Source of the DNA: an uncultured Bradyrhizobium sp.
Lineage (GTDB): Bacteria > Pseudomonadota > Alphaproteobacteria > Rhizobiales > Xanthobacteraceae
Reading direction: 5' to 3'
Length of the DNA: 64,000 bases
NCBI RefSeq assembly: GCF_947648125.1
Contig: NZ_CANSMR010000002.1
Span: 496,001 to 560,000 of the forward strand
Shown here piece after piece: positions 1 to 64,000 of the stretch. Under the pieces are notes generated by a model. The model did not search any database, was not told where the DNA came from, and saw only the letters and a program-made list of their open reading frames with translations. Both the position numbers and the translations under genes were made by a program. Within the stretch, counting starts at the first letter, position 1. Each line of letters opens with the position of its first letter.

Positions 1-14
1 AACAGCTGTCCGTA

Positions 15-746
15 TCAGCGTGTCATCGCCGCCTGAAGACGGGCTTCAAAACGATCTGCCAGTGCACCAAGTGCTCCGACCGTGTCTCCCTGAAAAGACG
101 AACCATGCATAAGGGCAAGCGTGGCTGGTCTTACCTCCGTAAGCTTCCGTATGTTGGGTGCGGTCGTGGGGCCGAGGCTGGTCAACTCAAAGAAGTCCTC
201 CGCCTCCATTGCCGGGCCGACGATGTCGTTCTCGGTCACGGGTGGGCCGCCACCAAGTCTTGTAAAGAGGTCGCCGCAGAGAAGGGTGGCAGTGGTCTCT
301 TCGAACACCACGCCAGCATCCCATCCATGCGGGACGTGGGGAGTATCAATATAACGAACTCGCTTGCCCCCAAGATCGACAACCTCGCCATCAGCGAGCA
401 CACGCGGTGGCCGGTCCGCCATGTCTCCAATGGACACTCGACACCCGACCGCGCCATGCATCACCTCTGCATGAGGGGAAGCAGCAAGCCATTCATTCAT
501 TGAACCACACTCGTCAGCTTCGAAGTGACCGAAACCTAACCAGCGCAATTTCTTGATAGGGATTATTCTTCCGACGGCTTCCGAGACCAATGGAAACATC
601 TTCCTCAATCCACAATGGAAGAGCATCGGCTCGTCCCCGACCATCAGGAAATGATTGAACATGAACCCGGCCCCGCCTTGGGCTTGGGGCAAAAACACCG
701 ACACCCGATAAATTCCTGCCGCGACTTCGTCAGTCCTGATGTCCAT
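15..746 (-). CDS. MBL-fold (flavodiiron-type) metallohydrolase
   Basis: A 243-residue metallo-beta-lactamase-fold protein. The metal motif H-F-E-A-D-E at about residues 74-79, a later PHVPH, a CGDLF aspartate and a LMHGSS histidine follow the order of the di-iron site of flavodiiron/ODP-type MBL proteins, so an oxygen- or redox-linked role is more likely than lactam hydrolysis. There is no flavodoxin domain. The ATG at 746 is preferred because AGGA lies six bases upstream; an in-frame ATG 48 bases further out lacks such a site. The substrate is not predictable. Confidence 0.75.
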   Translation of the reverse strand: MDIRTDEVAAGIYRVSVFLPQAQGGAGFMFNHFLMVGDEPMLFHCGLRKMFPLVSEAVGRIIPIKKLRWLGFGHFEADECGSMNEWLAASPHAEVMHGAVGCRVSIGDMADRPPRVLADGEVVDLGGKRVRYIDTPHVPHGWDAGVVFEETTATLLCGDLFTRLGGGPPVTENDIVGPAMEAEDFFELTSLGPTTAPNIRKLTEVRPATLALMHGSSFQGDTVGALGALADRFEARLQAAMTR

Positions 747-867
747 GGTCGATCCTGTCATGCATGGAGGTCGAGACGAGCTTAACGAAAGCAAGAAACT
801 ATCATCTAACGACCCAACGCCATAGTGGCGCCAAGCGGTCGTTCGGCGCGCGGAGGCGCGACTGAAG

Positions 868-938
868 GCCGCTTTGGGTCACTTCGACGATCTCGGCGGG
901 GACTATTGGCAAGTTGACGTCCGCTTCTGCCCGTAAGC
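868..938. repeat. Copy 1 of a diverged dispersed non-coding repeat
   Basis: This intergenic stretch has the word order CGCTTtggGTCACTTCG, CGATCTCGG, GACGTCCGCTT. The same order occurs at 8905-8950 in another intergenic region. The two are clearly related but not identical. From memory, similar words are scattered in Bradyrhizobium genomes, usually mis-annotated as tiny proteins; that link is inference. Confidence 0.4.
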
Positions 939-988
939 GCCGGGGAGCCCGGTTGGAAGCGTTGCGATTGCCCCCCGGGATTCAAATC

Positions 989-1006
989 CGCGAACCGAGG
1001 TTCGCG
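989..1006. terminator. Hairpin after the ArsC-like gene
   Basis: Seven-base-pair stem CGCGAAC / GTTCGCG with a CGAG loop lies just beyond the stop codon of the minus-strand ArsC-like gene. There is no clear T run, so termination is only suggested. Confidence 0.3.
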
Positions 1007-1015
1007 CGGAACGCG

Positions 1016-1384
1016 TCAGCCCTTCTTGCGTGCCTTGGCCGGCACTTCCTTGGCGTAGATATCCGGCTTGAAGCCGACGACGCGCTTCGGCCCGAGATCG
1101 AGCACCGGGCGCTTGATCATCGAGGGCTGCTCGGCCATCAGCGCCAACGCCTTGCGCTCGTTCAACCCTTCCTTGTCGGCATCGGGCAGCTTCTTGAAGG
1201 TCGTGCCGGCGCGGTTGAGCAGCGTCTCCCAGCCGACCTCGTCGCTCCACTGCTTGAGCTTGTCCTTGGCGATCCCGGCGGTCTTGTAGTCGTGGAAGTC
1301 GTAGCCGACGCCGTGATCGTCGAGCCAGGCGCGCGCCTTCTTCATGGTGTCGCAGTTCTTGATGCCGTAGATGGTGATGGTCAA
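1016..1384 (-). CDS. ArsC/Spx/YffB-family reductase-like protein
   Basis: About 122 residues with a thioredoxin-like ArsC fold. It opens with ITIYGIKNCDTMKKA, where the single Cys matches the catalytic Cys of the YffB branch of arsenate reductase-like proteins. A conserved IKRPVLDLG segment near residue 90 is typical. A TTG at 1384 gives the usual family N-terminus; an ATG at 1399 adds five residues. There are no arsenic genes nearby, so a glutathione-linked thiol reductase role is more likely than arsenate resistance. Confidence 0.82.
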   Translation of the reverse strand: MTITIYGIKNCDTMKKARAWLDDHGVGYDFHDYKTAGIAKDKLKQWSDEVGWETLLNRAGTTFKKLPDADKEGLNERKALALMAEQPSMIKRPVLDLGPKRVVGFKPDIYAKEVPAKARKKG

Positions 1385-1484
1385 AGCCGTTCCCCGCATG
1401 CGATTGCTGCGGGGAAACTAGCCCCGCAGCCATCACTGCGCCAGATCGGACCGCGCCGGTCTCCACAACCGATCTCGATGGCAC

Positions 1485-1994
1485 TCAATGCGCATAACGC
1501 GTGAAGACGAAATCGTGATCGCTGGCATGGGCCTCGTGGCAGGCGAAACACGTCTCGTGCTGGGCGGCATCGACCGGCTTGCCGTCGATGAAGCGGCCAA
1601 AGCCCCAGCCGCCGGTCGAAGCATATTTGGTGGAGTCCTTGACCATGACCTGGACGGTCGTCGCCGGTCCGGTGATGAAGGCGCCGTTGAGGCCCACGAC
1701 CGGCTTGCGCTTCCAGGCGAGCTTGACCAGCACGGTGCCGTCGGGGAAACGCGCGGCGCCGTCCTGATAGGCCTTCACGGCGGTGGCGTTGCCGAGCACG
1801 CTGCGCAGTTCGTCGAGCCCGGTCTCCTCGCCGACCGCGATCAGCTTCCAGTCGCGATAGCCGTCGGGAATTTTCACGCCGAAGATCGGCGATGCCGGCG
1901 CCGCGTCATCGGCGTGCCCGACTGCAAACGGCAATGACGCACTGATGCAGGCTGCCGCGATCGCGGCAGCTGCCCATTTCACAACTTGCTTCAT
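1485..1994 (-). CDS. Cytochrome P460-family haem protein
   Basis: A 169-residue exported protein. Residues 1-28 form a signal peptide ending near GHADD. The C-terminal CFACH at about residues 149-153 is a c-type haem site, and the segment K-D-S-T-K-Y followed by GGWGFGRF is the cytochrome P460 signature, in which a lysine cross-links the haem. Family members oxidise hydroxylamine or detoxify NO in the periplasm. It sits 20 bases downstream of the Tat-exported hydrolase gene, so the two are probably co-transcribed. Confidence 0.88.
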   Translation of the reverse strand: MKQVVKWAAAAIAAACISASLPFAVGHADDAAPASPIFGVKIPDGYRDWKLIAVGEETGLDELRSVLGNATAVKAYQDGAARFPDGTVLVKLAWKRKPVVGLNGAFITGPATTVQVMVKDSTKYASTGGWGFGRFIDGKPVDAAQHETCFACHEAHASDHDFVFTRYAH

Positions 1995-2014
1995 GATCCC
2001 TAGTCCGCGCTCGC

Positions 2015-3055
2015 TCAGGCCTTGCTGACGTCGATGATGGCCTGGACGAAGGCCTGCGGCGCTTCCTGCGGCAGATTGTGACCGATGCCGCCGGGTAGCT
2101 GGCGATGCTCGTAATGCCCGGAGAACTTCTTGGCATAGGCCGCGGCCTCCGGATGCGGCGCGCCGTTGGCATCGCCCTCCATCGTGATGGTCGGGATCGC
2201 GATGACCGGCGCCTGGGCCAGCGTCTTCTCGAAGGCATCGTACTTCGCCTCGCCTTCGGCGAGACCAAGCCGCCAGCGATAGTTGTGGATCACGATATCG
2301 ACATGATCAGGATTCTCGAAGGCAACGGCGCTGCGGTCATAGGTGGCGTCGTCGAACTTCCACTGCGGCGAGGCGAGCTGCCAGATCAGCTTGTTAAAAT
2401 CGTGCCGGTTCTTGGCATAGCCCTCGCGGCCACGCTCGGTCGCGAAATAGAACTGGTACCACCATTGCAGCTCGGCCTTCGGCGGCAGCGGCATCTTGCC
2501 GGCCGCCTGGCTGCCGATCAGATAGCCGCTGACCGACACCATGGCCTTGCAGCGCTCGGGCCAGAGCGCTGCCATGATGTTGGCGGTGCGTGCACCCCAA
2601 TCGTAGCCGCCGAGCACCGCCTTCTCGATCTTCAACGCGTCCATCAGCGCAATGATGTCGGCGGCGACCGCGACCGGCTGGCCGCTGCGCATCGTGTCGC
2701 TCGCGAGGAAGCGCGTGGTGCCGTAGCCGCGCAGATGCGGCACGATCACCCGGTAGCCGGCCTCGGCCAGCGCCGGCGCGACGTCGGCATAGCTGTGGAT
2801 ATCGTAGGGCCAGCCGTGCAGCAGGATCACCGCAGGACCCGACGCCGGGCCCATCTCGACATAACCGGTATCGAGCACGCCGGCATTGATCTGCTTGACC
2901 GGACCGATCGTGGTGTGGCTACCGGCCTTGACCGCCGGCAGCGCCGCCTTGGTCTGAGCCTGGGCCGATCCGATGAAGCCGAGCCTGGAAACGGCGAGGA
3001 TTCCGCCGGCGATGCCAAGGAAGCGGCGGCGATGCTGATTGATGGATTGGGACAT
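2015..3055 (-). CDS. Tat-exported alpha/beta hydrolase, epoxide-hydrolase/dehalogenase type
   Basis: A 346-residue alpha/beta hydrolase. The N-terminus has a twin-arginine signal (RRRFLG, then a hydrophobic stretch and AQAQ). HGWPYD is the oxyanion-hole HGxP motif, and GGYDWGAR carries an aspartate nucleophile as in epoxide hydrolases, haloalkane and fluoroacetate dehalogenases, rather than a serine. A C-terminal GGIGHNLP supplies the histidine. It acts in the periplasm; the substrate is unknown. It lies first in a likely operon with the P460 gene. Confidence 0.85.
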   Translation of the reverse strand: MSQSINQHRRRFLGIAGGILAVSRLGFIGSAQAQTKAALPAVKAGSHTTIGPVKQINAGVLDTGYVEMGPASGPAVILLHGWPYDIHSYADVAPALAEAGYRVIVPHLRGYGTTRFLASDTMRSGQPVAVAADIIALMDALKIEKAVLGGYDWGARTANIMAALWPERCKAMVSVSGYLIGSQAAGKMPLPPKAELQWWYQFYFATERGREGYAKNRHDFNKLIWQLASPQWKFDDATYDRSAVAFENPDHVDIVIHNYRWRLGLAEGEAKYDAFEKTLAQAPVIAIPTITMEGDANGAPHPEAAAYAKKFSGHYEHRQLPGGIGHNLPQEAPQAFVQAIIDVSKA

Positions 3056-3219
3056 GGCGATCTCCTTAAGTCTGGTGTCGGGATTGAATATTGCAGAGAC
3101 CGACCCCGCCCGCTTTCAGAGGACGTGGATTTGTCCTTCAGACCGTCGTGATTTTGGCCCCACGCTGCCTGTGCTAGGTTCCGCCCCGCATTCAGCCGCC
3201 GGCCGCCGGACTCTTCGAT

Positions 3220-4773
3220 TTGACCTACCATTTCAACGACTTGACCCTCGATTCCGGGCGCCGGGAGCTGCGCCGCGGCGACGCCTTGGTGGCCGTCGAG
3301 CCGCAGGTCTTCGACCTGCTCGAGTTCCTGATCCGCGCCCGTGACCGCGTGGTCAGCCGCGACGAGGTGCTGGCGGCGGTCTGGCACGGGCGGATCGTCT
3401 CGGAAGCGACGCTGAGCAGCCGGGTCAATGCGGCACGGACCGCGATCGGCGACAATGGCGAGGAGCAGCGGCTGATCCGCACCCTGCCCCGCAAAGGCCT
3501 CCGCTTTGTCGGCGATGTCAGGGAGCACAGCGCGGGCGATCATCCGGTTGCGGACAAGGCCGCCTCGCCGCGGCCGAGCGAGGGTCCGTCGATCGCGGTG
3601 CTGCCCTTCACCAATATGAGCGGCGACCCCGAGCAGGATTATTTCGCCGACGGGATCGCCGAGGACATCACCACCGCGCTGGCGCGTTGCAGCCGCCTCA
3701 CCGTGATCGCGCGCAACTCCGCCTTCACCTACAAGGGCAAGGCGGTCGATATCCGCCAGGTCGGGCGCGATCTCGGCGTCGGCTACGTGCTCGAAGGCAG
3801 CGTCCGCCGCGGCGGCGACCGCCTGCGCATCACCGGACAGTTGATCGACGCCGTCTCAGGCGCGCATCTGTGGGCCGACCGCTTCGACGGCGCGGCGACC
3901 GACGTGTTCGACCTGCAGGACCGCATCACCGAGAACGTGGTCGGCGCGATCGAGCCGACCCTGCTGGTCGCGGAAGCCGAGCGGGTGCGGACGGCGCCAC
4001 CGGACAGGCTCGACGCCTACGACCTGCTACTGCGCGCCTACAGTCTGAGGTACGAGTTCACGCCCGAGAGCATGGAAGCCGCGCTCGATTGCCTCGACCA
4101 GGCGCTGGCGCTCGACCCGGCCTACGCGCCGGCGCTGGCGGCGTCGGCCTATTGCCATGCGATGCGCAATGTCCAGGGTTGGCTGAAGCCGAACGACGCC
4201 TACCGGGACCGTGCGGTCACGCAGGCCTGGCGCGCGGTCGAGCTCACGCCTGGTGACCCGCAGGTGCTGTGGATGGCGGCATTCGCGATCTGGAACATGG
4301 CCGACGAGATCGAGCCCGCGCGCGACTTGTTCGAGCGGTCGCTTGCGATCAATCCGAACTCGGCGATGGCGCTCGTCCTCTGCGGCTGGATCGAGGCGAT
4401 GCGCGGCAACCAGCAGGCCGGCCGCGCCATGATCGAGCGCGCGCAGAGGCTGAACCCGCGCGACCCCCGTGGCTGGTTCGCCTCCGCGGCGCTGGCGATC
4501 TGCGCGGTGCTCGACGAGAATTTTGCCGAAGCGGTGATATGGGCCGACAAGGCGCTGGCACAGAACCGCCGCTTCGCGGTCGCCCTGCGCGTCTTGATCG
4601 TGGCGCTGGTGAAGACCGGCGAGACCGAGCGCGCGACCCAGATGGCGCGCGAACTGCTCAAGGTCGACCCGGAGTTTTCGATTTCCGGATTCCTGTCGCG
4701 AATCCCCTTCCCCGTGGAAGCGATGTCCGCGACCTATCGTGAAACCCTCAGGGCGGCCGGCGTCCCGGATTGA
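3220..4773 (+). CDS. Winged-helix transcriptional regulator with TolB-like and TPR domains
   Basis: A 517-residue protein. Residues 1-100 form an OmpR/CadC-type winged helix (FDLLEFLIRARDRVVSRDEV, then LIRTLPRKGLRFVG). From about 125 there is a TolB-like segment (SIAVLPFTNMSGDPEQDYF), and the C-terminal half is a TPR solenoid. This layout is common in rhizobial regulators once called adenylate cyclase-like. No transmembrane helix is visible. The start is a TTG at 3220, chosen because the winged helix begins there and no ATG fits. It is divergent from the hydrolase/P460 operon and may control it. Confidence 0.85.
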   Translation: MTYHFNDLTLDSGRRELRRGDALVAVEPQVFDLLEFLIRARDRVVSRDEVLAAVWHGRIVSEATLSSRVNAARTAIGDNGEEQRLIRTLPRKGLRFVGDVREHSAGDHPVADKAASPRPSEGPSIAVLPFTNMSGDPEQDYFADGIAEDITTALARCSRLTVIARNSAFTYKGKAVDIRQVGRDLGVGYVLEGSVRRGGDRLRITGQLIDAVSGAHLWADRFDGAATDVFDLQDRITENVVGAIEPTLLVAEAERVRTAPPDRLDAYDLLLRAYSLRYEFTPESMEAALDCLDQALALDPAYAPALAASAYCHAMRNVQGWLKPNDAYRDRAVTQAWRAVELTPGDPQVLWMAAFAIWNMADEIEPARDLFERSLAINPNSAMALVLCGWIEAMRGNQQAGRAMIERAQRLNPRDPRGWFASAALAICAVLDENFAEAVIWADKALAQNRRFAVALRVLIVALVKTGETERATQMARELLKVDPEFSISGFLSRIPFPVEAMSATYRETLRAAGVPD

Positions 4774-4883
4774 TGCCGCTCGGAGGACGCGACGATCATT
4801 CACCGGTGGCGCGCCGGGCGGCTTGTTTGGCAGCATCGGCCTGATGCCCCAATGCGGAAGTCCTGAACTTGCCGCACCTGTCA

Positions 4884-5498
4884 TCAGGCAGAAAGCTGTG
4901 CAAGCAATTCTTCTGTCGTGACGATGGCGTGGGCGTAGGTCGGCCCGTTGATGGCGTGGGCGGCGTGCATCGCCTCGGGGCTGAAGGCCGCGGTGGCGTC
5001 CTTGACCAACGTGACGTGATAGCCGAGCTCCATGCCGAAGCGGCCGGTCGCTTCGATACAGGTGTTGGCGATCATGCCGATTAGGATCACGCGTCTGATG
5101 CCATGCTGCTTGAGCTGAAGATCGAGATCGGTATTTGCGAATCCGCTCGATCCCCAGTGTTCGCCGACCACGACATCGCCCGGTTGCGGCTGGAAGTCGT
5201 CGTGGAAAGTGCCGCCCCAACTGTCCTTGGCAAACACCTGCGCCTTGGCCGAGCCAAGCTGGTACGGCGACGGATTGTCAAAGGACACATAATCGCCCGG
5301 TGTCCAGCGGTGATGCGGCACGAAGACGATTTTCAGTCCACGCGCGCGCGCCGCGGCGACCACTTCGCGCAAGTGGTCGAGCAGCTTGACGTCCTCCGCG
5401 ATCACCTTGACGCGCGGCCAGAGCTTGCCGCCCTCGGCCAGAAAATCGTTGTACGGGTCTACCAGCAGGATCGCGGTGCTTGAAGGATCGTAACCCAT
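4884..5498 (-). CDS. Isochorismatase-family cysteine hydrolase
   Basis: A 204-residue cysteine hydrolase. LLVDPYNDF near the N-terminus provides the catalytic Asp, and IGMIANTCIEAT the nucleophilic Cys. Family members cleave isochorismate, nicotinamide or small amides. The ATG at 5498 has GGGAGG five bases upstream; a longer form starting at 5540 would overlap the preceding gene and lacks support. Last gene of a four-gene minus-strand operon. Confidence 0.87.
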   Translation of the reverse strand: MGYDPSSTAILLVDPYNDFLAEGGKLWPRVKVIAEDVKLLDHLREVVAAARARGLKIVFVPHHRWTPGDYVSFDNPSPYQLGSAKAQVFAKDSWGGTFHDDFQPQPGDVVVGEHWGSSGFANTDLDLQLKQHGIRRVILIGMIANTCIEATGRFGMELGYHVTLVKDATAAFSPEAMHAAHAINGPTYAHAIVTTEELLAQLSA

Positions 5499-5536
5499 GA
5501 CGACCTCCCGGGCGGAGTAACCTCGACCACAAGATG

Positions 5537-6217
5537 TCACATCACCGCTTTCGCGGCTTCGCGGATCACCTCAAGCACGGCTTTCGGCTGGGACAGCATC
5601 GGGACATGGCTCGATTTGAGCTCGACGGTCTTCGCACCCATGCGCTTCGCGGCGAAGCGCTCCAGCTCGGGGTTGACGGTGCGGTCCTCCGTCGCCACGA
5701 TCGACCAGCTCGGCTTCGAGCGCCAGGCGACGCCGTCGAACTTCTGCGTGAAGAGATCGAGCGCCGGCGCAAAGTGCGTCGCATAGACGATGCCCTGCTC
5801 CTCGGCGGACAGGTCGCCGGCGAAGCAGGACACGCCTTCCGGTTTCACCCAGACGCGCCCATCCGCAACTTCGATGTGGCTGAAGACGTCCGTTTTTGGA
5901 AACTGGTCCTGCTGGCCCTGCGAAGTCTCGGTCTCGTCAGGTCCGAGCGCCGCGATGTAGACCAGCGCGGCAACACGCTTGTCCATGCCGGCGTGCGTGA
6001 TGACGGTGCCACCATACGAATGGCCGACAAGGACGATCGGCCCCTTTACCCGCCCGAGCGTGCGGATCGTCGCGTCCACATCGCCCTTGAGCGTGTCGAG
6101 GCCATACTGTGCAGCCATCACGTCGTGGCCTTCGGCCCGCAGGGCTGGGATCAACTTCTGGAAGCAAGAGCCGTCGGCCCAGATTCCGTGAGCGAAGACG
6201 ATGCTTGGTTTGGCCAT
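5537..6217 (-). CDS. Alpha/beta hydrolase, EstC-like esterase
   Basis: A 226-residue alpha/beta hydrolase without signal peptide. FAHGIWADGS gives the oxyanion loop, VGHSYGG the serine nucleophile, and the C-terminal SSHVPMLSQP the histidine. This is the compact EstC/salicylate-esterase-like group with very short caps. It lies third in the operon, 22 bases after the dienelactone hydrolase gene. Confidence 0.88.
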   Translation of the reverse strand: MAKPSIVFAHGIWADGSCFQKLIPALRAEGHDVMAAQYGLDTLKGDVDATIRTLGRVKGPIVLVGHSYGGTVITHAGMDKRVAALVYIAALGPDETETSQGQQDQFPKTDVFSHIEVADGRVWVKPEGVSCFAGDLSAEEQGIVYATHFAPALDLFTQKFDGVAWRSKPSWSIVATEDRTVNPELERFAAKRMGAKTVELKSSHVPMLSQPKAVLEVIREAAKAVM

Positions 6218-6239
6218 TGCAATCTCCTGGTCTGTTGCG

Positions 6240-6935
6240 TCACCGCAGATGCTGATTGAGAAATTCGCGTGTTCGACCGTTCGCCAGCACGGCCGCTGTT
6301 GCGTTGTAGTGAGTCCCGTTGTGTCGGGAGAACGCGTGACGCTGGCCCGGATAGCTGTAAACGGTTGCGTTCGGCTTCCTCGATAGTGCGGCCTTGATCT
6401 GCGCCTGCGCCGGCTTCGAGATGAACTCGTCTTCTTCGCCGAGGTGCATCAGCAAGGGAGCACGCAAGCCGCCGACCTCGCCGAGGTATTTTTCCGTGTC
6501 GCCGCCATGGTAGGCAACGGCGGCGGAGACCTCATGGCGGGCGGCCGTGATGAACGCCATCAGCGCACCGAGGCAGTAGCCTTGCAGGGCGACCTTCCCG
6601 GTGGACTCGGGCAGGTTGGCCGCAGCGCGGATGGTTTGCGCGACGTCGCGTACCCCGGCGTCGCGATCATACCCACTGTAGAGCCGCAGGCCGTGTTGCC
6701 AGTCGGCTTCCGATCTCACGTCGAGATCGACGCCAGGCTCCTGTCGCCAGAACAGATCCGGCGCAACTGCGATGAACCCCTGTGACGCCAGCTCATCGCA
6801 GGTCGCCCTGACGTCGGCGTTGACGCCAAACAACTCCTGGAGCACGACCACAGCAGGCGCCGGTTGGCTTGCGGGCCGCGCGATGTAAGCGTGGAACGAT
6901 CCGTCCGGAGAGTTGATGAGGAGTTGATTGTCCAT
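6240..6935 (-). CDS. Dienelactone hydrolase family protein
   Basis: A 231-residue cytoplasmic hydrolase. It carries the dienelactone hydrolase set: QELFGV (the glutamate that activates the nucleophile), GYCLGA (Cys nucleophile), EEDEF (Asp) and RHAFSRHNG (His). In aromatic catabolism the family opens dienelactones to maleylacetate, but many members act on other esters. It follows the enoyl-CoA hydratase gene by nine bases. Confidence 0.88.
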   Translation of the reverse strand: MDNQLLINSPDGSFHAYIARPASQPAPAVVVLQELFGVNADVRATCDELASQGFIAVAPDLFWRQEPGVDLDVRSEADWQHGLRLYSGYDRDAGVRDVAQTIRAAANLPESTGKVALQGYCLGALMAFITAARHEVSAAVAYHGGDTEKYLGEVGGLRAPLLMHLGEEDEFISKPAQAQIKAALSRKPNATVYSYPGQRHAFSRHNGTHYNATAAVLANGRTREFLNQHLR

Positions 6936-6944
6936 GAGCTCGGC

Positions 6945-7748
6945 CTAAAGGTTTCCGATGTGACGTCCGAGGTTCAGCTCGAAATCGCCGGGCTGTCCGA
7001 TTCCCCGCTCGCACAGCTTCGGCAATCGTTCCTTCGCGCCATCCCATGCGAAGGTTTGGAAGAAGATATCCTGCGTTGCCATCAGCGCGACCGGATCTGG
7101 CAAGCCGGCCTGGTTGACGATCGACTTCGCAGCCTGCAACGCCTGCCGATCGAACGAGAGCACACGGTGGACGAAATCGGCGACGAAGGCGTCGAGTTCG
7201 GCGTCGGGTACGGCGCGATTGATCCAGCCGTAGCGTTCGGCGATATCGGCGTCGAAATCGTTCGCGCCCATGACTATCTCGAGGGCGCGGGACCGGCCGA
7301 CAAGGGGCGGCAGCCGTTCGAGCGCTCCGCCTCCCGGTATCAATCCAGTGCCGACCTCCGGCTGCCCGAAAATCGCCTTCTCGCGGCTGGCGAAGCGGAT
7401 ATCGCACGCAAGGGTGAATTCACTTCCGCCGCCGCGAACCCTTCCTCGTATCACAGCGATGCTCAGCACGCCGCTTCTTGCCAGCCGCGTCGCGGCGTCA
7501 ATCCAGGGGGGCGCGCCGAAGCGGCTGCGCGGCCCCGCCGTGCCGTAATGTGCGATGAAAAAATCGGGATTCGCGCTTTCGAACGTCACGACCTTGAGCG
7601 CCGCATCGACCTCGATCTCTCCGACGAGGTCGTAGAACGCATCATACATGCTGTCGTCGATCACGTTGATCGGCGGGTTATCCAGCGTGACGCGCCAATG
7701 GCCCGGTGTTGATTTATCGACAAGCAATGTCTGCTTTGCGTTGCTCAT
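6945..7748 (-). CDS. Enoyl-CoA hydratase/isomerase family protein
   Basis: A 267-residue crotonase-fold protein. VRGGGSEFTLACD forms the first oxyanion-hole helix and FGQPEVGTGLIPGGG carries the catalytic glutamate region. The ATG at 7748 opens MSNAKQTLL, matches family length and has GGGCGAG upstream; the open frame extends further, but those residues do not resemble the family. First gene of the four-gene operon, whose other members are three hydrolases. Divergent from the AraC regulator. Confidence 0.85.
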   Translation of the reverse strand: MSNAKQTLLVDKSTPGHWRVTLDNPPINVIDDSMYDAFYDLVGEIEVDAALKVVTFESANPDFFIAHYGTAGPRSRFGAPPWIDAATRLARSGVLSIAVIRGRVRGGGSEFTLACDIRFASREKAIFGQPEVGTGLIPGGGALERLPPLVGRSRALEIVMGANDFDADIAERYGWINRAVPDAELDAFVADFVHRVLSFDRQALQAAKSIVNQAGLPDPVALMATQDIFFQTFAWDGAKERLPKLCERGIGQPGDFELNLGRHIGNL

Positions 7749-7979
7749 TCGCGTCTCGCCCTTCGCCTGCACAATATGTCCGGCGGCGCCCGCAAAATTG
7801 TACGGATTTGACCGCATTGAAAAAATCAGTCGAAAAAAACCCGGCGATCGATGGCACCGGTGACGATTTGCTGCTGTTTTTATGACGGCCGACAGATTAT
7901 CCTGTTCCTGCCGGGACGGTGATGCTCGCGCTGAGGCCGCGAGAACGTTCGTCACTTTGCAACTGTAATGGAGGCAATG

Positions 7980-8885
7980 ATGGCTGCGGATGCAATCGAG
8001 GACGACCTTTCCCGACGCTTCCGGATAGAACGACCAGCGACCCTTCTGGCGCGCAACTCCTCGAAAGTACGCGTCGTGTTTTCGCGCATGCGGAGCAATC
8101 ATCCGATGCGTGGCCGTTCGCTGGCCGCCTCACCGCAAGAAGCTTTTGCGTTCCACGTCCCGTTATCGGTGCCGTTCTTCTCGAACTTATGGACGGCGGG
8201 GCGGCGAAGGGAGGTGCCGGATTGGCGTCTCGGCGACGCGCAGCTCGTTGACCTCGGCGACGGTCCGGTCGTCAGTCTTGATACGTCCTTCGATTCGATC
8301 CGCTTTGGCATCACGCAGGTCGCGCTTGACGAGATGGCCAACGAAGCAGGGATCTCCCGTGTGAAAGGGCTCTACGCACCGAATTTCGGCGCCCGCGATG
8401 CGGTCATGTACGGCCTGGCGCAAGCGCTCGCCGGCGCAATGGAGCAACCGGGTGGGGGCACCGCGATGTTTGCCGACTGCATCGCGTTGGCTTTTTTCGC
8501 TCACATCGTGCGCGCTTATGGCAGTGTCCCGATCGGGGGACGGAACGCCCGCGGCGGGCTTGCGGCGTGGCAACTGAAACGCGCGCGCGACCTCATCAAT
8601 GTCAATCTGGTCCACGACCCTTCGATCGCGGAGATCGCGCATGAGTGCGGGCTGTCGAGCAGCTACTTTGCGCGGGCGTTTAAACAGTCGACGGGCGTTC
8701 CACCCAGCCGATGGTTGACCAAAATGCGCGTCGAGCGCGCCAAAGAACTCTTGAAGGACCCGCGCTGCGAGCTCGCCGAAATTGCCCTTCAATGCGGCTT
8801 CGTCGACCAAAGCCATTTCACGCGCGTGTTTTCCAAGAGCGAGGGTTACAGCCCCGGCCGGTGGCGACGTCTTCACCGTCTATAG
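7980..8885 (+). CDS. AraC-family transcriptional regulator
   Basis: About 301 residues. The C-terminal 100 residues carry two helix-turn-helix motifs (SIAEIAHECGLSSSYFARAFKQ and LAEIALQCGFVDQSHFTRVF). The N-terminal sensing domain is not a recognisable cupin by eye. Of three in-frame ATGs at 7968, 7977 and 7980, the last is best placed five bases after GGAGG. Divergent from the hydrolase operon, so it is the likely activator. Confidence 0.88.
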   Translation: MAADAIEDDLSRRFRIERPATLLARNSSKVRVVFSRMRSNHPMRGRSLAASPQEAFAFHVPLSVPFFSNLWTAGRRREVPDWRLGDAQLVDLGDGPVVSLDTSFDSIRFGITQVALDEMANEAGISRVKGLYAPNFGARDAVMYGLAQALAGAMEQPGGGTAMFADCIALAFFAHIVRAYGSVPIGGRNARGGLAAWQLKRARDLINVNLVHDPSIAEIAHECGLSSSYFARAFKQSTGVPPSRWLTKMRVERAKELLKDPRCELAEIALQCGFVDQSHFTRVFSKSEGYSPGRWRRLHRL

Positions 8886-8904
8886 TGTCGAGCTTGAGGA
8901 ATGT

Positions 8905-8974
8905 CGGCTTCTGACCCTTCGGCGATCTCGGGAGATGTCCGCTTTTCCGCCGCTGTTGCGGTTAAGCGGACATC
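8905..8974. repeat. Copy 2 of the dispersed repeat, with perfect inverted repeat
   Basis: Related to 868-938. It ends in an 11-bp perfect inverted repeat, GATGTCCGCTT at 8934-8944 and AAGCGGACATC at 8964-8974, around a 19-base loop. No gene is visible from 8886 to 9050. It could act as a terminator for the AraC gene but has no T run. Confidence 0.45.
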
Positions 8975-9050
8975 AGGCGCCGGCCGCTCAATGGGTACAC
9001 GGCTTGCGCAGTACTACCCCCGTTGCTTGGCCGCCCCGATGAAGCGAGCG

Positions 9051-9692
9051 CTACAACCCCGGTGATCTCGCCGCCCAAGCCTTGGTGGCCTGGCAGCTTT
9101 CCATCGCTCGGACGTAGGCAGGGCGCGCCGTCGTGCGGGCGAGATAGTCCCGCTCGGTAGGACCGGGGACGTAGTTGCCGGTTCGCGTGCCGAGCAGGAG
9201 GGCGTAGCTCACCGAGATATCGGCAGCAGTGAATCGGTCGCCGGCGAGATAAGGGCAGTCCGCGAGGCGGCGGATAACCAACCCCAGCCGGCTCTCGAAG
9301 GTCTCGAGAGCCCAGCAGGTAACCCGGGCATCTCGCTCGGCTTCGGGCGCCAGTTGGCGACCGACAATGACGGCGTTCATCGGCCCGGCGAGCCCGGCCT
9401 CGCCCAAGTGGAGAAATTGCAGATAGGAAGCGAAGGCGGGATCGTCCGGGGTGACGGCAAGCGAACCTGAGCCGTGGCCAGCGAGCAGATACTCAAGAAT
9501 CGCGATCGATTCGACCATGATCGTCTCGCCGTCGTGCAGTACGGGAATGAAGCCAGCGGGGTTGATCGCGAGGAAATCGCGATCATTCTCGACTGCGAGC
9601 AGATCGACCGGGCGCAGCCGATAAGCCAATCCCAATTCCTCGAGCAGCCAAACAACGCGGAAGCCACGACCTTCGCCATAGACGGTGAGCAT
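9051..9692 (-). CDS. Glutathione S-transferase family protein
   Basis: A 213-residue cytosolic GST. The N-terminal thioredoxin-like domain has VYGEGRGFRVVWLLEELGL, INPAGFIPVL (the cis-Pro) and VESIAILEYL (the GSH gamma-glutamyl binding E-S). The C-terminal helical domain contains LAGDRFTAADISVSYAL, the usual N-capping box. Transcribed alone. The 243 bases between this start and dctA hold nothing I can recognise. Confidence 0.9.
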   Translation of the reverse strand: MLTVYGEGRGFRVVWLLEELGLAYRLRPVDLLAVENDRDFLAINPAGFIPVLHDGETIMVESIAILEYLLAGHGSGSLAVTPDDPAFASYLQFLHLGEAGLAGPMNAVIVGRQLAPEAERDARVTCWALETFESRLGLVIRRLADCPYLAGDRFTAADISVSYALLLGTRTGNYVPGPTERDYLARTTARPAYVRAMESCQATKAWAARSPGL

Positions 9693-9935
9693 GGTTGAGC
9701 GTTCCTGGTAGATGTACTAACTCGCAGAGGTAAGCCTGCCGCGCAACGGATGATCGATGGCGCGGCGCGAGGGGACATTTGAGGGCAATTTCTGAATATT
9801 AGAAAAATACACCTGAGTTGCCCGACGTGTCAAGCTGCTTGGTCGAACCTCGGCCGCCGCCGGCTACTTTGCATGGGGTTGTTTTCGATATTTTGACAGC
9901 GCCCTGCTGCGACGGCCCCATAACTTCATCTTGCT

Positions 9936-11264
9936 TTAGCCGGAGCCGCCCGGCTCCAGCGCTTCGCCGAGTTCGAGCGGATGCGCCATCGTCTCATGCA
10001 GCGCGTCCTTGTCGAGCTCGCCCTCGGAGAGGCTGATCACGACGCAGGCGACGCCGTTGCCGATCAGGTTGGTGAGCGCGCGGCACTCGCTCATGAACTT
10101 GTCGATGCCGACCAGGATGGCGATCGACTGGATCGGAATGTCGGGCACGATCGACAGCGTCGCGGCGAGCGTGATGAAGCCGGCGCCGGTGACACCGGAG
10201 GCGCCCTTCGAGGTGATCATGGCGATGCCGAGGATGCCGAGTTCCTGCCAGATCGTCAGATGGGTGTTGGTGGCCTGCGCCAGGAACAGCGTCGCCAATG
10301 TCATGTAGATGTTGGTGCCGTCGAGATTGAAGCTGTAGCCGGTCGGCACCACGAGGCCGACCACCGAGCGCGAGGCTCCGAGATGCTCCATCTTCTGGAT
10401 CATCTGCGGCAGCACCGTCTCCGACGACGAGGTGCCGAGCACGATCAGGAGCTCGTCCTTGATATAGGCGATGAAGCGGATGATCGAAAAGCCCGCCAGC
10501 CGCGCGATCGCGCCCAGCACGATCAGCACGAACAGGATGCTGGTGAGATAGAAGGTCGCGATCAGTGCCGCCAGGTTCACCAGCGAGCCGAGGCCGTAGG
10601 CACCGACCGTGAAGGCCATCGCGCCGAACGCGCCGAGCGGCGCGACGCGGACGATCATCCGGATGATGCCGAAGAACATCTTGGACGCCTTGTCGATCGC
10701 CTCGGCGATCGGCTCGCCGGGCTTGCCCATCAGGGCAATGGCAAATCCCGAGAGGATCGAGATCAGCAGCACCTGCAGCAGGTCGCCGCGCGCCAGCGCA
10801 CCGAAGAAGCTGTCGGGAATGATCGCCATCAAATGCGCGACGATGCCCTGCTCCTTCGCCTGCGTCACGTAAGTGGAGACCGATTTCGGATCGATCGTGG
10901 CGGGGTCGATGTTGAAGCCACGACCGGGTTGCAGCAGCTCGCCGATCAGCAAGCCGACCGCGAGCGCGACCGTCGACACCGCCTCGAAATAGATCAGCGC
11001 CTTCAGCCCGACCCGGCCGACGCGCTTGAGGTCGCCCATCGAGGAGATGCCGTGCACCACGGTGCAGAAGATCACCGGCGCGATCATCATCTTGATCAGC
11101 GCGATGAAGCCGTCGCCGAGCGGCTTCAACTGCTTGCCGAGGCCGGGATAGAAATAACCGATCAAGACGCCGGCGGCGATCGCGATCAACACCTGGATGT
11201 AGAGGATTTTGTACCAGGGCTGATGCCTGTGATGGGCGGCGGGCTTGATCGCGTCTGTGGTCAT
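9936..11264 (-). CDS. dctA: C4-dicarboxylate:cation symporter DctA
   Basis: A 442-residue inner-membrane transporter of the DAACS family, taking up succinate, fumarate and malate. Visible motifs: [12 protein letters not shown] (serine-rich re-entrant loop), [18 protein letters not shown] (cation/substrate site in TM7) and [12 protein letters not shown] (second re-entrant loop). The length equals known DctA. The ATG at 11264 gives [12 protein letters not shown]; the frame extends upstream without family resemblance. No dctBD genes are in the window. Confidence 0.93.
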
Positions 11265-11406
11265 GAGGTGCCCCGAGCTAGGATTTGACACAACGAGTGG
11301 TGCCATCTTGGCGGAGCCGCGCGCAAGCGACAATGGCCATTCGCGCCCGCCGCGAGCGCACACGAATCTGTCATAGACTACAGCCGGCTCGCATCCGGAG
11401 GCTGAG

Positions 11407-11565
11407 ATGGAATTCACCGCACTGTTTCTCGCCATCACCATTGCTATGCTGGTGGCTTGGCGAGGCCCGCGTCCGGTCGCGGTCGGACTGTTCGCGGTGA
11501 TCCTGGTCGCTTGCATCGCGACCTTCCTGCACCACGCCACCGATCGTCTCACGCTGTCGTTCTGA
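11407..11565 (+). CDS. Small DUF5993-type membrane protein
   Basis: A 52-residue protein, [18 protein letters not shown] then a short basic loop and a second hydrophobic helix ending in [11 protein letters not shown]. Two transmembrane segments. It ends nine bases before the dsbB start, so the two are co-transcribed. DUF5993 proteins are known beside small DsbB genes in rhizobia; a shared function is inference. The start follows GGAGGCTGAG, a good ribosome site. Confidence 0.8.
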
Positions 11566-11573
11566 GACAAGCC

Positions 11574-12128
11574 ATGACCGACACGCAGGCAGTGACCCTC
11601 AATGCCCTCGCGCTCTATGGCCTTGCGCTGTTGCTGGCCGCAGCCTTTGCGGCGCAGCTCGTGCTGCACGAGCTGCCCTGCCCGCTGTGTTTGCTGCAGC
11701 GCATCCTTTTCGCGCTGCTGGCGATCGGACCAATCCTGAACATCCGCTTCGGACCGCGGCCGAGCCATTATGCCCTGTCGTTGCTGACGGCTGTCCTTGG
11801 CGCCTCGGTGTCGACCCGGCAGGTCCTGCTGCACATCCTCCCCGGCGATGCCGGCTATGGGTCAGCGCTGCTCGGCTATCATTATTATACGTGGGCGCTG
11901 ATCGGCTTCATCGCGGCGATCGTCCTGCTCGCCGCCATGCTGCTGTTCGACCGCCAGTTCGACCACCGCGCGGCGCCGGGCACCTCGCCCGGCAAATTCG
12001 CACAAGGTGCAGTGTGGCTGGTGGTCGGGCTGACGGCGCTGAACGTGCTCTCCACCCTGCTCGAATGCGGCCTCAGTGCCTGCGCCGACAATCCCGCCGT
12101 CTATGAGCTGCTGAAGCAGGCGAGTTAG
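11574..12128 (+). CDS. dsbB: Disulfide bond formation protein B
   Basis: A 184-residue quinone-linked membrane oxidase that re-oxidises DsbA. The CPLC pair is at residues 36-39, after TM1, followed by QR as in the family. There appear to be five transmembrane helices rather than four. The second cysteine pair is C165 and C170, after TM5, not in the loop between TM3 and TM4 as in E. coli. Both pairs would still face the periplasm. The 3' end overlaps the convergent GST gene by four bases. Confidence 0.88.
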
Positions 12129-12829
12129 GGGCGCTTCGGAATATTCAACCCGCGCTCCACCGCCGGCCGCTTGAGACCGCGCTCTAACCAGGCCGCAACG
12201 TCCTTGAACTGGTCGAACTCGACGAGCTCGCGCGCACCGTAGAAGCCGATCAGGTTGCGCACCCAGCCGAGCATCGAGATGTCGGCGATACTGTATTCAT
12301 CGTCCATGAACCACTGCCGCCCGGCAAGATGCGTTTCCATCACGCCGAGCAGGCGCGCGGACTCGGCGACATAGCGCTCAAGCGGCCGCTTGTCCTCATA
12401 ATCCTTGCCGGCGAATTTGTGGAAGAAACCGACCTGGCCGAACATCGGTCCGATGCCGCCCATCTGGAAATGCACCCACTGGATCGCCTGGTAGCGGCGC
12501 GCGGCATCCGCCGGCAACAGCTTGCCGGTCTTCTCGGCGAGATATTGCAGGATCGCGCCGGACTCGAACAGCGGCAGCGGCTTGCCGCCCGGACCGTTGG
12601 GATCGAGGATCGCCGGGATCTTGCCGTTCGGGTTCAGCGACAGGAACTCCGCCGTCTTCTGGTCGTCCTTGTTGAAGTCGACGAGATGAACCTCGTAGGG
12701 CAGCCCGATCTCCTCGAGCATGATCGAGACCTTCACGCCGTTCGGCGTCGGCAGCGAATAGAGCTGCAGGCGGTCCGGATGCTGGGCGGGCCAGCGCTTT
12801 GTGATGGGAAAGGCTGACAGATCGGTCAT
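12125..12829 (-). CDS. Glutathione S-transferase, YghU/YfcG-like disulfide-bond oxidoreductase
   Basis: A 234-residue GST of the Nu class. LYSLPTPNGVKVSIMLEEIGL contains the T-P-N glutathione disulfide-binding motif typical of YghU/YfcG, followed by LNPNGKIPAI and FESGAILQYLAEKTG. A WFMDDEYSIADI capping box lies in the C-terminal domain. These enzymes reduce disulfides with two bound glutathiones. Whether its place against dsbB is functional is unclear. Confidence 0.9.
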   Translation of the reverse strand: MTDLSAFPITKRWPAQHPDRLQLYSLPTPNGVKVSIMLEEIGLPYEVHLVDFNKDDQKTAEFLSLNPNGKIPAILDPNGPGGKPLPLFESGAILQYLAEKTGKLLPADAARRYQAIQWVHFQMGGIGPMFGQVGFFHKFAGKDYEDKRPLERYVAESARLLGVMETHLAGRQWFMDDEYSIADISMLGWVRNLIGFYGARELVEFDQFKDVAAWLERGLKRPAVERGLNIPKRP

Positions 12830-12907
12830 GTCGACATTCTTTGCACGGTTGTTGTTGGCTGGCTAATGTACGGAGCTCATTGAAAGCCGCAAGGTCTGCA
12901 ACCGGCC

Positions 12908-13777
12908 ATGAACGATCAACAGACAGAGACAACGCTCGGCCCCTCCGACGACGAACTCGCAACACATCCGACCGTGTTCGCGGCGGATGCGTTGGCGGGT
13001 CAGGTGGTGGTCGTATCCGGCGGCGCCGGCGGCATCGGCCGCGCGATCGCATGGCTGTTTGCCCGGCTCGGGGCGCATGTCGCGATCGCCGGACGCAGTG
13101 CCGACAAGCTCGATGCGCTCGTCGATCATCTCGGCCGTCGGGGCTTGAAGGCGTCGGCGCATGTCGCCGACATCAGGGATCCCGACGCGGTCAATGCGAT
13201 GTTCGACGCGCTGTGGGCCGCGCATGGCCGTATCGATCATCTCGTCAACAGCGCCGGCGGCCAATTCCCGCAAGCCGCGATCGATTTCTCGATCAAGGGC
13301 TGGAACGCGGTCATCAACACCAACCTCAACGGCACCTGGTACATGATGCAGGCCGCGGCGCAGCGCTGGCGCGACCGCAATCATCCCGGCAGCATCGTCA
13401 ATATCGTCGTGGTCACGACGCACGGCCTCTACGGCATCGCGCACACGATCGCGGCACGCTCCGGCGTGATCGGCCTGTCGCGCGCGCTCGCGGTCGAATG
13501 GGCGCCGCTGAACATCCGCATCAATTGCATCGCGCCGGGCGCGATCGAGTCCGAGGGCTGGAACGTCTACAGCGAGGCGGCGCGCGCCGCCTATCCACGT
13601 TCCAACCCGATGATGCGTCCGGGCACGCCCTGGGACATCGCCGAGGCCGCCGTCTACCTCGCCGCGCCCTCCGGAAAATTCATCACCGGCGAGACGCTGA
13701 CCGTCGACGGCGGCGGCCAGCATTGGGGCGAGACCTGGACGACCGGTAAGCCCGACTACTTCAAGGGCGACGAATAA
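12908..13777 (+). CDS. SDR-family oxidoreductase lacking the Tyr-Lys pair
   Basis: A 289-residue short-chain dehydrogenase. GGAGGIG at about residues 38-44 is the nucleotide-binding loop and VNSAGG follows beta-4. Where classical members have YxxxK, it reads H-T-I-A-A-R-S-G, so Tyr and Lys are both absent. This resembles the 2,4-dienoyl-CoA reductase branch (H-x-x-A-A-K-A-G), though the lysine is Arg here. IAPGAIE and the C-terminal TLTVDGGG are normal. An acyl-CoA substrate is plausible. Confidence 0.82.
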   Translation: MNDQQTETTLGPSDDELATHPTVFAADALAGQVVVVSGGAGGIGRAIAWLFARLGAHVAIAGRSADKLDALVDHLGRRGLKASAHVADIRDPDAVNAMFDALWAAHGRIDHLVNSAGGQFPQAAIDFSIKGWNAVINTNLNGTWYMMQAAAQRWRDRNHPGSIVNIVVVTTHGLYGIAHTIAARSGVIGLSRALAVEWAPLNIRINCIAPGAIESEGWNVYSEAARAAYPRSNPMMRPGTPWDIAEAAVYLAAPSGKFITGETLTVDGGGQHWGETWTTGKPDYFKGDE

Positions 13778-13808
13778 CGCTGGCATGCGCCGCCTACAGC
13801 TCCCTCGA

Positions 13809-14153
13809 TTATTTGCCGTCGTCGAAGCTGACGATGACAGCGGCATTCGCAATCAGGATCGGGTCGTTACCCACATCGGATGGAATCTCGAGCCCGCCTG
13901 CGATCGCCTTCACGGTCTTGGTGCCATAGGGCAGTTCCCTGGCGACGGCTTCGGTATCGACCGCTTCGGGATTCGGCACGGCGATCGTGACGTCGACGAA
14001 CATGTCGTTGGCGGTCTTGCCGAGCATGCGGAAGAAGCCGAGGCTGGAATGGCGGATCGCATCCGAAACCGCACGCTTGGCGGCCTTGGTGGCATCGCGG
14101 CCGTGGACGTCGACGCCCATGCCCATTTCGGTGATACAGCGCACGCGTGTCAT
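13809..14153 (-). CDS. Lin0512 family protein
   Basis: A 114-residue protein matching the Lin0512 family by eye: MGMGVDVHGRDATKAAKRAVSDAI near the start and IANAAVIVSFDDG at the end. No function is known. No signal peptide or membrane segment. It may be co-transcribed behind the MFS gene, 63 bases away. Confidence 0.75.
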   Translation of the reverse strand: MTRVRCITEMGMGVDVHGRDATKAAKRAVSDAIRHSSLGFFRMLGKTANDMFVDVTIAVPNPEAVDTEAVARELPYGTKTVKAIAGGLEIPSDVGNDPILIANAAVIVSFDDGK

Positions 14154-14216
14154 GAAACTTTCCTGTTGTCGTTGGCGTGAGAGACCTTCACTCCTTCGCC
14201 CCCGGCACGCGCGGCG

Positions 14217-15440
14217 TCAAGCCGGGCCCCTCGCCTCGCTGACGCCGTCGTGATCGCCGCGCGCCAGCATCCATGCCGCAAGACCGGCAAGGATCGCAGC
14301 GCCAACCACCATGACGCAGGCCGCGCTCCAGCCCCACGCCGAAACGACCGCGCCGACTGCGATCGGTGCGGTTACCTGGCCGAAATTGCTGCCCGTCATC
14401 AGGAGGCCCATCATGACCGGCACCATCGTCGCCGAACGCGCCGCCGCGGGTGCGCTCGCCAGCAACGTCGCGGGGATCAGGCCACCCGTCGCGGAGAACA
14501 GCAGGCACAGAATGAATGCGCCCCTGCCGCCGAGCACCGGCAGGAAAATACCGAGCGCGGATGCGCCCATCACGACTGCCGCAACTGCAATCAACCCAGT
14601 CCGGCTCACACCGCGCGCGAGCAGATTTCCGGCTGCGAGATTGCCGACGACGTTGGCGGCCGCCGCCAGCGCACTGAGTCCGCCGGCGCTCTGGCTGGAG
14701 ACGCCGAGCCGCTCGGTCAAAAGGATCGGCAGGAAGCTGAACACCGCAAAGAACATCAGGCTGTAGAGCCCAAACAGCACCATCAGAAGCGCCGGCGTGC
14801 GGCGCCGCGCCAGCGCGGTGGCCTCGTGCATCAGGCCGGCGCGCGCCGGGCCGGTCCGCGATGCCACCTCAGGCACGATGACGCTGGCAAGGACGAACAG
14901 CAAGGCGGCAAAAGCTGCACTGGCCCACCAGATCGCGCGCCAGCCGTCGAACATCGGCCCAGCGACCAGAGCCAGCGCGATCCCGAACGGCATCACGCAA
15001 CTCCACACCGCCATGGTGACGTCGCGCGCGCTGACATCGACGACACGATCCAGCAGGACGGGCGATGCCACCATCACCAGCAGGAAGCCAAGCCCTTCCA
15101 GCAGGCGCGATCCCAGCAGCACCGCAAGCTGCGGCGCCAGCGCGCCCGACGCCGCGCCGAGCGTAATGGCCGCAAGCCCGCACAGCAGCACCCTGCGCGC
15201 GCCGACCGCGGCGATCACGACGCCCGCCGGAACGCTGCCGACAAGCCCCAGCACCGCAAAGATGCCGGCAATCGTTCCGACCGCAGCGAGGTCGATGCCG
15301 AGGTTTTGTTGCAGCATCGCCGCGGCAATCGGCACCTTGCCGACCTGGAGGGCGGCGCCGATCCCGCAACCGGTCACGACGGCGACCGTCGTCCATCGCC
15401 TTGCCTCGCTCTGCTGCACCACGGCCGTCTCGATCGTCAT
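14217..15440 (-). CDS. MFS transporter
   Basis: A 407-residue, twelve-helix major facilitator protein of the CynX/NimT-like type. The ATG at 15440 (MTIETAVVQQ) has GGAG seven bases upstream; the open frame extends 30 residues further without support. Divergent from the LysR gene at 15536 across 95 bases, so it is the probable target of that regulator. Substrate unknown. Confidence 0.85.
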   Translation of the reverse strand: MTIETAVVQQSEARRWTTVAVVTGCGIGAALQVGKVPIAAAMLQQNLGIDLAAVGTIAGIFAVLGLVGSVPAGVVIAAVGARRVLLCGLAAITLGAASGALAPQLAVLLGSRLLEGLGFLLVMVASPVLLDRVVDVSARDVTMAVWSCVMPFGIALALVAGPMFDGWRAIWWASAAFAALLFVLASVIVPEVASRTGPARAGLMHEATALARRRTPALLMVLFGLYSLMFFAVFSFLPILLTERLGVSSQSAGGLSALAAAANVVGNLAAGNLLARGVSRTGLIAVAAVVMGASALGIFLPVLGGRGAFILCLLFSATGGLIPATLLASAPAAARSATMVPVMMGLLMTGSNFGQVTAPIAVGAVVSAWGWSAACVMVVGAAILAGLAAWMLARGDHDGVSEARGPA

Positions 15441-15535
15441 GCGTCCACTCCGCCAGTTCGGCCACCACAGATAGCGGTTCCCGATCATCGACAGGAGTGA
15501 TATGTTTTGCATCCATTTGATCGATTTCATAGATC

Positions 15536-16477
15536 ATGCTCGATAACCTCACGCTCGACCAGATCCGGGTCTTCGTCACCATCGCCGAGAGCGGCAGCTT
15601 TCGCGCCGCCGCGACGAAACTGGCGCGGGTGCAGTCCGCGGTCAGCCATGCCATCGCCAACCTCGAGGCCGAACTCGGTCTCGTGCTGTTCGACCGCTCC
15701 GGCCATCGCCCGGCGCTGACGGCCGAAGGCAAGGCACTGCTCGGCAACTCGCGCGACCTGCTGCTCCGTGTCGATGCCATGCGGGCGCGCGCGCACGGCC
15801 TCGGCGAAGGAGTGGAATCGGAACTCTCGCTGGTGGTCGACACGCTGTTTCCGATCGCCGCGGTCGGTGCAGCGCTGACGGAAATGCGCTCAGCCTATCC
15901 GTCCGTGAGCGTGCGGCTCGCGGTCGAACCGATGGGCGGGCCGATCGCCGCCCTGACCGAACGGCGCAGTGCCCTCGCCGTCACGGTCGGCGAGGATTTT
16001 CGCGATCCCCGCCTCGCGCTCGATGCGATCTGCGCCGTACAGATCATCGCCGTGGCCTCCGCGGGCCATCCGCTCGCGCGCCGCGGCCGCAAGAGCGTCG
16101 CCGACCTCGCCGATCATCTGCAGATCGTGCTGTCGGATCCGACGCCGCTGTCGGAGGGCCGCAGCTTCGGCGTGCTCTCGCCGCAGATTTGCCGGGTGAG
16201 CAATCAGGACACCAAGCACGCCATGATCCTGGCCGGGCTCGGCTGGGGCCGACTGCCGCTCTGGCAGGTCGCGCGCGATCTCCGCGATCGCCGACTGGTG
16301 CGGGTCGAAACCGGCGCACTCGGCCGCAACGCGGCGCTCGCGATGGAGGCCTATCTGGCGCACCGGCTCGACGAACCGCTCGGCCCCGCGGCGCGTGCAT
16401 TCGCGGATGCGTTGACGCGGATCGCCGCGCAAGGCGGCGCGCCGGCGCGCAAGACGAGAGCGCGCAAGCAGCGCTGA
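15536..16477 (+). CDS. LysR-family transcriptional regulator
   Basis: A 313-residue LysR protein: N-terminal winged helix (LDQIRVFVTIAESGSFRAAATKL, VQSAVSHAIANLEAELGLVLFDR) and a periplasmic-binding-like effector domain. Divergent from the MFS transporter. The stop at 16477 is only 28 bases before the promoter of the RNA leader that follows. Confidence 0.9.
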   Translation: MLDNLTLDQIRVFVTIAESGSFRAAATKLARVQSAVSHAIANLEAELGLVLFDRSGHRPALTAEGKALLGNSRDLLLRVDAMRARAHGLGEGVESELSLVVDTLFPIAAVGAALTEMRSAYPSVSVRLAVEPMGGPIAALTERRSALAVTVGEDFRDPRLALDAICAVQIIAVASAGHPLARRGRKSVADLADHLQIVLSDPTPLSEGRSFGVLSPQICRVSNQDTKHAMILAGLGWGRLPLWQVARDLRDRRLVRVETGALGRNAALAMEAYLAHRLDEPLGPAARAFADALTRIAAQGGAPARKTRARKQR

Positions 16478-16505
16478 AGTTCTCTCGGCGCGATCATTTC
16501 CCTTG

Positions 16506-16534
16506 TTGACATCGACCAAGACGAGGCGTATGTC
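16506..16534 (+). promoter_or_regulatory. Promoter of the Ro60/Y RNA locus
   Basis: TTGACA at 16506-16511, 17 bases, TATGTC at 16529-16534. The same layout, with AGGCGTAT around the -10, recurs before rtcB at 36479-36507. Predicted housekeeping-sigma promoter. Confidence 0.65.
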
Positions 16535-16540
16535 CCGCAA

Positions 16541-16738
16541 CCTTCGCGAGCGCTGTCGCTCGCGATCAAACATGAGCACGATGATGCAATACGGATTTGA
16601 AAAATTCCGCAGACTGTCGAACGGCCTTCGGCCGAACGATAGCGTGTGCCCGGCTCATGGGAGCGATCTCGCATAATGCGAGGTCGACAGTCCGCCTTAA
16701 ACGGACCCTCCCGAGCCAGCCGCTCCGGAGGGTTTTTT
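16541..16738 (+). promoter_or_regulatory. Structured leader RNA (copy A), shared with rtcB
   Basis: The leader opens with a perfect hairpin, TCGCGAGCG / CGCTCGCGA at 16544-16565. Its 3' part can form a three-way junction. P1 is GGCTC-AT-GGGAG (16652-16663) with CTCCC-GAGCC (16708-16717); P2 is 16665-16685 with a TAA loop; P3 is GTCCG / CGGAC at 16690-16706 with a 7-base loop. The P1 3' strand is also the 5' strand of the terminator at 16706-16738, so the two folds exclude each other. Copy B at 36514-36720 keeps P1 through a C-to-T wobble change and P2 through several changes. Confidence 0.7.
16706..16738 (+). terminator. Intrinsic terminator in leader A
   Basis: CCCTCC at 16706-16711 pairs with GGAGGG at 16727-16732, with inner GAG/CTC, followed by six T (16733-16738). 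The upstream strand is shared with P1 of the leader junction. Confidence 0.8.
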
Positions 16739-16976
16739 GTTGTCCGAAGCACGGCTCATCTGAACTGCCCGGCGCAAAGCCGGAACGGGAGACCCGGATC
16801 CCGGGGCTCGCGCGGAGACGCGCGTGCCCAAGCGCGCGGGGCCTGCCGGAGGGAACAAGGCGATGAGCCGGACACCGATGGCAGAGCGAGCTCCAAGGAG
16901 TTCGCAACGGCGGCGCGTCGACAGCGCCGCGACGAAATTTTTGAAAACGGTTGGCCGCATCGCTGCGGCTCAACCG
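16739..16976 (+). other. Structured spacer between leader A and the first Y RNA
   Basis: No gene. It contains several hairpins: CCGGC/GCCGG near 16770, CGCGC/GCGCG near 16810, GCGA-CTCC/GGAG-TCGC near 16890, GCGGCGC/GCGCCGC near 16915-16931, and GGTTG-CCGCA / TGCGG-CAACC at 16949-16975. The last may be the 5' edge of Y RNA 1 or a processing site. No tRNA arm is visible. Confidence 0.4.
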
Positions 16977-17161
16977 ACGCTGGTGGTGAAGATGTCGGAT
17001 ACTTCGCTCAACTGGAAAGAGCGGGTTCGAATCCCGCCTTTGACACACGCACCGGGATGCGGCCTGGCAAAGGTCCGCACGCGGCCCGGCGCAGTTTCTC
17101 GCCCGCAAGGCGAGGCGCTGCGTTGTCGTCACTGACACCGATATCGCCCGTTCCCCAGCGT
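16977..17161 (+). ncRNA. Y RNA-like RNA 1 (tRNA mimic)
   Basis: Closed by a 7-bp stem, ACGCTGG (16977-16983) with CCAGCGT (17155-17161). It has the two boxes shared by all four RNAs: GGTGGTGAAGA (16982-16992) and the 3' box CCCGTTCCCC (17147-17156). A canonical T-arm, GCGGG-TTCGAAT-CCCGC, occupies 17021-17037. A D-arm-like GCTC / GAGC (17006-17022) overlaps it by two bases. CTTTG after the T-arm can pair with CAAAG at 17068-17072. Called Y-type because of the T-arm mimic and the TROVE gene downstream. Confidence 0.7.
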
Positions 17162-17193
17162 ACCTATCAATGGCCGGCGTCGATGCGCCGGTC

Positions 17194-17317
17194 TGGCGGT
17201 GGTGAAGATGTCTGTTACTTCGCGGTAAGGCACTTCGGTGCCGAGCGGGTTCGAGGCCCGCACGCCGAAAGGCGGTTCGCCCGCAAGGGCAGCAACAGCA
17301 TCGCTTGTTCCCCGCCA
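17194..17317 (+). ncRNA. Y RNA-like RNA 2 (tetraloop-closed)
   Basis: Terminal stem TGGCGG (17194-17199) with CCGCCA (17312-17317). Shared boxes are at 17198-17208 and CTTGTTCCCC at 17304-17313. The tRNA-like module has a GGCAC-TTCG-GTGCC hairpin (17229-17242) and a T-arm GCGGG-TTCGAGG-CCCGC (17245-17261). The acceptor stub CGCC-GAAA-GGCG (17263-17274) and the D-arm position GCCC-GCAA-GGGC (17279-17290) are both capped by GNRA loops. A CCGGCG/CGCCGG hairpin precedes it at 17174-17191. Confidence 0.75.
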
Positions 17318-17324
17318 ACCCTCT

Positions 17325-17488
17325 CCACGCCCCGTGGTGAAGATCGCTGTTACATCGTTTCCCACACGAGAGGTCGCGGGTTCGAATCCCGCCCGGTGTC
17401 ATGTGCACCGGTAGCTCAGCGGATAGAGCGCTACCCGGCGGGCCTTGGCTTGCCGGGGTCTCAGCAATCGCCTGTTCCCGGGTCGTGG
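17325..17488 (+). ncRNA. Y RNA-like RNA 3 (permuted tRNA elbow)
   Basis: Terminal stem CCACG and CCCG (17325-17334) with CGGG and CGTGG (17479-17488). The module runs in permuted order. First is an anticodon-arm-like hairpin TCGT-TTCCCAC-ACGA (17355-17369, reading CCC), then a T-arm GCGGG-TTCGAAT-CCCGC (17376-17392). Next come acceptor 3' strand CCGGTGT (17393-17399), linker CATGT, acceptor 5' strand GCACCGG (17405-17411), TA, and a D-arm GCTC-AGCGGATA-GAGC (17414-17429). A CCCGGC/GCCGGG hairpin (17434-17457) leads to the 3' box. Confidence 0.78.
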
Positions 17489-17552
17489 TCTTCAATCGCC
17501 GGCATGATCCCCGCGCAAACGCGTCGTGTTTGTCGCGAGGACCGCGCCGACA

Positions 17553-17689
17553 GCCGGTGGTGAAGAGCGCTGTTACTTCGTGATCGCAGGGTCGAGGGTT
17601 CGAATCCCTCCGGACGATCTTCGTCCGTAGCTCAGTGGATAGAGCATGCGAAGCCCGCATGGGCAGTGCAGGCTCGCTTGTTCCCCGGC
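17553..17689 (+). ncRNA. Y RNA-like RNA 4 (circularly permuted tRNA)
   Basis: Terminal stem GCCGG (17553-17557) with CCGGC (17685-17689); shared boxes at 17556-17566 and 17677-17686. Inside lies a tRNA without its anticodon loop, in the order: anticodon 3' strand TCGCA (17584-17588), GGGTC, T-arm GAGGG-TTCGAAT-CCCTC (17594-17610), acceptor CGGACGA (17611-17617), TCT, acceptor TCGTCCG (17621-17627), TA, D-arm GCTC-AGTGGATA-GAGC (17630-17645), A, anticodon 5' strand TGCGA (17647-17651). All stems pair perfectly. It ends 40 bases before the TROVE start. Confidence 0.82.
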
Positions 17690-17729
17690 AGCGCTTTCAA
17701 ATCCAAACTCACCCAGAAAGGAGGCCATC

Positions 17730-19055
17730 ATGGCCACGATCAACAAGATCATGCGCGCCTTCACCCGTGAGGGCGCGCGCGGACAGCGCTTCACGCCCGA
17801 GATGGAGCTGCGGCGTGCGCTGCTGAACTGCCTCCTGTGGGAGAACCAGTTCTACGAGGACGGGGTGGCGATCGCCGATCGCATCAAGGCATTGGTGCCG
17901 ACGGTCGATCCGGAGCGGACGGCCGAACTTGCCATCGCTGCGCGCGAGACCATGAAGCTCCGGCATGCGCCGTTGCTCGTGGTCCGCGAGATGGCGCGGC
18001 ATGCGACGCATCGCGGCCTCGTCGCCGATACGCTCGCCCGCGTGATCCAGCGCCCCGACGAAATGACCGAGCTGCTTGCGATCTACTGGGCGGATGCGCT
18101 CGGCCCGCAGCAGCAGCGCAAGCGTCAGCCGGTCTCGGCGCAGATCAAGAAGGGGCTGGCGCGGGCGCTCACCAGGTTCGACGCCTACCAGCTCGCGAAG
18201 TACGATCGCGACGGCGCGGTGCGGATCAAGGACGTGCTGTTCCTGGTTCACGCCAAGCCGAAGGGCGCCGCGCAGGAGACCGTGTGGAAGCAGCTCGTCG
18301 ACGGCGAGCTGGCCTCGCCCGACACCTGGGAGGTTTCGCTCTCGTCCGGCAAGGACAAGCGTGAGACCTTCGAGCGGCTGATCGCCGAGAACAGGCTCGG
18401 CGGGCTGGCGCTGCTGCGCAATCTGCGCCTGATGCAGAAGGCGGAGGTGCCGCGCCGGACCATTGCGGACGCGATTGAAGCGATGCGGACTGATCGTATC
18501 CTGCCCTACCGCTTCATCACGGCGGCGCGTTATGCGCCGGACTTCGAGCCCGAGCTCGAGGCCGCGATGCTGAAGTCGGTCAAGGACTACGCGCGGCTGG
18601 TCGGCCGCACGCGGCTCCTGATCGACGTGTCGGGATCGATGTTCACTCCGCTCTCGGCCCAGTCCGAGATGACGCGGGCGGAAGCGGCCTGCGGACTTGC
18701 GATCCTCGCCCGCGAGGTCTGCGACGAGGTGGAGATCTTCACGTTCAGCAATGAGGTCGTGAAGTTGCCGCCGCGCCGCGGCTTCGCGCTGCGCGATGCG
18801 ATCATCGGCTCGCAGCCGCATGGCGGGACGTATCTCGGCAAGGCGGTGATGGAGATTGACCGCAAGGGCGATCGCCTGATCGTCTTCACCGACGAGCAGA
18901 GCCATGACCAGGTGCCCGCGCCCAAGGGACGCGGGTACATGGTCAACGTGGCGTCCTACCAGCACGGTGTCGGACACGGCCCGTGGACGCGGGTCGACGG
19001 CTTCTCCGAGACCGTGATCGCCTGGATCGCGGCGTCGGAAGCGACGATGCACTGA
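17730..19055 (+). CDS. Ro60/Rsr-like TROVE domain protein with vWA domain
   Basis: A 441-residue bacterial Ro60 orthologue. Residues 1-285 are the alpha-helical TROVE ring, which in known Ro proteins binds the 3' ends of misfolded RNAs in its hole and Y RNA on its surface. Residues 290-440 are a von Willebrand A domain with an intact metal site: DVSGS at 299-303, the GGT threonine and the FTDEQSHD aspartate. The ATG follows AAAGGAGG by six bases. Four Y-type RNAs lie directly upstream and probably share its transcript. Confidence 0.92.
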   Translation: MATINKIMRAFTREGARGQRFTPEMELRRALLNCLLWENQFYEDGVAIADRIKALVPTVDPERTAELAIAARETMKLRHAPLLVVREMARHATHRGLVADTLARVIQRPDEMTELLAIYWADALGPQQQRKRQPVSAQIKKGLARALTRFDAYQLAKYDRDGAVRIKDVLFLVHAKPKGAAQETVWKQLVDGELASPDTWEVSLSSGKDKRETFERLIAENRLGGLALLRNLRLMQKAEVPRRTIADAIEAMRTDRILPYRFITAARYAPDFEPELEAAMLKSVKDYARLVGRTRLLIDVSGSMFTPLSAQSEMTRAEAACGLAILAREVCDEVEIFTFSNEVVKLPPRRGFALRDAIIGSQPHGGTYLGKAVMEIDRKGDRLIVFTDEQSHDQVPAPKGRGYMVNVASYQHGVGHGPWTRVDGFSETVIAWIAASEATMH

Positions 19056-19074
19056 CCTGCGTCACACAACAACG

Positions 19075-19112
19075 GACCCGGACGCGCGGACCACCGCGCG
19101 CCCGGGTCTTTT
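19075..19112 (+). terminator. Intrinsic terminator after the Ro60 gene
   Basis: GACCCGG-CGCGCGG (19075-19089) pairs with CCGCGCG-CCGGGTC (19094-19108) around an ACCA loop, followed by four T. It closes the leader-Y RNA-Ro60 unit. Confidence 0.85.
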
Positions 19113-19269
19113 CACGAGCGGCAACCAATATATTTGTGATCGCCCGGCGGCGATCTTCATCACGAGGTCGAGAGCCCTCACGCCAACTCCTCGTCATTTT
19201 GCTGCGGTTCATCTCGGCCGGCAGACAATGTGCGCAATCAACTGCGGTTCCAGAGGGACTCGTGTGCCC

Positions 19270-21183
19270 ATGCCGATCAGCCGCCGGCGAGCGCTCATGC
19301 TTGCCTCGTTTGCCGCAGCGAGCCCGTTGCTCGGCAGCGAAAGCCGTGCCGAACCGACGACCGTTGCCGGCGCGGCCACAATTGACATGGCCACCTTCAC
19401 GGCCACCTCCGGCGGCGACGCCGACGTGGCCTTTGCCAAGGCGCTGGCCGCCATCGCCAAGGCAGCGGCTGATGCGAGCAAGGCGGGACCGGTTCACATC
19501 GTCCTCAATCTGGAGAAGAACGCCAGCTACCGGATCAAGCGGCCGCTCGCGTTCCGGCAATTGCACGGCTTCGAGCTCAACGGCAATGGCGCACAGCTGA
19601 TCAACACGGCACGTAGCGGGACTTTCGCGATCTCGGGCTGCAACCGCCTCACCATCCGCGATCTCACCATCGACTACGATCCGCTGCCCTTCACCCAGGG
19701 AACGATCACCGCATTCGACAAGCAAGCGGTCGACATCACGGTGAAGATCGACCCCGGCTATCCCGATGATGCCGCACTGCTGGCCACCTTTACGGATGGC
19801 TTCTTCAAGGTGATGGACCGCCGCAACCGCGCGCTGAAGACCGGCGCCAGGGATTTCCTCTCCCCGGCCCATGCCACGCGCCTCGGCGACGGCCAGATCA
19901 AGGTGCATCTGCGATGGAGCGCGAACGATCGCTTCCCGAGCCAGCTGCCGATCACGGTCGGTGACGTCGTCACCATTGCAAATAGCGGCGCGCAGGCCAT
20001 CGCCGTGGACTCCAGCGTCGCCACCAGCCTGATCGACCTGAAGCTGCTGGCTTCGCCGGGCATGGGCATCATCGAGAACAGCGGCGAAGGCTCGATGATG
20101 CTGCAGAAAGTCTCGGTCGTTCCGGGACCCCGGCCGAAGGGCGCGACGACCGACCGCCTGATCTCGACCAACTCCGACGGCTCGCACTTCACCGCGGTCG
20201 CGCGCGGGCCGACCATGGAGGACTGCAGTTTCGCCAACACCTCCGACGACGCCATCAACGTGCACGGCTTCTACTACTATGTCGTGGCGAAGACCGCGGC
20301 GCGGCGGTTTCTGCTCAGCCCGAAATGGGACGTCGGGCTTGCGGCCGGCGACGATGTCGAGAGCTGCGACCATGCGACGTTTCGCTCCCTCGGACGCGGC
20401 AAGGTCGCGCAATTGACCAAGCGCCATGCGCCGGAGCTGAAGGCGAAGATCGCCCAGCTCTGGAAGAACCGGAGCCCGACCACCCAGCCGGACCTGATCT
20501 ACGACGTGGTCCTGCAGCAGGACCTGCCGCTCAAGATCGGCGATGCCATCAGCTCGCTGACGCACGTCGGATCCGGCGCCACCGTGCTGCGCTGCAATTT
20601 CCACGCTTGCGGCCGCGTGCTGATGAAGGCGCCGAACGCCATCGTCGAGAACTGCCAGTTCACGTTCTCGACCGGGGTCGCGCTGCAGGCAGGCAGCGAC
20701 ATCGGCTTCTGGTCGGAGTCGGGATTTGCCGAGAACCTCGTGTTCCGCAACAACCGCTTCAGCCACTGCGTCAACGGCGCCAATGAGCTGACCAGCGGCA
20801 GCGGCACGCTCGGCACCATCTATGTCGGCATGGTGCCGCCGGAAGGGGCCAAGGGATTTCAGGACAATTTCCAGAACCGGCGCGTCATCATCGAAGGCAA
20901 TCACATCGACGATTCCTACATCTACGCGATCTTCGTCAGTAATGCCGACGGCGCCAAAATCGCCGGCAACGTGATCGGCCAGACATTCCTGCGCGGCGGC
21001 GCGTTCGGAGCCGGCGACTTCTTCCACATCAAGCCCGCCAGCGCGATCTTCGTCGGCCGCGCCAGAAACGTCGAGATCAGCAACAACGTCGCCGCACACG
21101 GCCGGATCGCGACCAATGCCGTCGCGATCGATCCCAGCTGCGACAAGCACACGGTGCGTCTCGCCGGCAACAGGCTGGCCTGA
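19270..21183 (+). CDS. Tat-exported right-handed parallel beta-helix protein
   Basis: About 637 residues. The N-terminus MPISRRRALMLASFAAA is a twin-arginine signal. The rest shows beta-helix turns (NCQFTFSTGVALQAGSDIGF, NRFSHCVNGAN, GNHIDDSYIYAIFVSNADGA), as in pectate-lyase-like and glycosidase-like folds. No catalytic set can be assigned. The ATG at 19270 is preferred over one at 19228 because it starts the signal peptide. Periplasmic, probably acting on polysaccharide. Confidence 0.78.
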   Translation: MPISRRRALMLASFAAASPLLGSESRAEPTTVAGAATIDMATFTATSGGDADVAFAKALAAIAKAAADASKAGPVHIVLNLEKNASYRIKRPLAFRQLHGFELNGNGAQLINTARSGTFAISGCNRLTIRDLTIDYDPLPFTQGTITAFDKQAVDITVKIDPGYPDDAALLATFTDGFFKVMDRRNRALKTGARDFLSPAHATRLGDGQIKVHLRWSANDRFPSQLPITVGDVVTIANSGAQAIAVDSSVATSLIDLKLLASPGMGIIENSGEGSMMLQKVSVVPGPRPKGATTDRLISTNSDGSHFTAVARGPTMEDCSFANTSDDAINVHGFYYYVVAKTAARRFLLSPKWDVGLAAGDDVESCDHATFRSLGRGKVAQLTKRHAPELKAKIAQLWKNRSPTTQPDLIYDVVLQQDLPLKIGDAISSLTHVGSGATVLRCNFHACGRVLMKAPNAIVENCQFTFSTGVALQAGSDIGFWSESGFAENLVFRNNRFSHCVNGANELTSGSGTLGTIYVGMVPPEGAKGFQDNFQNRRVIIEGNHIDDSYIYAIFVSNADGAKIAGNVIGQTFLRGGAFGAGDFFHIKPASAIFVGRARNVEISNNVAAHGRIATNAVAIDPSCDKHTVRLAGNRLA

Positions 21184-21204
21184 GCGAGCACAACGCCGCT
21201 CAGG
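21179..21204. terminator. Bidirectional hairpin between convergent genes
   Basis: CCTGAGCG (21179-21186) pairs with CGCTCAGG (21197-21204). It overlaps the ends of the beta-helix and serine hydrolase genes. No T run. Confidence 0.5.
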
Positions 21205-22354
21205 GCGTCATGCCGAGAGCCCGCCACATCGCGCGGATGATCCGGAACGAGCGCGCGTCGCCGACGAGGCCTCGCTGCATCCGGTTCATCGCATAGGCGA
21301 ACGTCATCCGCGCATCGGTATCGACCAGCACGAACGAGCCGCCGCCGCCCGACCAGAACAGCGTGTTGGGGTTGGGCGGCACCAGGCTGAGGATCGGGCT
21401 CGGCAGACCGAAACCGAGGCCGAAGCGGACGGAGATGCCGCGCATCACGAGGTCCGGGCCGTCGATCTGTACCTCCAGCGCCTTGCGGCAACCGGCCTCC
21501 GACATGATCCGCTTTCCTTTCGCGATGCCGCCGGTCGCGAGGACGGTCTGGATGGCGGCGATCGATCGCGCGTTGCCATGACCGTTCACCGCCGGGATCT
21601 CGGCGCCGCGCCAGGCGCGCGTGCGGGTCGAAGGCACGTCGGTACGGGTGTCGCTGAAGGTGATCCTCTGAATCGTCGTCATCTCGATATCGGTCGCGGC
21701 CGCTGACGGCAGGAATGGCACCACATCGGCGACGCGATGGTCTTCCGATGCGGGCAGGCCTATCCAGAAATCCGCATTCAAGGGAGCCGCGATCTCCTCG
21801 CGAAACACCGTGCCGAGCGTCTTACCGGTAATGCGACGAACGACTTCTCCGATCAGGAAACCGAAGCTGTAGACGTGATAGCCCGACGCGGTGCCCGGCT
21901 CCCAGAGCGGCACTTGGGCGGCAAGCGTCGACGTCGCCTTGTCCCAGTCATAAAAATCCTCGCCCCTGATCGCTGGATGCCAGCCTGAGAGGCCCGCCGA
22001 GTGGCTCATCAGCTGCGCCACGGTGATATCGGCCTTGCCGCCGGCTGCGAATTCCGGCCAGTAGCGCGCCACCGGTGCCGCGAAGTCGAGCTCGCCGCGG
22101 TCGGCGAGCCACAACGCGGTCAGCGCGGTCATGGTCTTGGTGATCGAATAGACGTTGACGATGGTGTCGCGCGTCCAGGGCCGCAGCTCGGCCTCGTCGG
22201 CAAAACCGCCCCACAGATCGACCACGGTCTCGCCGTCGATCGTGGCGCAGAACGATGCGCCGAGTTCCTCCCCGTCGACGAAATTAGCCTCGAACGCCTC
22301 GCGCGCCGCCGAAAACCGCGCGTCGGCAAATCCGTCTGATGTCGCAACTGTCAT
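21200..22354 (-). CDS. Serine hydrolase, beta-lactamase/EstB type
   Basis: A 384-residue class C beta-lactamase-fold esterase. S-I-T-K near residue 71 gives the S-x-x-K nucleophile pair; a Tyr in YHVYSFG fits the general base; MSHSAGLSGWH is a family block. No signal peptide, as in EstB-like esterases. The ATG at 22354 follows GGGGAG; the open frame extends another 24 residues without support. Confidence 0.87.
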   Translation of the reverse strand: MTVATSDGFADARFSAAREAFEANFVDGEELGASFCATIDGETVVDLWGGFADEAELRPWTRDTIVNVYSITKTMTALTALWLADRGELDFAAPVARYWPEFAAGGKADITVAQLMSHSAGLSGWHPAIRGEDFYDWDKATSTLAAQVPLWEPGTASGYHVYSFGFLIGEVVRRITGKTLGTVFREEIAAPLNADFWIGLPASEDHRVADVVPFLPSAAATDIEMTTIQRITFSDTRTDVPSTRTRAWRGAEIPAVNGHGNARSIAAIQTVLATGGIAKGKRIMSEAGCRKALEVQIDGPDLVMRGISVRFGLGFGLPSPILSLVPPNPNTLFWSGGGGSFVLVDTDARMTFAYAMNRMQRGLVGDARSFRIIRAMWRALGMTP

Positions 22355-22489
22355 GGCTGTGCTCCCCGCTCCGTCCCCAGGCTTTGAGGGAGGCGGGACA
22401 TACGCGGTGAGAGGCGCGCCTGACAATTCTTGAACTGAACTGTTTCGTCCCCATCTATTTGAGTAGAGACCTTCCCCTTCAGTCCCACC

Positions 22490-23185
22490 CTAACCCTGCT
22501 TCTGCAGCACCGTGATGTGCAGACGGCGGCGGATCTCCATGCCTTGACGGCGGTAGAGCGCAATTGCCGAGACGTTGCTGGTGAAGACGTGCAGGAACGG
22601 GATCTCGCCGCGCGCCACGATCTGGCGGCCGACCGCCGACAACAGCGCCTGCGCATAGCCGCGGCCCCGATGGTCCGGATGCACGCAGACCGCGGTCATC
22701 TCGGTATGGTTCCCCGGCTTCATCCGTTCCCCGGTCATCGCGACCAGCTCGCCGCCATCGCGGATGCCGAGAAAGGTGCCGAGCTCATGCGTCCGCGCGC
22801 TGAACGGTCCAGGTTTTGTCATTTCCGTCAACGCCATCATCGCGGGAACGTCGGCGGCGCCGAGCGTGACGATCTCGACGCCGGGCAGAGAGAACTCCGC
22901 CGGTGTGCCGATCATCTGCTCGCCGGTCTCGGCCAGCAGCACCTTGAACTCCGGCGGCACAGGGACAGGATCGGGCGTGAACAGCACCGCGATGTCAGGT
23001 CCCGACAGCAGCGCGCCGAGCGCGGCAAAACTATTGGGCGACATGTCGGCCATGTCGGCGAAGGGGGCGATCGCGACCGGAAAGCGCCTTGCCTCGGCGC
23101 CGCCCTCCGCCAGGTCTCGTTGCCGCGTGGTCAGCGCACTCCAGATCGGACGATCAAGCGGATGGATCGGAGGGACTTCGGACAT
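22490..23185 (-). CDS. GNAT family N-acetyltransferase
   Basis: A 231-residue protein with a C-terminal GNAT domain. VCVHPDHRGRGYAQALL is the acetyl-CoA pyrophosphate loop and SNVSAIALYRRQGM the final helix. The N-terminal half is the less conserved FR47-like lobe (GALLSGPDIAVLF). Substrate unknown; transcribed alone. Confidence 0.88.
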   Translation of the reverse strand: MSEVPPIHPLDRPIWSALTTRQRDLAEGGAEARRFPVAIAPFADMADMSPNSFAALGALLSGPDIAVLFTPDPVPVPPEFKVLLAETGEQMIGTPAEFSLPGVEIVTLGAADVPAMMALTEMTKPGPFSARTHELGTFLGIRDGGELVAMTGERMKPGNHTEMTAVCVHPDHRGRGYAQALLSAVGRQIVARGEIPFLHVFTSNVSAIALYRRQGMEIRRRLHITVLQKQG

Positions 23186-23309
23186 GCGGCGCTTCGCTCC
23201 TGATTTTCCTCGAACAGAGCAAGAAGCGCCGCCAAAATCCAGCGTGGCGTGATGCCGTTGCGGCTCACAATCACGCCAGCAGGATTTCTTCGCCGTGCCG
23301 GACCGATCC

Positions 23310-23960
23310 TCAAGCCACCTTCAGGCAGAGCTCGGTCCCGCCCTTGAGCGGCAGCGTGATCGACACGAAGCCATTTTCGGGATCGCGCACGAACTCCAGG
23401 AAATCCGCCTCGGCATTGTCGTTCATGACATAGCCGCCGACGCGAAGCTGCGGGGCAACGATCTCGATCACCTGGCGCGCCAGCGTCGGTCCCTTGTCGC
23501 CCGGCCAGCCGTCGATCAGGATGAAGTCGACGGGACCACCGAGATCGCGCAGCGTCTGGCGCGCATCGCCCTCGCGGATCTCGGCGTAGTCGGCAAGGCC
23601 GGCCTCGGCAAGATTGCGCTTCGCGGCTTGGACCTTGGCCGGCACGATCTCCGAGCCGATCACGGTGCCGCCGCCATTGTCGCGCATCGCGGCTGCGAAA
23701 TAGAGCGTCGACATTCCGACGGAGGTCGCGAACTCGGCGACGCGTTTGGCGCGCAGGCCGCGGCACAGCAGATAGATCAATTCGCCCTGCTCCGGGTGGA
23801 TCGAGAATCCCTGTTCGGCATAGTCGTTCGGATCGCGGCTCATCGTCGGATTGCCGCGAGGACCGCCGGCGGCCGGCGTTCGGCGCGTGGCCTGCAGCCG
23901 CGCGATGACGGCGGCAATGCGGGCGTCAGCAATCGCGCTGTGCGGTTCAGCGTTGTACAT
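23310..23960 (-). CDS. Class I SAM-dependent O-methyltransferase-like protein
   Basis: A 216-residue Rossmann methyltransferase. VAEFATSVGMSTLYFA is motif I binding SAM, GTVIGSEIV the acidic beta-2 end, and DFILIDGWPG motif IV. Close to the catechol-type O-methyltransferase group. The ATG at 23960 has GGGAGA six bases upstream. It lies 24 bases after the PadR gene, so probably one operon. Confidence 0.85.
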   Translation of the reverse strand: MYNAEPHSAIADARIAAVIARLQATRRTPAAGGPRGNPTMSRDPNDYAEQGFSIHPEQGELIYLLCRGLRAKRVAEFATSVGMSTLYFAAAMRDNGGGTVIGSEIVPAKVQAAKRNLAEAGLADYAEIREGDARQTLRDLGGPVDFILIDGWPGDKGPTLARQVIEIVAPQLRVGGYVMNDNAEADFLEFVRDPENGFVSITLPLKGGTELCLKVA

Positions 23961-23983
23961 GAAGGATCTCCCTTGCGATTGCG

Positions 23984-24616
23984 TCATTGCTGCAGGATTT
24001 CAGCGGCAGCGCGGTCGAGGATCTTGGCGATGCGGCGCGCCTCGGCGGCATCGCAGCCGCGCTTCTGGCGCAGCGCGCTCTTCAGCGCATGGCGCGCGCG
24101 GTGCACATCGTCGGACGCTCCGCTATCCAGATCGCTGACGCCGGCGAAGGCTTCGCGCACCTCCTCCATGCGGCCGCCGATCCGCGACAGTGCTGCGAGA
24201 ATGGTGTCTGCGGTGGCGCGGTTCTCGGCGAGATGCGCCTTGCCCTGCTCGGTAATGTTGTAGAGCTTGCGCGCCGCGTCCTGGGTGACGCTGGCATGGC
24301 CGATCTCCTCGAGGAAGGTCAGCGCCGGATAGATCACGCCCGGGCTCGGGCTGTAGAAGCCGTCCGACCGCTCCTCGATTTTCTTGATCAGCTCATAGCC
24401 ATGCGCCGGCTGCTCGCCGAGCAGCGCCAGGATCACGAGTTGCAGGTCCTGCGACGAGAGCCGCCGCGATCCCGGAAAGTCGCCGCCGCCACCCCGCCCG
24501 AAGAAGCCATGGCCGCCGCGGCCAAAGCGATGGCCACCCCGGCCATGCCGTCCCATGGCGAAGAACCCAAACCGGAATCCGTCATCGTCCCGGCCGCCAA
24601 ACATCGATCGTCTCAT
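23984..24616 (-). CDS. PadR-family regulator with Gly/Arg/Phe-rich N-terminus
   Basis: About 210 residues. The first 50 are low-complexity and rich in Gly, Arg, His and Phe (GRHGRGGHRFGRGGHGF). A PadR winged helix follows (LVILALLGEQPAHGYELIKKIEER, SPGVIYPALTFLEEIGHA), and then a C-terminal dimerisation helix region. ATGs at 24622 and 24616 are both possible; the second is better spaced from AAGG. It reads into the methyltransferase gene. Confidence 0.87.
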   Translation of the reverse strand: MRRSMFGGRDDDGFRFGFFAMGRHGRGGHRFGRGGHGFFGRGGGGDFPGSRRLSSQDLQLVILALLGEQPAHGYELIKKIEERSDGFYSPSPGVIYPALTFLEEIGHASVTQDAARKLYNITEQGKAHLAENRATADTILAALSRIGGRMEEVREAFAGVSDLDSGASDDVHRARHALKSALRQKRGCDAAEARRIAKILDRAAAEILQQ

Positions 24617-24637
24617 TGTCATTTCCTTACTTAAAAC

Positions 24638-24651
24638 ATATCTTACGATAT
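24638..24651. promoter_or_regulatory. Likely PadR operator
   Basis: ATATC-TTAC-GATAT palindrome 22 bases upstream of the PadR start, in an AT-rich patch that is unusual for this DNA. A/T-rich dyads of this type are typical PadR sites; autoregulation is inferred. Confidence 0.5.
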
Positions 24652-24804
24652 ATCTACAGATGGATTGGCGACAACCCACATTTTCGTGAGCTCCCGCGGA
24701 CGAAGCGGCGGCTGGAACCGGCCCGGGATTGCCGGCTCACGCCGGGCTTGTCGATGATCGCGCGGCTGGCATATGGCTTTGAAGCCCTCCAGCCCCTCCG
24801 ATTC

Positions 24805-25158
24805 ATGCGTCCCAAAACCTTCGAAGCTCATTGCCTGCGCCTGCCCGCCGCCACCAAGGTGGTGCAATGGGAAGGCACGTCGGTGTTCAAGGTCGGCGGC
24901 AAGATGTTCGCGCTGGCCGGCGGCTTCATCGAGACCACCGGCGGCTTCATGTTCAAGACCTCGAACATGGCCTATCAGCTTCTGATCGAGCAGGGCCTGG
25001 CGCGGCCGGCGCCGTATCTGGCACGTGCCAAATGGGTGCAATTGATCGGCAACGACGCCCTGCCCGACGCCGAACTCAAGGCCTATCTCGATCAGGCGCA
25101 TGCGCTGATCGCAGCCAAGCTGACGCGGAAGTCGCGCAAGGCGCTCGGGCTCGACTGA
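24805..25158 (+). CDS. MmcQ/YjbR family protein
   Basis: A 117-residue MmcQ/YjbR protein: FEAHCLRLPAATKVVQWEG, VGGKMFALAGG, LARAKWVQLIGNDALPDAEL. The ATG at 24805 gives the family N-terminus; no good ribosome site is visible, and the frame also allows 24754. The family is DNA-binding-like in fold but its role is not settled. Confidence 0.8.
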   Translation: MRPKTFEAHCLRLPAATKVVQWEGTSVFKVGGKMFALAGGFIETTGGFMFKTSNMAYQLLIEQGLARPAPYLARAKWVQLIGNDALPDAELKAYLDQAHALIAAKLTRKSRKALGLD

Positions 25159-25179
25159 TCGGCGCAGCCGTGACGCTGT

Positions 25180-25746
25180 TCAGCCACCCAGCGGCTTCTC
25201 GGAATCGCCCGACAGCAATTTCGGAAACAGCTCCTTGAAGGCGAACTTGTCGTCGCCCTTGGCGCGCTCGAAGCGCAACACGACGTCGAACCGGCTGCTC
25301 TCCCATTTGGTGGGCGGCTTGCCCTTGCTGACCGGGATCAGCGGCAGGATGTCTGCGATGATCGCCTTGTGCTCCCAGCACAGCAGCACGACGCCCTTCA
25401 ACGCCAGCACCGCCTGCATCAGCGCCGGCTCGTCACCCTTGCCGAAGCCTATGTTCGGCGTCAGCTCGCGGCGCGCAGCGAGCGCCGAGATCGTCTCGGC
25501 CGGACGGCTCGACGGCGGCTGATTGGGCGTGGTGCCTGGCGTCGCGGCGTAGATCGCGTCGGGCTTGGCATAGTCACCGCCGGTGAGATCGGTGCCGAAC
25601 AACGCGGTCCACGCGCCGGCGCGCTGCCAGCCGCGGAGCACCAGCGACTCGGTATCGGACACGCCGTCCGCGGTGAAGCCCGGCCCCGGCCAGGACTCGC
25701 CCGGCTTCTCGGCATGACGGATGATGAAGAGCGTGAGGGCGTCCAT
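25180..25746 (-). CDS. Histidine phosphatase family protein
   Basis: A 188-residue protein of the phosphoglycerate-mutase-like clan. FIIRHAEKPG carries the R-H phosphoryl-accepting pair, and VVLLCWEHKAI near residue 118 the second histidine. No signal peptide. The ATG at 25746 follows GAGG. Ends 21 bases from the convergent YjbR gene. Confidence 0.83.
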   Translation of the reverse strand: MDALTLFIIRHAEKPGESWPGPGFTADGVSDTESLVLRGWQRAGAWTALFGTDLTGGDYAKPDAIYAATPGTTPNQPPSSRPAETISALAARRELTPNIGFGKGDEPALMQAVLALKGVVLLCWEHKAIIADILPLIPVSKGKPPTKWESSRFDVVLRFERAKGDDKFAFKELFPKLLSGDSEKPLGG

Positions 25747-25834
25747 GGCAGCCTCGCGGAACAGTTGCATGATTGGAAATAATTTCGGACAGGTTGATCC
25801 TATCCCCGATCAGGCCTCCGCTTCATGAACGGCG

Positions 25835-26800
25835 TCACAATTTGCGAAAACTCGACCGGTACTGCGCGGGCGACACGCCGAGCCGCTCGGTGAACACGAT
25901 GCGCATGCGGTCGGCCGAGCCGAAGCCGCTATCGAACGCAACCGCCTTGAGCGGCCGATCGCTGCCCTCGAGCAGCCGGCGCGCGGCGTCGACCCGCGCG
26001 CGTTCGACGAATTCATGCGGTGTGATGCCGGTCTCCTGCGCGAAGCCGCGGCCGAAATTGCGCACGCTCATGCCGACGGCCTCGGCCAGCGATTGCAGGG
26101 TGTGGCGCTCGCCGACACGCTGCATGACATGCGCCTGCGCGCGCGCGATCGGCGAATCCTCGTCGACCGGCGCGGTGAGATAGGGGCTGAACTGCGACTG
26201 CCCGCCCTGGCGTTGCGCCACCACGACCAGCCGCTTGGCCACCGCGACCGCGACCTGCGGCCCATGGCGCTCTGCGACCAGCGCGAGCCCGAGATCGATG
26301 CCCGCGGTGACGCCGGCGGAGGTCATCAGTCTGCCGTCGCGAATATAGATCCGGTCGAAGATCACCTCGGCGGCCGGAAAGCACGCCGCCAGACGCTGCG
26401 CGTTCTGCCAATGCGTCGTCACTTTGTGGCCGTCGAGCAGCCCGGCATGGCCGAGCGCGAAAGCGCCGGTGCAGATCGAACCGTAGAGCTCGGCGCGCGC
26501 GGGCGCGCCGCGCAGCCACTGCGTCAGCGCCGGATCCGGCTCGGCATCGGGCAATGCCGGCCCACCTGCAACCAGCAGGATGTCGAATTTCTCGTTTGCC
26601 TCATCGAAACTGAGGTCGGCCGATATCTTCATGCCGTTCGATGCGCGCAGCGGTTCGCGGCTGGCGCCGACCAGCACCGTCTCGTAGCCGTCGCCATCGG
26701 CGACAAAACCGTTGGTCTCCGCGAACACATCGACGGGACCGGCGACGTCCAGCGCCTGCACCCCTTCGTGAATCGCGATTGCCACCTTCTGAACCGCCAT
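25835..26800 (-). CDS. GlxA-family regulator (DJ-1/PfpI-like domain plus AraC HTH)
   Basis: A 321-residue regulator. Residues 1-170 form a DJ-1/PfpI-like domain (IHEGVQALDVAGPVDVFAE, SICTGAFALGHAGLLDG). The C-terminal 100 residues have AraC helix-turn-helix motifs (TLQSLAEAVGMSVRNFGRGFAQET, VAFDSGFGSADRMRIVFTERLG). It is divergent from the HD-domain gene across 208 bases and may control it. Confidence 0.9.
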   Translation of the reverse strand: MAVQKVAIAIHEGVQALDVAGPVDVFAETNGFVADGDGYETVLVGASREPLRASNGMKISADLSFDEANEKFDILLVAGGPALPDAEPDPALTQWLRGAPARAELYGSICTGAFALGHAGLLDGHKVTTHWQNAQRLAACFPAAEVIFDRIYIRDGRLMTSAGVTAGIDLGLALVAERHGPQVAVAVAKRLVVVAQRQGGQSQFSPYLTAPVDEDSPIARAQAHVMQRVGERHTLQSLAEAVGMSVRNFGRGFAQETGITPHEFVERARVDAARRLLEGSDRPLKAVAFDSGFGSADRMRIVFTERLGVSPAQYRSSFRKL

Positions 26801-27008
26801 ACCCTCTCCCTGCCCGCTGGCGCGAAACGATGTCTCGTTGGCCCGATCCGGCGGCGCACGAGCGTTGCGGGATCAGGCCGAGACGGGCGACAAACACACC
26901 ACGGATCACGCCACCAAGCGATCCGAACTCACCGCAGAGACGAGCGCCGGCGCCCCGCGTGTTTCGCACGCCACGGCATCGTCTTGCCATATCGAGGAGC
27001 GTCTTGAA

Positions 27009-27650
27009 ATGACCGAGATCATCGCCGGCATCCGTGTACCCGACAGCGCCATGGCGCGTGCCGCGACCCAGCTGGTGCGCGATACCGAGGACGACCTGCT
27101 CTACAACCACAGCCGCCGCGTGTTCTTCTGGGGCGCGCTGACCGGCAACCGCCGCAAGCTGAAGTTCGATCCCGAGCTGCTCTATATCGGCGCCATGTTC
27201 CACGACATGGGCCTCACCGCCAAACATGCGAGCCCCGATCTGCGCTTCGAGGTCGACGGCGCCAACGCCGCACGCGACTTCCTCAAGGGCTACGGCGTCG
27301 CCGAGCGCGACATCGAGGACGTCTGGGCCTCGATCGCGCTGCACACCACGCCCGGCATCCCCGAGCATATGCGTCCGACCATCGCGCTGGTCACCGCCGG
27401 CGTCGAGATGGACGTACTCGGCATCGCCTATGACGATTTCTCGCATGAGCACCGCGACCATGTCTGCGCGCACCATCCGCGCGAGGCGAACTTCAAGGAG
27501 AACATCATCGATCATTTCGCGGCCGGCACCATTAAGAAGCCGCTGACCACCTTCGGCAACGTCAAGGCCGACGTGCTGGCGCTGAAGGACATGAACTACA
27601 CACGGGTGAACTTCTGCTCGATCATCCTCGGCTCGAAATGGCCGACATGA
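27009..27650 (+). CDS. HD-domain protein, cyanamide-hydratase-like
   Basis: A 213-residue HD-fold hydrolase. NHSRRVFFWG, the signature FHDMGL and the second-half IALHTTPG give the metal-binding His/Asp set. The opening IAGIRVPDSAMARAATQLVRD resembles the cyanamide hydratase (Ddi2/3-like) group rather than nucleotide phosphohydrolases. Preceded by GAGGAG. Followed by dps at 42 bases. Confidence 0.8.
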   Translation: MTEIIAGIRVPDSAMARAATQLVRDTEDDLLYNHSRRVFFWGALTGNRRKLKFDPELLYIGAMFHDMGLTAKHASPDLRFEVDGANAARDFLKGYGVAERDIEDVWASIALHTTPGIPEHMRPTIALVTAGVEMDVLGIAYDDFSHEHRDHVCAHHPREANFKENIIDHFAAGTIKKPLTTFGNVKADVLALKDMNYTRVNFCSIILGSKWPT

Positions 27651-27691
27651 CGCCGCGCCGAATTTCAATCCGAACCGCGAAGGAGAAGACT

Positions 27692-28171
27692 ATGACCATC
27701 GCCGTCAACACCGGCTTCGCCGAGGCCGAGCGGACGAACATCGCGGCGGCGCTCTCGACGGTTCTCGCCGACACCTATGCGCTGTACCTGAAGACGCATG
27801 GCTACCATTGGAACGTCACGGGTCCGACGTTCCAGGCCCTGCACACGCTGTTCGAAGGGCAATATCGGGAGGAATGGCAAGCGCTCGACGATATCGCCGA
27901 GCGCATCCGCGCCCTCGGCGAACTGGTGCCGCAGACCTATTCCGCATTCGCCAAGCTCACGGCGATCAAGGACGGATATGCCAGCCTCGACTCGGAGGCG
28001 ATGGTGGCCGAACTGCTGCATGACAACGAGACGGCCGTGAGGACCATCCGCGATGCTTTCACCGTCGCCGAGTCGGCTGGCGATCAGGCGACGATGGACA
28101 TGCTTAACGTCCGCACCACGGCACACGAGAAGCACGCCTGGATGCTGCGCGCGACGCTCGACGTCAAATGA
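27692..28171 (+). CDS. dps: Dps/ferritin-like DNA-protecting protein
   Basis: A 159-residue four-helix ferritin-like protein. THGYHWNVTGPTFQALHTLFEGQYREEW holds the His/Asp/Glu ferroxidase residues found at the Dps dimer interface, and ALGELVPQTYSAFAKL is the family BC-loop block. Dps dodecamers bind DNA and oxidise iron with peroxide. The ATG follows AAGGAG by seven bases. Confidence 0.9.
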   Translation: MTIAVNTGFAEAERTNIAAALSTVLADTYALYLKTHGYHWNVTGPTFQALHTLFEGQYREEWQALDDIAERIRALGELVPQTYSAFAKLTAIKDGYASLDSEAMVAELLHDNETAVRTIRDAFTVAESAGDQATMDMLNVRTTAHEKHAWMLRATLDVK

Positions 28172-28180
28172 GCGAACGGA

Positions 28181-28207
28181 CTGAACCGCACCAGCGTGGC
28201 GGTTCAG
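28181..28207. terminator. Bidirectional hairpin between dps and SRPBCC gene
   Basis: Nine-bp perfect stem CTGAACCGC / GCGGTTCAG with a nine-base loop, between the two convergent stops. Confidence 0.6.
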
Positions 28208-28656
28208 CCGTGCGGACCGCGGTCGGGGCCTGGAGCTCGCCCCGCTGCCGCGAGCGCGAGCCTGGCAAGGTAGTGCGTCCAACCCCTGCTATGGCTCGCG
28301 CACTGCTCCGCGTTCGGCAGGCCGCTATGGGTCATCCGCAACAGCGTGCCGGCGTCCTTGTTGATCAGGTCGATCTCGATCAGGCTCGATCCCGGAGGGA
28401 CCTCCGCGCCGCCCTCCCAGCCAAAGCTGTAGGCGAGACGGTGCACCGGCACGACTTCGCGGAACGCGCCGCGCGCGGCGCGGTCGCGGTCGTTACCGAG
28501 GCCCTTCAGCAGATAGAGCCCGCCGGGATGCAGCTCGGTCTCGGCCTCGAGCCCCATCCAGCTCACGATCTTCTGCGGATCGGTCAGGAAGGCGAACACG
28601 GTTGCGGGCGGCGCTGCGATCTGGATCTCGCGTTGAACGATGAAGGCTTCAGTCAT
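28204..28656 (-). CDS. SRPBCC/AHSA1-like domain protein
   Basis: A 150-residue helix-grip protein. VQREIQIAAPPATVFAFLTDPQKIVSWMG is the AHSA1/START-like opening and TLLRMTHSGLP the long C-terminal strand before the last helix. Such proteins bind hydrophobic ligands; no substrate can be named. The ATG follows GGAGGAAGG. Confidence 0.85.
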   Translation of the reverse strand: MTEAFIVQREIQIAAPPATVFAFLTDPQKIVSWMGLEAETELHPGGLYLLKGLGNDRDRAARGAFREVVPVHRLAYSFGWEGGAEVPPGSSLIEIDLINKDAGTLLRMTHSGLPNAEQCASHSRGWTHYLARLALAAAGRAPGPDRGPHG

Positions 28657-28697
28657 CGATCCTTCCTCCATTGACGGTGGGTCTTCAGGGATAATTC

Positions 28698-29825
28698 GTG
28701 ACAAGGGTGGCGCATCAACTCCATGATGGGGTGATGCGATTGTCCTCGACACTGAGCTGGCTGGTCGACGCCGCGGCCGAGACCGCGGGCGCCAACCGGT
28801 TGCTGGCGGATCTGGGTAGCCATCTTATCACGGATCGCCTGCCGCTTGCCGGCGGCGCGCTGACGCTCGAAGTTCCACACCCGCTGATCGCCAGGCGCAC
28901 CTGGCTGTGGCGCGCCGGCAATGGCGAGGTCATCGAGGCGCTCGGGTTCGCGCCGGAACAACCGTTTGCCATGCCCGGTATGGTCGGATCCGGCGATGCG
29001 GGCCGGCGCTGGCTCAATGGCCTCGCACCCGGCCCGATCCACGAGGACACGATCGGAACGCGGCCGGATGGCCCGACCCTCGGCTGGATCGGGACCCGCG
29101 CCTTCACGCCAACCGAGACGGATCAGTTGCGCGAGGCGGCGCGCTTCACGGCCGCACCGCTCGCCGCGCTCGCGGCGCGCGCGACATTGACGGCGGCGCT
29201 GGAGGCCTATCTCGGGCGGCGCAGCGCGGCGCGCGTCCTGGCATCGCCGTTGCGGCGCAACACCGGCGAAACCATCCGGGCGGCGCTGCTGTTTGCTGAC
29301 TTGCGCGGCTTCACCGCGCTCTCCGAAAGCCATCCGCCTGCCGAGGTGATCGCAGCGCTCGATGCCTGGTTCGACCGCATCGCCGGCGCGATCCACGCCT
29401 TCGGCGGCGAGGTGTTGAAATTCATCGGCGACGGGCTGCTCGCGATCTTTCCGGTCACGACCAGCGCGCGCAGCGCATGCGAGGCTGCATTGCGCGCGGT
29501 GTCGGCGGCGCGCGTCGGCATGGCGCATCTCGATACCGAGCGGCGCAAGCACGGCCTGCCGCCGCTGCCGTTCGGCGTGGCGCTGCATCTCGGCGAGGTG
29601 CACTGGGGCAATATCGGCGCCGCCGACCGCCTCGACTTCACCGCGATCGGCGCCGCGGTCAATCTGGTCAGCCGGCTGGAAGGCCTGTGCAAGCCGCTGG
29701 AGCAGACCGTGCTGGTCTCGGGCGCGCTCGCCGCCGAGACCGAGATGCCGCTGGTCGCGCTCGGCACCCATGAGCTGCGCGGCATCGCACGGCCCTGCGC
29801 GGTCTTCACCCTGCCGGGGGGATGA
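28698..29825 (+). CDS. Class III adenylate/guanylate cyclase
   Basis: A 375-residue protein whose C-terminal half is a class III cyclase domain. LLFADLRGFTALSE carries the first metal Asp, FGGEVLKFIGDGLLAIF the second, and FTAIGAAVNLVSRLEG the purine and transition-state segment. The N-terminal half is an unassigned sensor-like region without membrane helices. The start is a GTG at 28698; an ATG at 28734 is a fair alternative. Divergent from the SRPBCC gene. Confidence 0.87.
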   Translation: MTRVAHQLHDGVMRLSSTLSWLVDAAAETAGANRLLADLGSHLITDRLPLAGGALTLEVPHPLIARRTWLWRAGNGEVIEALGFAPEQPFAMPGMVGSGDAGRRWLNGLAPGPIHEDTIGTRPDGPTLGWIGTRAFTPTETDQLREAARFTAAPLAALAARATLTAALEAYLGRRSAARVLASPLRRNTGETIRAALLFADLRGFTALSESHPPAEVIAALDAWFDRIAGAIHAFGGEVLKFIGDGLLAIFPVTTSARSACEAALRAVSAARVGMAHLDTERRKHGLPPLPFGVALHLGEVHWGNIGAADRLDFTAIGAAVNLVSRLEGLCKPLEQTVLVSGALAAETEMPLVALGTHELRGIARPCAVFTLPGG

Positions 29826-29830
29826 GCCGG

Positions 29831-30082
29831 TCATCGGAACAGGCGCAGCCACGGCGCCAGATGAAATGCGCTCATCAGCGCGTACATCGGGACCATCCCC
29901 TGCAACGAGAACGGTCCCTGCATGGCGCCGCAGATCATGTCAGCCGGCGCCAGCGCGGCCACCAGCGCCATCACAGCGAAGGTCGGCGCCGCCGCCAGCG
30001 ACAGCCAGCGCGCGACCATGGCACCGCGGCCGCCGAACCGACCCTTCAACCAATCCTCATGTGTCTCGATTCCGGTCGTCAT
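29831..30082 (-). CDS. Small two-helix membrane protein
   Basis: An 83-residue hypothetical protein. A basic N-terminal third is followed by two hydrophobic helices (LSLAAAPTFAVMALVAALA and GMVPMYALMSAFHLAPWL). Start at 30082 after GAGAGATCGA. Convergent with the cyclase gene, five bases apart. I do not recognise it. Confidence 0.6.
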   Translation of the reverse strand: MTTGIETHEDWLKGRFGGRGAMVARWLSLAAAPTFAVMALVAALAPADMICGAMQGPFSLQGMVPMYALMSAFHLAPWLRLFR

Positions 30083-30146
30083 TCGATCTCTCTGGAGATG
30101 ATCCATGTCGTCATGTGCTAGGTTAGAGCCGGGCCTCGGAGGGCGA

Positions 30147-30168
30147 GAGTGACAAGTGTGTCGGGATT
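30147..30168 (+). repeat. 22-bp repeat, copy 1
   Basis: GAGTGACAAGTG followed by TGTCGGGATT, identical to 58468-58489. It ends three bases before the start of the next gene. It contains a small dyad, GACA-AGTG-TGTC. Confidence 0.7.
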
Positions 30169-30171
30169 CGA

Positions 30172-31392
30172 ATGGATTCGCTGATTACGGCTGCGGCGCG
30201 CGCGCTCGCGGCGGGTGATCCCCTCGGCGCACTGAAACGGGTGGCCCTGCGCGACGATGCGCCGGCGCTGGCCCTGCGCGGCATCGCGATGGCCCGGCTC
30301 GGTGATTTCACCCGCGCCAAGGAGCTGTTGCGGCGCGCGGGCCGCGCCTTCGGCCCGCGTGAAGCCATCGCGCGGTCCCGCTGCGTGGTTGCCGAGGCCG
30401 AAATCGCGCTGGTGTCGCGCGACCTTTCCTTTCCGAGGAAAAGCCTCGCGGCAGCGCGCGCAACGCTCGCGGCGCGTGGCGACGCGCTCAATGCCGCGCA
30501 TGCCGGCTATCTCGAAATCCGCCGCCTGCTGTTGATCGGGAGCCTCGATGCGGCCGAGCGCATGCTTGATGACCTCGACCCGGCACCCTTCCCGCCGGCG
30601 CTGCGGGTCGGCCATGAACTCGTCGTCGCCGGGATCGCGATGCGGCGGCTGCGTACGACGCCAGCTCGAGAAGCGCTGGCACGGGCAAGGGATGCCGCGC
30701 GCCGCGCCGGCATCGCCGAGCTTGCGGCCGAAGTGGAGAGCACCGCGAACCTGCTCGCCACGCCGGCGGCGCGCCTGATCGCGCGCGGCCACGAGCGGCC
30801 GCTGCTGCTCGAGGAGGTCGAGGCCCTGATGGGTTCGAAGGCGCTCGTCGTCGATGCCTGCCGCTACGTCGTGCGCGATACCGGCACCACGGTCTCGCTG
30901 ACGCGGCGGCCGGTGCTGTTCGCGCTCGCCCGCGCGCTGGGCGAAGCCTGGCCGCAGGACGTGTCGCGCGGCACGCTGATCGCGCGCGCATTTCGCGGCA
31001 AGCACGCTGATGAATCACACCGTGCGCGGCTGCGGGTCGAGATCGGACGGCTGCGCCGGGCCTTGCGGCCGCTCGCCGATCTCAGCGCGACGCCCGACGG
31101 CTTCGTGCTGGAGCCGCATGGCCGCCGCGAGGTCACCGTGCTGGCGCTGCCGGTCGAGGAGGAACACGCGGCGGTGCTGGCCTTCCTCGCCGACGGCGAG
31201 GCCTGGTCGAGCTCGGCGCTATCGGTGGCGCTGGGGGCGAGCCAGCGCACCGTGCAGCGCGCGCTCGACGCCTTGGCCGCCACGGGCAAGGTGCAGTCGG
31301 TCGGCCGCGCCCGGGCCCGGCGCTGGATGACGCCCCCGGTGCCGGGATTCACGACGACGTTGTTACTCCCCGCTCCGCTGCCGAACGGCTAG
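30172..31392 (+). CDS. Winged-helix/TPR-like regulatory protein
   Basis: A 406-residue soluble protein. Residues 1-200 form a repeat of helical hairpins rich in Ala, Arg and Leu. A second part (LTRRPVLFALARALGE, HRARLRVEIGRLRRALR) looks like a winged helix of the OmpR/SARP type. The C-terminus (SSSALSVALGASQRTVQRALDALAATGKV) is another helix-turn-helix. A transcription factor is likely; no known family is certain. Confidence 0.65.
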   Translation: MDSLITAAARALAAGDPLGALKRVALRDDAPALALRGIAMARLGDFTRAKELLRRAGRAFGPREAIARSRCVVAEAEIALVSRDLSFPRKSLAAARATLAARGDALNAAHAGYLEIRRLLLIGSLDAAERMLDDLDPAPFPPALRVGHELVVAGIAMRRLRTTPAREALARARDAARRAGIAELAAEVESTANLLATPAARLIARGHERPLLLEEVEALMGSKALVVDACRYVVRDTGTTVSLTRRPVLFALARALGEAWPQDVSRGTLIARAFRGKHADESHRARLRVEIGRLRRALRPLADLSATPDGFVLEPHGRREVTVLALPVEEEHAAVLAFLADGEAWSSSALSVALGASQRTVQRALDALAATGKVQSVGRARARRWMTPPVPGFTTTLLLPAPLPNG

Positions 31393-31420
31393 AATCAGAC
31401 AGCCATCACAGGAGCGCCGC

Positions 31421-32065
31421 ATGAAGAAGTCCGAGGCCGAGATCATTCGGGAATATGCGTTCGAGGGCGTCGAGAGCGTGGGCGGCGTCAGCTTCGACGG
31501 CGAGCAGGTCTGGTTCGCGGCCGGTGGCCGGCTGGTCGCCTTCGATCCTGACAGCGGCAATACCACCCGCACCCTCGATATCGCGGCCCACGCCGGCACC
31601 GCCTTCGACGGCAAGCACCTCTATCAGATCGCCGAGGACCGCATTCTGAAGATCGAGCCGAACAGCGGACGCGTGGTGTCGACGATCCCCTCGCCCGGCG
31701 GCGGCCGCGACTCAGGTCTTGCCTGGGCGGAAGGCTCGCTGTGGGTCGGCCAGTATCGCGACCGCACCATCGTCCAGGTCGATCCCGAAACCGGCAAGGT
31801 TTTGCGCACCATCGAAAGCAACCGGTTCGTCACCGGCGTCTCCTGGGTCGATGGCGAACTCTGGCACGGCACCTGGGAAGAGGACCAGAGCGATGTCCGG
31901 CGCATCGATCCGCAGACCGGCGAGGTGATGGAACGGCTCGAGATGCCGCAGGGCGTGTTCGTCTCCGGGCTCGAGTCCGACGGCAAGGACCGGTTCTTTT
32001 GCGGCAGCGGCTCGACCAACAACAAGGTGCGCGCCATCCGGCGGCCGAAGCGCAGCCGCGCGTGA
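31421..32065 (+). CDS. PQQ-like/SMP-30-like beta-propeller protein
   Basis: A 214-residue protein made of repeated blades with the pattern GxxVxFDP-x-S/T-G (LVAFDPDSGNTTRTL, ILKIEPNSGRVVSTI, IVQVDPETGKVLRTI, VRRIDPQTGEVMERL). No signal peptide. Similar proteins are called glutaminyl cyclotransferase-like or YncE-like; function unknown. The ATG follows AGGAG; it is 28 bases behind the preceding gene and probably co-transcribed. Confidence 0.78.
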   Translation: MKKSEAEIIREYAFEGVESVGGVSFDGEQVWFAAGGRLVAFDPDSGNTTRTLDIAAHAGTAFDGKHLYQIAEDRILKIEPNSGRVVSTIPSPGGGRDSGLAWAEGSLWVGQYRDRTIVQVDPETGKVLRTIESNRFVTGVSWVDGELWHGTWEEDQSDVRRIDPQTGEVMERLEMPQGVFVSGLESDGKDRFFCGSGSTNNKVRAIRRPKRSRA

Positions 32066-32084
32066 AGCGGTTGGCTTCACGCGC
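32058..32084. terminator. Bidirectional hairpin, 11-bp stem
   Basis: GCGCGTGAAGC (32058-32068) pairs perfectly with GCTTCACGCGC (32074-32084) around GGTTG, between the convergent propeller and MFS genes. Confidence 0.7.
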
Positions 32085-32093
32085 GCACCGGAC

Positions 32094-33311
32094 TTACGCC
32101 GGCGCGGGCACCGCTGAGGACCGCGCCGCCGGCATCGGCCGGAACGTCATCATGATCAGGAACGCGCCGAGGCCGACGGCCCAGGAGCCGACATAGAGCC
32201 ACGTGTAGCTCGCAAAGGTGTCGTAGATCAGGCCGCCGGCCAAAGGTCCGGTCGCCATGCCGAGGCTGCCGGCCATCGCGGTGCCGCCGATCACGGTGCC
32301 CAGCATCCGCAGCGGGAAATTCTCGCGGATCAGCACGGAGTACAGCGGCATGGTGCCGGCATAGATGAAGCCGAAGATCGCCGCGACCGCGTAGAACGCG
32401 GCCAGCTCACGCACGAAGACATAGCCGAGCGCGCCGAACGCCTGCGCCAGCAGCCCCAGCACCAGCACGCGCTTGGCACCGAAGCGATCGCCGAGCAGGC
32501 CGAAGGCGATGCGGCCGCCCATCCCGGCGAGCCCTTCCACGCTGTAGATCGTCACCGCCGCGACCATCGGAATGCCGCAGGTGACCGCATAGCTCACCGT
32601 GTGGATGATCGGCCCGGAATGGGTGGCGCAGCAGAAGAAATTGGTCGCGATCAAGATGATGAATTGCGGCGAGCGCAGCGCCTGCGCCAGCGACATCGGC
32701 GGCTCACCGTTCGTGCTCGCCGCTTCAGCGTGGCCGCCTTGCAGCGCCGGCGGGCGACGTACGAAGAGCGAGACCGGGATCATGATCGCGCCGACCACGC
32801 CTGAGATGATCAGCATCGACGTCCGCCAGTCATGGTAGGAGATCAGCCAGGCCGCGAGCGGCGACATCGTCATCGGCGCCATGCCCATGCCGGCCGACAC
32901 CAGCGAGACGGCAAGGCTGCGATGGGTGTCGAACCAGCCGGTGACGCAGGCCATCATCGGGGCGAAGATCGCCGCCGTGGCCGCGCCGACCAGCGCGCCG
33001 AACAGAAACTGAAATGCCAGCAGCGACGGTGCCTGGCTTGCCAGCGCAAGGCTTGCCGCCAGCACGATCGATCCGGTCAGCACCACCGGGAGCGGCCCGA
33101 AGCGGTCGGACAGCGTGCCCCAGATCATGCTGGTGAAGGCCATCGCGAGGAAGCCGATCGTCATCGCGCTGGAAATGCCGGTCACCGACCAACCGGTCTC
33201 CCGCGCCATCGGCTGCAGGAACACCGGCAGCGAGAACATGCCGCCGATCGCGACGCAGCCAAGCAGGCCGCCAGCCGCGACGATCACCCAGCGATAGGTC
33301 GAATTGGCCAT
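32094..33311 (-). CDS. MFS transporter, monocarboxylate/oxalate-formate type
   Basis: A 405-residue, twelve-helix MFS protein. The YRWVIVAAGGLLG start, SDRFGPLPVVLTG loop and GLLGDRFGAKRVL central loop fit the MCT/OFA-like branch that moves small carboxylates. Transcribed alone. Between its start and 33441 no gene is visible on the minus strand. Confidence 0.85.
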   Translation of the reverse strand: MANSTYRWVIVAAGGLLGCVAIGGMFSLPVFLQPMARETGWSVTGISSAMTIGFLAMAFTSMIWGTLSDRFGPLPVVLTGSIVLAASLALASQAPSLLAFQFLFGALVGAATAAIFAPMMACVTGWFDTHRSLAVSLVSAGMGMAPMTMSPLAAWLISYHDWRTSMLIISGVVGAIMIPVSLFVRRPPALQGGHAEAASTNGEPPMSLAQALRSPQFIILIATNFFCCATHSGPIIHTVSYAVTCGIPMVAAVTIYSVEGLAGMGGRIAFGLLGDRFGAKRVLVLGLLAQAFGALGYVFVRELAAFYAVAAIFGFIYAGTMPLYSVLIRENFPLRMLGTVIGGTAMAGSLGMATGPLAGGLIYDTFASYTWLYVGSWAVGLGAFLIMMTFRPMPAARSSAVPAPA

Positions 33312-33440
33312 TCCGGAACTCCCATGCAGTGCGCTCTGGCTGAAAGACGAACGGACCTGGGTGGAACCGACAGTGGACGACCGCCCTGGCTCACTTTTTT
33401 GCGACCGTGGCAGCCTTCAAGGCTCATGCGCGGCCTACCC

Positions 33441-34607
33441 TCACCGGCCAGCCAGACTGCATCCGGGCTGCGGCGCGATCTCGCCAAGCGGCCGGACCTG
33501 CACCAGCTCGGTACCTTGCGTCCTGGCGATGAACATGTTCATCGCCGCGTGGTGATCCTGGCCGAGCGTCACGGGGCCGGTCGGCGACGCAATGACGAGC
33601 CCCGCCATCGCATCGATGATGGCCTCCTTGTCGAGCTTGCCGGCCTTCTCGACCGCGGCCTTGAGCGCGATCAGGGTGTTGTAGTGCGTCATCACGTAGT
33701 TCGACACCGCGACGCCCGGGTTCGCCGCGGCGCGCGCCTTGGCGACAAACGCCTTCACGGCTGGATCCTCGCTCGCTGCGACCGCCGGCACGACGGTGAC
33801 CATGTTCTGGCCCTTGCCACGGAAGATGCCGAGATCAACCTCCGACAGTCCGAGGAACGCGACGGTGATCTCCTTCAGCAACCCGGCCTCGTCAGCTTGC
33901 CGGACGAAGTCCATGCCGTCGCCCTTCAGCGCGAACAGCAGCACCTTGGCCCTGCTCGCCGCGACCTCCTTGATCAACGGAGAAAAGTCAGTCTCGGTCC
34001 CCAGCGTGTATTTCGTCCCGACCACCGTGCCGCCGAGTTTCTCGATCAAGGGCTGCGCGATGCCGAACATCTGATGCGGCCAGACCCGGTCGGCGCCGAG
34101 CAGGAAATAGGTGTTGCCGAAGGTCTGCGTCATGTAAGGCAGCAGCTGGCCGAGCTCCTGGTTCGGCACTGCGCCGAACGAGAACAGATAGCGGCTGCAT
34201 TTGCCGCCCTCATAATTGGTGGCGTAGAGCAGCGGCGTCTTCGAGCTCTCGGCAAGCGGCACCAGCGCATTCAGATTGCGCGAGGTGATCGGACCGACTA
34301 CCGCCAGCACGCCGTCCTTCTCGACCAGCGAACGCATGGCCTCGGCGGCCGACTCCGGCCGCGTCTTGTCATCGGCATAGATCACTTCGACCGGCCTGCC
34401 GAGAATGCCGCCCGCCGCGTTGATGTCCGCGGCGGCAAGATCGAGCCCGAGCCTGGCCTGCTGGCCATAGAGCTCGACGCCACCGGAGAACGGCAGCACC
34501 GCGCCGACGCGAATCGGTCTGTCGGATTCCGCCGCGTGCGAAGGACTTGTGCCCGCCAGGCAGACGAGAAGCAGCGACGCCATGCAGATGATCGGTCGTC
34601 GCGACAT
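33441..34607 (-). CDS. ABC-transporter substrate-binding protein, branched-chain amino acid/amide type
   Basis: A 388-residue periplasmic binding protein of the LivJ/UrtA fold, with a 25-residue signal peptide (MSRRPIICMASLLLVCLAG, then SHAAE). IRVGAVLPFSGGVELYGQQARLG is the family opening and SRNLNALVPLAESSKTPLLY the ligand loop. No permease or ATPase genes lie near it, so it depends on components elsewhere or serves as a sensor. The start follows AGGAGGAAG. Confidence 0.88.
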   Translation of the reverse strand: MSRRPIICMASLLLVCLAGTSPSHAAESDRPIRVGAVLPFSGGVELYGQQARLGLDLAAADINAAGGILGRPVEVIYADDKTRPESAAEAMRSLVEKDGVLAVVGPITSRNLNALVPLAESSKTPLLYATNYEGGKCSRYLFSFGAVPNQELGQLLPYMTQTFGNTYFLLGADRVWPHQMFGIAQPLIEKLGGTVVGTKYTLGTETDFSPLIKEVAASRAKVLLFALKGDGMDFVRQADEAGLLKEITVAFLGLSEVDLGIFRGKGQNMVTVVPAVAASEDPAVKAFVAKARAAANPGVAVSNYVMTHYNTLIALKAAVEKAGKLDKEAIIDAMAGLVIASPTGPVTLGQDHHAAMNMFIARTQGTELVQVRPLGEIAPQPGCSLAGR

Positions 34608-34621
34608 ACGTCTTCCTCCTA

Positions 34622-35347
34622 TCACCCCGGCCGAGCGAACCGGCTCAACATCTCATGGACGTCATAAGTCATGATCGCAAGCAGCGCCGCAAGTCCGAGA
34701 TAAGCGGCCCCGTATTCGAGCTTGGTCTGAAGCGGAACGCCGTAGTAGGCGATGTTCTCCGGAGCATGAGGATCGTAGCGCCACGCCTGCAGCAACTGGG
34801 GGGCGGCAAGGATCGCGACGATCAGGAGCATCGGGCTCGGCCGGTACAGCATCAACGCCAGCAGGATCGGCACCCCAACGAACCAGATCCGGGGGCTGAG
34901 CACCGCCGTCACCCTGCCGCCATCGAGCGGCGACACCGGCAGCAGATTGAACAGATTGAGGAACAGGCCCGAATAGGCGATTGCCAGCAGAAGGCCGCTG
35001 TCTTCGGATCGTGCCAATAGATAGACCGCCAGCGCTGCGACCGTTCCGGCCACGGGACCTGCGATCGCGACATAGGCCTCGGTCTCGACATCCTCCGGAT
35101 GGTCTTTCAGTGCGATAAAGGCGCCCATGAATGGGATGAAAGCCGGCGCTCCGACATCGAGGCCGCGTTGCCGCGCGGCAACGTAGTGCCCCATCTCGTG
35201 CGCAAACAACAATGCAATGAAGCCCGCAGCGTAGCGCCAGCCCCATATCGTGGCGTAGACCGCGAGCGACAGCAGCATGCCGCCGCCGCTGGCAGCGAGC
35301 TTGCCCCATTTGAGACCCGAGAGAAGAAGAACCAGCAGCGCCTTCAC
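34622..35347 (-). CDS. Site-2-protease (M50) family membrane metallopeptidase
   Basis: A 241-residue integral membrane protein. HEMGH in the second helix is the zinc motif H-E-x-x-H; NLLPVSPLDGGR in a later helix carries the third ligand Asp. These are the two hallmarks of S2P proteases. There is no PDZ domain. The start overlaps the end of the DUF2167 gene by four bases (translational coupling), which suggests that they act together in the membrane. Confidence 0.9.
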   Translation of the reverse strand: MKALLVLLLSGLKWGKLAASGGGMLLSLAVYATIWGWRYAAGFIALLFAHEMGHYVAARQRGLDVGAPAFIPFMGAFIALKDHPEDVETEAYVAIAGPVAGTVAALAVYLLARSEDSGLLLAIAYSGLFLNLFNLLPVSPLDGGRVTAVLSPRIWFVGVPILLALMLYRPSPMLLIVAILAAPQLLQAWRYDPHAPENIAYYGVPLQTKLEYGAAYLGLAALLAIMTYDVHEMLSRFARPG

Positions 35348-36294
35348 GTCACGTCACCACCCACATCGGTGCGCGGCTTGCGACGGAAGAACTTCATGAT
35401 GCCGGCGCCGAATGCCGCAACGGCGAGCAGGATCACCTTGGCGAATTTCAGGACAAACGCCGTCACGATCGCCAGCAGCCCGAGCTTCTTGGCGGCGACC
35501 CCGCCGATCAGAGCAGCGAGGCCGTATGCGGCAACGCGATCGGTGCCGGCGCTGAAATCCTCGTAACGCTTGCCCTCATTGTAGGACAGGTCGCCGAGCA
35601 ATTCCCGCGCGACCGGCTTTTCGCTCTCGATGCGATCGGAGTTCGACAGCAGGTTCAGGCTGAAATAGCCGTCTCGTCCGAGCGCATAGGTGTTGAAGTT
35701 GACGCCCTTGGGCTGGTTATCGGGCTGTCCCTTGTCCTTGCCCAGCATCGACCACACCAGGCGGTGCGCTCCGGCATCATAGGCCGGCGGCTGAATCCAT
35801 CCCACCACCTCCAATTCGGGGAAGCCGCGCGCGACGCGATCCTTGTTGCTCTCCTCCACGCCTTCCTTGATCCCGCTCAGGAGCTCGTCGGCATTCCAGT
35901 TCTTCGCATCGTCGTCCTTGATGTAGCCTTCCTTGACGTAGCGAATGACCACGATCCACTGATCGTTCTGGCGCGTGCCGACGACAAGACCAATAAAGGT
36001 CTCGTCGTTGACGAGATTGCCGAGCGCGCGCAACACGCGCGTCCCCTCGGTCTTCGGGACGAAGAAACGTCCCTCCGGTAGCTTCAGCCTGGCTTGATCG
36101 ATCAGCGTCACGTCTGCGGGACCGGCGGTGCCGGCCTGACTCGCGGCCTGCCAGGCGGCAACCAGTTCGGCTTTTCGTGCGGCTTCACTCGGCGGCGAGC
36201 TCTGCCCGAATACCGGTAACGCCGCGAACAGGACCGCCAACATGATGGCTGCGACGGAAATCAACTTTTGCACGAGCGCGCCCCTCTTGATCAT
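35344..36294 (-). CDS. DUF2167 membrane-anchored protein
   Basis: About 316 residues with a signal peptide (LISVAAIMLAVLFAALPVFG), a large periplasmic DUF2167 domain (FIGLVVGTRQNDQWIVVIRY, EGYIKDDDAKNWNADELL, NFNTYALGRDGYFSLNLL) and one or two C-terminal membrane helices ending in basic residues. Function unknown. The ATG at 36294 has no ribosome site; a GTG at 36273 follows GAGGGG and may be the true start. Confidence 0.82.
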   Translation of the reverse strand: MIKRGALVQKLISVAAIMLAVLFAALPVFGQSSPPSEAARKAELVAAWQAASQAGTAGPADVTLIDQARLKLPEGRFFVPKTEGTRVLRALGNLVNDETFIGLVVGTRQNDQWIVVIRYVKEGYIKDDDAKNWNADELLSGIKEGVEESNKDRVARGFPELEVVGWIQPPAYDAGAHRLVWSMLGKDKGQPDNQPKGVNFNTYALGRDGYFSLNLLSNSDRIESEKPVARELLGDLSYNEGKRYEDFSAGTDRVAAYGLAALIGGVAAKKLGLLAIVTAFVLKFAKVILLAVAAFGAGIMKFFRRKPRTDVGGDVT

Positions 36295-36478
36295 GAACTG
36301 GACCGGGTGTCCGGTAACAACCCTAAATAGCAGTGTTAGACGACAAACTGCATAAGGGATCGGCGCTTTTCCAAGGCGCCGCCCTGCTCCAATATCGCCG
36401 GTCGCGCCGGCCCGAATGCGGAATCGCTTCACATCACGAAAGCGCGGCGCGATCACACCAACCGCTCGTGTGCGCCAC

Positions 36479-36507
36479 TTGACATTCAGAGGTTGCAGGC
36501 GTATTTC
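36479..36507 (+). promoter_or_regulatory. Promoter of rtcB
   Basis: TTGACA at 36479-36484, 17 bases, TATTTC at 36502-36507, matching the spacing and the AGGCGTAT context of the Ro60-locus promoter at 16506-16534. Confidence 0.65.
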
Positions 36508-36513
36508 GGCGGC

Positions 36514-36720
36514 CCTCGCGAGCTCCATGTTCGCGAACCATTGCGAGCAAGCCAATGCAACCGAAACCGCAGCACGGATACGAACAGATCCGCCGACGAT
36601 CAGCCAATCTACGGCCGATCGTCTGTGCATGCCCGGTTCATGGGAGCGGTCTCGCTTAAGCGCGATCGACAATCCGTAAGTCACGGACCCTCCCGAGCCA
36701 GCCGCTTCGGAGGGTTTTTT
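36514..36720 (+). promoter_or_regulatory. Structured leader RNA (copy B), shared with the Ro60 locus
   Basis: It opens with a TCGCGA / TCGCGA hairpin. The 3' part is P1 GGTTC-AT-GGGAG (36635-36646) with CTCCC-GAGCC (36690-36699), P2 at 36648-36667 with a TTAA loop, and P3 TCCG / CGGA at 36673-36687 with a 7-base loop. The P1 3' strand is shared with the terminator that follows. The upstream gene is on the other strand, so this terminator cannot serve it. It must act on rtcB or release a short RNA. Confidence 0.72.
36688..36720 (+). terminator. Intrinsic terminator in leader B
   Basis: CCCTCC (36688-36693) with GGAGGG (36709-36714), inner GAG/CTT, then six T. Nearly identical to the one at 16706-16738. 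Confidence 0.8.
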
Positions 36721-36816
36721 GTTGCCCACGCGCGGTCTGGTCGAACTCCGGCAGCGACAATGCCGAATGGCCGCGCGGAATGCGCGGCTGATCCAGCTTC
36801 AGCAGGAGCCAACACA

Positions 36817-38157
36817 ATGCGACGACCTGATCCCTACCAGGAGCGCGCCCGCGAACTCTGCCTCGCCGCGGGCATCGATCCGGATTCCCGCATCGGCGAA
36901 GGCCGCGGCCAGCCGGCCTGGTGCCTGTATCGCGATGCCGCCCGCAAGGAGAAGCTTGCGCGCGAGGCCGATGCGGCCTCGGCGGAGATTGCGATGCTGC
37001 GCCCGCAGGAGGAGCGTTTCAAGAACGCGCCGCTGAAGGTGTTCGGCGAGCACGACCCGGCGACCATCAAGCAGATGCGCAACTGCATGGCGGTCGGCAA
37101 CGTCGTGTCCGGCGTAATTTGCGCGGACGGCCATCTCGGTTACGCCCAGCCCGTCGGCGGCGTGATCGCCTACGAGAAGCAGATCAGCATCTCCGGCGTC
37201 GGCTTCGACATCGGTTGCGGCAACATGGCCGCGCGGCTCGACGTGTGCTTCGACGACATCCGCGAAACCGTCCCGACCATCATTCGCGACGTCGCCAAGG
37301 TGATCTCCTTCGGCATCGGCCGGAAGAACATCGAGAAGGTCGAGCACGCGCTGTTCGACGACGGCGACGCCTGGCGCGAAAGCGATATGGAGGCCTACCG
37401 GCAGAAGGCGATCGGCCAGCTCGGCACGGTCGGCTCCGGCAACCACTATGTCGACCTGATGCGCGACGAGGCCGGCTTCGTCTGGATCGGCGTTCACTTC
37501 GGAAGCCGCGGGCTCGGGCACACCAGCGCGACCCGCTACCTCAAGGCCGCCGGCGGCAAGGACGGAATGAACGTTCCGCCCGCCATCGTCGACGAGGATT
37601 CCGAGCTCGGGCGCCGCTATATCGCCGCGATGCAGCTCGCCGGGCGCTATTCCTATGCGGGCCGCGAGTGGGTCGTGGATCGTGTCCGCCAGATCATTGG
37701 CGGCAAGGTCACCGATTCCGTGCACAACCACCACAACTATGCCTGGCGCGAAACGCATGACGGCAAGGATTTGTGGGTGGTGCGCAAGGGCGCGACGCCG
37801 GCCTTCCCCGGCCAGCGGGGATTTGTCGGCGGGTCGATGGGCGATGATGCCGTCATTCTCGAGGGTGTCGATAGTCCGGAGGCGAAGGCCTCCCTCTACT
37901 CGACGGTGCACGGCGCCGGGCGGTTGTTCGGCCGTAACGAAGCCAAGCGCCGCTTCACGCGCGAGGAGATGGACCGCTGGCTCAACGAGCGCGGCGTCAC
38001 GCTTATTGGCGCCGATCTCGATGAAAGCCCGATGGCCTATCGGCGTCTGCCGGACGTGCTTGCACGGCACGCCGGGACGGTGAAGGTGCTGCACACGCTG
38101 CGGCCGTTTGCCGTGGCCATGGCGGGTGAAGGCGAGTTCGATCCCTGGAAGGATTAA
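36817..38157 (+). CDS. rtcB: RNA-splicing ligase RtcB
   Basis: A 446-residue RNA ligase that joins 2',3'-cyclic-phosphate or 3'-phosphate ends to 5'-OH ends using GTP and Mn. GVGFDIGCGNMAARL at about residues 128-141 holds the metal Asp131 and Cys134. GSGNHYVDL, GVHFGSRGLGH and NHHNYAW supply metal histidines, and STVHGAGRLFGR contains the histidine that takes GMP. The ATG at 36817 has AGGAG upstream. No rtcA or rtcR is in the window. Confidence 0.95.
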   Translation: MRRPDPYQERARELCLAAGIDPDSRIGEGRGQPAWCLYRDAARKEKLAREADAASAEIAMLRPQEERFKNAPLKVFGEHDPATIKQMRNCMAVGNVVSGVICADGHLGYAQPVGGVIAYEKQISISGVGFDIGCGNMAARLDVCFDDIRETVPTIIRDVAKVISFGIGRKNIEKVEHALFDDGDAWRESDMEAYRQKAIGQLGTVGSGNHYVDLMRDEAGFVWIGVHFGSRGLGHTSATRYLKAAGGKDGMNVPPAIVDEDSELGRRYIAAMQLAGRYSYAGREWVVDRVRQIIGGKVTDSVHNHHNYAWRETHDGKDLWVVRKGATPAFPGQRGFVGGSMGDDAVILEGVDSPEAKASLYSTVHGAGRLFGRNEAKRRFTREEMDRWLNERGVTLIGADLDESPMAYRRLPDVLARHAGTVKVLHTLRPFAVAMAGEGEFDPWKD

Positions 38158-38158
38158 C

Positions 38159-38178
38159 GCGAGGCGTACGCGCCTCGC
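38159..38178 (+). other. Hairpin between rtcB and tRNA-Cys
   Basis: GCGAGGCG / CGCCTCGC with a TACG loop, starting two bases after the rtcB stop. No T run follows; it could be a processing signal or a weak terminator. Confidence 0.5.
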
Positions 38179-38181
38179 TCG

Positions 38182-38256
38182 GGTGCGGTGGCGAAATGGG
38201 AACGCTGCGGTCTGCAAAACCGCCATGAGCCGGTTCGACTCCGGCCCGCACCTCCA
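38182..38256 (+). tRNA. tRNA-Cys (GCA)
   Basis: Complete cloverleaf: acceptor GGTGCGG / CCGCACC; short D-arm GCG-AAATGGGAA-CGC; anticodon arm GCGGT-CTGCAAA-ACCGC (GCA); five-base variable loop CATGA; T-arm GCCGG-TTCGACT-CCGGC. The discriminator is T, a cysteine identity element, and CCA is encoded. It begins 24 bases after the rtcB stop. The three-pair D stem is unusual, but E. coli tRNA-Cys also has an odd D-arm. Confidence 0.93.
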
Positions 38257-38330
38257 ACGCTGTTGCATGCGCTCGCCCCAACGCTAACCTGATCGCGCCC
38301 GTCGAGCGATCTCCGGGTAATCCCCCAGAC

Positions 38331-38972
38331 ATGCAAGTGCCGTCAGACGTTCCGCGACCGCGGGACGCCACTCTGCTTTCTCCGTTGCAAGGAAAGGACC
38401 TCCTCTTGAACAGTCGCTTCGTCCTGATCTCCGGCTGCTCCGGCGGAGGAAAATCGACCCTGCTGGCCGAATTGCGCGCACGCTGCTATCCGGTCGTCGA
38501 AGAGCCCGGCCGCCGCATCATCGCCGATGAGCTTGCATCCGGCGGTAACGCCCTGCCCGGGATCGATACCGCGGCCTTCCTACGCCGCGCCATTGACGTC
38601 GCACTTCAGGATATGGCGATGGCCAAAGCCCATTCCGGATGGGTGTTCTTCGATCGCGGCCTCGTCGACGAGGCATCGGCGCTGGAAGCCATGACGGGCG
38701 AGCCGGTGCTGCGCGCGATTTGCTCCGTCCGTCGCTACCACGCACGCGTGTTCATGACGCCGCCGTGGCCGGAGATCTACGTCACCGACGCCGAGCGACG
38801 GCACGACTTCGAGGCTGCGACGGCCGAGTATCGGCGGCTGATGCAAGCGCTCCCCATGCTCGGCTACGACGTCATCAGCCTGCCGAAGATATCACCATCA
38901 GCGCGAGCCGATTTCGTGCTGGCGACGCTTGCTCGCACACCCGGATCAGACGACTGCTCCGTTGACGATTGA
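38331..38972 (+). CDS. AAA_28-type P-loop ATPase/kinase-like protein
   Basis: A 213-residue P-loop protein. FVLISGCSGGGKSTLL is the Walker A region, VVEEPGRRIIADEL follows as in AAA_28 and NadR-like kinases, and WVFFDRGLVD is a Walker B-like segment. RRYHARVFMTPPWPEIYVTDAERRHDFE is the lid and substrate region. A small-molecule or nucleic-acid kinase is possible. It sits behind rtcB and tRNA-Cys on the same strand; a role in end repair is speculation. Confidence 0.78.
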   Translation: MQVPSDVPRPRDATLLSPLQGKDLLLNSRFVLISGCSGGGKSTLLAELRARCYPVVEEPGRRIIADELASGGNALPGIDTAAFLRRAIDVALQDMAMAKAHSGWVFFDRGLVDEASALEAMTGEPVLRAICSVRRYHARVFMTPPWPEIYVTDAERRHDFEAATAEYRRLMQALPMLGYDVISLPKISPSARADFVLATLARTPGSDDCSVDD

Positions 38973-38998
38973 TGCAACAGCCCACGCGGTGCGAGACG

Positions 38999-40129
38999 TC
39001 ATCTACCGGCGATCGGCGCGATCGCAGCCTGTCCGCTTCGCGTCAGGCTGCCGCACCGATCGACGTCGAACAACGGATCGCCAGTCCACGAATAATACAT
39101 CAGTCCAGAGAGACGACGCTCGCGCACCCGCTGCGCGAAATCACCCATCATCTCCTGCACCAGCGCGCTGCGGGCCGCCTCGTCCGCGGCACAGGCCTTG
39201 TTGCCATAGCTGAACCCCCACTCGGTGATCCAGCACGGCTTGCCGCCAGCCGAGCCGGCGGCGGCGCAGACCGGCTGAACCAGCGCCGCGAGGCGTTGCG
39301 CGCGATGGATCGCCGCCGCCTTGTCACCGGGATGATCGGCCCAGGGATAGGTGTGGAGATTGTAGGCATCGACGAGCCGGTCGAGGCCGTTGGCGCGCAT
39401 GAAGGCGATAGTCGCGCCAACGCTTACCCCGTCATACCGCTTTGCTGTCGGCCACGGGCCTTCCTCGACAATGTCGACCAGGCTGGTCGGCAGCAGCGGC
39501 GTCTGCGTGTTCAGCCGGGAATGGTCGCGCACCTGCTTCAGCGCCGCCAGCACCTTGAGATATTGCAGGTAACCTTTGGCGACCCTCTGCCCCTCCTTGT
39601 CGTGGCTGAGATCGTTGAGACCGAGCACCCGGCCCTCGCCAGGAAGGCTGAAGTCTGGGTTGCTGCCGGCCATGTTGATCTCGTTCTCGAGTTCCAACGC
39701 GGCAAGCACGATGCCGTCGGCATCAAGCTTGTCGAGCAATTCCTGGAAATACGCCCTCGATAGTTCCGGGCTGAGCGTCGAGATCGGCGGCCCTGCCGAC
39801 ATGCCCGGAAACTCCTTGGCCTGATATGGCCGCCGCGCTGCGTCAGGCGGATAGAGACCGTGGAGAATAAGATCGACCGCTATATTGTGGGCATGGGCGC
39901 GCACGATGAAGCCGAGATTCTTGTCGAGATCCTGCTGATACATGCCGAATCGAATCACACGTATGCCCGCAGCCGCGATCCGGGCGAGCGCGGCTTCCTG
40001 CTCCGCGTCACTAAACTGCAATGGATGCACGAAATTGACACCGCGGGTTGCGTCCTGGCCACGGGCCATCAGCGGTGCGAGCAGCAGGATCAATGCTGCG
40101 AGGAAGGTGCGTCGTTGCACTTTACGCAT
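38999..40129 (-). CDS. Exported TIM-barrel glycosidase-like protein
   Basis: A 376-residue secreted protein. The N-terminal signal MRKVQRRTFLAALILLLAP may be Tat or Sec. The rest resembles a (beta/alpha)8 glycoside hydrolase of the GH5/GH39 kind: GIRVIRFGMYQQD, ALELENEINMAG (acid/base Glu after Asn), DAYNLHTYPW and CWITEWGFSYG (nucleophile Glu). The substrate cannot be told. The start follows GGAG. Confidence 0.75.
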   Translation of the reverse strand: MRKVQRRTFLAALILLLAPLMARGQDATRGVNFVHPLQFSDAEQEAALARIAAAGIRVIRFGMYQQDLDKNLGFIVRAHAHNIAVDLILHGLYPPDAARRPYQAKEFPGMSAGPPISTLSPELSRAYFQELLDKLDADGIVLAALELENEINMAGSNPDFSLPGEGRVLGLNDLSHDKEGQRVAKGYLQYLKVLAALKQVRDHSRLNTQTPLLPTSLVDIVEEGPWPTAKRYDGVSVGATIAFMRANGLDRLVDAYNLHTYPWADHPGDKAAAIHRAQRLAALVQPVCAAAGSAGGKPCWITEWGFSYGNKACAADEAARSALVQEMMGDFAQRVRERRLSGLMYYSWTGDPLFDVDRCGSLTRSGQAAIAPIAGR

Positions 40130-40252
40130 TGGCGGCTCCGGCCATTTAGTCTTGCCGGCCACATAGCACTACACCCGGCACGCCGTCCGCACGATGGAGA
40201 GCACCTCGCACGAACGTGACGGAGCTTCGCCGGCAGCGAAACGGTCGCCTTC

Positions 40253-42775
40253 TCAGAACGACGTCCCGCCGCCGAACCTGAACTCCTGCACGATGTCGTA
40301 TTTGCCCTTGGTGATCGGCACAGCGTAATCGAAGCGCAGCGGCCCGAACGGCGAGGCCCAGATCAGGCCGACACCGACCGAGGTTCGCACGACATTCTCA
40401 TCGTCGTATTGGAGACCGCATTTGCAGGCAGCCGTGTTCACCTCGCCGGTCGCAGCCCATGACGTCGGACCTTCATAACCCCACAGCGAACCGGCGTCCG
40501 CATAGACCGCCCCCTTCAGCCCAACCTCGGAGGGGAGGAACCAGAACGGCATCTGCAACTCCATCGACGCACCCCAATATTTGGTGCCGCCGAGCGCATC
40601 GCCGACCGCCCCGAAGCTCGCATAGGTGATGTCGCGCGGCCCGATGCCGTTGGTGGCAAAGCCGCGCACGAGGTTCGGCCCCATCTGGAAGTGATCCAGC
40701 ATCCGTAGATCATTGTCGCCGACCTTGGTGAGCAGGCCGCCCTGCAGATGGATCAGCCCGATCAGGTCGGACACCAGCGGCGTGTAGTATTTGGCGTCGA
40801 CCGCGCTCTTCAGATACGTCACGTCGCCGCCGACGCCGGCAAAATCCTGCTTGAAGTCGACCAGCAGGCCGTCGGTCGGGTTCTTGTTGTTGTCGAGCGT
40901 GTTGTAGGTCAGCGTATAGCCGATCGCCGAGGTCCAGGTCGCGCCGGCAGCCAGCTCCTTGCGCACGGGCAGGGTGGATTCGCCGTCGCCGTAGCAGCCA
41001 TATCCATAGAGCCCTGATGAGACCGAGTTGGTCGGATCGACACCGCCGAGCACGTCCTTGATGTAAGCAGGCGTCGGATTGAACGCGAGCGACGTGTTGG
41101 AGGCGTTGTTGTTGCAGTTGTTATAGGCGCTATCGAGCGAGATTTCCTGCTGATACAGCGAATAGCGCAGCTGGAGCGTCAGATCCTCGCGCAAGGCGAG
41201 ACCCAGCCGCGGCGCGAACCCGATCGTCTTCACGCCATAAGTCGTGTAGGAGGTCGGCAGCTGCTCCTTGTAATAGGCATCGAGCCCGAGCGCGACGCGG
41301 TAATCGAGCAGGTACGGCTCGACAAAGGACAGCGACAGGCCGCGCGAGTACTGGCCGTAGCTGACCGTAGCCTTCGCGAACAGGCCGCGGCCGAGCAGGT
41401 TGCGTTCGGAGACGCTGACCTCGGCGAGCGCGCCGTCGGTCGTGGAGTAACCGCCCGAGACCGAGAAGTCGCCGGTCGACTTCTCCTCCAGATCGACGAT
41501 CAGGACCACGCGATCGCTCGATGAGCCGGGCTCGGTGGTGATCTTGACCGTCTTGAAGTAGTCGAGATTCTTCAGCCGCCGCTCGGCACGATCGACCAGC
41601 GCACGGTTATACGCATCGCCCTCGGAGAGATCGAACTCGCGCCGGATCACGTAGTCGCGCGTGCGGCCGTTGCCGCGAATATCGATCCGCTCGATATAGG
41701 TGCGCGGCCCCTCCTCCACGCGGAACACGATCCCCACGGTGTGGGCCTCGAAATTCCGGTCGCCGTCCGGACGGACCACCGCGAAGGCGTAGCCGCGGCG
41801 CGACGCTTCGATCTGCATGTCCTCGACCGACTTCTCGATCGCCTCGACATTGTAGAGCGAGCCTTCGCTGACCCGCGAAAGCGAGCGCAGGATGCTCGGA
41901 TCGAAGCCTGCAACGGTCGAGCGGAAGCTCACCGTCGCAACGCGGTACTGCTGTCCCTCATCGATCTTGAAGGTGACCTGAAAACCCTTGCTCTCGCGGT
42001 CGTACTCGGCGAGCGCGGCCACGACCTGCACGTCCGCATAGCCGTGCTTGAGGTAGAACCGGCGGATCAGGTCGCGGTCGGCCTCGACGCGATCGGGATC
42101 ATAGATGTTGGCGCTACCGAGAAAGCTCAGGAAGTTCGTCTCATGGGTCTTGATCACGTCCTTCAGGCGCGCCGCCGTGAAGCTGTTGTTTCCCATGAAC
42201 TCGATGGTCTTGACACCCGTCTTGGCGCCCTCGTCGACAGTGAAGACGAGATCGACGCGATTGTTCGAGCGTTCGATGATCTCAGGCGTGACCCGCACGT
42301 CGTAGCGGCCGGAGTGGCGGTAGATCTCCGCGATCCGCAGCGCGTCCGACTGCACCATCGGCCGCGACAGCGTACCTCGCGGCTTGGACTGCACCTCGGC
42401 CGAGAGCTGCTCGTCCTTGACCTTCTTGTTGCCCTCGAACGCGACACGGTCGATCACCGGGTTCTCGACGACCGAGACGACGATCCGCCCGCCCGCATGA
42501 TTGATCTTGACGTCCTGGAACAACCCGGTCCCGACCAGCTCCTTCAGCCCGTCATCGATCGCAGCCTGATCGAGATGGCCGCCCGGCCCCGGCCTGAAAT
42601 AGGAGCGGATGGTCTCCGCCTCGACCCGCCGGTTGCCTTCGATCGCGATCGCATCGACCGATTGGGCCGCCGCCGGTGCCAACAACAGCCAAGTCACTGA
42701 CCAAGTCACTGACGTCGCCGGGATCGAAAATCCCGTCAGCACAAGCGCCGCGACCAAGCCCCGCCACATCTTCAT
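40253..42775 (-). CDS. bamA: Outer membrane protein assembly factor BamA
   Basis: An 840-residue Omp85 protein: signal peptide, five POTRA domains (IAIEGNRRVEAETIRSYF, FEGNKKVKDEQLSAEV, IEFMGNNSFTAARLKDVI and so on) and a C-terminal 16-strand barrel ending in FGGGTSF with the terminal Phe. It inserts barrel proteins into the outer membrane. The usual neighbours (rseP, lpxD, fabZ) are absent, so this is probably a second copy. The signal peptide holds a 12-bp tandem duplication. Confidence 0.92.
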   Translation of the reverse strand: MKMWRGLVAALVLTGFSIPATSVTWSVTWLLLAPAAAQSVDAIAIEGNRRVEAETIRSYFRPGPGGHLDQAAIDDGLKELVGTGLFQDVKINHAGGRIVVSVVENPVIDRVAFEGNKKVKDEQLSAEVQSKPRGTLSRPMVQSDALRIAEIYRHSGRYDVRVTPEIIERSNNRVDLVFTVDEGAKTGVKTIEFMGNNSFTAARLKDVIKTHETNFLSFLGSANIYDPDRVEADRDLIRRFYLKHGYADVQVVAALAEYDRESKGFQVTFKIDEGQQYRVATVSFRSTVAGFDPSILRSLSRVSEGSLYNVEAIEKSVEDMQIEASRRGYAFAVVRPDGDRNFEAHTVGIVFRVEEGPRTYIERIDIRGNGRTRDYVIRREFDLSEGDAYNRALVDRAERRLKNLDYFKTVKITTEPGSSSDRVVLIVDLEEKSTGDFSVSGGYSTTDGALAEVSVSERNLLGRGLFAKATVSYGQYSRGLSLSFVEPYLLDYRVALGLDAYYKEQLPTSYTTYGVKTIGFAPRLGLALREDLTLQLRYSLYQQEISLDSAYNNCNNNASNTSLAFNPTPAYIKDVLGGVDPTNSVSSGLYGYGCYGDGESTLPVRKELAAGATWTSAIGYTLTYNTLDNNKNPTDGLLVDFKQDFAGVGGDVTYLKSAVDAKYYTPLVSDLIGLIHLQGGLLTKVGDNDLRMLDHFQMGPNLVRGFATNGIGPRDITYASFGAVGDALGGTKYWGASMELQMPFWFLPSEVGLKGAVYADAGSLWGYEGPTSWAATGEVNTAACKCGLQYDDENVVRTSVGVGLIWASPFGPLRFDYAVPITKGKYDIVQEFRFGGGTSF

Positions 42776-43063
42776 TCCACACCTCGCGAACCAGTCGTCC
42801 GTTGTGGCGGGATGGTGATGGCTGCGGTGTGGCTGCCGGATTGCGGGATTATTTCCAGTGATTGGCGACTGTGAGCGCTGTGCGATGCAGCCCCGGTCCC
42901 GGCTTTGTTTCCGGCCGCGCGCGCCGCTTACAGTTCAGAAACACTATGCTTACGAAAAGGCGCAATGCCGCCCACAAGCGATGCGCATGCTGGTCGATTG
43001 GTGGCTAAGCCAGCGCGCTGCAATGCGCGCAAATGACCTGATGACGAGGCCCAGTCGCAAACC

Positions 43064-43786
43064 ATGCTCGCACATACCCCGAAGATCCTGGTCGTCGAGG
43101 ACGATCTGCCGACCAGAGACTTGATTGCCCGCTACCTGCGCGACCAATCGTGCCTGGTGGCCACCGCCTCGAACGGCAAGGAAATGGATCGTTACCTTGC
43201 CGGACACTCCCTCGATCTCGTCGTGCTCGACCTGATGCTGCCGGGAGAGGATGGACTGACGCTGTGCCGGCGCCTTCGCGGCGACTCGACGATTCCAATC
43301 ATCATGCTCACGGCGAAGGGCGAGGACCTCGACCGGATCCTCGGGCTCGAGATGGGAGCGGACGACTATCTCGCCAAACCCTTCAACCCGCGCGAACTGC
43401 TGGCGCGGATCAATGCGGTGCTGCGCCGCCAGGCCCAGGCTGGTCTTGCCGGACGCTCCGGCCAGAGCGCCGTGCGCCTGCGCTTCCAGGATTGGACCAT
43501 CGATCTTCGCCTGCGCGAACTGCGCGATCCCGACGGCGCCCAGGTCCCGCTGACCAGCGCGGAGTTCGACCTGCTGCAGGCCTTCTGTGAGCGGCCCGGC
43601 CGGATCCTCACGCGGGACGGCCTTTTGACCATGACACGCAGCCGGCCAGCCAGCCCATTCGGGCGCAGCATCGACGTGCTCGTCAGCCGGCTTCGCCGCA
43701 AGCTTGATACCGGCGAAGGACCGTCGGTGATCAGGACGGTGCGCACCGGCGGCTACATCTTCACGCCGCATGTGGAGGATGCATGA
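43064..43786 (+). CDS. OmpR-family response regulator
   Basis: A 240-residue two-component regulator. The receiver has VVEDD, the phospho-acceptor in VVLDLMLPGEDG, and LTAKGEDLDR. The C-terminal winged helix contains LTSAEFDLLQAF and RSIDVLVSRLRRKLD with RTVRTGGYIF. The stop overlaps the kinase start by four bases. The 288 bases before it, back to bamA, hold no gene that I can see. Confidence 0.93.
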   Translation: MLAHTPKILVVEDDLPTRDLIARYLRDQSCLVATASNGKEMDRYLAGHSLDLVVLDLMLPGEDGLTLCRRLRGDSTIPIIMLTAKGEDLDRILGLEMGADDYLAKPFNPRELLARINAVLRRQAQAGLAGRSGQSAVRLRFQDWTIDLRLRELRDPDGAQVPLTSAEFDLLQAFCERPGRILTRDGLLTMTRSRPASPFGRSIDVLVSRLRRKLDTGEGPSVIRTVRTGGYIFTPHVEDA

Positions 43787-45129
43787 GCTGGACCCGCAGG
43801 ATTGCCGCGCTCTTCAGCTTCCACCGGATCAGCGGCCAGATCGCCGCGCTGATCCTGCTTTCGCTGGTGCTGATCCACGCGCTGATTGGACTTTATTTCA
43901 CCAGCCAGAAGCCGAAATCGTTTGCGGACAGGCCGATCCATCAGTTCCAGCTGGTTGCCAAACTCCTGGCCGAGACGCCTGCGGCCGAGCGCGCGACGCT
44001 GTTGCAGGCGGCCGATCGGGCGTTTCCCCGGCTGCATTTCACATTGCGCGACGCAGCTCCAGGCCTGTCTGACGATGCGTCGTCCGGAGTATCAGGCGTC
44101 GACGATGTCGACCTGGAGTTTTCCACGAAGACCGCGCCGGCGGTGGTTCGGCTACCCGATGGAACCCTGTTCGAAGCGACGATCGGCCCGGCGAAAATCC
44201 CGCCGTTCTTCGGCGCCTTCTGGCTGAGCACATTCCTGTTCCTGTTCGTGAGCGTCACGCTGCTCGGCGTGTGGGCCGGCCGCGCACTCAGTGCTCCGCT
44301 CTCGGCATTTGCCCGCGCCGCCGAGAACTTCAGTATCAGCCAGGCGGCTGCGCCGCTTGCCGAGACCGGCCCGCAAGAGATCCGCGCCGCGGCGGTCGCA
44401 CTCAATCGGATGCGCGAACGCATCACCACCCTGATGAATGACCGCACGCGCATGCTCGCCGCCATCAGTCACGATCTGCGAACGCCGATCACCCGGCTGC
44501 GGCTCAGATCCGAATATATCGAGAACGACGCCCAACGCGCGGAGACCCTGCACGACCTCGACCAAATGCAGGCCATGCTGGAATCGGTGCTGTCGTTCCT
44601 GAGCGGCGGCAGCGCGGCGAAGCCGACCCTCGTGAATGTGGCCGCGCTGCTGCAGACGATAGCCGAGCAGTTCTCCGATTGCGGCCATGTCGTGCGCTAC
44701 CACGGTCCGACCAGGGCCTCGCTGTTGATCCGCCCGAGCGATATCAGCCGGACCGTGACCAACCTGGTGGAAAATGCCCTACGGTTCGGCAGCGAGGTCG
44801 ATATCCGGCTGACCGCATCCGCCGATCACGCCACCATCGACGTATCGGACGACGGCCCGGGGATTCCGGAGCACCGCCGGGCCGAGATGTTGAGGCCTTT
44901 CGCCCGCGGCGACGAGGCCCGCACGATGGATGAGAAAAGCGGCTTCGGACTCGGCCTGTCGATCGCTCAGGCCATGGTGTGCGGCCACGGCGGCGAGCTG
45001 TCCTTGCACGACAATGCACCGCACGGCCTTCTTGTCCGGATCAAATTGCCAGGGGCGGTGCATCCTGGATCGGATCGAAGCATGGCAAGCCCGCCTCGCC
45101 CCGCGCTTCGCGCGCTCGTGTCGGGGTAG
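43783..45129 (+). CDS. Sensor histidine kinase
   Basis: A 448-residue membrane kinase. TM1 is about residues 20-40 and TM2 about 147-167, flanking a periplasmic sensor. Then come a HAMP linker, HisKA (MLAAISHDLRTPITRLRLRSEY, His as acceptor) and HATPase (NLVENALRFG, DVSDDGPGIPEH, GFGLGLSIAQAM). The partner is the OmpR-type regulator overlapping its start. The EnvZ-like layout suggests an envelope signal; the ligand is unknown. Confidence 0.92.
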   Translation: MSWTRRIAALFSFHRISGQIAALILLSLVLIHALIGLYFTSQKPKSFADRPIHQFQLVAKLLAETPAAERATLLQAADRAFPRLHFTLRDAAPGLSDDASSGVSGVDDVDLEFSTKTAPAVVRLPDGTLFEATIGPAKIPPFFGAFWLSTFLFLFVSVTLLGVWAGRALSAPLSAFARAAENFSISQAAAPLAETGPQEIRAAAVALNRMRERITTLMNDRTRMLAAISHDLRTPITRLRLRSEYIENDAQRAETLHDLDQMQAMLESVLSFLSGGSAAKPTLVNVAALLQTIAEQFSDCGHVVRYHGPTRASLLIRPSDISRTVTNLVENALRFGSEVDIRLTASADHATIDVSDDGPGIPEHRRAEMLRPFARGDEARTMDEKSGFGLGLSIAQAMVCGHGGELSLHDNAPHGLLVRIKLPGAVHPGSDRSMASPPRPALRALVSG

Positions 45130-45137
45130 ACCGAAAT

Positions 45138-45629
45138 TCAGGACCGCTTGCCCCTGCCGCTCGGCCGCTTCTGGTCGGTTCCGGTATCCTTTAGTTCGTC
45201 CGGCGCGACACGGCAGTCGCCGTTCTTGTCGTTCTGCAGAATGAACTCGTTCGGCTTCTCGACGAATTCGCGGCGGGTAATCGTGCCATCCTGGTTCTCG
45301 TCGAAATAGCCGAAATCCGCATCGGCGAGCGCGCTGCCGGCGCGACGAACGCCCTCGAACTCCGCCGGGGTGAGATGTCCATCGTGATTGCGGTCGGCGC
45401 GATCGAACAGCCGCCCGAGATAGGCCTTCCACTCGTCGCAGGTGTAGACGCCATCATGATTGGCGTCCCAGATTTCGGCCGCGACCGCCGGGGAACGATC
45501 GCCGCCCGCGCGCGGCGAAGGCTGCGCTCGATCCGGTGAGACCGGTTGCGCCACGGCAGGCGGCACCGCCGTACAAAGCAGACTTGTCGTCGCGATTATC
45601 CCGCAGACGAATGGCAACTTTCTGCGCAA
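45138..45629 (-). CDS. Exported EF-hand protein
   Basis: A 163-residue secreted calcium-binding protein. A signal peptide (residues 1-27, ending AVAQP) is followed by four EF-hand loops: DANHDGVYTCDE, DRNHDGHLTPAE, DENQDGTITRRE and DKNGDCRVAPDE. Two cysteines, in loops one and four, could form a disulfide. Convergent with the kinase gene, eight bases apart. Confidence 0.87.
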   Translation of the reverse strand: MRRKLPFVCGIIATTSLLCTAVPPAVAQPVSPDRAQPSPRAGGDRSPAVAAEIWDANHDGVYTCDEWKAYLGRLFDRADRNHDGHLTPAEFEGVRRAGSALADADFGYFDENQDGTITRREFVEKPNEFILQNDKNGDCRVAPDELKDTGTDQKRPSGRGKRS

Positions 45630-45772
45630 GCTCTACTCCGTGTCATCCGGAACCAGAGCGGAGTTGCCGGTTGCGCCGTGGCGAAAATGCGGAACGACGC
45701 GGCGCGGATACAGCACGTTACAATTTGCTCCGGCAGCACGTTATGGGCTACCGGCGCGCCGCTGCCGCAGCA

Positions 45773-46240
45773 TCAGGTCTTCTTCGAATCGCCGCGCGTG
45801 TGATGCAGCAGATTGTCGCGCAGCCTGACCACGCTCTTCTGCACGATGGGAAATTCGTCGCCGAGCCCGGTGGCGTCGACCAGCGACGCGTTGATCTCCT
45901 TGTCGAGCAGGCGCCGGCCGGCTGCCGTCAGGCTCACCCGCACCTGCCGCTCATCGGCGGGATCGCGGACGCGGCTGATGTAGCCGCTCTGCTCCAGCTT
46001 CTTGAGGATCGGCGTCAGCGTGTTGGACTCCAGGAACAGCTTCTCGCCGAGTTCGCTGACGGTCTGCTCGTCGGCCTCCGACAGCGCGATCATGGCGATG
46101 TACTGGGTGTAGGTCAGGCCGACCGCGTCGAGGATCGGCTTATACGCGCGGCCGAAGGCCAGATTGGCCGAATAGACCGCAAAGCACAGAAAATTCGACA
46201 GTTTTCGGCCCTTGGTCTCGGCCTTGGCGGTGCGGGTCAC
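45773..46240 (-). CDS. ohrR: OhrR, MarR-family organic peroxide sensor
   Basis: A 155-residue MarR protein. Cys19 in NFLCFAVYSANLAFGRAY is the peroxide-reactive residue of OhrR. The winged helix is LTPILKKLEQSGYISRVRDPADERQVRVSLT. Divergent from ohr, with two palindromes between. Reduced OhrR represses and releases when oxidised by organic hydroperoxide. Confidence 0.92.
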   Translation of the reverse strand: MTRTAKAETKGRKLSNFLCFAVYSANLAFGRAYKPILDAVGLTYTQYIAMIALSEADEQTVSELGEKLFLESNTLTPILKKLEQSGYISRVRDPADERQVRVSLTAAGRRLLDKEINASLVDATGLGDEFPIVQKSVVRLRDNLLHHTRGDSKKT

Positions 46241-46283
46241 GGGCGTCTCCGGAGTTTGTGAAGTTCGCCCAATATAAATCGTA

Positions 46284-46298
46284 TCCGATTAAATCGGA
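46284..46298. promoter_or_regulatory. OhrR operator 1
   Basis: Perfect palindrome TCCGATT-A-AATCGGA, 43 bases upstream of the ohrR start and just before the ohr -35 box. Confidence 0.8.
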
Positions 46299-46303
46299 AG
46301 TGC

Positions 46304-46332
46304 TTGACACGGTCCATTGCGGGGACTATTTC
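46304..46332 (+). promoter_or_regulatory. ohr promoter
   Basis: TTGACA (46304-46309), 17 bases, TATTTC (46327-46332). It lies between the two OhrR palindromes. Confidence 0.75.
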
Positions 46333-46336
46333 AACT

Positions 46337-46359
46337 CGCATCCGATTAGATCGGATGCG
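46337..46359. promoter_or_regulatory. OhrR operator 2
   Basis: Perfect palindrome CGCATCCGAT-TAG-ATCGGATGCG covering the likely start of ohr transcription. It shares the core ATCCGATT with operator 1. Confidence 0.85.
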
Positions 46360-46386
46360 ATATACATCCAACCAAAGGAGCTCGCC

Positions 46387-46791
46387 ATGACCGCCAATGC
46401 AAAGGTTCTTGTCACGGGAAAGACCCACGTCACCGCCGGCCCGACCGGCGCCGCCCGCTCGCGCGACGGCTTCCTCGACGTCAAGCTGCCGCAGCCGCAC
46501 CCGGCCGCCGAAAACCTGTTCGCCGCCGCCTGGTCGGCCTGCTACATCGGCGCGATCCAGCTCGCCGCCGGACAGCGCAAGGTCAAGCTCGCGAGTGAGC
46601 CCGAGGTCGACGCCGAGATCGATCTGAACCAGGCCGGCAGCTCGTTCTTCCTGAGCGCCCGCCTCAACGTCCGCGTTCCCGGCGTCGAGCGCGAAATTGC
46701 CCAGGAGCTGATCGAAGCCGCGCACGGCATCTGCCCTTACTCCAAGGCGGCGGTCCACGGCAACATCGACGTCACCACCACCCTCGTTTGA
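46387..46791 (+). CDS. ohr: Ohr, organic hydroperoxide reductase
   Basis: A 134-residue OsmC/Ohr-fold thiol peroxidase. The redox pair is Cys52 (AAAWSACYIGAIQ) and Cys115 (AHGICPYSKA), as in Ohr. It reduces organic hydroperoxides with lipoyl or dihydrolipoamide electrons. Good ribosome site AAAGGAG. Regulated by the divergent ohrR gene. Confidence 0.94.
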   Translation: MTANAKVLVTGKTHVTAGPTGAARSRDGFLDVKLPQPHPAAENLFAAAWSACYIGAIQLAAGQRKVKLASEPEVDAEIDLNQAGSSFFLSARLNVRVPGVEREIAQELIEAAHGICPYSKAAVHGNIDVTTTLV

Positions 46792-46878
46792 AACACGCGG
46801 ATGACGACCTCCGACGCGGGCCGGCGCCTTGCCGGTTCGCGGTCGGACAAGTCCAGAAGACAAACCCCGGAGTTCAAA

Positions 46879-47298
46879 ATGACCAGCAAGCTGATGACGG
46901 CGACGCGCCTGCTCGCAAGGGCGGCCCTGATCGCCGGAAGTTTCCTGACGATACCGACGGCCCAGGCGCAGCAGCAGGCCGGCATCACGCGAACCGACCT
47001 GCAGCGCCATGACCTCAGCGCTCCCGGACGCGAAGCCGTCCAGGTGCGTGTCGACATCGCGCCCGGCAAGGCATTCGGCCGCCATACGCATCCCGGCGAA
47101 GAGATCATCTATGTGCTCGCCGGCACGCTCGAATACGATGTCGACGGGAGACCGCCGGCAACGCTCAAGGCGGGCGACGTGCTGTTCATCCCCGCCGCCA
47201 CGATCCATGCAGCAAGGAACGTCGGCAGCGTCACCGCCAGCGAGCTTGCGACCTATATCGTCGAGAAAGACAAGCCGCTGCTGACCCTCGTGAAGTGA
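46879..47298 (+). CDS. Exported cupin-domain protein
   Basis: A 139-residue single cupin with a signal peptide (LLARAALIAGSFLTIPTAQA). Motif 1 is GRHTHPGEEIIYVLAGTLEY and motif 2 GDVLFIPAATIHAARN, giving a 3-His/1-Glu metal site. The ATG at 46879 follows CGGAG. Behind ohr by 87 bases, perhaps co-transcribed. Confidence 0.85.
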   Translation: MTSKLMTATRLLARAALIAGSFLTIPTAQAQQQAGITRTDLQRHDLSAPGREAVQVRVDIAPGKAFGRHTHPGEEIIYVLAGTLEYDVDGRPPATLKAGDVLFIPAATIHAARNVGSVTASELATYIVEKDKPLLTLVK

Positions 47299-47300
47299 AT

Positions 47301-47336
47301 GCCGCCTGCCCGCCCCTGTCCCGGGGCGGGCGCGGC
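47301..47336. terminator. GC-rich hairpin between convergent genes
   Basis: GCCGC and CCCGCCCC pair with GGGGCGGG and GCGGC in a long stem with a six-base loop, between the cupin and MFS genes. No T run. Confidence 0.6.
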
Positions 47337-47346
47337 GACATCAGGT

Positions 47347-48864
47347 TCACTTGCTGCCCTGAGCTTCCGCCTGCCGCACCGGCCGCGCGTTGAAGATCAG
47401 GAAGCTGACCGCGGCCATGATCCAGACGCCGATGCCGCCATAGAGCATCACCCAGCCAAAGCCGCTCGCCAGTGCCTGATGCACGACAGGGCCGGTCAGC
47501 TCCGGCGCGGATGCGGCGTCACCTGCCGCGATCCGTTCCGCGATGCTGCGGAGCTGCGCGCCGTCCAGCGCAGGCAACACGGCCTTCAGATGCGCCAGCA
47601 CGCCGCTCGCCAAGATGAAACCCATCAGGGCGATGTTGACCGAAAGCGAGACCATGCGCGCGCTCATGTCGATGCCGGAGGCCATGCCGGCGCGGTCGCT
47701 CGAGACCGAGCTGGTCGTCGTGTTGGTGACCGGCGTATTGGTGATGCCGAGGCCAATTCCGGCGATCAGGCATCCCGGCAGCATCGTCAGCCAGTCGGGC
47801 TGTGCTGTGGCGCTGCCGAACTTCATCAGCATGAATCCGGTGCCGATGGTGAACAGGCCGGCCGGAATGATCAGACCCGGCTGGTAGCGCAACGACAGGC
47901 GCTCCGCGAAGGGCGGCATCACCAGCGTCGGTAGCGTGTAGGCGAGCAGCGCGATGCCGGCGGACACGCTGTCATAGCCAAGGCCCGCATGAAACCAGAT
48001 CGGCAGATAGATCATGAAGGGCCAGTAGCTGAGGTTCATCGCGGCCGAGCCGACGATCGAGCCGGAGAACGCCGGGATCCGAAACACCGAGAAGTCGAAC
48101 ATCGGCCGCCGGCTGACTCTCTCGGCAACGAGGAACGCCATGAAGCTCAGCGCGGAGACGCCGAGGATCGCGAGTCCCTTCGGGCTGACGAAGCCGAGAT
48201 CTGGCCCCTGCGTGACGTAGAAGGCGAGGCAGAACACCGCGAGCGACATCGTCACGATGCCGGCGACGTCGAGGCTGCTCGCCTTCGGGTCCTTCGATTC
48301 ATGGACGCCACCGATCGTGAGCACGAACGCGACGGCCGCGAACAGCACGTGGACGAGGAATACCCATTCCCAGCTCAGCAGTGCCACCACAGCACCGCCG
48401 ATGATCGGGCCGAAGCCGAGACCGATGCCGAAGATCACGCCCCACCAGCCCCAGGCGACGGCGCGCAGCCGGCCGCCCTGGAATTCGTGCGACAGCACGG
48501 CGATCTGGCAAATCAACAGCGCGCCGCCGCTCAGCCCCTGCAGCAACCGGGCGATAATCAGCATTTCGACGCTCTGGGCGACACCGCAGATCAGCGAGGT
48601 GACGCCGAATGCTGCGATCGCAACCAGGAAGATGCGCTTGCGCCCATAGCGGTCCGCCACCGTCCCGATCGCCATCAGCACCGTGGTCACCGCGATCGTG
48701 TAGGCGTTCATGATCCATTGCAGCGCCTTGAAGTCGGCGTGCAGCACCCGCTCCAGCGTCGGCAGGATCGCGGGGATGCTGGAAATCTCCAATCCAAACA
48801 TCAGGCAGGCAAGGCATACGGCGGACAACACGACGGCGCCGCGGCGGCTCAGCTCGGTAGACAT
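47347..48864 (-). CDS. MFS drug transporter, DHA2 (14-helix) type
   Basis: A 505-residue MFS protein with the DHA2 pattern: LPTLERVLHADFKALQWIMNAYTIAV, VADRYGRKRIFLVA (motif A) and RLLQGLSGGALL (motif B), then about 14 helices. A proton-driven exporter of toxic compounds is likely. Divergent from the LysR gene at 49070 across 205 bases. Confidence 0.88.
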   Translation of the reverse strand: MSTELSRRGAVVLSAVCLACLMFGLEISSIPAILPTLERVLHADFKALQWIMNAYTIAVTTVLMAIGTVADRYGRKRIFLVAIAAFGVTSLICGVAQSVEMLIIARLLQGLSGGALLICQIAVLSHEFQGGRLRAVAWGWWGVIFGIGLGFGPIIGGAVVALLSWEWVFLVHVLFAAVAFVLTIGGVHESKDPKASSLDVAGIVTMSLAVFCLAFYVTQGPDLGFVSPKGLAILGVSALSFMAFLVAERVSRRPMFDFSVFRIPAFSGSIVGSAAMNLSYWPFMIYLPIWFHAGLGYDSVSAGIALLAYTLPTLVMPPFAERLSLRYQPGLIIPAGLFTIGTGFMLMKFGSATAQPDWLTMLPGCLIAGIGLGITNTPVTNTTTSSVSSDRAGMASGIDMSARMVSLSVNIALMGFILASGVLAHLKAVLPALDGAQLRSIAERIAAGDAASAPELTGPVVHQALASGFGWVMLYGGIGVWIMAAVSFLIFNARPVRQAEAQGSK

Positions 48865-49069
48865 GATCAGGCCTTTTGTTGTGGCAAGCCAACGGCATAC
48901 CGCACGCTGTTGCCAGGGTGCTGGCAGCAGCGTCGGTCGATCGACTCACGATGTATTGAGGCAGCAGCGGCGGAAATCGGGTGGCCACAGCGCTTCACAG
49001 CCGAAAGCTAGTCACGGCTTGAGCATTGTTGAATTGGATGACTAGATATTTCAGAGACAACAATTCCGG

Positions 49070-49984
49070 ATGACTGACATGACCACGCTCGACGTCGACG
49101 CCGTAAAGGCTTTCGTGACCATCGCAGATCTCAAGAGCTTTACCCGTGCCGCCGCCGCGCTCGGCACCACGCAAGGCGCGATCAGCGTGAAGCTGAAACG
49201 GCTGGAGGACCGGGTCGGCCAGAAACTGGTCGAGCGAACGCCGCGGCTGGTGCGCCTGTCGGCGCAGGGCGCGGTGTTCCTCGAGTCCGCGCGCGCCTTC
49301 CTTGCCGCGCACGATCGCGCCGTCGCTGGGCTGTCGTCCGTTCGCCGCCGTTTCTCATTGGGGATCGCGACCCATGTCGGCGCGCCCGAGCTTCCGACCT
49401 TGCTGGCGCGGCTCAATGCGCATGATCCGGCACTGACGATCGAGGTACGGCTCGACGATGCCCGTGACCTGCTGGCGGCCTTCGATCGCGGGACGATCGA
49501 CGCAGTGATCGTGTTCCGGGACGACGACCGGCGCGACGGCGAGGTTCTGGGGCCCGATCATTTCGGCTGGTTTGCCACGCCGGACTTTGTCCATCGCGCC
49601 GGCGAGCCATTTCGATTGGCAGCCTCCTCGCCGTCTTGCGGCATCCTCAACACCGCCACGCATGCGCTCGACACGGCGGGGCTGCTCTGGACCGAAACCT
49701 TCCTGGGCTGCGGAGCCTTTGCCGTCGCCGAGGCCGTCTCAGCGGGCCTCGCGATCTCGGTGTTCTCTCGCCGGGTCGTCCCGCCGGGCGCGGTCGAGGT
49801 GACCGAGAAGTTCGGCCTCCCCGCGCTGCCACCATCCGAGATCATGCTGCTGTCGAAATTGTCGGACGCGAAGTCGCGTGCGACGCTGAAGACATTGGCA
49901 AGTGCCTTTCGCGCACATCATCGTCCGCCGGCCGATCGCCCGGCAAAGGATCTCCGCATCGTCACGGAAGCGGCGGGATCCTGA
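49070..49984 (+). CDS. LysR-family transcriptional regulator
   Basis: A 304-residue LysR protein: winged helix (VKAFVTIADLKSFTRAAAALGTTQGAISVKLKRLE) and effector-binding domain. Probable regulator of the divergent DHA2 exporter gene. Confidence 0.9.
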   Translation: MTDMTTLDVDAVKAFVTIADLKSFTRAAAALGTTQGAISVKLKRLEDRVGQKLVERTPRLVRLSAQGAVFLESARAFLAAHDRAVAGLSSVRRRFSLGIATHVGAPELPTLLARLNAHDPALTIEVRLDDARDLLAAFDRGTIDAVIVFRDDDRRDGEVLGPDHFGWFATPDFVHRAGEPFRLAASSPSCGILNTATHALDTAGLLWTETFLGCGAFAVAEAVSAGLAISVFSRRVVPPGAVEVTEKFGLPALPPSEIMLLSKLSDAKSRATLKTLASAFRAHHRPPADRPAKDLRIVTEAAGS

Positions 49985-50005
49985 TCGATTTGCGCGCCCT
50001 GCCCG

Positions 50006-50917
50006 CTATCGCCGCGCACGGCCGGCTCGCCTTCCCTCGAACAGCGCGCGCTCCGATGCGAGCGCCTTGGCCAGAAAATCGAGCGTGGCGCGGATGCGCG
50101 CGGTGCGCTTGAGATCGTCATGTGTCAACAGCCACAGCGCCGATCGCGGCTCGGCGAGCGCCTTGGGTGTCAGCCGGCGCAGCGCGGGCGCGAGATCGCC
50201 GACATAGCAGGGAAGCAACGCAAGCCCCAATCCCGCGGCCGCGGCATCGCGCAGCGCCGGAAGCGCATCGACGCGGCAAGCGACACGCGCCGAGCGCAGG
50301 TTCTCGCGCATCCAGCCGGCGATGACGGTCCCCGCCAGCGCATCGTCGAGTCCGATCCAGTCATGTGCGGACAAATCCTTGTCGTCACGCCGGGCGAGAT
50401 AGGCGCGCGATCCGTAGACCGCATGGGCAATATCGGCAACGCGTCGCCCGACCAGCAGTTCAGACGGCGCCGGCGTCGGTCGGATCGCGATCTCGGCCTC
50501 GCGGCGCGTCAGGTTCGCCATCGCGTTGGAGATGATGATTTCCGGCTGGATCTCCGGATGCGCTGCGCGCATCGCGGGAAGATGCCGCATCAGCACTGCG
50601 CCGAGCGTATCCGTCGTCGTGATCCGGACCGGGCCTGACGGCCTCAAGTCCTGCCCCGCCAACCTGCGCTCGAGCGCGAGCACCTCGTCCTCGAGCCGGG
50701 CTGCCGACGCCGCCGCGGTCTCGCCGGCCGGTGTCGGCGCGTAGCCGTCCCGGAAGCGCTCGAACAGCCGCGTTCCGATCGCTGCTTCGATCGTGCCGAG
50801 GCGGCGGAACACCGTCGAATGCGTAACGCCCAGTCTGCGCGCCGCCCCGGACAGGCTGCCTTCCCGCGCGACGGCGAGGACGAGGCGAAGATCATTCCAG
50901 TCGAGCAGGCTGTGCAT
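50006..50917 (-). CDS. LysR-family transcriptional regulator
   Basis: A 303-residue LysR protein starting MHSLLDWNDLRLVLAVAREGS; the second helix (THSTVFRRLGTIEAAIG) has the form seen in the group whose targets are MFS exporters. Divergent from the MFS gene at 51042 across 124 bases. An upstream extension of the frame lacks resemblance. Confidence 0.9.
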   Translation of the reverse strand: MHSLLDWNDLRLVLAVAREGSLSGAARRLGVTHSTVFRRLGTIEAAIGTRLFERFRDGYAPTPAGETAAASAARLEDEVLALERRLAGQDLRPSGPVRITTTDTLGAVLMRHLPAMRAAHPEIQPEIIISNAMANLTRREAEIAIRPTPAPSELLVGRRVADIAHAVYGSRAYLARRDDKDLSAHDWIGLDDALAGTVIAGWMRENLRSARVACRVDALPALRDAAAAGLGLALLPCYVGDLAPALRRLTPKALAEPRSALWLLTHDDLKRTARIRATLDFLAKALASERALFEGRRAGRARR

Positions 50918-51041
50918 TTTTGCAAACTCAATTAGCAATTTTCGCGAATACCTTATCACAAACGGACAGCCCATCTTCCCGAAAAATTCGACCGTCGGAC
51001 GCACCTCGTGTGCCGCGCCGACAATGCAGAGGAGCTGGCGG

Positions 51042-52478
51042 GTGACAAGCGAGACCACCGAGACGTTGCAATTGCACGACGCGCGGCCGGCAACGGTCGA
51101 TCCGCGGCGATGGCTGGCGTTGCCCGTGCTGCTCACCGGCGCCTTCCTGCCGATCCTCGACTTCAACGTCGTCAACCTCGCGCTGCCGGCCATTCGCGAC
51201 AATCTCGGCGCCACGCCGAGCGAGGTGCAGTTCGTGATCTCGGCCTATGCTGCGACCTACGCGGTGTTCCTGATCACGGGCGGCCGGCTCGGCGACCTGC
51301 TCGGGCGGCGGCGCATGTTCCTGACCGGCGTCGCCGGCTTCACGATCGCATCGGTGCTGTGCGGCGTTGCGTGGTCGCCGGACGTGCTGGTCGCCGGGCG
51401 GATCCTGCAAGGCCTCACCGCGACCGTGATGGCGCCGCAGGTGCTCGCCTCGATCCGCGTGCTGTTTCCGGCGGCCGAACAGGGCCGCGCGCTCGGCTTC
51501 TATGGCGCGACGTTCGGTCTTGCCAACATCTGCGGCCAGGTGCTGGGCGGCGTCCTGGTCTCGGCCCATCCGTTCGGACTGGCCTGGCAGGCGATCTTCC
51601 TCATCAACGTACCGATCGGCCTCATCGCCTTCATCGGCGGACTGCTGTTCCTGACCGACTCGCGTGCCGAGCATGCGCAACGGCTCGACCTCGGCGGCGT
51701 CATCCTGCTGTCGCTTACGCTCGGCTTCCTGGTCTATCCGCTGATCGAGGGAAGGGAATCCGGCTGGCCGGCCTGGATCGTCGCGATGCTGCTGGCCTCT
51801 CCGCTGATGCTCGCCGCCTTCGTCCGCTTCGAGGCGCGCCTGAAAGCCCACGGCGGCGACCCGCTGGTCGCGCTACATCTGCTGCGCAACAGCGATTTCG
51901 TCATCGGGCTGGTGATGGCGCTCGCCTTCTACATGCTGTCGTCGTTCTATTTGACCTTTGCGGTCTACCTGCAGAGCGGGCTGCATTTTTCACCACTGGC
52001 GGCCGGCCTCGCCACCCTGCCCTTTGCCTCCGGCTTCTTCGTGAGTTCGCTGGTGTCGTCGCTGGTGATGCACTGGCTCGGCGTACGCACGCTGACGCTG
52101 GGCTTCGCGCTCCAGGTCATCGGCTTCGGTGTCGTGATGCTGTCGGTCAGCGGCACGCTGCCCCAAAGCGTTGAATTCGGCCTGATCTGCGGCGGGCTCG
52201 GCTTCGGCACCGTGATGCCGTCGGTCATCAAGGCGGTGATCGGCAGCATCGACCCGCGCCACGCCGGGCTGGCATCGGGGATGATGATCTCAACGTTCCA
52301 GATCGGCGCTGCACTCGGCGTCGCCGTGATCGGTGGCGTCTTCTACAGCCTGCTTGGGCCGCATCCGCAGGCCGACGACTATGCGCGCGCCTTCACGATC
52401 GCGCTCGGTTGCAATGTCGCGCTGCTGGCGCTCGGCGGCTGGCTATCGCTGTGGCTGCCGCGCGAGCCGGCGGCTTGA
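51042..52478 (+). CDS. MFS drug transporter, DHA2-like
   Basis: A 478-residue, 14-helix MFS protein: FNVVNLALPAIRDNLGATPSEVQFVISAYAATYA, GDLLGRRRMFLTG (motif A), RILQGLTATVM, and GVFYSLLGPHP near the end. The GTG at 51042 follows GAGGAG at a good distance; an ATG at 51024 is the alternative. Probably controlled by the divergent LysR and co-transcribed with the DUF1993 gene. Confidence 0.87.
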   Translation: MTSETTETLQLHDARPATVDPRRWLALPVLLTGAFLPILDFNVVNLALPAIRDNLGATPSEVQFVISAYAATYAVFLITGGRLGDLLGRRRMFLTGVAGFTIASVLCGVAWSPDVLVAGRILQGLTATVMAPQVLASIRVLFPAAEQGRALGFYGATFGLANICGQVLGGVLVSAHPFGLAWQAIFLINVPIGLIAFIGGLLFLTDSRAEHAQRLDLGGVILLSLTLGFLVYPLIEGRESGWPAWIVAMLLASPLMLAAFVRFEARLKAHGGDPLVALHLLRNSDFVIGLVMALAFYMLSSFYLTFAVYLQSGLHFSPLAAGLATLPFASGFFVSSLVSSLVMHWLGVRTLTLGFALQVIGFGVVMLSVSGTLPQSVEFGLICGGLGFGTVMPSVIKAVIGSIDPRHAGLASGMMISTFQIGAALGVAVIGGVFYSLLGPHPQADDYARAFTIALGCNVALLALGGWLSLWLPREPAA

Positions 52479-52498
52479 ATTGAGACGAGGACAATTCC

Positions 52499-53008
52499 AT
52501 GAATGCCCCGTTATACGACGCGTCGGTTCCGGTGTTCCGGCAGATGCTCGACGCACTCGCCGATCTCCTGCGCAAGGGCGAGGCTCATGCCCGCGAACGC
52601 GGTCTCGATCCCGACGCCGTGCTCGCGGCGCGGCTGGCGCCCGACATGCTGACGCTGGTCGGCCAGGTGCAACGGACCAGCGATCACGCCAAGGGCGCCG
52701 CCGGGCGGCTCGCCGGTCTCGAGCCACCGCCCTTTGCCGACGACGAACAGACCCTCGCCGCGGCCTACGCACGGATCTCGCGAACGCTCGACTACATCGA
52801 CACGATCCCGGTTCAGGCATTCGACCGGGCGGCGGAACGCATCATCACCCTGCCGTTTAGCGTCCCGCCAATGCCGGCAGCGCGCTATCTGTACGGCTTC
52901 GCGCTGCCGAGCCTGTTCTTCCACGTCACGACCGCCTACGCCATCCTGCGCCATCGCGGCGTGCCGCTCGGCAAGCGTGACTTCCTGGGCAAATTCCTCT
53001 CGGAGTGA
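52499..53008 (+). CDS. DUF1993 family protein
   Basis: A 169-residue protein of the DUF1993 family, a DinB-like four-helix bundle: YDASVPVFRQMLDALADLLRKGE, LAPDMLTLVGQVQRTSDHAKGA, LPSLFFHVTTAYAILRHRGVPLGKRDFLG. Conserved Asp/His residues could bind metal. Function unknown. Twenty bases after the MFS gene; probably one operon. Confidence 0.85.
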   Translation: MNAPLYDASVPVFRQMLDALADLLRKGEAHARERGLDPDAVLAARLAPDMLTLVGQVQRTSDHAKGAAGRLAGLEPPPFADDEQTLAAAYARISRTLDYIDTIPVQAFDRAAERIITLPFSVPPMPAARYLYGFALPSLFFHVTTAYAILRHRGVPLGKRDFLGKFLSE

Positions 53009-53011
53009 CCT

Positions 53012-54475
53012 CTATTTCTTCGCGACTTCACGAAGCGTTGTGTAGACCCACTCCGCCCCCTGCTTGATGGCCTCGACGCCGATCCTTTCGTCGTTGCCAT
53101 GCATCCGGCTCAGGATGTCGTCGTCGAGCGGATAGGGATAGATGCCGTAGACGGGCACGTTGCGCTCGCGCCAGGCGATGGCGTCGGTCCCTGCTTCGAA
53201 CATCGTCGGCACCAGGACGGCGTCCTTCCAGACCCGCTTCGCGTTGCGATCCAGCGCCGCATAGAGCTCGGTATTGATGGGTGACGCCGGGATCTTGGAA
53301 CGCATCAAGTAAGCGTCCCGCGCGTCCTGTTGCGACAGCGACGTTACGATGCTGACGTCGATGCCGGGATCGCCGATCACACGCTTGATCTCCTCGATCA
53401 TCTGATCCGTGGTGGTGCCCGGCAGCAGCCGCGTATTCACGACCGCCTTGGCGTCGCCGGGGATGACGTTGGGCTTGATGCCAGCGTCGATCATGATGAC
53501 GACCATGGTATCGCGCAGCAGCGCGTGCAGCAGCAGGCTGTCCTTGGGATTGTCGGCGACCAGCTTCTTGCCGGCCGCGTCGAGATCGCCCTGATCCTTC
53601 GCTGCCAGTAGCTGCTTGATATCGGTTGCCGTCTGTTCCGAACTGATCGGAAGCAGCGCCTTGAAATAGGCTTCGGTCGCCGGCACCAGCTTGACGGACG
53701 GATCATGTACCGCGAGCTTGGCCAGCGCCGCGATCAGGCGGTCGTTGGCCATCGCCCCCGCCGGGAACGGCCGTGAGGAATGACCGGAGGGACCGGTCGC
53801 CTTCAACGCAAACGTCGCCGAGAGCTTCTCCGCCGTCGTGACATTGATCTGGTGCACCGAGCCGTCGCGCTCCTGCAGCACATAACCGCCTTCGTTCAGC
53901 GCGAACTCCGCTTCGATCTTGTCCCAATGATCCTTCGCCAACCACACCGTGCTGTACTGGCCCTGCTCCTCGTCGGCCTCGGCGAGGAAGATCACGTCGC
54001 GCGACAGCGGCGTCTTCTCCTCCGCGAGCCGCATTACCGCGCTGGCGAAGACGGCGAGCCCACCCTTGAAGTCCATCGCGCCGCGCCCGTAGACGAAGCC
54101 ATCCTTCTCGACGCCGGCGAACGGCTCCACGGTCCATTTCTCGCGCTCGACCGGAACGACATCGGCATGCGCCGCCAGCAGCACCGGTTTCCGCGAACCG
54201 TCACCGCGCAGCCGCGCGATGAAATGCGCGGCCTTGCCGTTCGGGGCGACGAAGATGTCCACCTCGGCGCCGAGCGGCGCGAATTGCGACTTCAGATACT
54301 CGGCAAGCGCCCGCGTATCGCCCGGACCGTTCGAGGTATCGAAAGAGATCAGCTTCTTAAGCAACGCAACCGTCCGGTCGCCCGGCTGCTCGGCAAACGC
54401 CTGCCCCGCTCCGGCACAGGACAGCAACGCGGCAAGGGCCAACGCAACGATGCGGGTCTTGGTCGGCGGCACCAT
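53012..54475 (-). CDS. Exported M20-family metallopeptidase
   Basis: A 487-residue dizinc peptidase/carboxypeptidase with a signal peptide (ALALAALLSCAGAGQAFAE). LLAAHADVVPV and YGRGAMDFKGGLA give the metal His and bridging Asp, FLAEADEEQGQ the catalytic Glu pair, and DDDILSRMHGNDERI the last His. The lid domain is present. It hydrolyses peptides or acylated amino acids in the periplasm. Convergent with DUF1993, three bases apart. Confidence 0.9.
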   Translation of the reverse strand: MVPPTKTRIVALALAALLSCAGAGQAFAEQPGDRTVALLKKLISFDTSNGPGDTRALAEYLKSQFAPLGAEVDIFVAPNGKAAHFIARLRGDGSRKPVLLAAHADVVPVEREKWTVEPFAGVEKDGFVYGRGAMDFKGGLAVFASAVMRLAEEKTPLSRDVIFLAEADEEQGQYSTVWLAKDHWDKIEAEFALNEGGYVLQERDGSVHQINVTTAEKLSATFALKATGPSGHSSRPFPAGAMANDRLIAALAKLAVHDPSVKLVPATEAYFKALLPISSEQTATDIKQLLAAKDQGDLDAAGKKLVADNPKDSLLLHALLRDTMVVIMIDAGIKPNVIPGDAKAVVNTRLLPGTTTDQMIEEIKRVIGDPGIDVSIVTSLSQQDARDAYLMRSKIPASPINTELYAALDRNAKRVWKDAVLVPTMFEAGTDAIAWRERNVPVYGIYPYPLDDDILSRMHGNDERIGVEAIKQGAEWVYTTLREVAKK

Positions 54476-54546
54476 GTTCTTCTTCCTCCCTTATCTGGTT
54501 TTGAAACAGGATAACTTGCGCCGCTCACCTCAGCGAGTCCTCGAGC

Positions 54547-55725
54547 TCAGGAAGTTCTGGGGAACATCACCTTCAGCATCGCGGCCGCGAGCAACGTCGT
54601 CACGGCAAGGCCGGTGGAGAGATAGAGCGCGCTGGCATCGCCGTACCGGTCGATCACGATTGCATAGACCAGCGGCGCAGCCGCGGGCAGGATGAAGCTC
54701 GGAACGATGAGCCGGCCGACCAGCGTGCCATAGCTGCGATGATCGAACAGGATCAGCGGCAGCGTTCCCCTGGTGATGGTCAGGATGCCATTGCAAGCAC
54801 CGTAGAGCAGCGCGAAGGCGATCCCCATCTCCTTCGACGTTCCGCTGAACAGCCCGGCGATGAACGACAGCGGCATGATCAGGCACGCCATCAAATTGAG
54901 CGCGAGCGGATCGAGCCGTGCACCGAACAGGACTTCGCAGAGACGCGCGGCGGATTGCCCGATGCCCCGGAGCGTCGCGATCCATACCGCCACCGTGACG
55001 GTGAGCCCGAGCCCGGCGAGCACCGCGATCATATGCGCGGACATGCCGGCATTGAGGAAGTTCGCGCCGGTCATGATCACGGCATAGAGACCACCGGCCG
55101 CCGCAAGCTGCCGGCCGCTGGCGGCGCGTGGTGGCTTATGTGCCGGCGCTGCCGAACCCGACACGACGGCAAACCGCTTGTTCGGGATCAGCAGATGCAG
55201 CGGGATCGTCAGCAGTGCAAAGCCGGCATAGCCCAGCACGGCGATGCGCCAGCCGAACTGTTCCGAAAGCATATGGCCGAGTGGCCAGAACACGGTGGCC
55301 GCCAGGCCCCCGAGCAAGGTGATCCCGGACATCGCGCGGCGCGCCTCCGGTCCGCCGATCCGGGCCAGCGCCGCAAACGCCGCATCGTACAGCGTCAGCC
55401 GCATGCCGAGGCCGAGAACGATCCAGGACGTGAAATAGGTGCTGATCTGATGCGAGACGGCGAGACCGGCGCAGCCGAGCGCGTTGATCACGGCACCTGC
55501 GACCATGACCTCCCGGCCGCCGCTTCTATCCACCCATCTTCCCGCAAGCGGTGACGCCACGCCCATCACCAGCAGCGCCGCTGCGAATCCACCGTAGACG
55601 ATGTCACGCCCCCAGCCGAGATCCGCGGCGATCTGCTCGCCGAAGCCGCCGATCAGATAGTAGGTCGCGCCCCACGAGATCAGTTGAGCCAGCCCGAGGG
55701 CGGCCACGACGCGGCGGGCGATCAC
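54547..55725 (-). CDS. MFS transporter
   Basis: A 392-residue, twelve-helix MFS protein of the YbfB/CynX-like kind (LISWGATYYLIGGFGEQIAADLGW, PLAGRWVDRSGGREVM). The start is taken as GTG at 55725, which overlaps the stop of the preceding gene by four bases (GTGA) and follows GAGAGGGA. Co-translated with the acetyltransferase. It may export the substrate or product of that enzyme. Confidence 0.83.
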   Translation of the reverse strand: MIARRVVAALGLAQLISWGATYYLIGGFGEQIAADLGWGRDIVYGGFAAALLVMGVASPLAGRWVDRSGGREVMVAGAVINALGCAGLAVSHQISTYFTSWIVLGLGMRLTLYDAAFAALARIGGPEARRAMSGITLLGGLAATVFWPLGHMLSEQFGWRIAVLGYAGFALLTIPLHLLIPNKRFAVVSGSAAPAHKPPRAASGRQLAAAGGLYAVIMTGANFLNAGMSAHMIAVLAGLGLTVTVAVWIATLRGIGQSAARLCEVLFGARLDPLALNLMACLIMPLSFIAGLFSGTSKEMGIAFALLYGACNGILTITRGTLPLILFDHRSYGTLVGRLIVPSFILPAAAPLVYAIVIDRYGDASALYLSTGLAVTTLLAAAMLKVMFPRTS

Positions 55726-56507
55726 CGTGGCAGTTCCCTCTCCGCGGGAAGCGTCGAGGCGCCAGTCCCAAGCGGCCGCTGCATCAGCACGGTGTCGACC
55801 CATTGCCCGAGCTTGAAGCCGACCGATCTCAGCGTCCCGACCATCTCGAAGCCCATGCGACGATGCAGCGCGATCGATCCGGCGTTGCCGCTGTTGCCGA
55901 TCACCGCGATCATTTGCCGCCAGGGCCCCACCTCCGATCGTTCGATCAGCGCCTGCAGCAGCGCCGCGCCGACGCGGCGGCCGCGCAAGGCTTCCGACAC
56001 GTAGACCGAGTCTTCAATGGTGTTGCGATAGGCAGGCCGCGGCCGGTACGTGGTCGCGTAGGAGTAGCCGGCCACGCGCCCATCGACATCGGCCACGAGA
56101 TACGGCAGCCCCGCGGCCAGCACGGCGGCGCGGCGCTCGAGCATCTCGTCGAGCGTCGGTGGTACTTCCTCGAAGGTCGCCAGCCCGTTGAGCACGTGGT
56201 GCGCATAGATGTGCTGCACCTCAGCCATGTCGACCTCTGTGGCATCACGGATCACGGTGTCTTCGCTGTACCTCATCGTTCCACTCTCGCCTTGCGGCAT
56301 CATGCCCGTGCTTGGACGGCGCGTCGGTGCTGGCTGCGGGCACCATGTATTGATCTCGACATCGCTGCGCGACAACCCGACATCCGCAAGCAGGCGGTCG
56401 TCGAGTTCGCGCAGCGCCTGCCAGCGGCGAATCCGCGAATGTGGCGAGACCGTGAGGTAACGCCCGAGCTCGACGATGACGCCGACAATGGATTTGAGGC
56501 CGGACAA
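55722..56507 (-). CDS. DUF1127-GNAT fusion acetyltransferase
   Basis: A 261-residue protein. Residues about 28-50 (RWQALRELDDRLLADVGLSR) are a DUF1127/YjiS motif. From about 82 a phosphinothricin-acetyltransferase-like GNAT domain follows (VIRDATEVDMAEVQHIYAHHVLNGLATFEEVPP, LRGRRVGAALLQALIERS). The linker is long. The GNAT part could be translated alone from an internal ATG (MRYSEDT). DUF1127 in other proteins can bind RNA or act as a small regulator; its use here is unknown. Confidence 0.82.
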   Translation of the reverse strand: MSGLKSIVGVIVELGRYLTVSPHSRIRRWQALRELDDRLLADVGLSRSDVEINTWCPQPAPTRRPSTGMMPQGESGTMRYSEDTVIRDATEVDMAEVQHIYAHHVLNGLATFEEVPPTLDEMLERRAAVLAAGLPYLVADVDGRVAGYSYATTYRPRPAYRNTIEDSVYVSEALRGRRVGAALLQALIERSEVGPWRQMIAVIGNSGNAGSIALHRRMGFEMVGTLRSVGFKLGQWVDTVLMQRPLGTGASTLPAERELPR

Positions 56508-56560
56508 TGCCTGCTCCCGATCTGGCCGAAGCCGTCGCTTGCCGGACTATGCGCCCTGGT

Positions 56561-56570
56561 CTTATATAAG
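56561..56570. promoter_or_regulatory. Palindrome, likely LysR half-site pair 1
   Basis: CTTAT-ATAAG palindrome in the divergent region. It has the same half-sites as the palindrome at 56585-56601. Confidence 0.5.
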
Positions 56571-56584
56571 GGAAGCTTTGACAC

Positions 56585-56601
56585 CTTATGCGCAGCATAA
56601 G
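56585..56601. promoter_or_regulatory. LysR operator palindrome
   Basis: Perfect palindrome CTTATGC-GCA-GCATAAG, ten bases upstream of the LysR start. It contains the T-N11-A form of LysR sites. Confidence 0.7.
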
Positions 56602-56611
56602 AGATACTTTG

Positions 56612-57514
56612 ATGAAGAACCTCAACCTCGACTATCTCGAAAGCTTCGCCGTCGTGATCGATTCCGGCAGCTTCTCCGCCGCGGCCGAGCGACTGCAGCT
56701 GACCCAGCCCGCGGTGAGCCTCCAGGTGCGCCAGCTCGAGCGCAGCCTGAATGCGACCTTGATCGAGCGCGTCGGACGACGCGCCAGGCCGACGGCCGCC
56801 GGCGTCGCCTTGCTCGCGCACGCGCATCAGATCAACGCGGCGGTGACATCGGCGATTGACGCCGTTGCGCAGCAGACCACGGGAACAGCAGGCCGCGTGC
56901 GGCTCGGCACTGGTGCGACCGCCTGCATCTTCCTGCTGCCGCCGATCCTGAAGGAGCTGCGGGCCGCACTGCCCTCGCTCGAGATCACGGTCACGACTGG
57001 CAACACCGCGGAGATTGCGCGGGCGGTCGAGGACAACACGATCGACATTGGGCTGGTGACGTTGCCGGTGTCGGGGCGCAGCTTTGAGATCACCCCCGTC
57101 ATGAATGACGAGTTCGTGCTGATCGCGCCGCACGACATGAAGCTGCCCGCGCGGATCACGCCGGAGGTGCTGGCGACCCGGCCTGTTCTGCTGTTCGAAC
57201 CCGGCGGCAATACGCGACGCACCGCGGATGAATGGCTGGCGCGCGGCGGCGTCTCGCTGAAACCGTTGATGTCGCTCGGCAGCGTCGAGGCGATCAAGGA
57301 GATGGTGCGCGCCGGCCTCGGTTGCGCGATCCTGCCCGGCATGGCGGTGCCGGCCAAGACCAAGCAGCGCGACTTGATCGTCCGGTCGTTGTCGCCAAAG
57401 CTCCACCGCCGGCTCGCCGTCGTGATCCGCCGCGACAAGCGCCTCGATCGCGGGCTGCGGCAGACGCTGTCGGCGCTGAAGGCACTCGCGGCCACGAAGC
57501 ACGACAGCCGCTAG
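56612..57514 (+). CDS. LysR-family transcriptional regulator
   Basis: A 300-residue LysR protein (LDYLESFAVVIDSGSFSAAAERLQLTQPAVSLQVRQLERSL). The ATG at 56612 is preferred; one at 56588 lies inside the operator palindrome. Divergent from the acetyltransferase/MFS operon, which it probably regulates. Confidence 0.9.
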   Translation: MKNLNLDYLESFAVVIDSGSFSAAAERLQLTQPAVSLQVRQLERSLNATLIERVGRRARPTAAGVALLAHAHQINAAVTSAIDAVAQQTTGTAGRVRLGTGATACIFLLPPILKELRAALPSLEITVTTGNTAEIARAVEDNTIDIGLVTLPVSGRSFEITPVMNDEFVLIAPHDMKLPARITPEVLATRPVLLFEPGGNTRRTADEWLARGGVSLKPLMSLGSVEAIKEMVRAGLGCAILPGMAVPAKTKQRDLIVRSLSPKLHRRLAVVIRRDKRLDRGLRQTLSALKALAATKHDSR

Positions 57515-57519
57515 AGCTC

Positions 57520-57546
57520 CAGGGAGGACGCCGGGCGTCCTCCCTG
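57520..57546. terminator. Bidirectional terminator hairpin
   Basis: CAGGGAGGACG (57520-57530) pairs perfectly with CGTCCTCCCTG (57536-57546) around CCGGG, between convergent LysR and DUF899 genes. Confidence 0.75.
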
Positions 57547-57556
57547 CTCCACCCCG

Positions 57557-58354
57557 TCAAGTCGCTTTGCGCTCCTGCTCCGCGATCTTGCGGAACGCGG
57601 CCTCGCCGGCGTCGGTCACGGCTGCCCACTTCGCGTTCGGCGCGGCTTCGGCCTCGTAGTTGTCGTGCCAGTTCCACCATTTGTAGGTCGGGCCCTGGGG
57701 ATAGCCTTTCGGCGAGTCCTCCCAGAGCTCCTGACGACCGAACGGCGTGATGTCGAGATAGCTCCACACCGTGCCCATCGATTCATCGCCGCGGCTGTTG
57801 ACGAGATAGGTGCGGAAGATCCGCTCGCCGTCGCGGATGAACACGTTGTGGCCGTGCCATTCGGCGACGCCGAAGTCGGCATCAAAGCTGTCGGTGATCG
57901 TGTACCACGGCATCTCCCACTCCATCCGCGCCTTCAGCCGCGCGATATCGGCCTGCGGCGCGCGCGAGGCGTAAGCCAGCGTGGTGTCGCGCTGGTTCAG
58001 ATGCGAGAGATGACCGACCTGATCGGCGCCGAGCGAGCAGCCGCGGCAACCGTGATCCGGCCAGCCGAACACGCCGGGCTCGAAGAACGCGCGGTAGATG
58101 ATCAGCTGCCGGCGGCCCTCGAACAGATCGAGCAGGCTCGCCTTGCCGTTCGGTCCATCGAAGACATACGCCTTCTCGACCGCCATCCAGGGCATCCGCC
58201 GCCGCTCGGCGGCGAGCGCGTCGCGCGCCCGCACCTGCGCCTTTTCCTTCACCAGCATCTCGAGGCGCGCCGCCTCCCACGCCTCGCGCGACACCACGGG
58301 TGGCGTCTGCATCCCCACCAGTCCGCCGCGATCGTTTTCAGCCGATTTGCTCAT
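57557..58354 (-). CDS. DUF899 family thioredoxin-like protein
   Basis: A 265-residue DUF899 protein with a thioredoxin-like core: VSREAWEAARLEMLVKEK, LLDLFEGRRQLIIYRAFFEP, CRGCSLGADQVGHLSHLN (CxxC) and GRQELWEDSPKGYPQ. Function unknown, perhaps redox. The ATG at 58354 follows GGAG. Divergent from the MarR gene at 58584. Confidence 0.87.
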   Translation of the reverse strand: MSKSAENDRGGLVGMQTPPVVSREAWEAARLEMLVKEKAQVRARDALAAERRRMPWMAVEKAYVFDGPNGKASLLDLFEGRRQLIIYRAFFEPGVFGWPDHGCRGCSLGADQVGHLSHLNQRDTTLAYASRAPQADIARLKARMEWEMPWYTITDSFDADFGVAEWHGHNVFIRDGERIFRTYLVNSRGDESMGTVWSYLDITPFGRQELWEDSPKGYPQGPTYKWWNWHDNYEAEAAPNAKWAAVTDAGEAAFRKIAEQERKAT

Positions 58355-58467
58355 GATGATCTCCGTCTTTCGAATTGGACGAACTCCGCGACCACGGCGC
58401 AGTTCCCGCGCCGAGGCCGTTCGTCATTGGCCATGCCGCAATCTGGCGCAGCGGCGACGGATGATGG

Positions 58468-58489
58468 GAGTGACAAGTGTGTCGGGATT
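58468..58489 (+). repeat. 22-bp repeat, copy 2
   Basis: Identical to 30147-30168. Located 94 bases upstream of the MarR start. Confidence 0.7.
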
Positions 58490-58501
58490 TTTCGCGCAGG
58501 C

Positions 58502-58533
58502 GCTCCGATGCTCCGATGCTCCGATGCTCCGAT
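58502..58533 (+). repeat. Four tandem 8-bp repeats
   Basis: Four perfect copies of GCTCCGAT directly before the palindrome upstream of the MarR gene. Not a multiple of three and not coding. Confidence 0.95.
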
Positions 58534-58543
58534 CTCTTTGCAA

Positions 58544-58566
58544 TATACTTGCACTTTGCAAGCATA
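58544..58566. promoter_or_regulatory. MarR operator
   Basis: Dyad TAT-a-CTTGCA-CTT-TGCAAG-c-ATA, six perfect inner pairs and three outer. It lies 17 bases before the MarR start. Autoregulation and control of the EamA gene are inferred. Confidence 0.7.
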
Positions 58567-58583
58567 TGTGCGAGCCTCCGGCC

Positions 58584-59090
58584 ATGAAACAAGCTGCTCC
58601 CGCCGCCAATGACGGCTTGAAGCTCAGCGCCTGGCTGCCCTATCGCCTGTTCCTCGTCGCCGCGCAGGTTGCCCGCCCGCTCGAGAGCTTTTACAGCGAG
58701 ACATTCGGATTGAGCCAGGCGGGCTGGCGTATCCTCGCCGTGATCGCCGAGCGCGATGCGGCCAATGCCTCCGAGATCGGCCGCGCCTGCGCGCTCGACC
58801 CGTTCGCGGTCAGCCGCGGCATCGGCCAGCTCGTCGAACTCGGCTTCGCAATGCGGCGGCCGGGCAAGACCGACCGTCGCTTCGCCGCGGTCAGCATCAC
58901 CCGCAGCGGCCGGACCGCCTTCAACCGGATCGCCGCATTGGGCAGCAGGATCGAAGCACGGCTGCTTGCGCGCCTCTCGGAGAGCGAGCGAACAACACTT
59001 GATTCCGCCCTCACCCGGCTCGAGGGGGAAAGCGCGCGGATCGACGCCGTCGGCTGGCGCGCGCTGCTCGACGATGCCGTAACGCCATGA
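58584..59090 (+). CDS. MarR-family transcriptional regulator
   Basis: A 168-residue MarR protein: LSQAGWRILAVIAERDAANASEIGRACALDPFAVSRGIGQLVELGF is the winged helix and RRPGKTDRRFAAVSIT the wing. An ATG at 58566 is also possible. Its stop overlaps the start of the EamA transporter by four bases, so the two are coupled. Confidence 0.9.
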   Translation: MKQAAPAANDGLKLSAWLPYRLFLVAAQVARPLESFYSETFGLSQAGWRILAVIAERDAANASEIGRACALDPFAVSRGIGQLVELGFAMRRPGKTDRRFAAVSITRSGRTAFNRIAALGSRIEARLLARLSESERTTLDSALTRLEGESARIDAVGWRALLDDAVTP

Positions 59091-59947
59091 CGGCCGTGCT
59101 GTTCGCGCTGACCGCACTGCTCTGGGGTGGCGGCGCACTGGCCACCGCGATGCAGGCCGGCGTCGCGCCCGCACCGTGGTCGGTCGCGCTGCGCATGGTG
59201 CTCGCGGGCCTCATCCTGCTCGGCTACGGCCGGCTGCGCGGCGTGCCGCTTGCGATCCCGCGCAAGCATCGGCCGGCCGTCGCGTTGCAGGGCCTGCTGT
59301 TCTTCGCCATTGCCTTCATCGGCTTCTATGAAGCGACCGCGCGGATGCCGAGCGGACTTGCGGCGCTGGTGCTGTCGACATCGTCGCTGTTCGCGGCGGT
59401 GATCGCGTGGGCCGCGCTTGGCGTCCCGATATCCCCGAGCTTTGTATGGGGTGCGCTGTGCGGCATCGTTGGCCTCGCAATCATCTTCCTGCCCGGCGCC
59501 ACCGCGCATGGCGCCGCGCCGCTCGCGGGCCTTGCCTGGGCGCTCACGGCGGCGATCGCGACCGGCGCGGGGACGACAGTCGGCGCACGCAACCAGCGCG
59601 CCGGACTGCCTGTCGTCGCCGTGCTCGCCTGGGGCGCATTCGTCGGCGCAGCGGCGAGCGCGCTCTGGGCCGTCGCGACCGGCACGCCGTTTGCCGCCGA
59701 CGTCTCGCTCTCCTATGTGACAAGCTTCCTCTACCTCGCCGTCGCGGCCTCCTGCATCACCTTCATGCTCTATTTCGAGCTGGTGCGCCGGCTCGGTCCC
59801 GGCCGCGCCGCCTATACGCTCGCGCTGGTGCCGCTCGTCGCCCTCGTGCTGTCGGCGCTGTTCGAGCATCTCGCACTGGGCTGGCCGGTGCTCGCCGGCG
59901 CCGCCGCGATCCTTGCCGGCAACGTACTGGTGCTGGCGCGGGCCTAG
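59087..59947 (+). CDS. EamA/DMT-family transporter
   Basis: A 286-residue, ten-helix drug/metabolite transporter with two EamA repeats (ALTALLWGGGALATAMQAG; GLAWALTAAIATGAGTTVGARNQRAG). Members export amino acids or toxic metabolites. Starts within the MarR stop (ATGA). Confidence 0.87.
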   Translation: MTAVLFALTALLWGGGALATAMQAGVAPAPWSVALRMVLAGLILLGYGRLRGVPLAIPRKHRPAVALQGLLFFAIAFIGFYEATARMPSGLAALVLSTSSLFAAVIAWAALGVPISPSFVWGALCGIVGLAIIFLPGATAHGAAPLAGLAWALTAAIATGAGTTVGARNQRAGLPVVAVLAWGAFVGAAASALWAVATGTPFAADVSLSYVTSFLYLAVAASCITFMLYFELVRRLGPGRAAYTLALVPLVALVLSALFEHLALGWPVLAGAAAILAGNVLVLARA

Positions 59948-59994
59948 AACAAGTTTGCCTGGCTGACGACGCGGCGCGACAAAGCCGATCGACA

Positions 59995-60981
59995 TCACGT
60001 CACCCCACTCCTCGCGGCGCGCAGGATGATCGCGCGGGCCTGCCGGCCTTCCGGTGTCGGCATGGCCGCGTAGTTGTGCGGTTGCCCCTCGCGCAAGTGA
60101 AGCTCGACCGGAACCCCCGCGGCGCGTGCCCTTGCGGCGAGATCGATGCTGTCGGGATAGAGAAGATCGCAGGTCCCCGAGAAGACGATCATCGGCGCAA
60201 GGGCGCGGAAATCTCCGTTCAACGGGCTGACATAGGGATGAGCAATATCGAGATCGCCGGCATAGAGTCGTCCGGCCTCGCGAATCCCCGGAATGTCCTG
60301 GATCGGGTCGCGCGCGGCGGCCATCGCCTGCTCCGGGCGATCGACTGCCGCATTCACCCCGGGCGAGATCAGCACAAGTCCATCGGGCTGCCGATCGCCG
60401 CGGTCGCGCAGCCATTGCGTGGCCGCCAGCGCCAGTCCGGCTCCCGCCGAATTGCCGATCAGCGTGACCTTCGCAGGTCCGGCCTCCTCCAGAAGCCGAC
60501 GCAGCAGTTCGCCCGTCGCGGGCACGACGTCCTTCGCAGTGGCGCGCGGCGCCAACGGATAGATCGGAACGACGCAGCGGATGCGCGCGCCGCGGGTCAG
60601 TTCGCCAATGAAACGCCAATGGGCACGAACGATCTCGTGGATATAGCCGCCGCCGTGCAGGAACATCACGAAGTTGCCGGCATCGGGACCTGCCGACGGC
60701 GCCGTACGGTAGACCGGCCAGCCGGCTTCCTGTCCCAACACCACGTCGACGCCACGGCCGAGCCCGTTGGGCTCATGCGACGCCGGCCGCAGCGCCAATC
60801 TGCGCACCTCTTCCTGCACGGCGGCGGCGGATGCCAGTCGCTTCTTGATCGGAAGCAGCCGCAGCAGGCGATTGATGCATTGGCTCTGCCAGCTCGGCCT
60901 GTCATCAGCGGACGTCCATCCGGGCTGACGTGACCCACCTCGAACTCCCTCGGCGGTTGACGATATCGGTCCCTGGCTCAT
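59995..60981 (-). CDS. Alpha/beta hydrolase, hormone-sensitive-lipase family
   Basis: A 328-residue esterase. VMFLHGGGYIHE carries the HGGG oxyanion motif, LIGNSAGAGLALA the serine nucleophile, SGTCDLLYPD the Asp, and REGQPHNYAAM the His. No signal peptide. The ATG at 60981 is better placed after GCGGGA than one at 60996. Divergent from a TetR gene. Confidence 0.87.
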   Translation of the reverse strand: MSQGPISSTAEGVRGGSRQPGWTSADDRPSWQSQCINRLLRLLPIKKRLASAAAVQEEVRRLALRPASHEPNGLGRGVDVVLGQEAGWPVYRTAPSAGPDAGNFVMFLHGGGYIHEIVRAHWRFIGELTRGARIRCVVPIYPLAPRATAKDVVPATGELLRRLLEEAGPAKVTLIGNSAGAGLALAATQWLRDRGDRQPDGLVLISPGVNAAVDRPEQAMAAARDPIQDIPGIREAGRLYAGDLDIAHPYVSPLNGDFRALAPMIVFSGTCDLLYPDSIDLAARARAAGVPVELHLREGQPHNYAAMPTPEGRQARAIILRAARSGVT

Positions 60982-61054
60982 GACGACGTCCCGCATCAGT
61001 TACACGTTCGACAATCGCCGGCGCCCCTGTTCAGGCGGTGCCGGGCGGGACTAT

Positions 61055-61076
61055 AATGCGAGCGATCGCTCGTATT
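61055..61076. promoter_or_regulatory. TetR operator overlapping a -10 box
   Basis: AAT-g-CGAGCGA and TCGCTCG-t-ATT form a 22-bp dyad with a perfect 14-bp core. TATAAT at 61052-61057 overlaps its edge, so binding would block the promoter. Confidence 0.75.
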
Positions 61077-61103
61077 CGCTACTCGCATTCGAGAACGCAG
61101 GAC

Positions 61104-61739
61104 ATGGCGCGAAAGCCGGCCACCAATCCCCGCACGAAACCGCGGAAAAACGCCTCACAGCAGCGGTCGCGCGCCATGGTTGACGCGCTGGTCGAGGCGA
61201 CCGCTCGCATTCTCGTCCGTGAGGGTTTCGACAAGGCGAGCACCAACCGGATCGCCGAGGTCGCGGGCGTCAGCGTCGGCTCACTGTACCAATACTACCC
61301 GTGCAAGGAGGCGCTGGTTGCCGCGGTCATCGATCGTCATAATCAAGAGATCATGCAGGTGGTCCGCGTGGCGTTTGCCGAGGTCGCGACGCAACCGGTC
61401 GAACCGGCGGTGCGCCGGATGGTCGCCGTGGCGATCGAGGCCCATCGCATCGACCCGAGGCTGCATCGCGTCCTTGCCGAGCAGATCCCGCGCACCGGAC
61501 GCCTGGAACACGTGGAGGCTTTCAACCGTGAAGCCCATGCCATGTTCAGGACCTACCTCGACAGCCACCGCGACGAGATTCGCGCGATCGATCCCGCCCT
61601 CGCGGCCTTCATGTGCGTGACGTCGATCGAGGCACTGGCGCATACCGCCGTTCTGCATCGCCCCGAGACACTGTCCGACCGGGAAGTCAGAACACTGGTC
61701 GACGAGACCACGCGCCTGATCGTCGGATATCTGCAATAG
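61104..61739 (+). CDS. TetR-family transcriptional regulator
   Basis: A 211-residue TetR protein. The N-terminal HTH is ILVREGFDKASTNRIAEVAGVSVGSLYQYYPCKEALV; the C-terminal part is the ligand/dimer domain. The ATG at 61104 gives MARKPATN; an earlier ATG at 61038 would place the operator inside the gene. Probably represses itself and the divergent esterase. Confidence 0.9.
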   Translation: MARKPATNPRTKPRKNASQQRSRAMVDALVEATARILVREGFDKASTNRIAEVAGVSVGSLYQYYPCKEALVAAVIDRHNQEIMQVVRVAFAEVATQPVEPAVRRMVAVAIEAHRIDPRLHRVLAEQIPRTGRLEHVEAFNREAHAMFRTYLDSHRDEIRAIDPALAAFMCVTSIEALAHTAVLHRPETLSDREVRTLVDETTRLIVGYLQ

Positions 61740-61796
61740 CCGTCGCACGTCGCCGCAGCCGAAGCCGAAGCCAGCCGACAATTGACCCGGAGACAT

Positions 61797-61816
61797 TATC
61801 TGACTAAAGTCAGATA
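61797..61816. promoter_or_regulatory. Operator of the MarR-GNAT gene
   Basis: Perfect dyad TATCTGAC-TAAA-GTCAGATA ending one base before the ATG. It also overlaps a TTGACC-N17-TAAAGT promoter (61782-61810), so autorepression is likely. Confidence 0.75.
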
Positions 61817-61817
61817 T

Positions 61818-62690
61818 ATGCTCGACCCAGTTTCCCGCGTCCGCCGCTTCAACCGTGCCGTGACCTCCGCCGTCGGCGCGCTCGACACCTCGTTCCTCGG
61901 CCGCGGCCGGCCGCTCGGCGCGGCGCGCGTGCTGAACGCGATCGGGCACGGCCGCGCTGACGTCGGCGAGATCAGGGATTATCTCGGGCTCGATTCCGGC
62001 CTGATGAGCCGGCTGTTGCGCAGCCTCGAGGACGAGGGGCTGATCGAAACGACCGCGCACGGCGACGATGCGCGCCGGCGCATCGCGAAGCTGACGCCTG
62101 CGGGCAAGCGCGAGTTCAACGCCTATGAGGCGATCTCCAACCGGCAGGCCAAGGACTTCCTTAGCCATCACACCCAACGCGAGGCGCTGCTGGCGGCAAT
62201 GGATTTGATCGCGTCTGCGCTCGGACGCGACGGCACCGCCCTGCACGAGATGGACCCGCGCAGCGAGCCGGCGCGCTACTGCCTCGGCGAATATTATGCC
62301 GAGCTGGCGCGACGCTTCAAACAGGGTTTTGACGTCAAGCTGTCGCGCGATCCCAATGCCAAGGACATGGTGCCCCCGCGCGGCAGCTTCATCGTGGCGA
62401 TGTCTGACGGCTTGCCGATCGGCTGCGTCGGGCTGAAGGGCAGCAGCGGCGACTACGCGGAGATCAAGCGGCTCTGGGTCGCGCCAGCCGCGCGCGGGCT
62501 CGGCCTCGGTCGCCGCCTGATGGACGCGGCCGAGCACGCCGCGCGCGAGCTAGGCATCGCGGTGCTGCGGCTCGATACCAACAGCGCACTCGCTGAAGCC
62601 GGTCAGCTCTACCGCAGGACCGGCTGGACCGAGATCCCGCGCTTCAACGACGACCCCTACCCCGATCTGTTCTTCGAGAAGCATCTCTGA
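61818..62690 (+). CDS. MarR-type HTH/GNAT bifunctional protein
   Basis: A 290-residue fusion. Residues 1-145 form a MarR winged helix (DVGEIRDYLGLDSGLMSRLLRSLEDEGLIETTAHGDDARRRIAKLT). The C-terminal half is a GNAT acetyltransferase (IKRLWVAPAARGLGLGRRLMDAAEHAAREL). This fusion is known in many bacteria. The ATG at 61818 sits directly after the operator, leaving almost no leader. Confidence 0.9.
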   Translation: MLDPVSRVRRFNRAVTSAVGALDTSFLGRGRPLGAARVLNAIGHGRADVGEIRDYLGLDSGLMSRLLRSLEDEGLIETTAHGDDARRRIAKLTPAGKREFNAYEAISNRQAKDFLSHHTQREALLAAMDLIASALGRDGTALHEMDPRSEPARYCLGEYYAELARRFKQGFDVKLSRDPNAKDMVPPRGSFIVAMSDGLPIGCVGLKGSSGDYAEIKRLWVAPAARGLGLGRRLMDAAEHAARELGIAVLRLDTNSALAEAGQLYRRTGWTEIPRFNDDPYPDLFFEKHL

Positions 62691-62759
62691 ACGGCGCATC
62701 TCGCGCGGCTGCTGCATGCGCATGTTGTCCAGCGCCGTGCGCTGGCCTATGACGCTGAC

Positions 62760-63257
62760 ATGACCATCCGCCCCATCGTCCGCTATCCCGATCCACGGCT
62801 TGCGCAGCCGGCCGAGCCTGTCAGCCTGTTCGACGACACGCTGCGCGAGCTGGCGCACGACCTGCTTGAGACCATGCATGCGGCGCCGGGCATCGGCATC
62901 ACGGCGTCGCATATCGGCGTGTCGCTTCGGGTCGTGGTGCTCGAGCTCGATGCCAGCGAAGGGCCGCGGATTTATGTCAATCCGGAGATCATCTGGGCGT
63001 CGCCGGAAATGATCCTGCACAAGGAAGGCAGCGTCTCGATGCCCGGCGTCACCGACGAGGTCGAGCGCCATGCGCGGGTCCGCATCCGCTATCAGGATCT
63101 CGACGGCAACATGCAGACCGAGGAGTCGGACGGGCTGCGCGCGGTGTGCCATCAGCACGAGATCGATCAGCTCGACGGCGTGTTCTGGATCAGGCGCTTG
63201 TCCCGCCTGAAGCGGGAGCGCCTGATCAAGCGGTTCGAGAAGCTGTCGCGCACGTAA
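62760..63257 (+). CDS. Peptide-deformylase-like protein with altered metal site
   Basis: A 165-residue protein of the deformylase fold. Motif 1 reads GIGITASHIG (44-53) in place of G-x-G-L-A-A-x-Q. Motif 2 reads EGSVS, so the metal Cys is Ser91. Motif 3 reads HQHEIDQ, so His133 and the catalytic Glu134 remain but the last ligand His is Gln137. Two of three ligands are lost. Deformylation is unlikely unless metal is held otherwise. Intact length suggests a retained function. Confidence 0.85.
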   Translation: MTIRPIVRYPDPRLAQPAEPVSLFDDTLRELAHDLLETMHAAPGIGITASHIGVSLRVVVLELDASEGPRIYVNPEIIWASPEMILHKEGSVSMPGVTDEVERHARVRIRYQDLDGNMQTEESDGLRAVCHQHEIDQLDGVFWIRRLSRLKRERLIKRFEKLSRT

Positions 63258-63264
63258 CTCGACC

Positions 63265-64000
63265 TCACCCTCCCGCCGTCAAATCCTTCGCCAGCGCCAT
63301 ATAGGCCGGCAGCGTCACGGGGTCGCAGCATTGCCGGCGGCGTGGTGCGAGGCGTAACGCGCGATCACCATCTCGGCCTTCGGATCGATGTAGATGCCCT
63401 GGCCGTGCACGCCGCGCGCCATGTAGGCGCCGTGCGCATTGTGCGTCACCCACCACTGATTGCGGTAGGAGGCGCCGGGCAAGGTGGTGTAGCCGGCCGG
63501 CTTGAACTTTTCGGGATCGCCGCCGCGCGCGATGTCCTCGACTACCGTTGACGGCACGATCTGGCGGCCGTTGAAACGGCCGTGATTGCGGATCGTCTCG
63601 CCGAAGCGGGCGAGATCGCGCAGCGTGGTCGACAATCCGCCGCCACCGCTTTCGGTGCCGATGCGATCGACGTGATAATGCGCGTCCTCCTCCGCGCCCA
63701 TCGGGGCCCAGATCCGCTCGGAGAGCAGATCGGACAACGTCATGCCGCTGGCGCGCCGGCAGATGAAGGCCAGCACGTCGGTGTTGACGGTCTTGTAGGC
63801 GAAGGCCTTGCCGTGCTCACCCTGCTTCTGCTGCGCGCAGAGGAAATCGAAGATGTTGGTCGCGCCTTCATAGCCCGGCGGAATCGGCGCCATGCCGTTG
63901 GCGCGCCGCAATCCCCACACATCGGAATTCCTGTCGGTATAGACCTCGGTGTATTTGAGGCCCGTGGTCATATCCATCACCTGGTGCACACGCGCATCGC
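63265..64000 (-). pseudogene. Serine hydrolase (beta-lactamase family), frameshifted and cut by the window end
   Basis: Class C beta-lactamase/6-aminohexanoate-hydrolase-like protein; the N-terminus with the nucleophile lies beyond the window. Visible blocks: FAYKTVNTDVLAFICRRASGMTLSDLL and GGGGLSTTLRDLARFGE. The main frame stops at 63315, right after AAGNAATP. The expected C-terminus DPVTLPAYMALAKDLTAGG is read in the next frame down to 63265, so one base appears lost near 63330. It could also be a sequencing error or a gene with a natural short tail. Confidence 0.7.

Follow-up and report, generated by a model that had tools for sequence, protein, structure and literature searches.

A candidate leader-peptide attenuator upstream of RNA-repair genes in Bradyrhizobium

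What controls the genes for Ro60/Y-RNA and RtcB when they lie behind copies of the same structured leader? The question is raised by the stretch of DNA analyzed here (the window), 64,000 nt from an uncultured Bradyrhizobium sp. (NZ_CANSMR010000002.1, positions 496,001 to 560,000). To our knowledge, the regulation of RNA-repair operons without RtcR and the signal for bacterial Ro60/Y-RNA are open questions. A first-pass annotation of the window had described, at two loci, a junction stem (P1) that excludes a terminator with six T, and had taken the element for a riboswitch or an attenuator. Both pairings are indeed present at both loci. What the annotation overlooked is a short upstream open reading frame (uORF), a promoter-like site at each locus, the Y-RNA units that follow copy A, and the much broader distribution of the element. 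With these included, the idea of a cis-acting leader stands and its attenuator form is favored over the metabolite riboswitch. We consider it likely that the element is a leader-peptide (ribosome-mediated) transcription attenuator of RNA-repair genes, in which ribosomes probably decide whether these genes are switched on. The features of copy A (16506-16738), of copy B (36479-36720), and of the genes behind them are the following.

16506..16534, + strand: promoter-like site of copy A, TTGACA-17 nt-TATGTC (sequence and consensus scan)
16572..16676, + strand: uORF of copy A, 34 codons and TAA (MSTMMQYGFEKFRRLSNGLRPNDSVCPAHGSDLA); the start used in most relatives is 16584
16652..16663, + strand: P1 5' strand of copy A, GGCTC-AT-GGGAG, in uORF codons 27-31 of 34, 11-22 nt 5' of the stop
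16664..16686, + strand: P2 hairpin of copy A, whose loop holds the uORF stop codon (16674-16676)
16690..16706, + strand: P3 hairpin of copy A
16708..16717, + strand: P1 3' strand of copy A, CTCCCGAGCC, also in the 5' arm of the terminator
16706..16738, + strand: intrinsic terminator of copy A, CCCTCC-C-GAG...CTC-C-GGAGGG and T6
16980..17690, + strand: tRNA-like Y-RNA units, with YrlA-like matches below the Rfam cut-off at 17566-17673 and 17369-17432
17730..19055, + strand: rsr, Ro60/TROVE protein gene (Pfam TROVE, PF05731)
36479..36507, + strand: promoter-like site of copy B, TTGACA-17 nt-TATTTC (sequence and consensus scan)
36555..36659, + strand: uORF of copy B, 34 codons and TAA (MQPKPQHGYEQIRRRSANLRPIVCACPVHGSGLA)
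36635..36646, + strand: P1 5' strand of copy B, GGTTC-AT-GGGAG
36690..36699, + strand: P1 3' strand of copy B, CTCCCGAGCC
36688..36720, + strand: intrinsic terminator of copy B, similar to that of copy A, and T6
36817..38157, + strand: rtcB, RNA ligase gene (Pfam RtcB, PF01139)

The two copies share a TTGACA-17-TAT promoter-like site, a leader of about 200 nt, the P1 junction, and, in competition with P1, an intrinsic terminator. In both, P1 and the terminator use one common strand, CTCCCGAG, and their pairings are mutually exclusive. P1 survives the C-to-T change in copy B, as the annotation had pointed out, by keeping a U-G pair. Upstream of copy A, a gene in the same direction, which we label LysR-type, ends at 16477 and is separated from the leader by the promoter-like site. 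Upstream of copy B, the mechanically listed reading frame 35344-36729 lies on the minus strand, so this copy cannot be the terminator of an upstream gene, in agreement with the earlier claim. No Rfam family reaches its gathering score in either leader, and the annotation, too, could name no class that it matches; in the copy A region (16400-17760) nothing appears in the leader at E values up to 5, and copy B was scanned at the gathering score. Among the matches listed by a literature search, no open-license paper describes this element in its title or the start of its abstract.

A covariance search, which the first-pass annotation had suggested for the two copies, shows that the element occurs in many other genus genomes. 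Our model R1, built on 30 sequences (alignment A1), gave 73 matches in 68 of 195 genus genomes, the three samples of 195 genomes being taken as identical by their handles. Of these matches, 72 are strong (E values of 1e-47 to 9e-22 over whole genomes) and one (L151) was judged false by eye, being a tRNA-like sequence with a terminator. Copies A and B are the sole long matches in their own genome by DNA and R1 search, next to five others of 17-21 nt. By DNA search, 41 of 117 genus genomes contain the element, three of those matches being short and weak. A search of 198 family genomes with copy B returned two genus genomes and seven short weak matches, and R1 on 397 order genomes matched in two genus genomes, besides one false positive. 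A plasmid search found no similar DNA. The match L079 (the terminator of a gene) and the weak matches L229, L230, and L233 were also judged false by eye.

The gene context of these sites is very regular. The annotation had named a location mainly at the 3' ends of unrelated genes as the observation that would speak against its reading; what we find is that 70 of the 72 strong sites lie upstream, and in sense, of rsr (56) or of rtcB alone (14). Y-RNA motifs usually stand between the leader and rsr, and rtcB follows rsr within the fetched stretch at 33 of the 56 sites. The two sites with neither gene in the fetched stretch are followed by other genes (L110) or by two Y-RNA motifs and then the contig end (L086, in genome G096, which has rsr on a separate contig). 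The two contigs of G096 (C34 and C74) place this leader and rsr at least 4 kb apart, perhaps by an insertion. Conversely, the element is present in all 57 genomes with an rsr ortholog (identity of about 77% or more, counting G019 and G364, where rsr matches in two pieces) and in all 48 genomes with a close rtcB (88% or more). Of the two remaining rsr-positive genomes, G311 has a broken fragment and G037 has paralogs of 49-51% identity. At two loci (L129 and L140) rtcB starts 35 nt 3' of the match, which leaves little room for another promoter. A second kind of rtcB occurs in 27 genus genomes, mostly at 79-83% identity; four of these genes are split or incomplete (pieces of 64-88%). Of the 27 genomes, 19 lack an R1 match and eight carry the element at rsr. 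Upstream of the eight second-kind genes that we read there is no convincing leader, the best candidate (17 bits, L241) lying antisense to the gene.

The comparison of the 72 strong sites also supports the start of the leader and its reading frame. A consensus scan picked TTGACA as the best -35 box at 68 of them and, among the 12 commonest spacings, a -35/-10 distance of 17 nt at no fewer than 69; TATGTC (38), TATTTC (16), and TATCTC (5) account for most of the -10 hexamers. The uORF stop is at the identical place in all 72 (TGA in 45, TAA in 18, TAG in 9); in L143, where the script took a different GGG as its anchor, it still reached this stop. In 67 of the 72 an ATG lies exactly 25 or 29 codons ahead of the same GGG codon. 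This frame is free of stops in all 68 testable copies, whereas 22 and 47 of the 68 contain stops in the other two; column shuffles, which ignore relatedness, never gave zero stops in 300 trials. These frame statistics omit four sites: L116 is frameshifted, L137 and L144 are one codon shorter, and L143 has its 5' part deleted. By eye, no strong Shine-Dalgarno sequence precedes the uORF start. In both window copies the 5' strand of P1 lies within the last uORF codons and the stop lies within the P2 loop, so that, as in leader-peptide attenuators, a short leader ORF ends next to the regulatory stems. The distance from stop to terminator, in contrast to the fixed stop, varies between 29 and 35 nt (31 loci). 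Three copies depart from the common plan: L116 has a broken uORF and a P1 mismatch, L131 has a P1 mismatch, and both retain their downstream gene. In L143 (G361) the promoter and most of the uORF are deleted and the remnant of the leader is fused to the upstream LysR-like gene, with rsr retained. Either some copies are decaying, or control is dispensable there.

Could a ribosome be stalled in this uORF at particular codons? In such a variant of the attenuator, the scarcity of one charged or intact tRNA (e.g., Arg-AGA, Leu-CTA, Tyr-TAC, or Cys-TGC) would stall the ribosome, as in trp-type leaders. Rare codons make up 10.2% of uORF codons 2-20 vs. 1.7%, with rarity defined from 12 window genes; AGA occurs in 51 and CTA in 48 of 68 uORFs, AGA is rare in both other frames (6/68 and 2/68), and codons 5-6 are commonly TAC-GAA. 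However, relative to base composition the excess shrinks to about 2.4-fold for AGA and about 2.3-fold for CTA, and CTA is equally common in another frame (53/68). Ten of 24 uORFs of mixed rsr, rtcB, and MATE types have none of the six rare codons that we sought, and Arg replaces the usual Cys in 13 of 68. The uORFs that we read contain no run of a single codon, and thus lack the tandem codons of trpL. We regard this codon-specific variant of the attenuator as unlikely.

In a search over 110 nt, the best partner of the terminator 5' arm has its start 19-25 nt 5' of the uORF stop in every one of 71 genus copies (all but L143); in all 20 distant copies, L232 among them, this range is 18-27 nt. 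The location of P1 beneath a terminating ribosome is thus fixed, and by this geometry a ribosome at the uORF stop would cover the 5' strand of the antiterminator, given the footprint size that we assume. Across alignment A1, 96.3% of the P0-P3 cells pair. Changes on both sides occur in seven pairs (four in P0, two in P2, one in P3), vs. a shuffled mean of 4.2, and the number of further pair types (16) does not exceed that of shuffles (16.5). P1 itself is nearly invariant in the genus, with 8 of its 10 pairs never varying. A swap of P1 partners among 24 copies (two of them with a wrong ORF) barely lowered stability (-21.4 vs. -20.3), and is uninformative because the 3' strand of P1 hardly varies. 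Against mononucleotide-shuffled 5' strands, within a window of the last 36 nt of the uORF that the 110-nt search later widened, P1 reached a mean z of -2.1 over the 24 copies, with p < 0.05 in 16 (copy A, z of -1.5 and p of 0.07; copy B, z of -2.6). L232 is counted among the 24 in both tests.

Folding predictions suggest that the choice between the two pairings would have to be made while the RNA is being synthesized. Without a ribosome, and with the 3' half of the terminator still absent, P1 forms in 55 of 72 leaders; the 17 without a full P1 comprise 10 with none and 7 with 4-5 pairs. Stalling a ribosome 16 codons ahead of the stop leaves P1 in 55 of 71, and with a ribosome masked onto the stop it forms in none, by construction. 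Full-length equilibrium folds contain the terminator in 69 of 71 cases without a ribosome and in 70 of 71 with an early-stalled one. The terminator is the more stable structure in copy A (-42.3 vs. -36.8 kcal/mol) and in copy B (-33.2 vs. -31.0 kcal/mol). Its formation in all 72 folds with a ribosome at the stop is therefore uninformative, since it wins at equilibrium regardless of the ribosome. For the same reason read-through would have to be kinetic.

Related leaders were found outside the named Bradyrhizobium records, where they precede other genes as well. A search of genome contigs for the Rsr protein gave 74 loci, 65 of which have an R1 match upstream of rsr. Among the nine without, three (L153, L189, and L206) have less than 1 kb of upstream sequence, one (L160) is the separate contig of G096, four (L214, L217, L219, and L223) belong to other phyla, and the alphaproteobacterial locus L203 shows no rsr leader by R1 or R3 in 3.3 kb of upstream sequence. 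Divergent rsr leaders were found in Alphaproteobacteria outside these records at 12 loci (L188, L191, L192, L200, L201, L202, L204, L207, L208, L209, L218, and L225). All 12 contain a uORF-like frame that stops in the P2 region, the start of L200 being lost at the contig end. By eye, P1 has changed in several of them and still pairs, as GGTTCG/CGAACC in L201, as GAGGG/CCCTC in L191 and L192, and as GGAGG or GGAGGGG with its complement in L202, L204, L207, and L208. A further divergent candidate leader (L232/L235, G854:C21:178064-178202) has P1 as CTGGAGG/CCTCCAG; L232 (27.7 bits) has a uORF, P1, and a terminator, followed by a 240-aa protein without a Pfam match.

At nine rsr loci, which are all those among the 74 with a MATE homolog of this kind inside the fetched DNA, a related uORF attenuator precedes the MATE transporter gene: L188 (8087-9496), L225 (8024-9481), L202, L203, L204, L206, L207, L209, and L218. 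Pfam MatE was confirmed for all six of these genes that were scanned. The MATE loci near rsr usually also hold an RtcB gene of another kind. A model of eight of the nine MATE leaders (R2), which matches those eight by construction, also matches the ninth (L218) at 56.7 bits and recovers copy A (40 bits), copy B (26 bits), and all 12 divergent rsr leaders. Reciprocally, a model of 24 rsr-side leaders (R3) recovers the eight MATE leaders among the 13 loci searched (E values of 4e-11 to 3e-6). In the window genome R2 matches only copy A (E of 0.001), and the nearest MATE gene (41% identity) has no such leader by eye. The class-wide sample is small, with 289 class genomes searched by R2 and R3 and the 397 order genomes by R1 only.

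The Y-RNA units downstream of copy A bring in a different possibility, namely, that the element is a free-standing small RNA, such as a Y-RNA-like partner of Rsr, which has a promoter and a terminator to itself and does not control the next gene in cis. The units are probably several Y RNAs preceding rsr: the motif GGTGGTGAAG occurs three times 3' of copy A, and the YrlA-like matches score 44.2 bits (17566-17673) and 40.3 bits (17369-17432), under the YrlA (RF02553) gathering score of 69. By eye they stand in tandem, with GGTGGTGAAGA-like starts and the 3' half preceding the 5' half in a circularly permuted look, and ARAGORN calls one unit of the region a tRNA-Gly (17327-17400). Some 240 nt (16741-16980) separate the copy A terminator from the first Y-RNA motif, with similar spacing at many loci, and may contain a further RNA. 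Such neighbors, a promoter-like site of its own, and a strong terminator, favored at equilibrium, would suit a small RNA. Yet 70 of the 72 strong sites lie in sense upstream of rsr or rtcB, related leaders at distant loci lie upstream of MATE genes, rtcB begins just 35 nt after the match in L129 and L140, the uORF is conserved, and the Rfam scan of 16400-17760 gives no YrlA match in the copy A leader, which together make a free-standing RNA very unlikely. Behind the other copy, a tRNA-Cys gene (38182-38256) lies directly 3' of rtcB, as at five of 13 other rtcB-only loci by ARAGORN (L138, L139, L145, L146, and L150), and is followed by an AAA_28 ATPase gene (PF13521, 38331-38972).

The first-pass annotation had left room for a metabolite-binding riboswitch, in which a small ligand held in the P1-P2-P3 junction would stabilize P1 and block termination. 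The three-way junction, the riboswitch-type expression platform, and the good conservation of the junction letters within the genus agree with such a model. But the 5' strands of P1 and P2 belong to a conserved reading frame that ends in the P2 loop, an arrangement that favors the ribosome as the sensor over a ligand pocket. Moreover, the P2 sequence, its loop, and the junction differ among distant copies, and Rfam gives no match. A riboswitch is therefore very unlikely, and of the signals proposed with it, GTP, Mn, and cyclic phosphates find no support; tRNA damage is possible, acting indirectly through ribosome stalling. Equally hard to credit is a nascent peptide that arrests the ribosome upon binding a specific drug or metabolite, because its C-terminal ACPAHGSDLA, similar in most genus copies, overlaps P1 and P2 so that RNA pairing can account for the conservation, because divergent copies end differently (ARHARGSGLA, TAHGGAF, AREGAMD) and the peptide sequence is not conserved, and because the fraction of synonymous changes 5' of P1 is not elevated (0.26 vs. 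0.283 +/- 0.056 in shuffles), suggesting that the open frame and the RNA pairing are kept rather than the peptide.

How could the leader-peptide attenuator work? We propose that RNA polymerase starts at the TTGACA/TAT promoter and makes a leader of about 200 nt with a uORF of about 30 codons. A ribosome translating to the stop in the P2 loop would cover the 5' strand of P1 and P2 with its footprint. The common strand CCCTCCCGAG would then pair forward into the terminator, keeping rsr/Y-RNA or rtcB off. If ribosomes did not load or stalled early, P1-P2-P3 could fold before the second half of the terminator exists and hold the common strand, allowing the polymerase to read through into the genes. 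The genes would thus be turned on upon a failure of translation, be it by inhibitors, damaged or missing tRNAs, or damaged ribosomes. RtcR was matched in none of the 98 genus genomes searched, the window's genome included, with a positive E. coli control, and an attenuator of this type could replace the protein sensor where RtcR is absent. A broader version, to which we give an even chance, is that in Alphaproteobacteria without RtcR the ribosome is the sensor of RNA damage, and that a single family of uORF attenuators unites RtcB, Ro60/Y-RNA, and MATE exporters in a translation-failure regulon. If so, RNA repair would gain a built-in damage sensor, and the MATE copies would tie repair to drug export. 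If the leader reads out translation, one reporter could test both the control of RNA repair and the signal for Ro60/Y-RNA.

These features recall several known systems. Attenuators of the trp type have a uORF and an antiterminator and terminator with a common strand, and their complete translation leads to termination. Our leader differs from them in having no run of control codons, in targets outside amino acid synthesis, and in an early stem (P0) clear of the switch strands. The uORF attenuator of duf1127 in Sinorhizobium meliloti is also rhizobial; its translation is reported to lower downstream transcription, an effect that tetracycline relieves (PMC12218461). It differs in its gene and in having no intrinsic terminator, with Rho proposed by the authors (PMC12218461). 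The RtcR-controlled operons rsr-yrlBA-rtcBA of Salmonella and rtcBA of Escherichia coli contain the same kinds of genes and are switched on by damaged tRNAs or by problems with the translation machinery. The E. coli rtcAB genes are activated under RtcR by agents that impair translation and aid survival of ribosome-targeting drugs (PMC5175333, PMC12606134), and the Salmonella operon is reported to respond to damaged tRNAs (PMC7790460). Their regulator, unlike our leader, is a protein that activates transcription and binds oligonucleotides through a CARF domain. The nearest precedent is the PA5471.1 leader peptide of armZ in Pseudomonas aeruginosa, which also precedes an RtcB-like gene. It is proposed to act by transcription attenuation, with termination relieved by ribosome-targeting drugs and a link to efflux through MexXY (PMC12057347). 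ArmZ differs in being an anti-repressor of MexZ. The link to drug export is thus made by another route there; the present leader directly precedes rtcB, rsr/Y-RNA, and, in other lineages, MATE genes.
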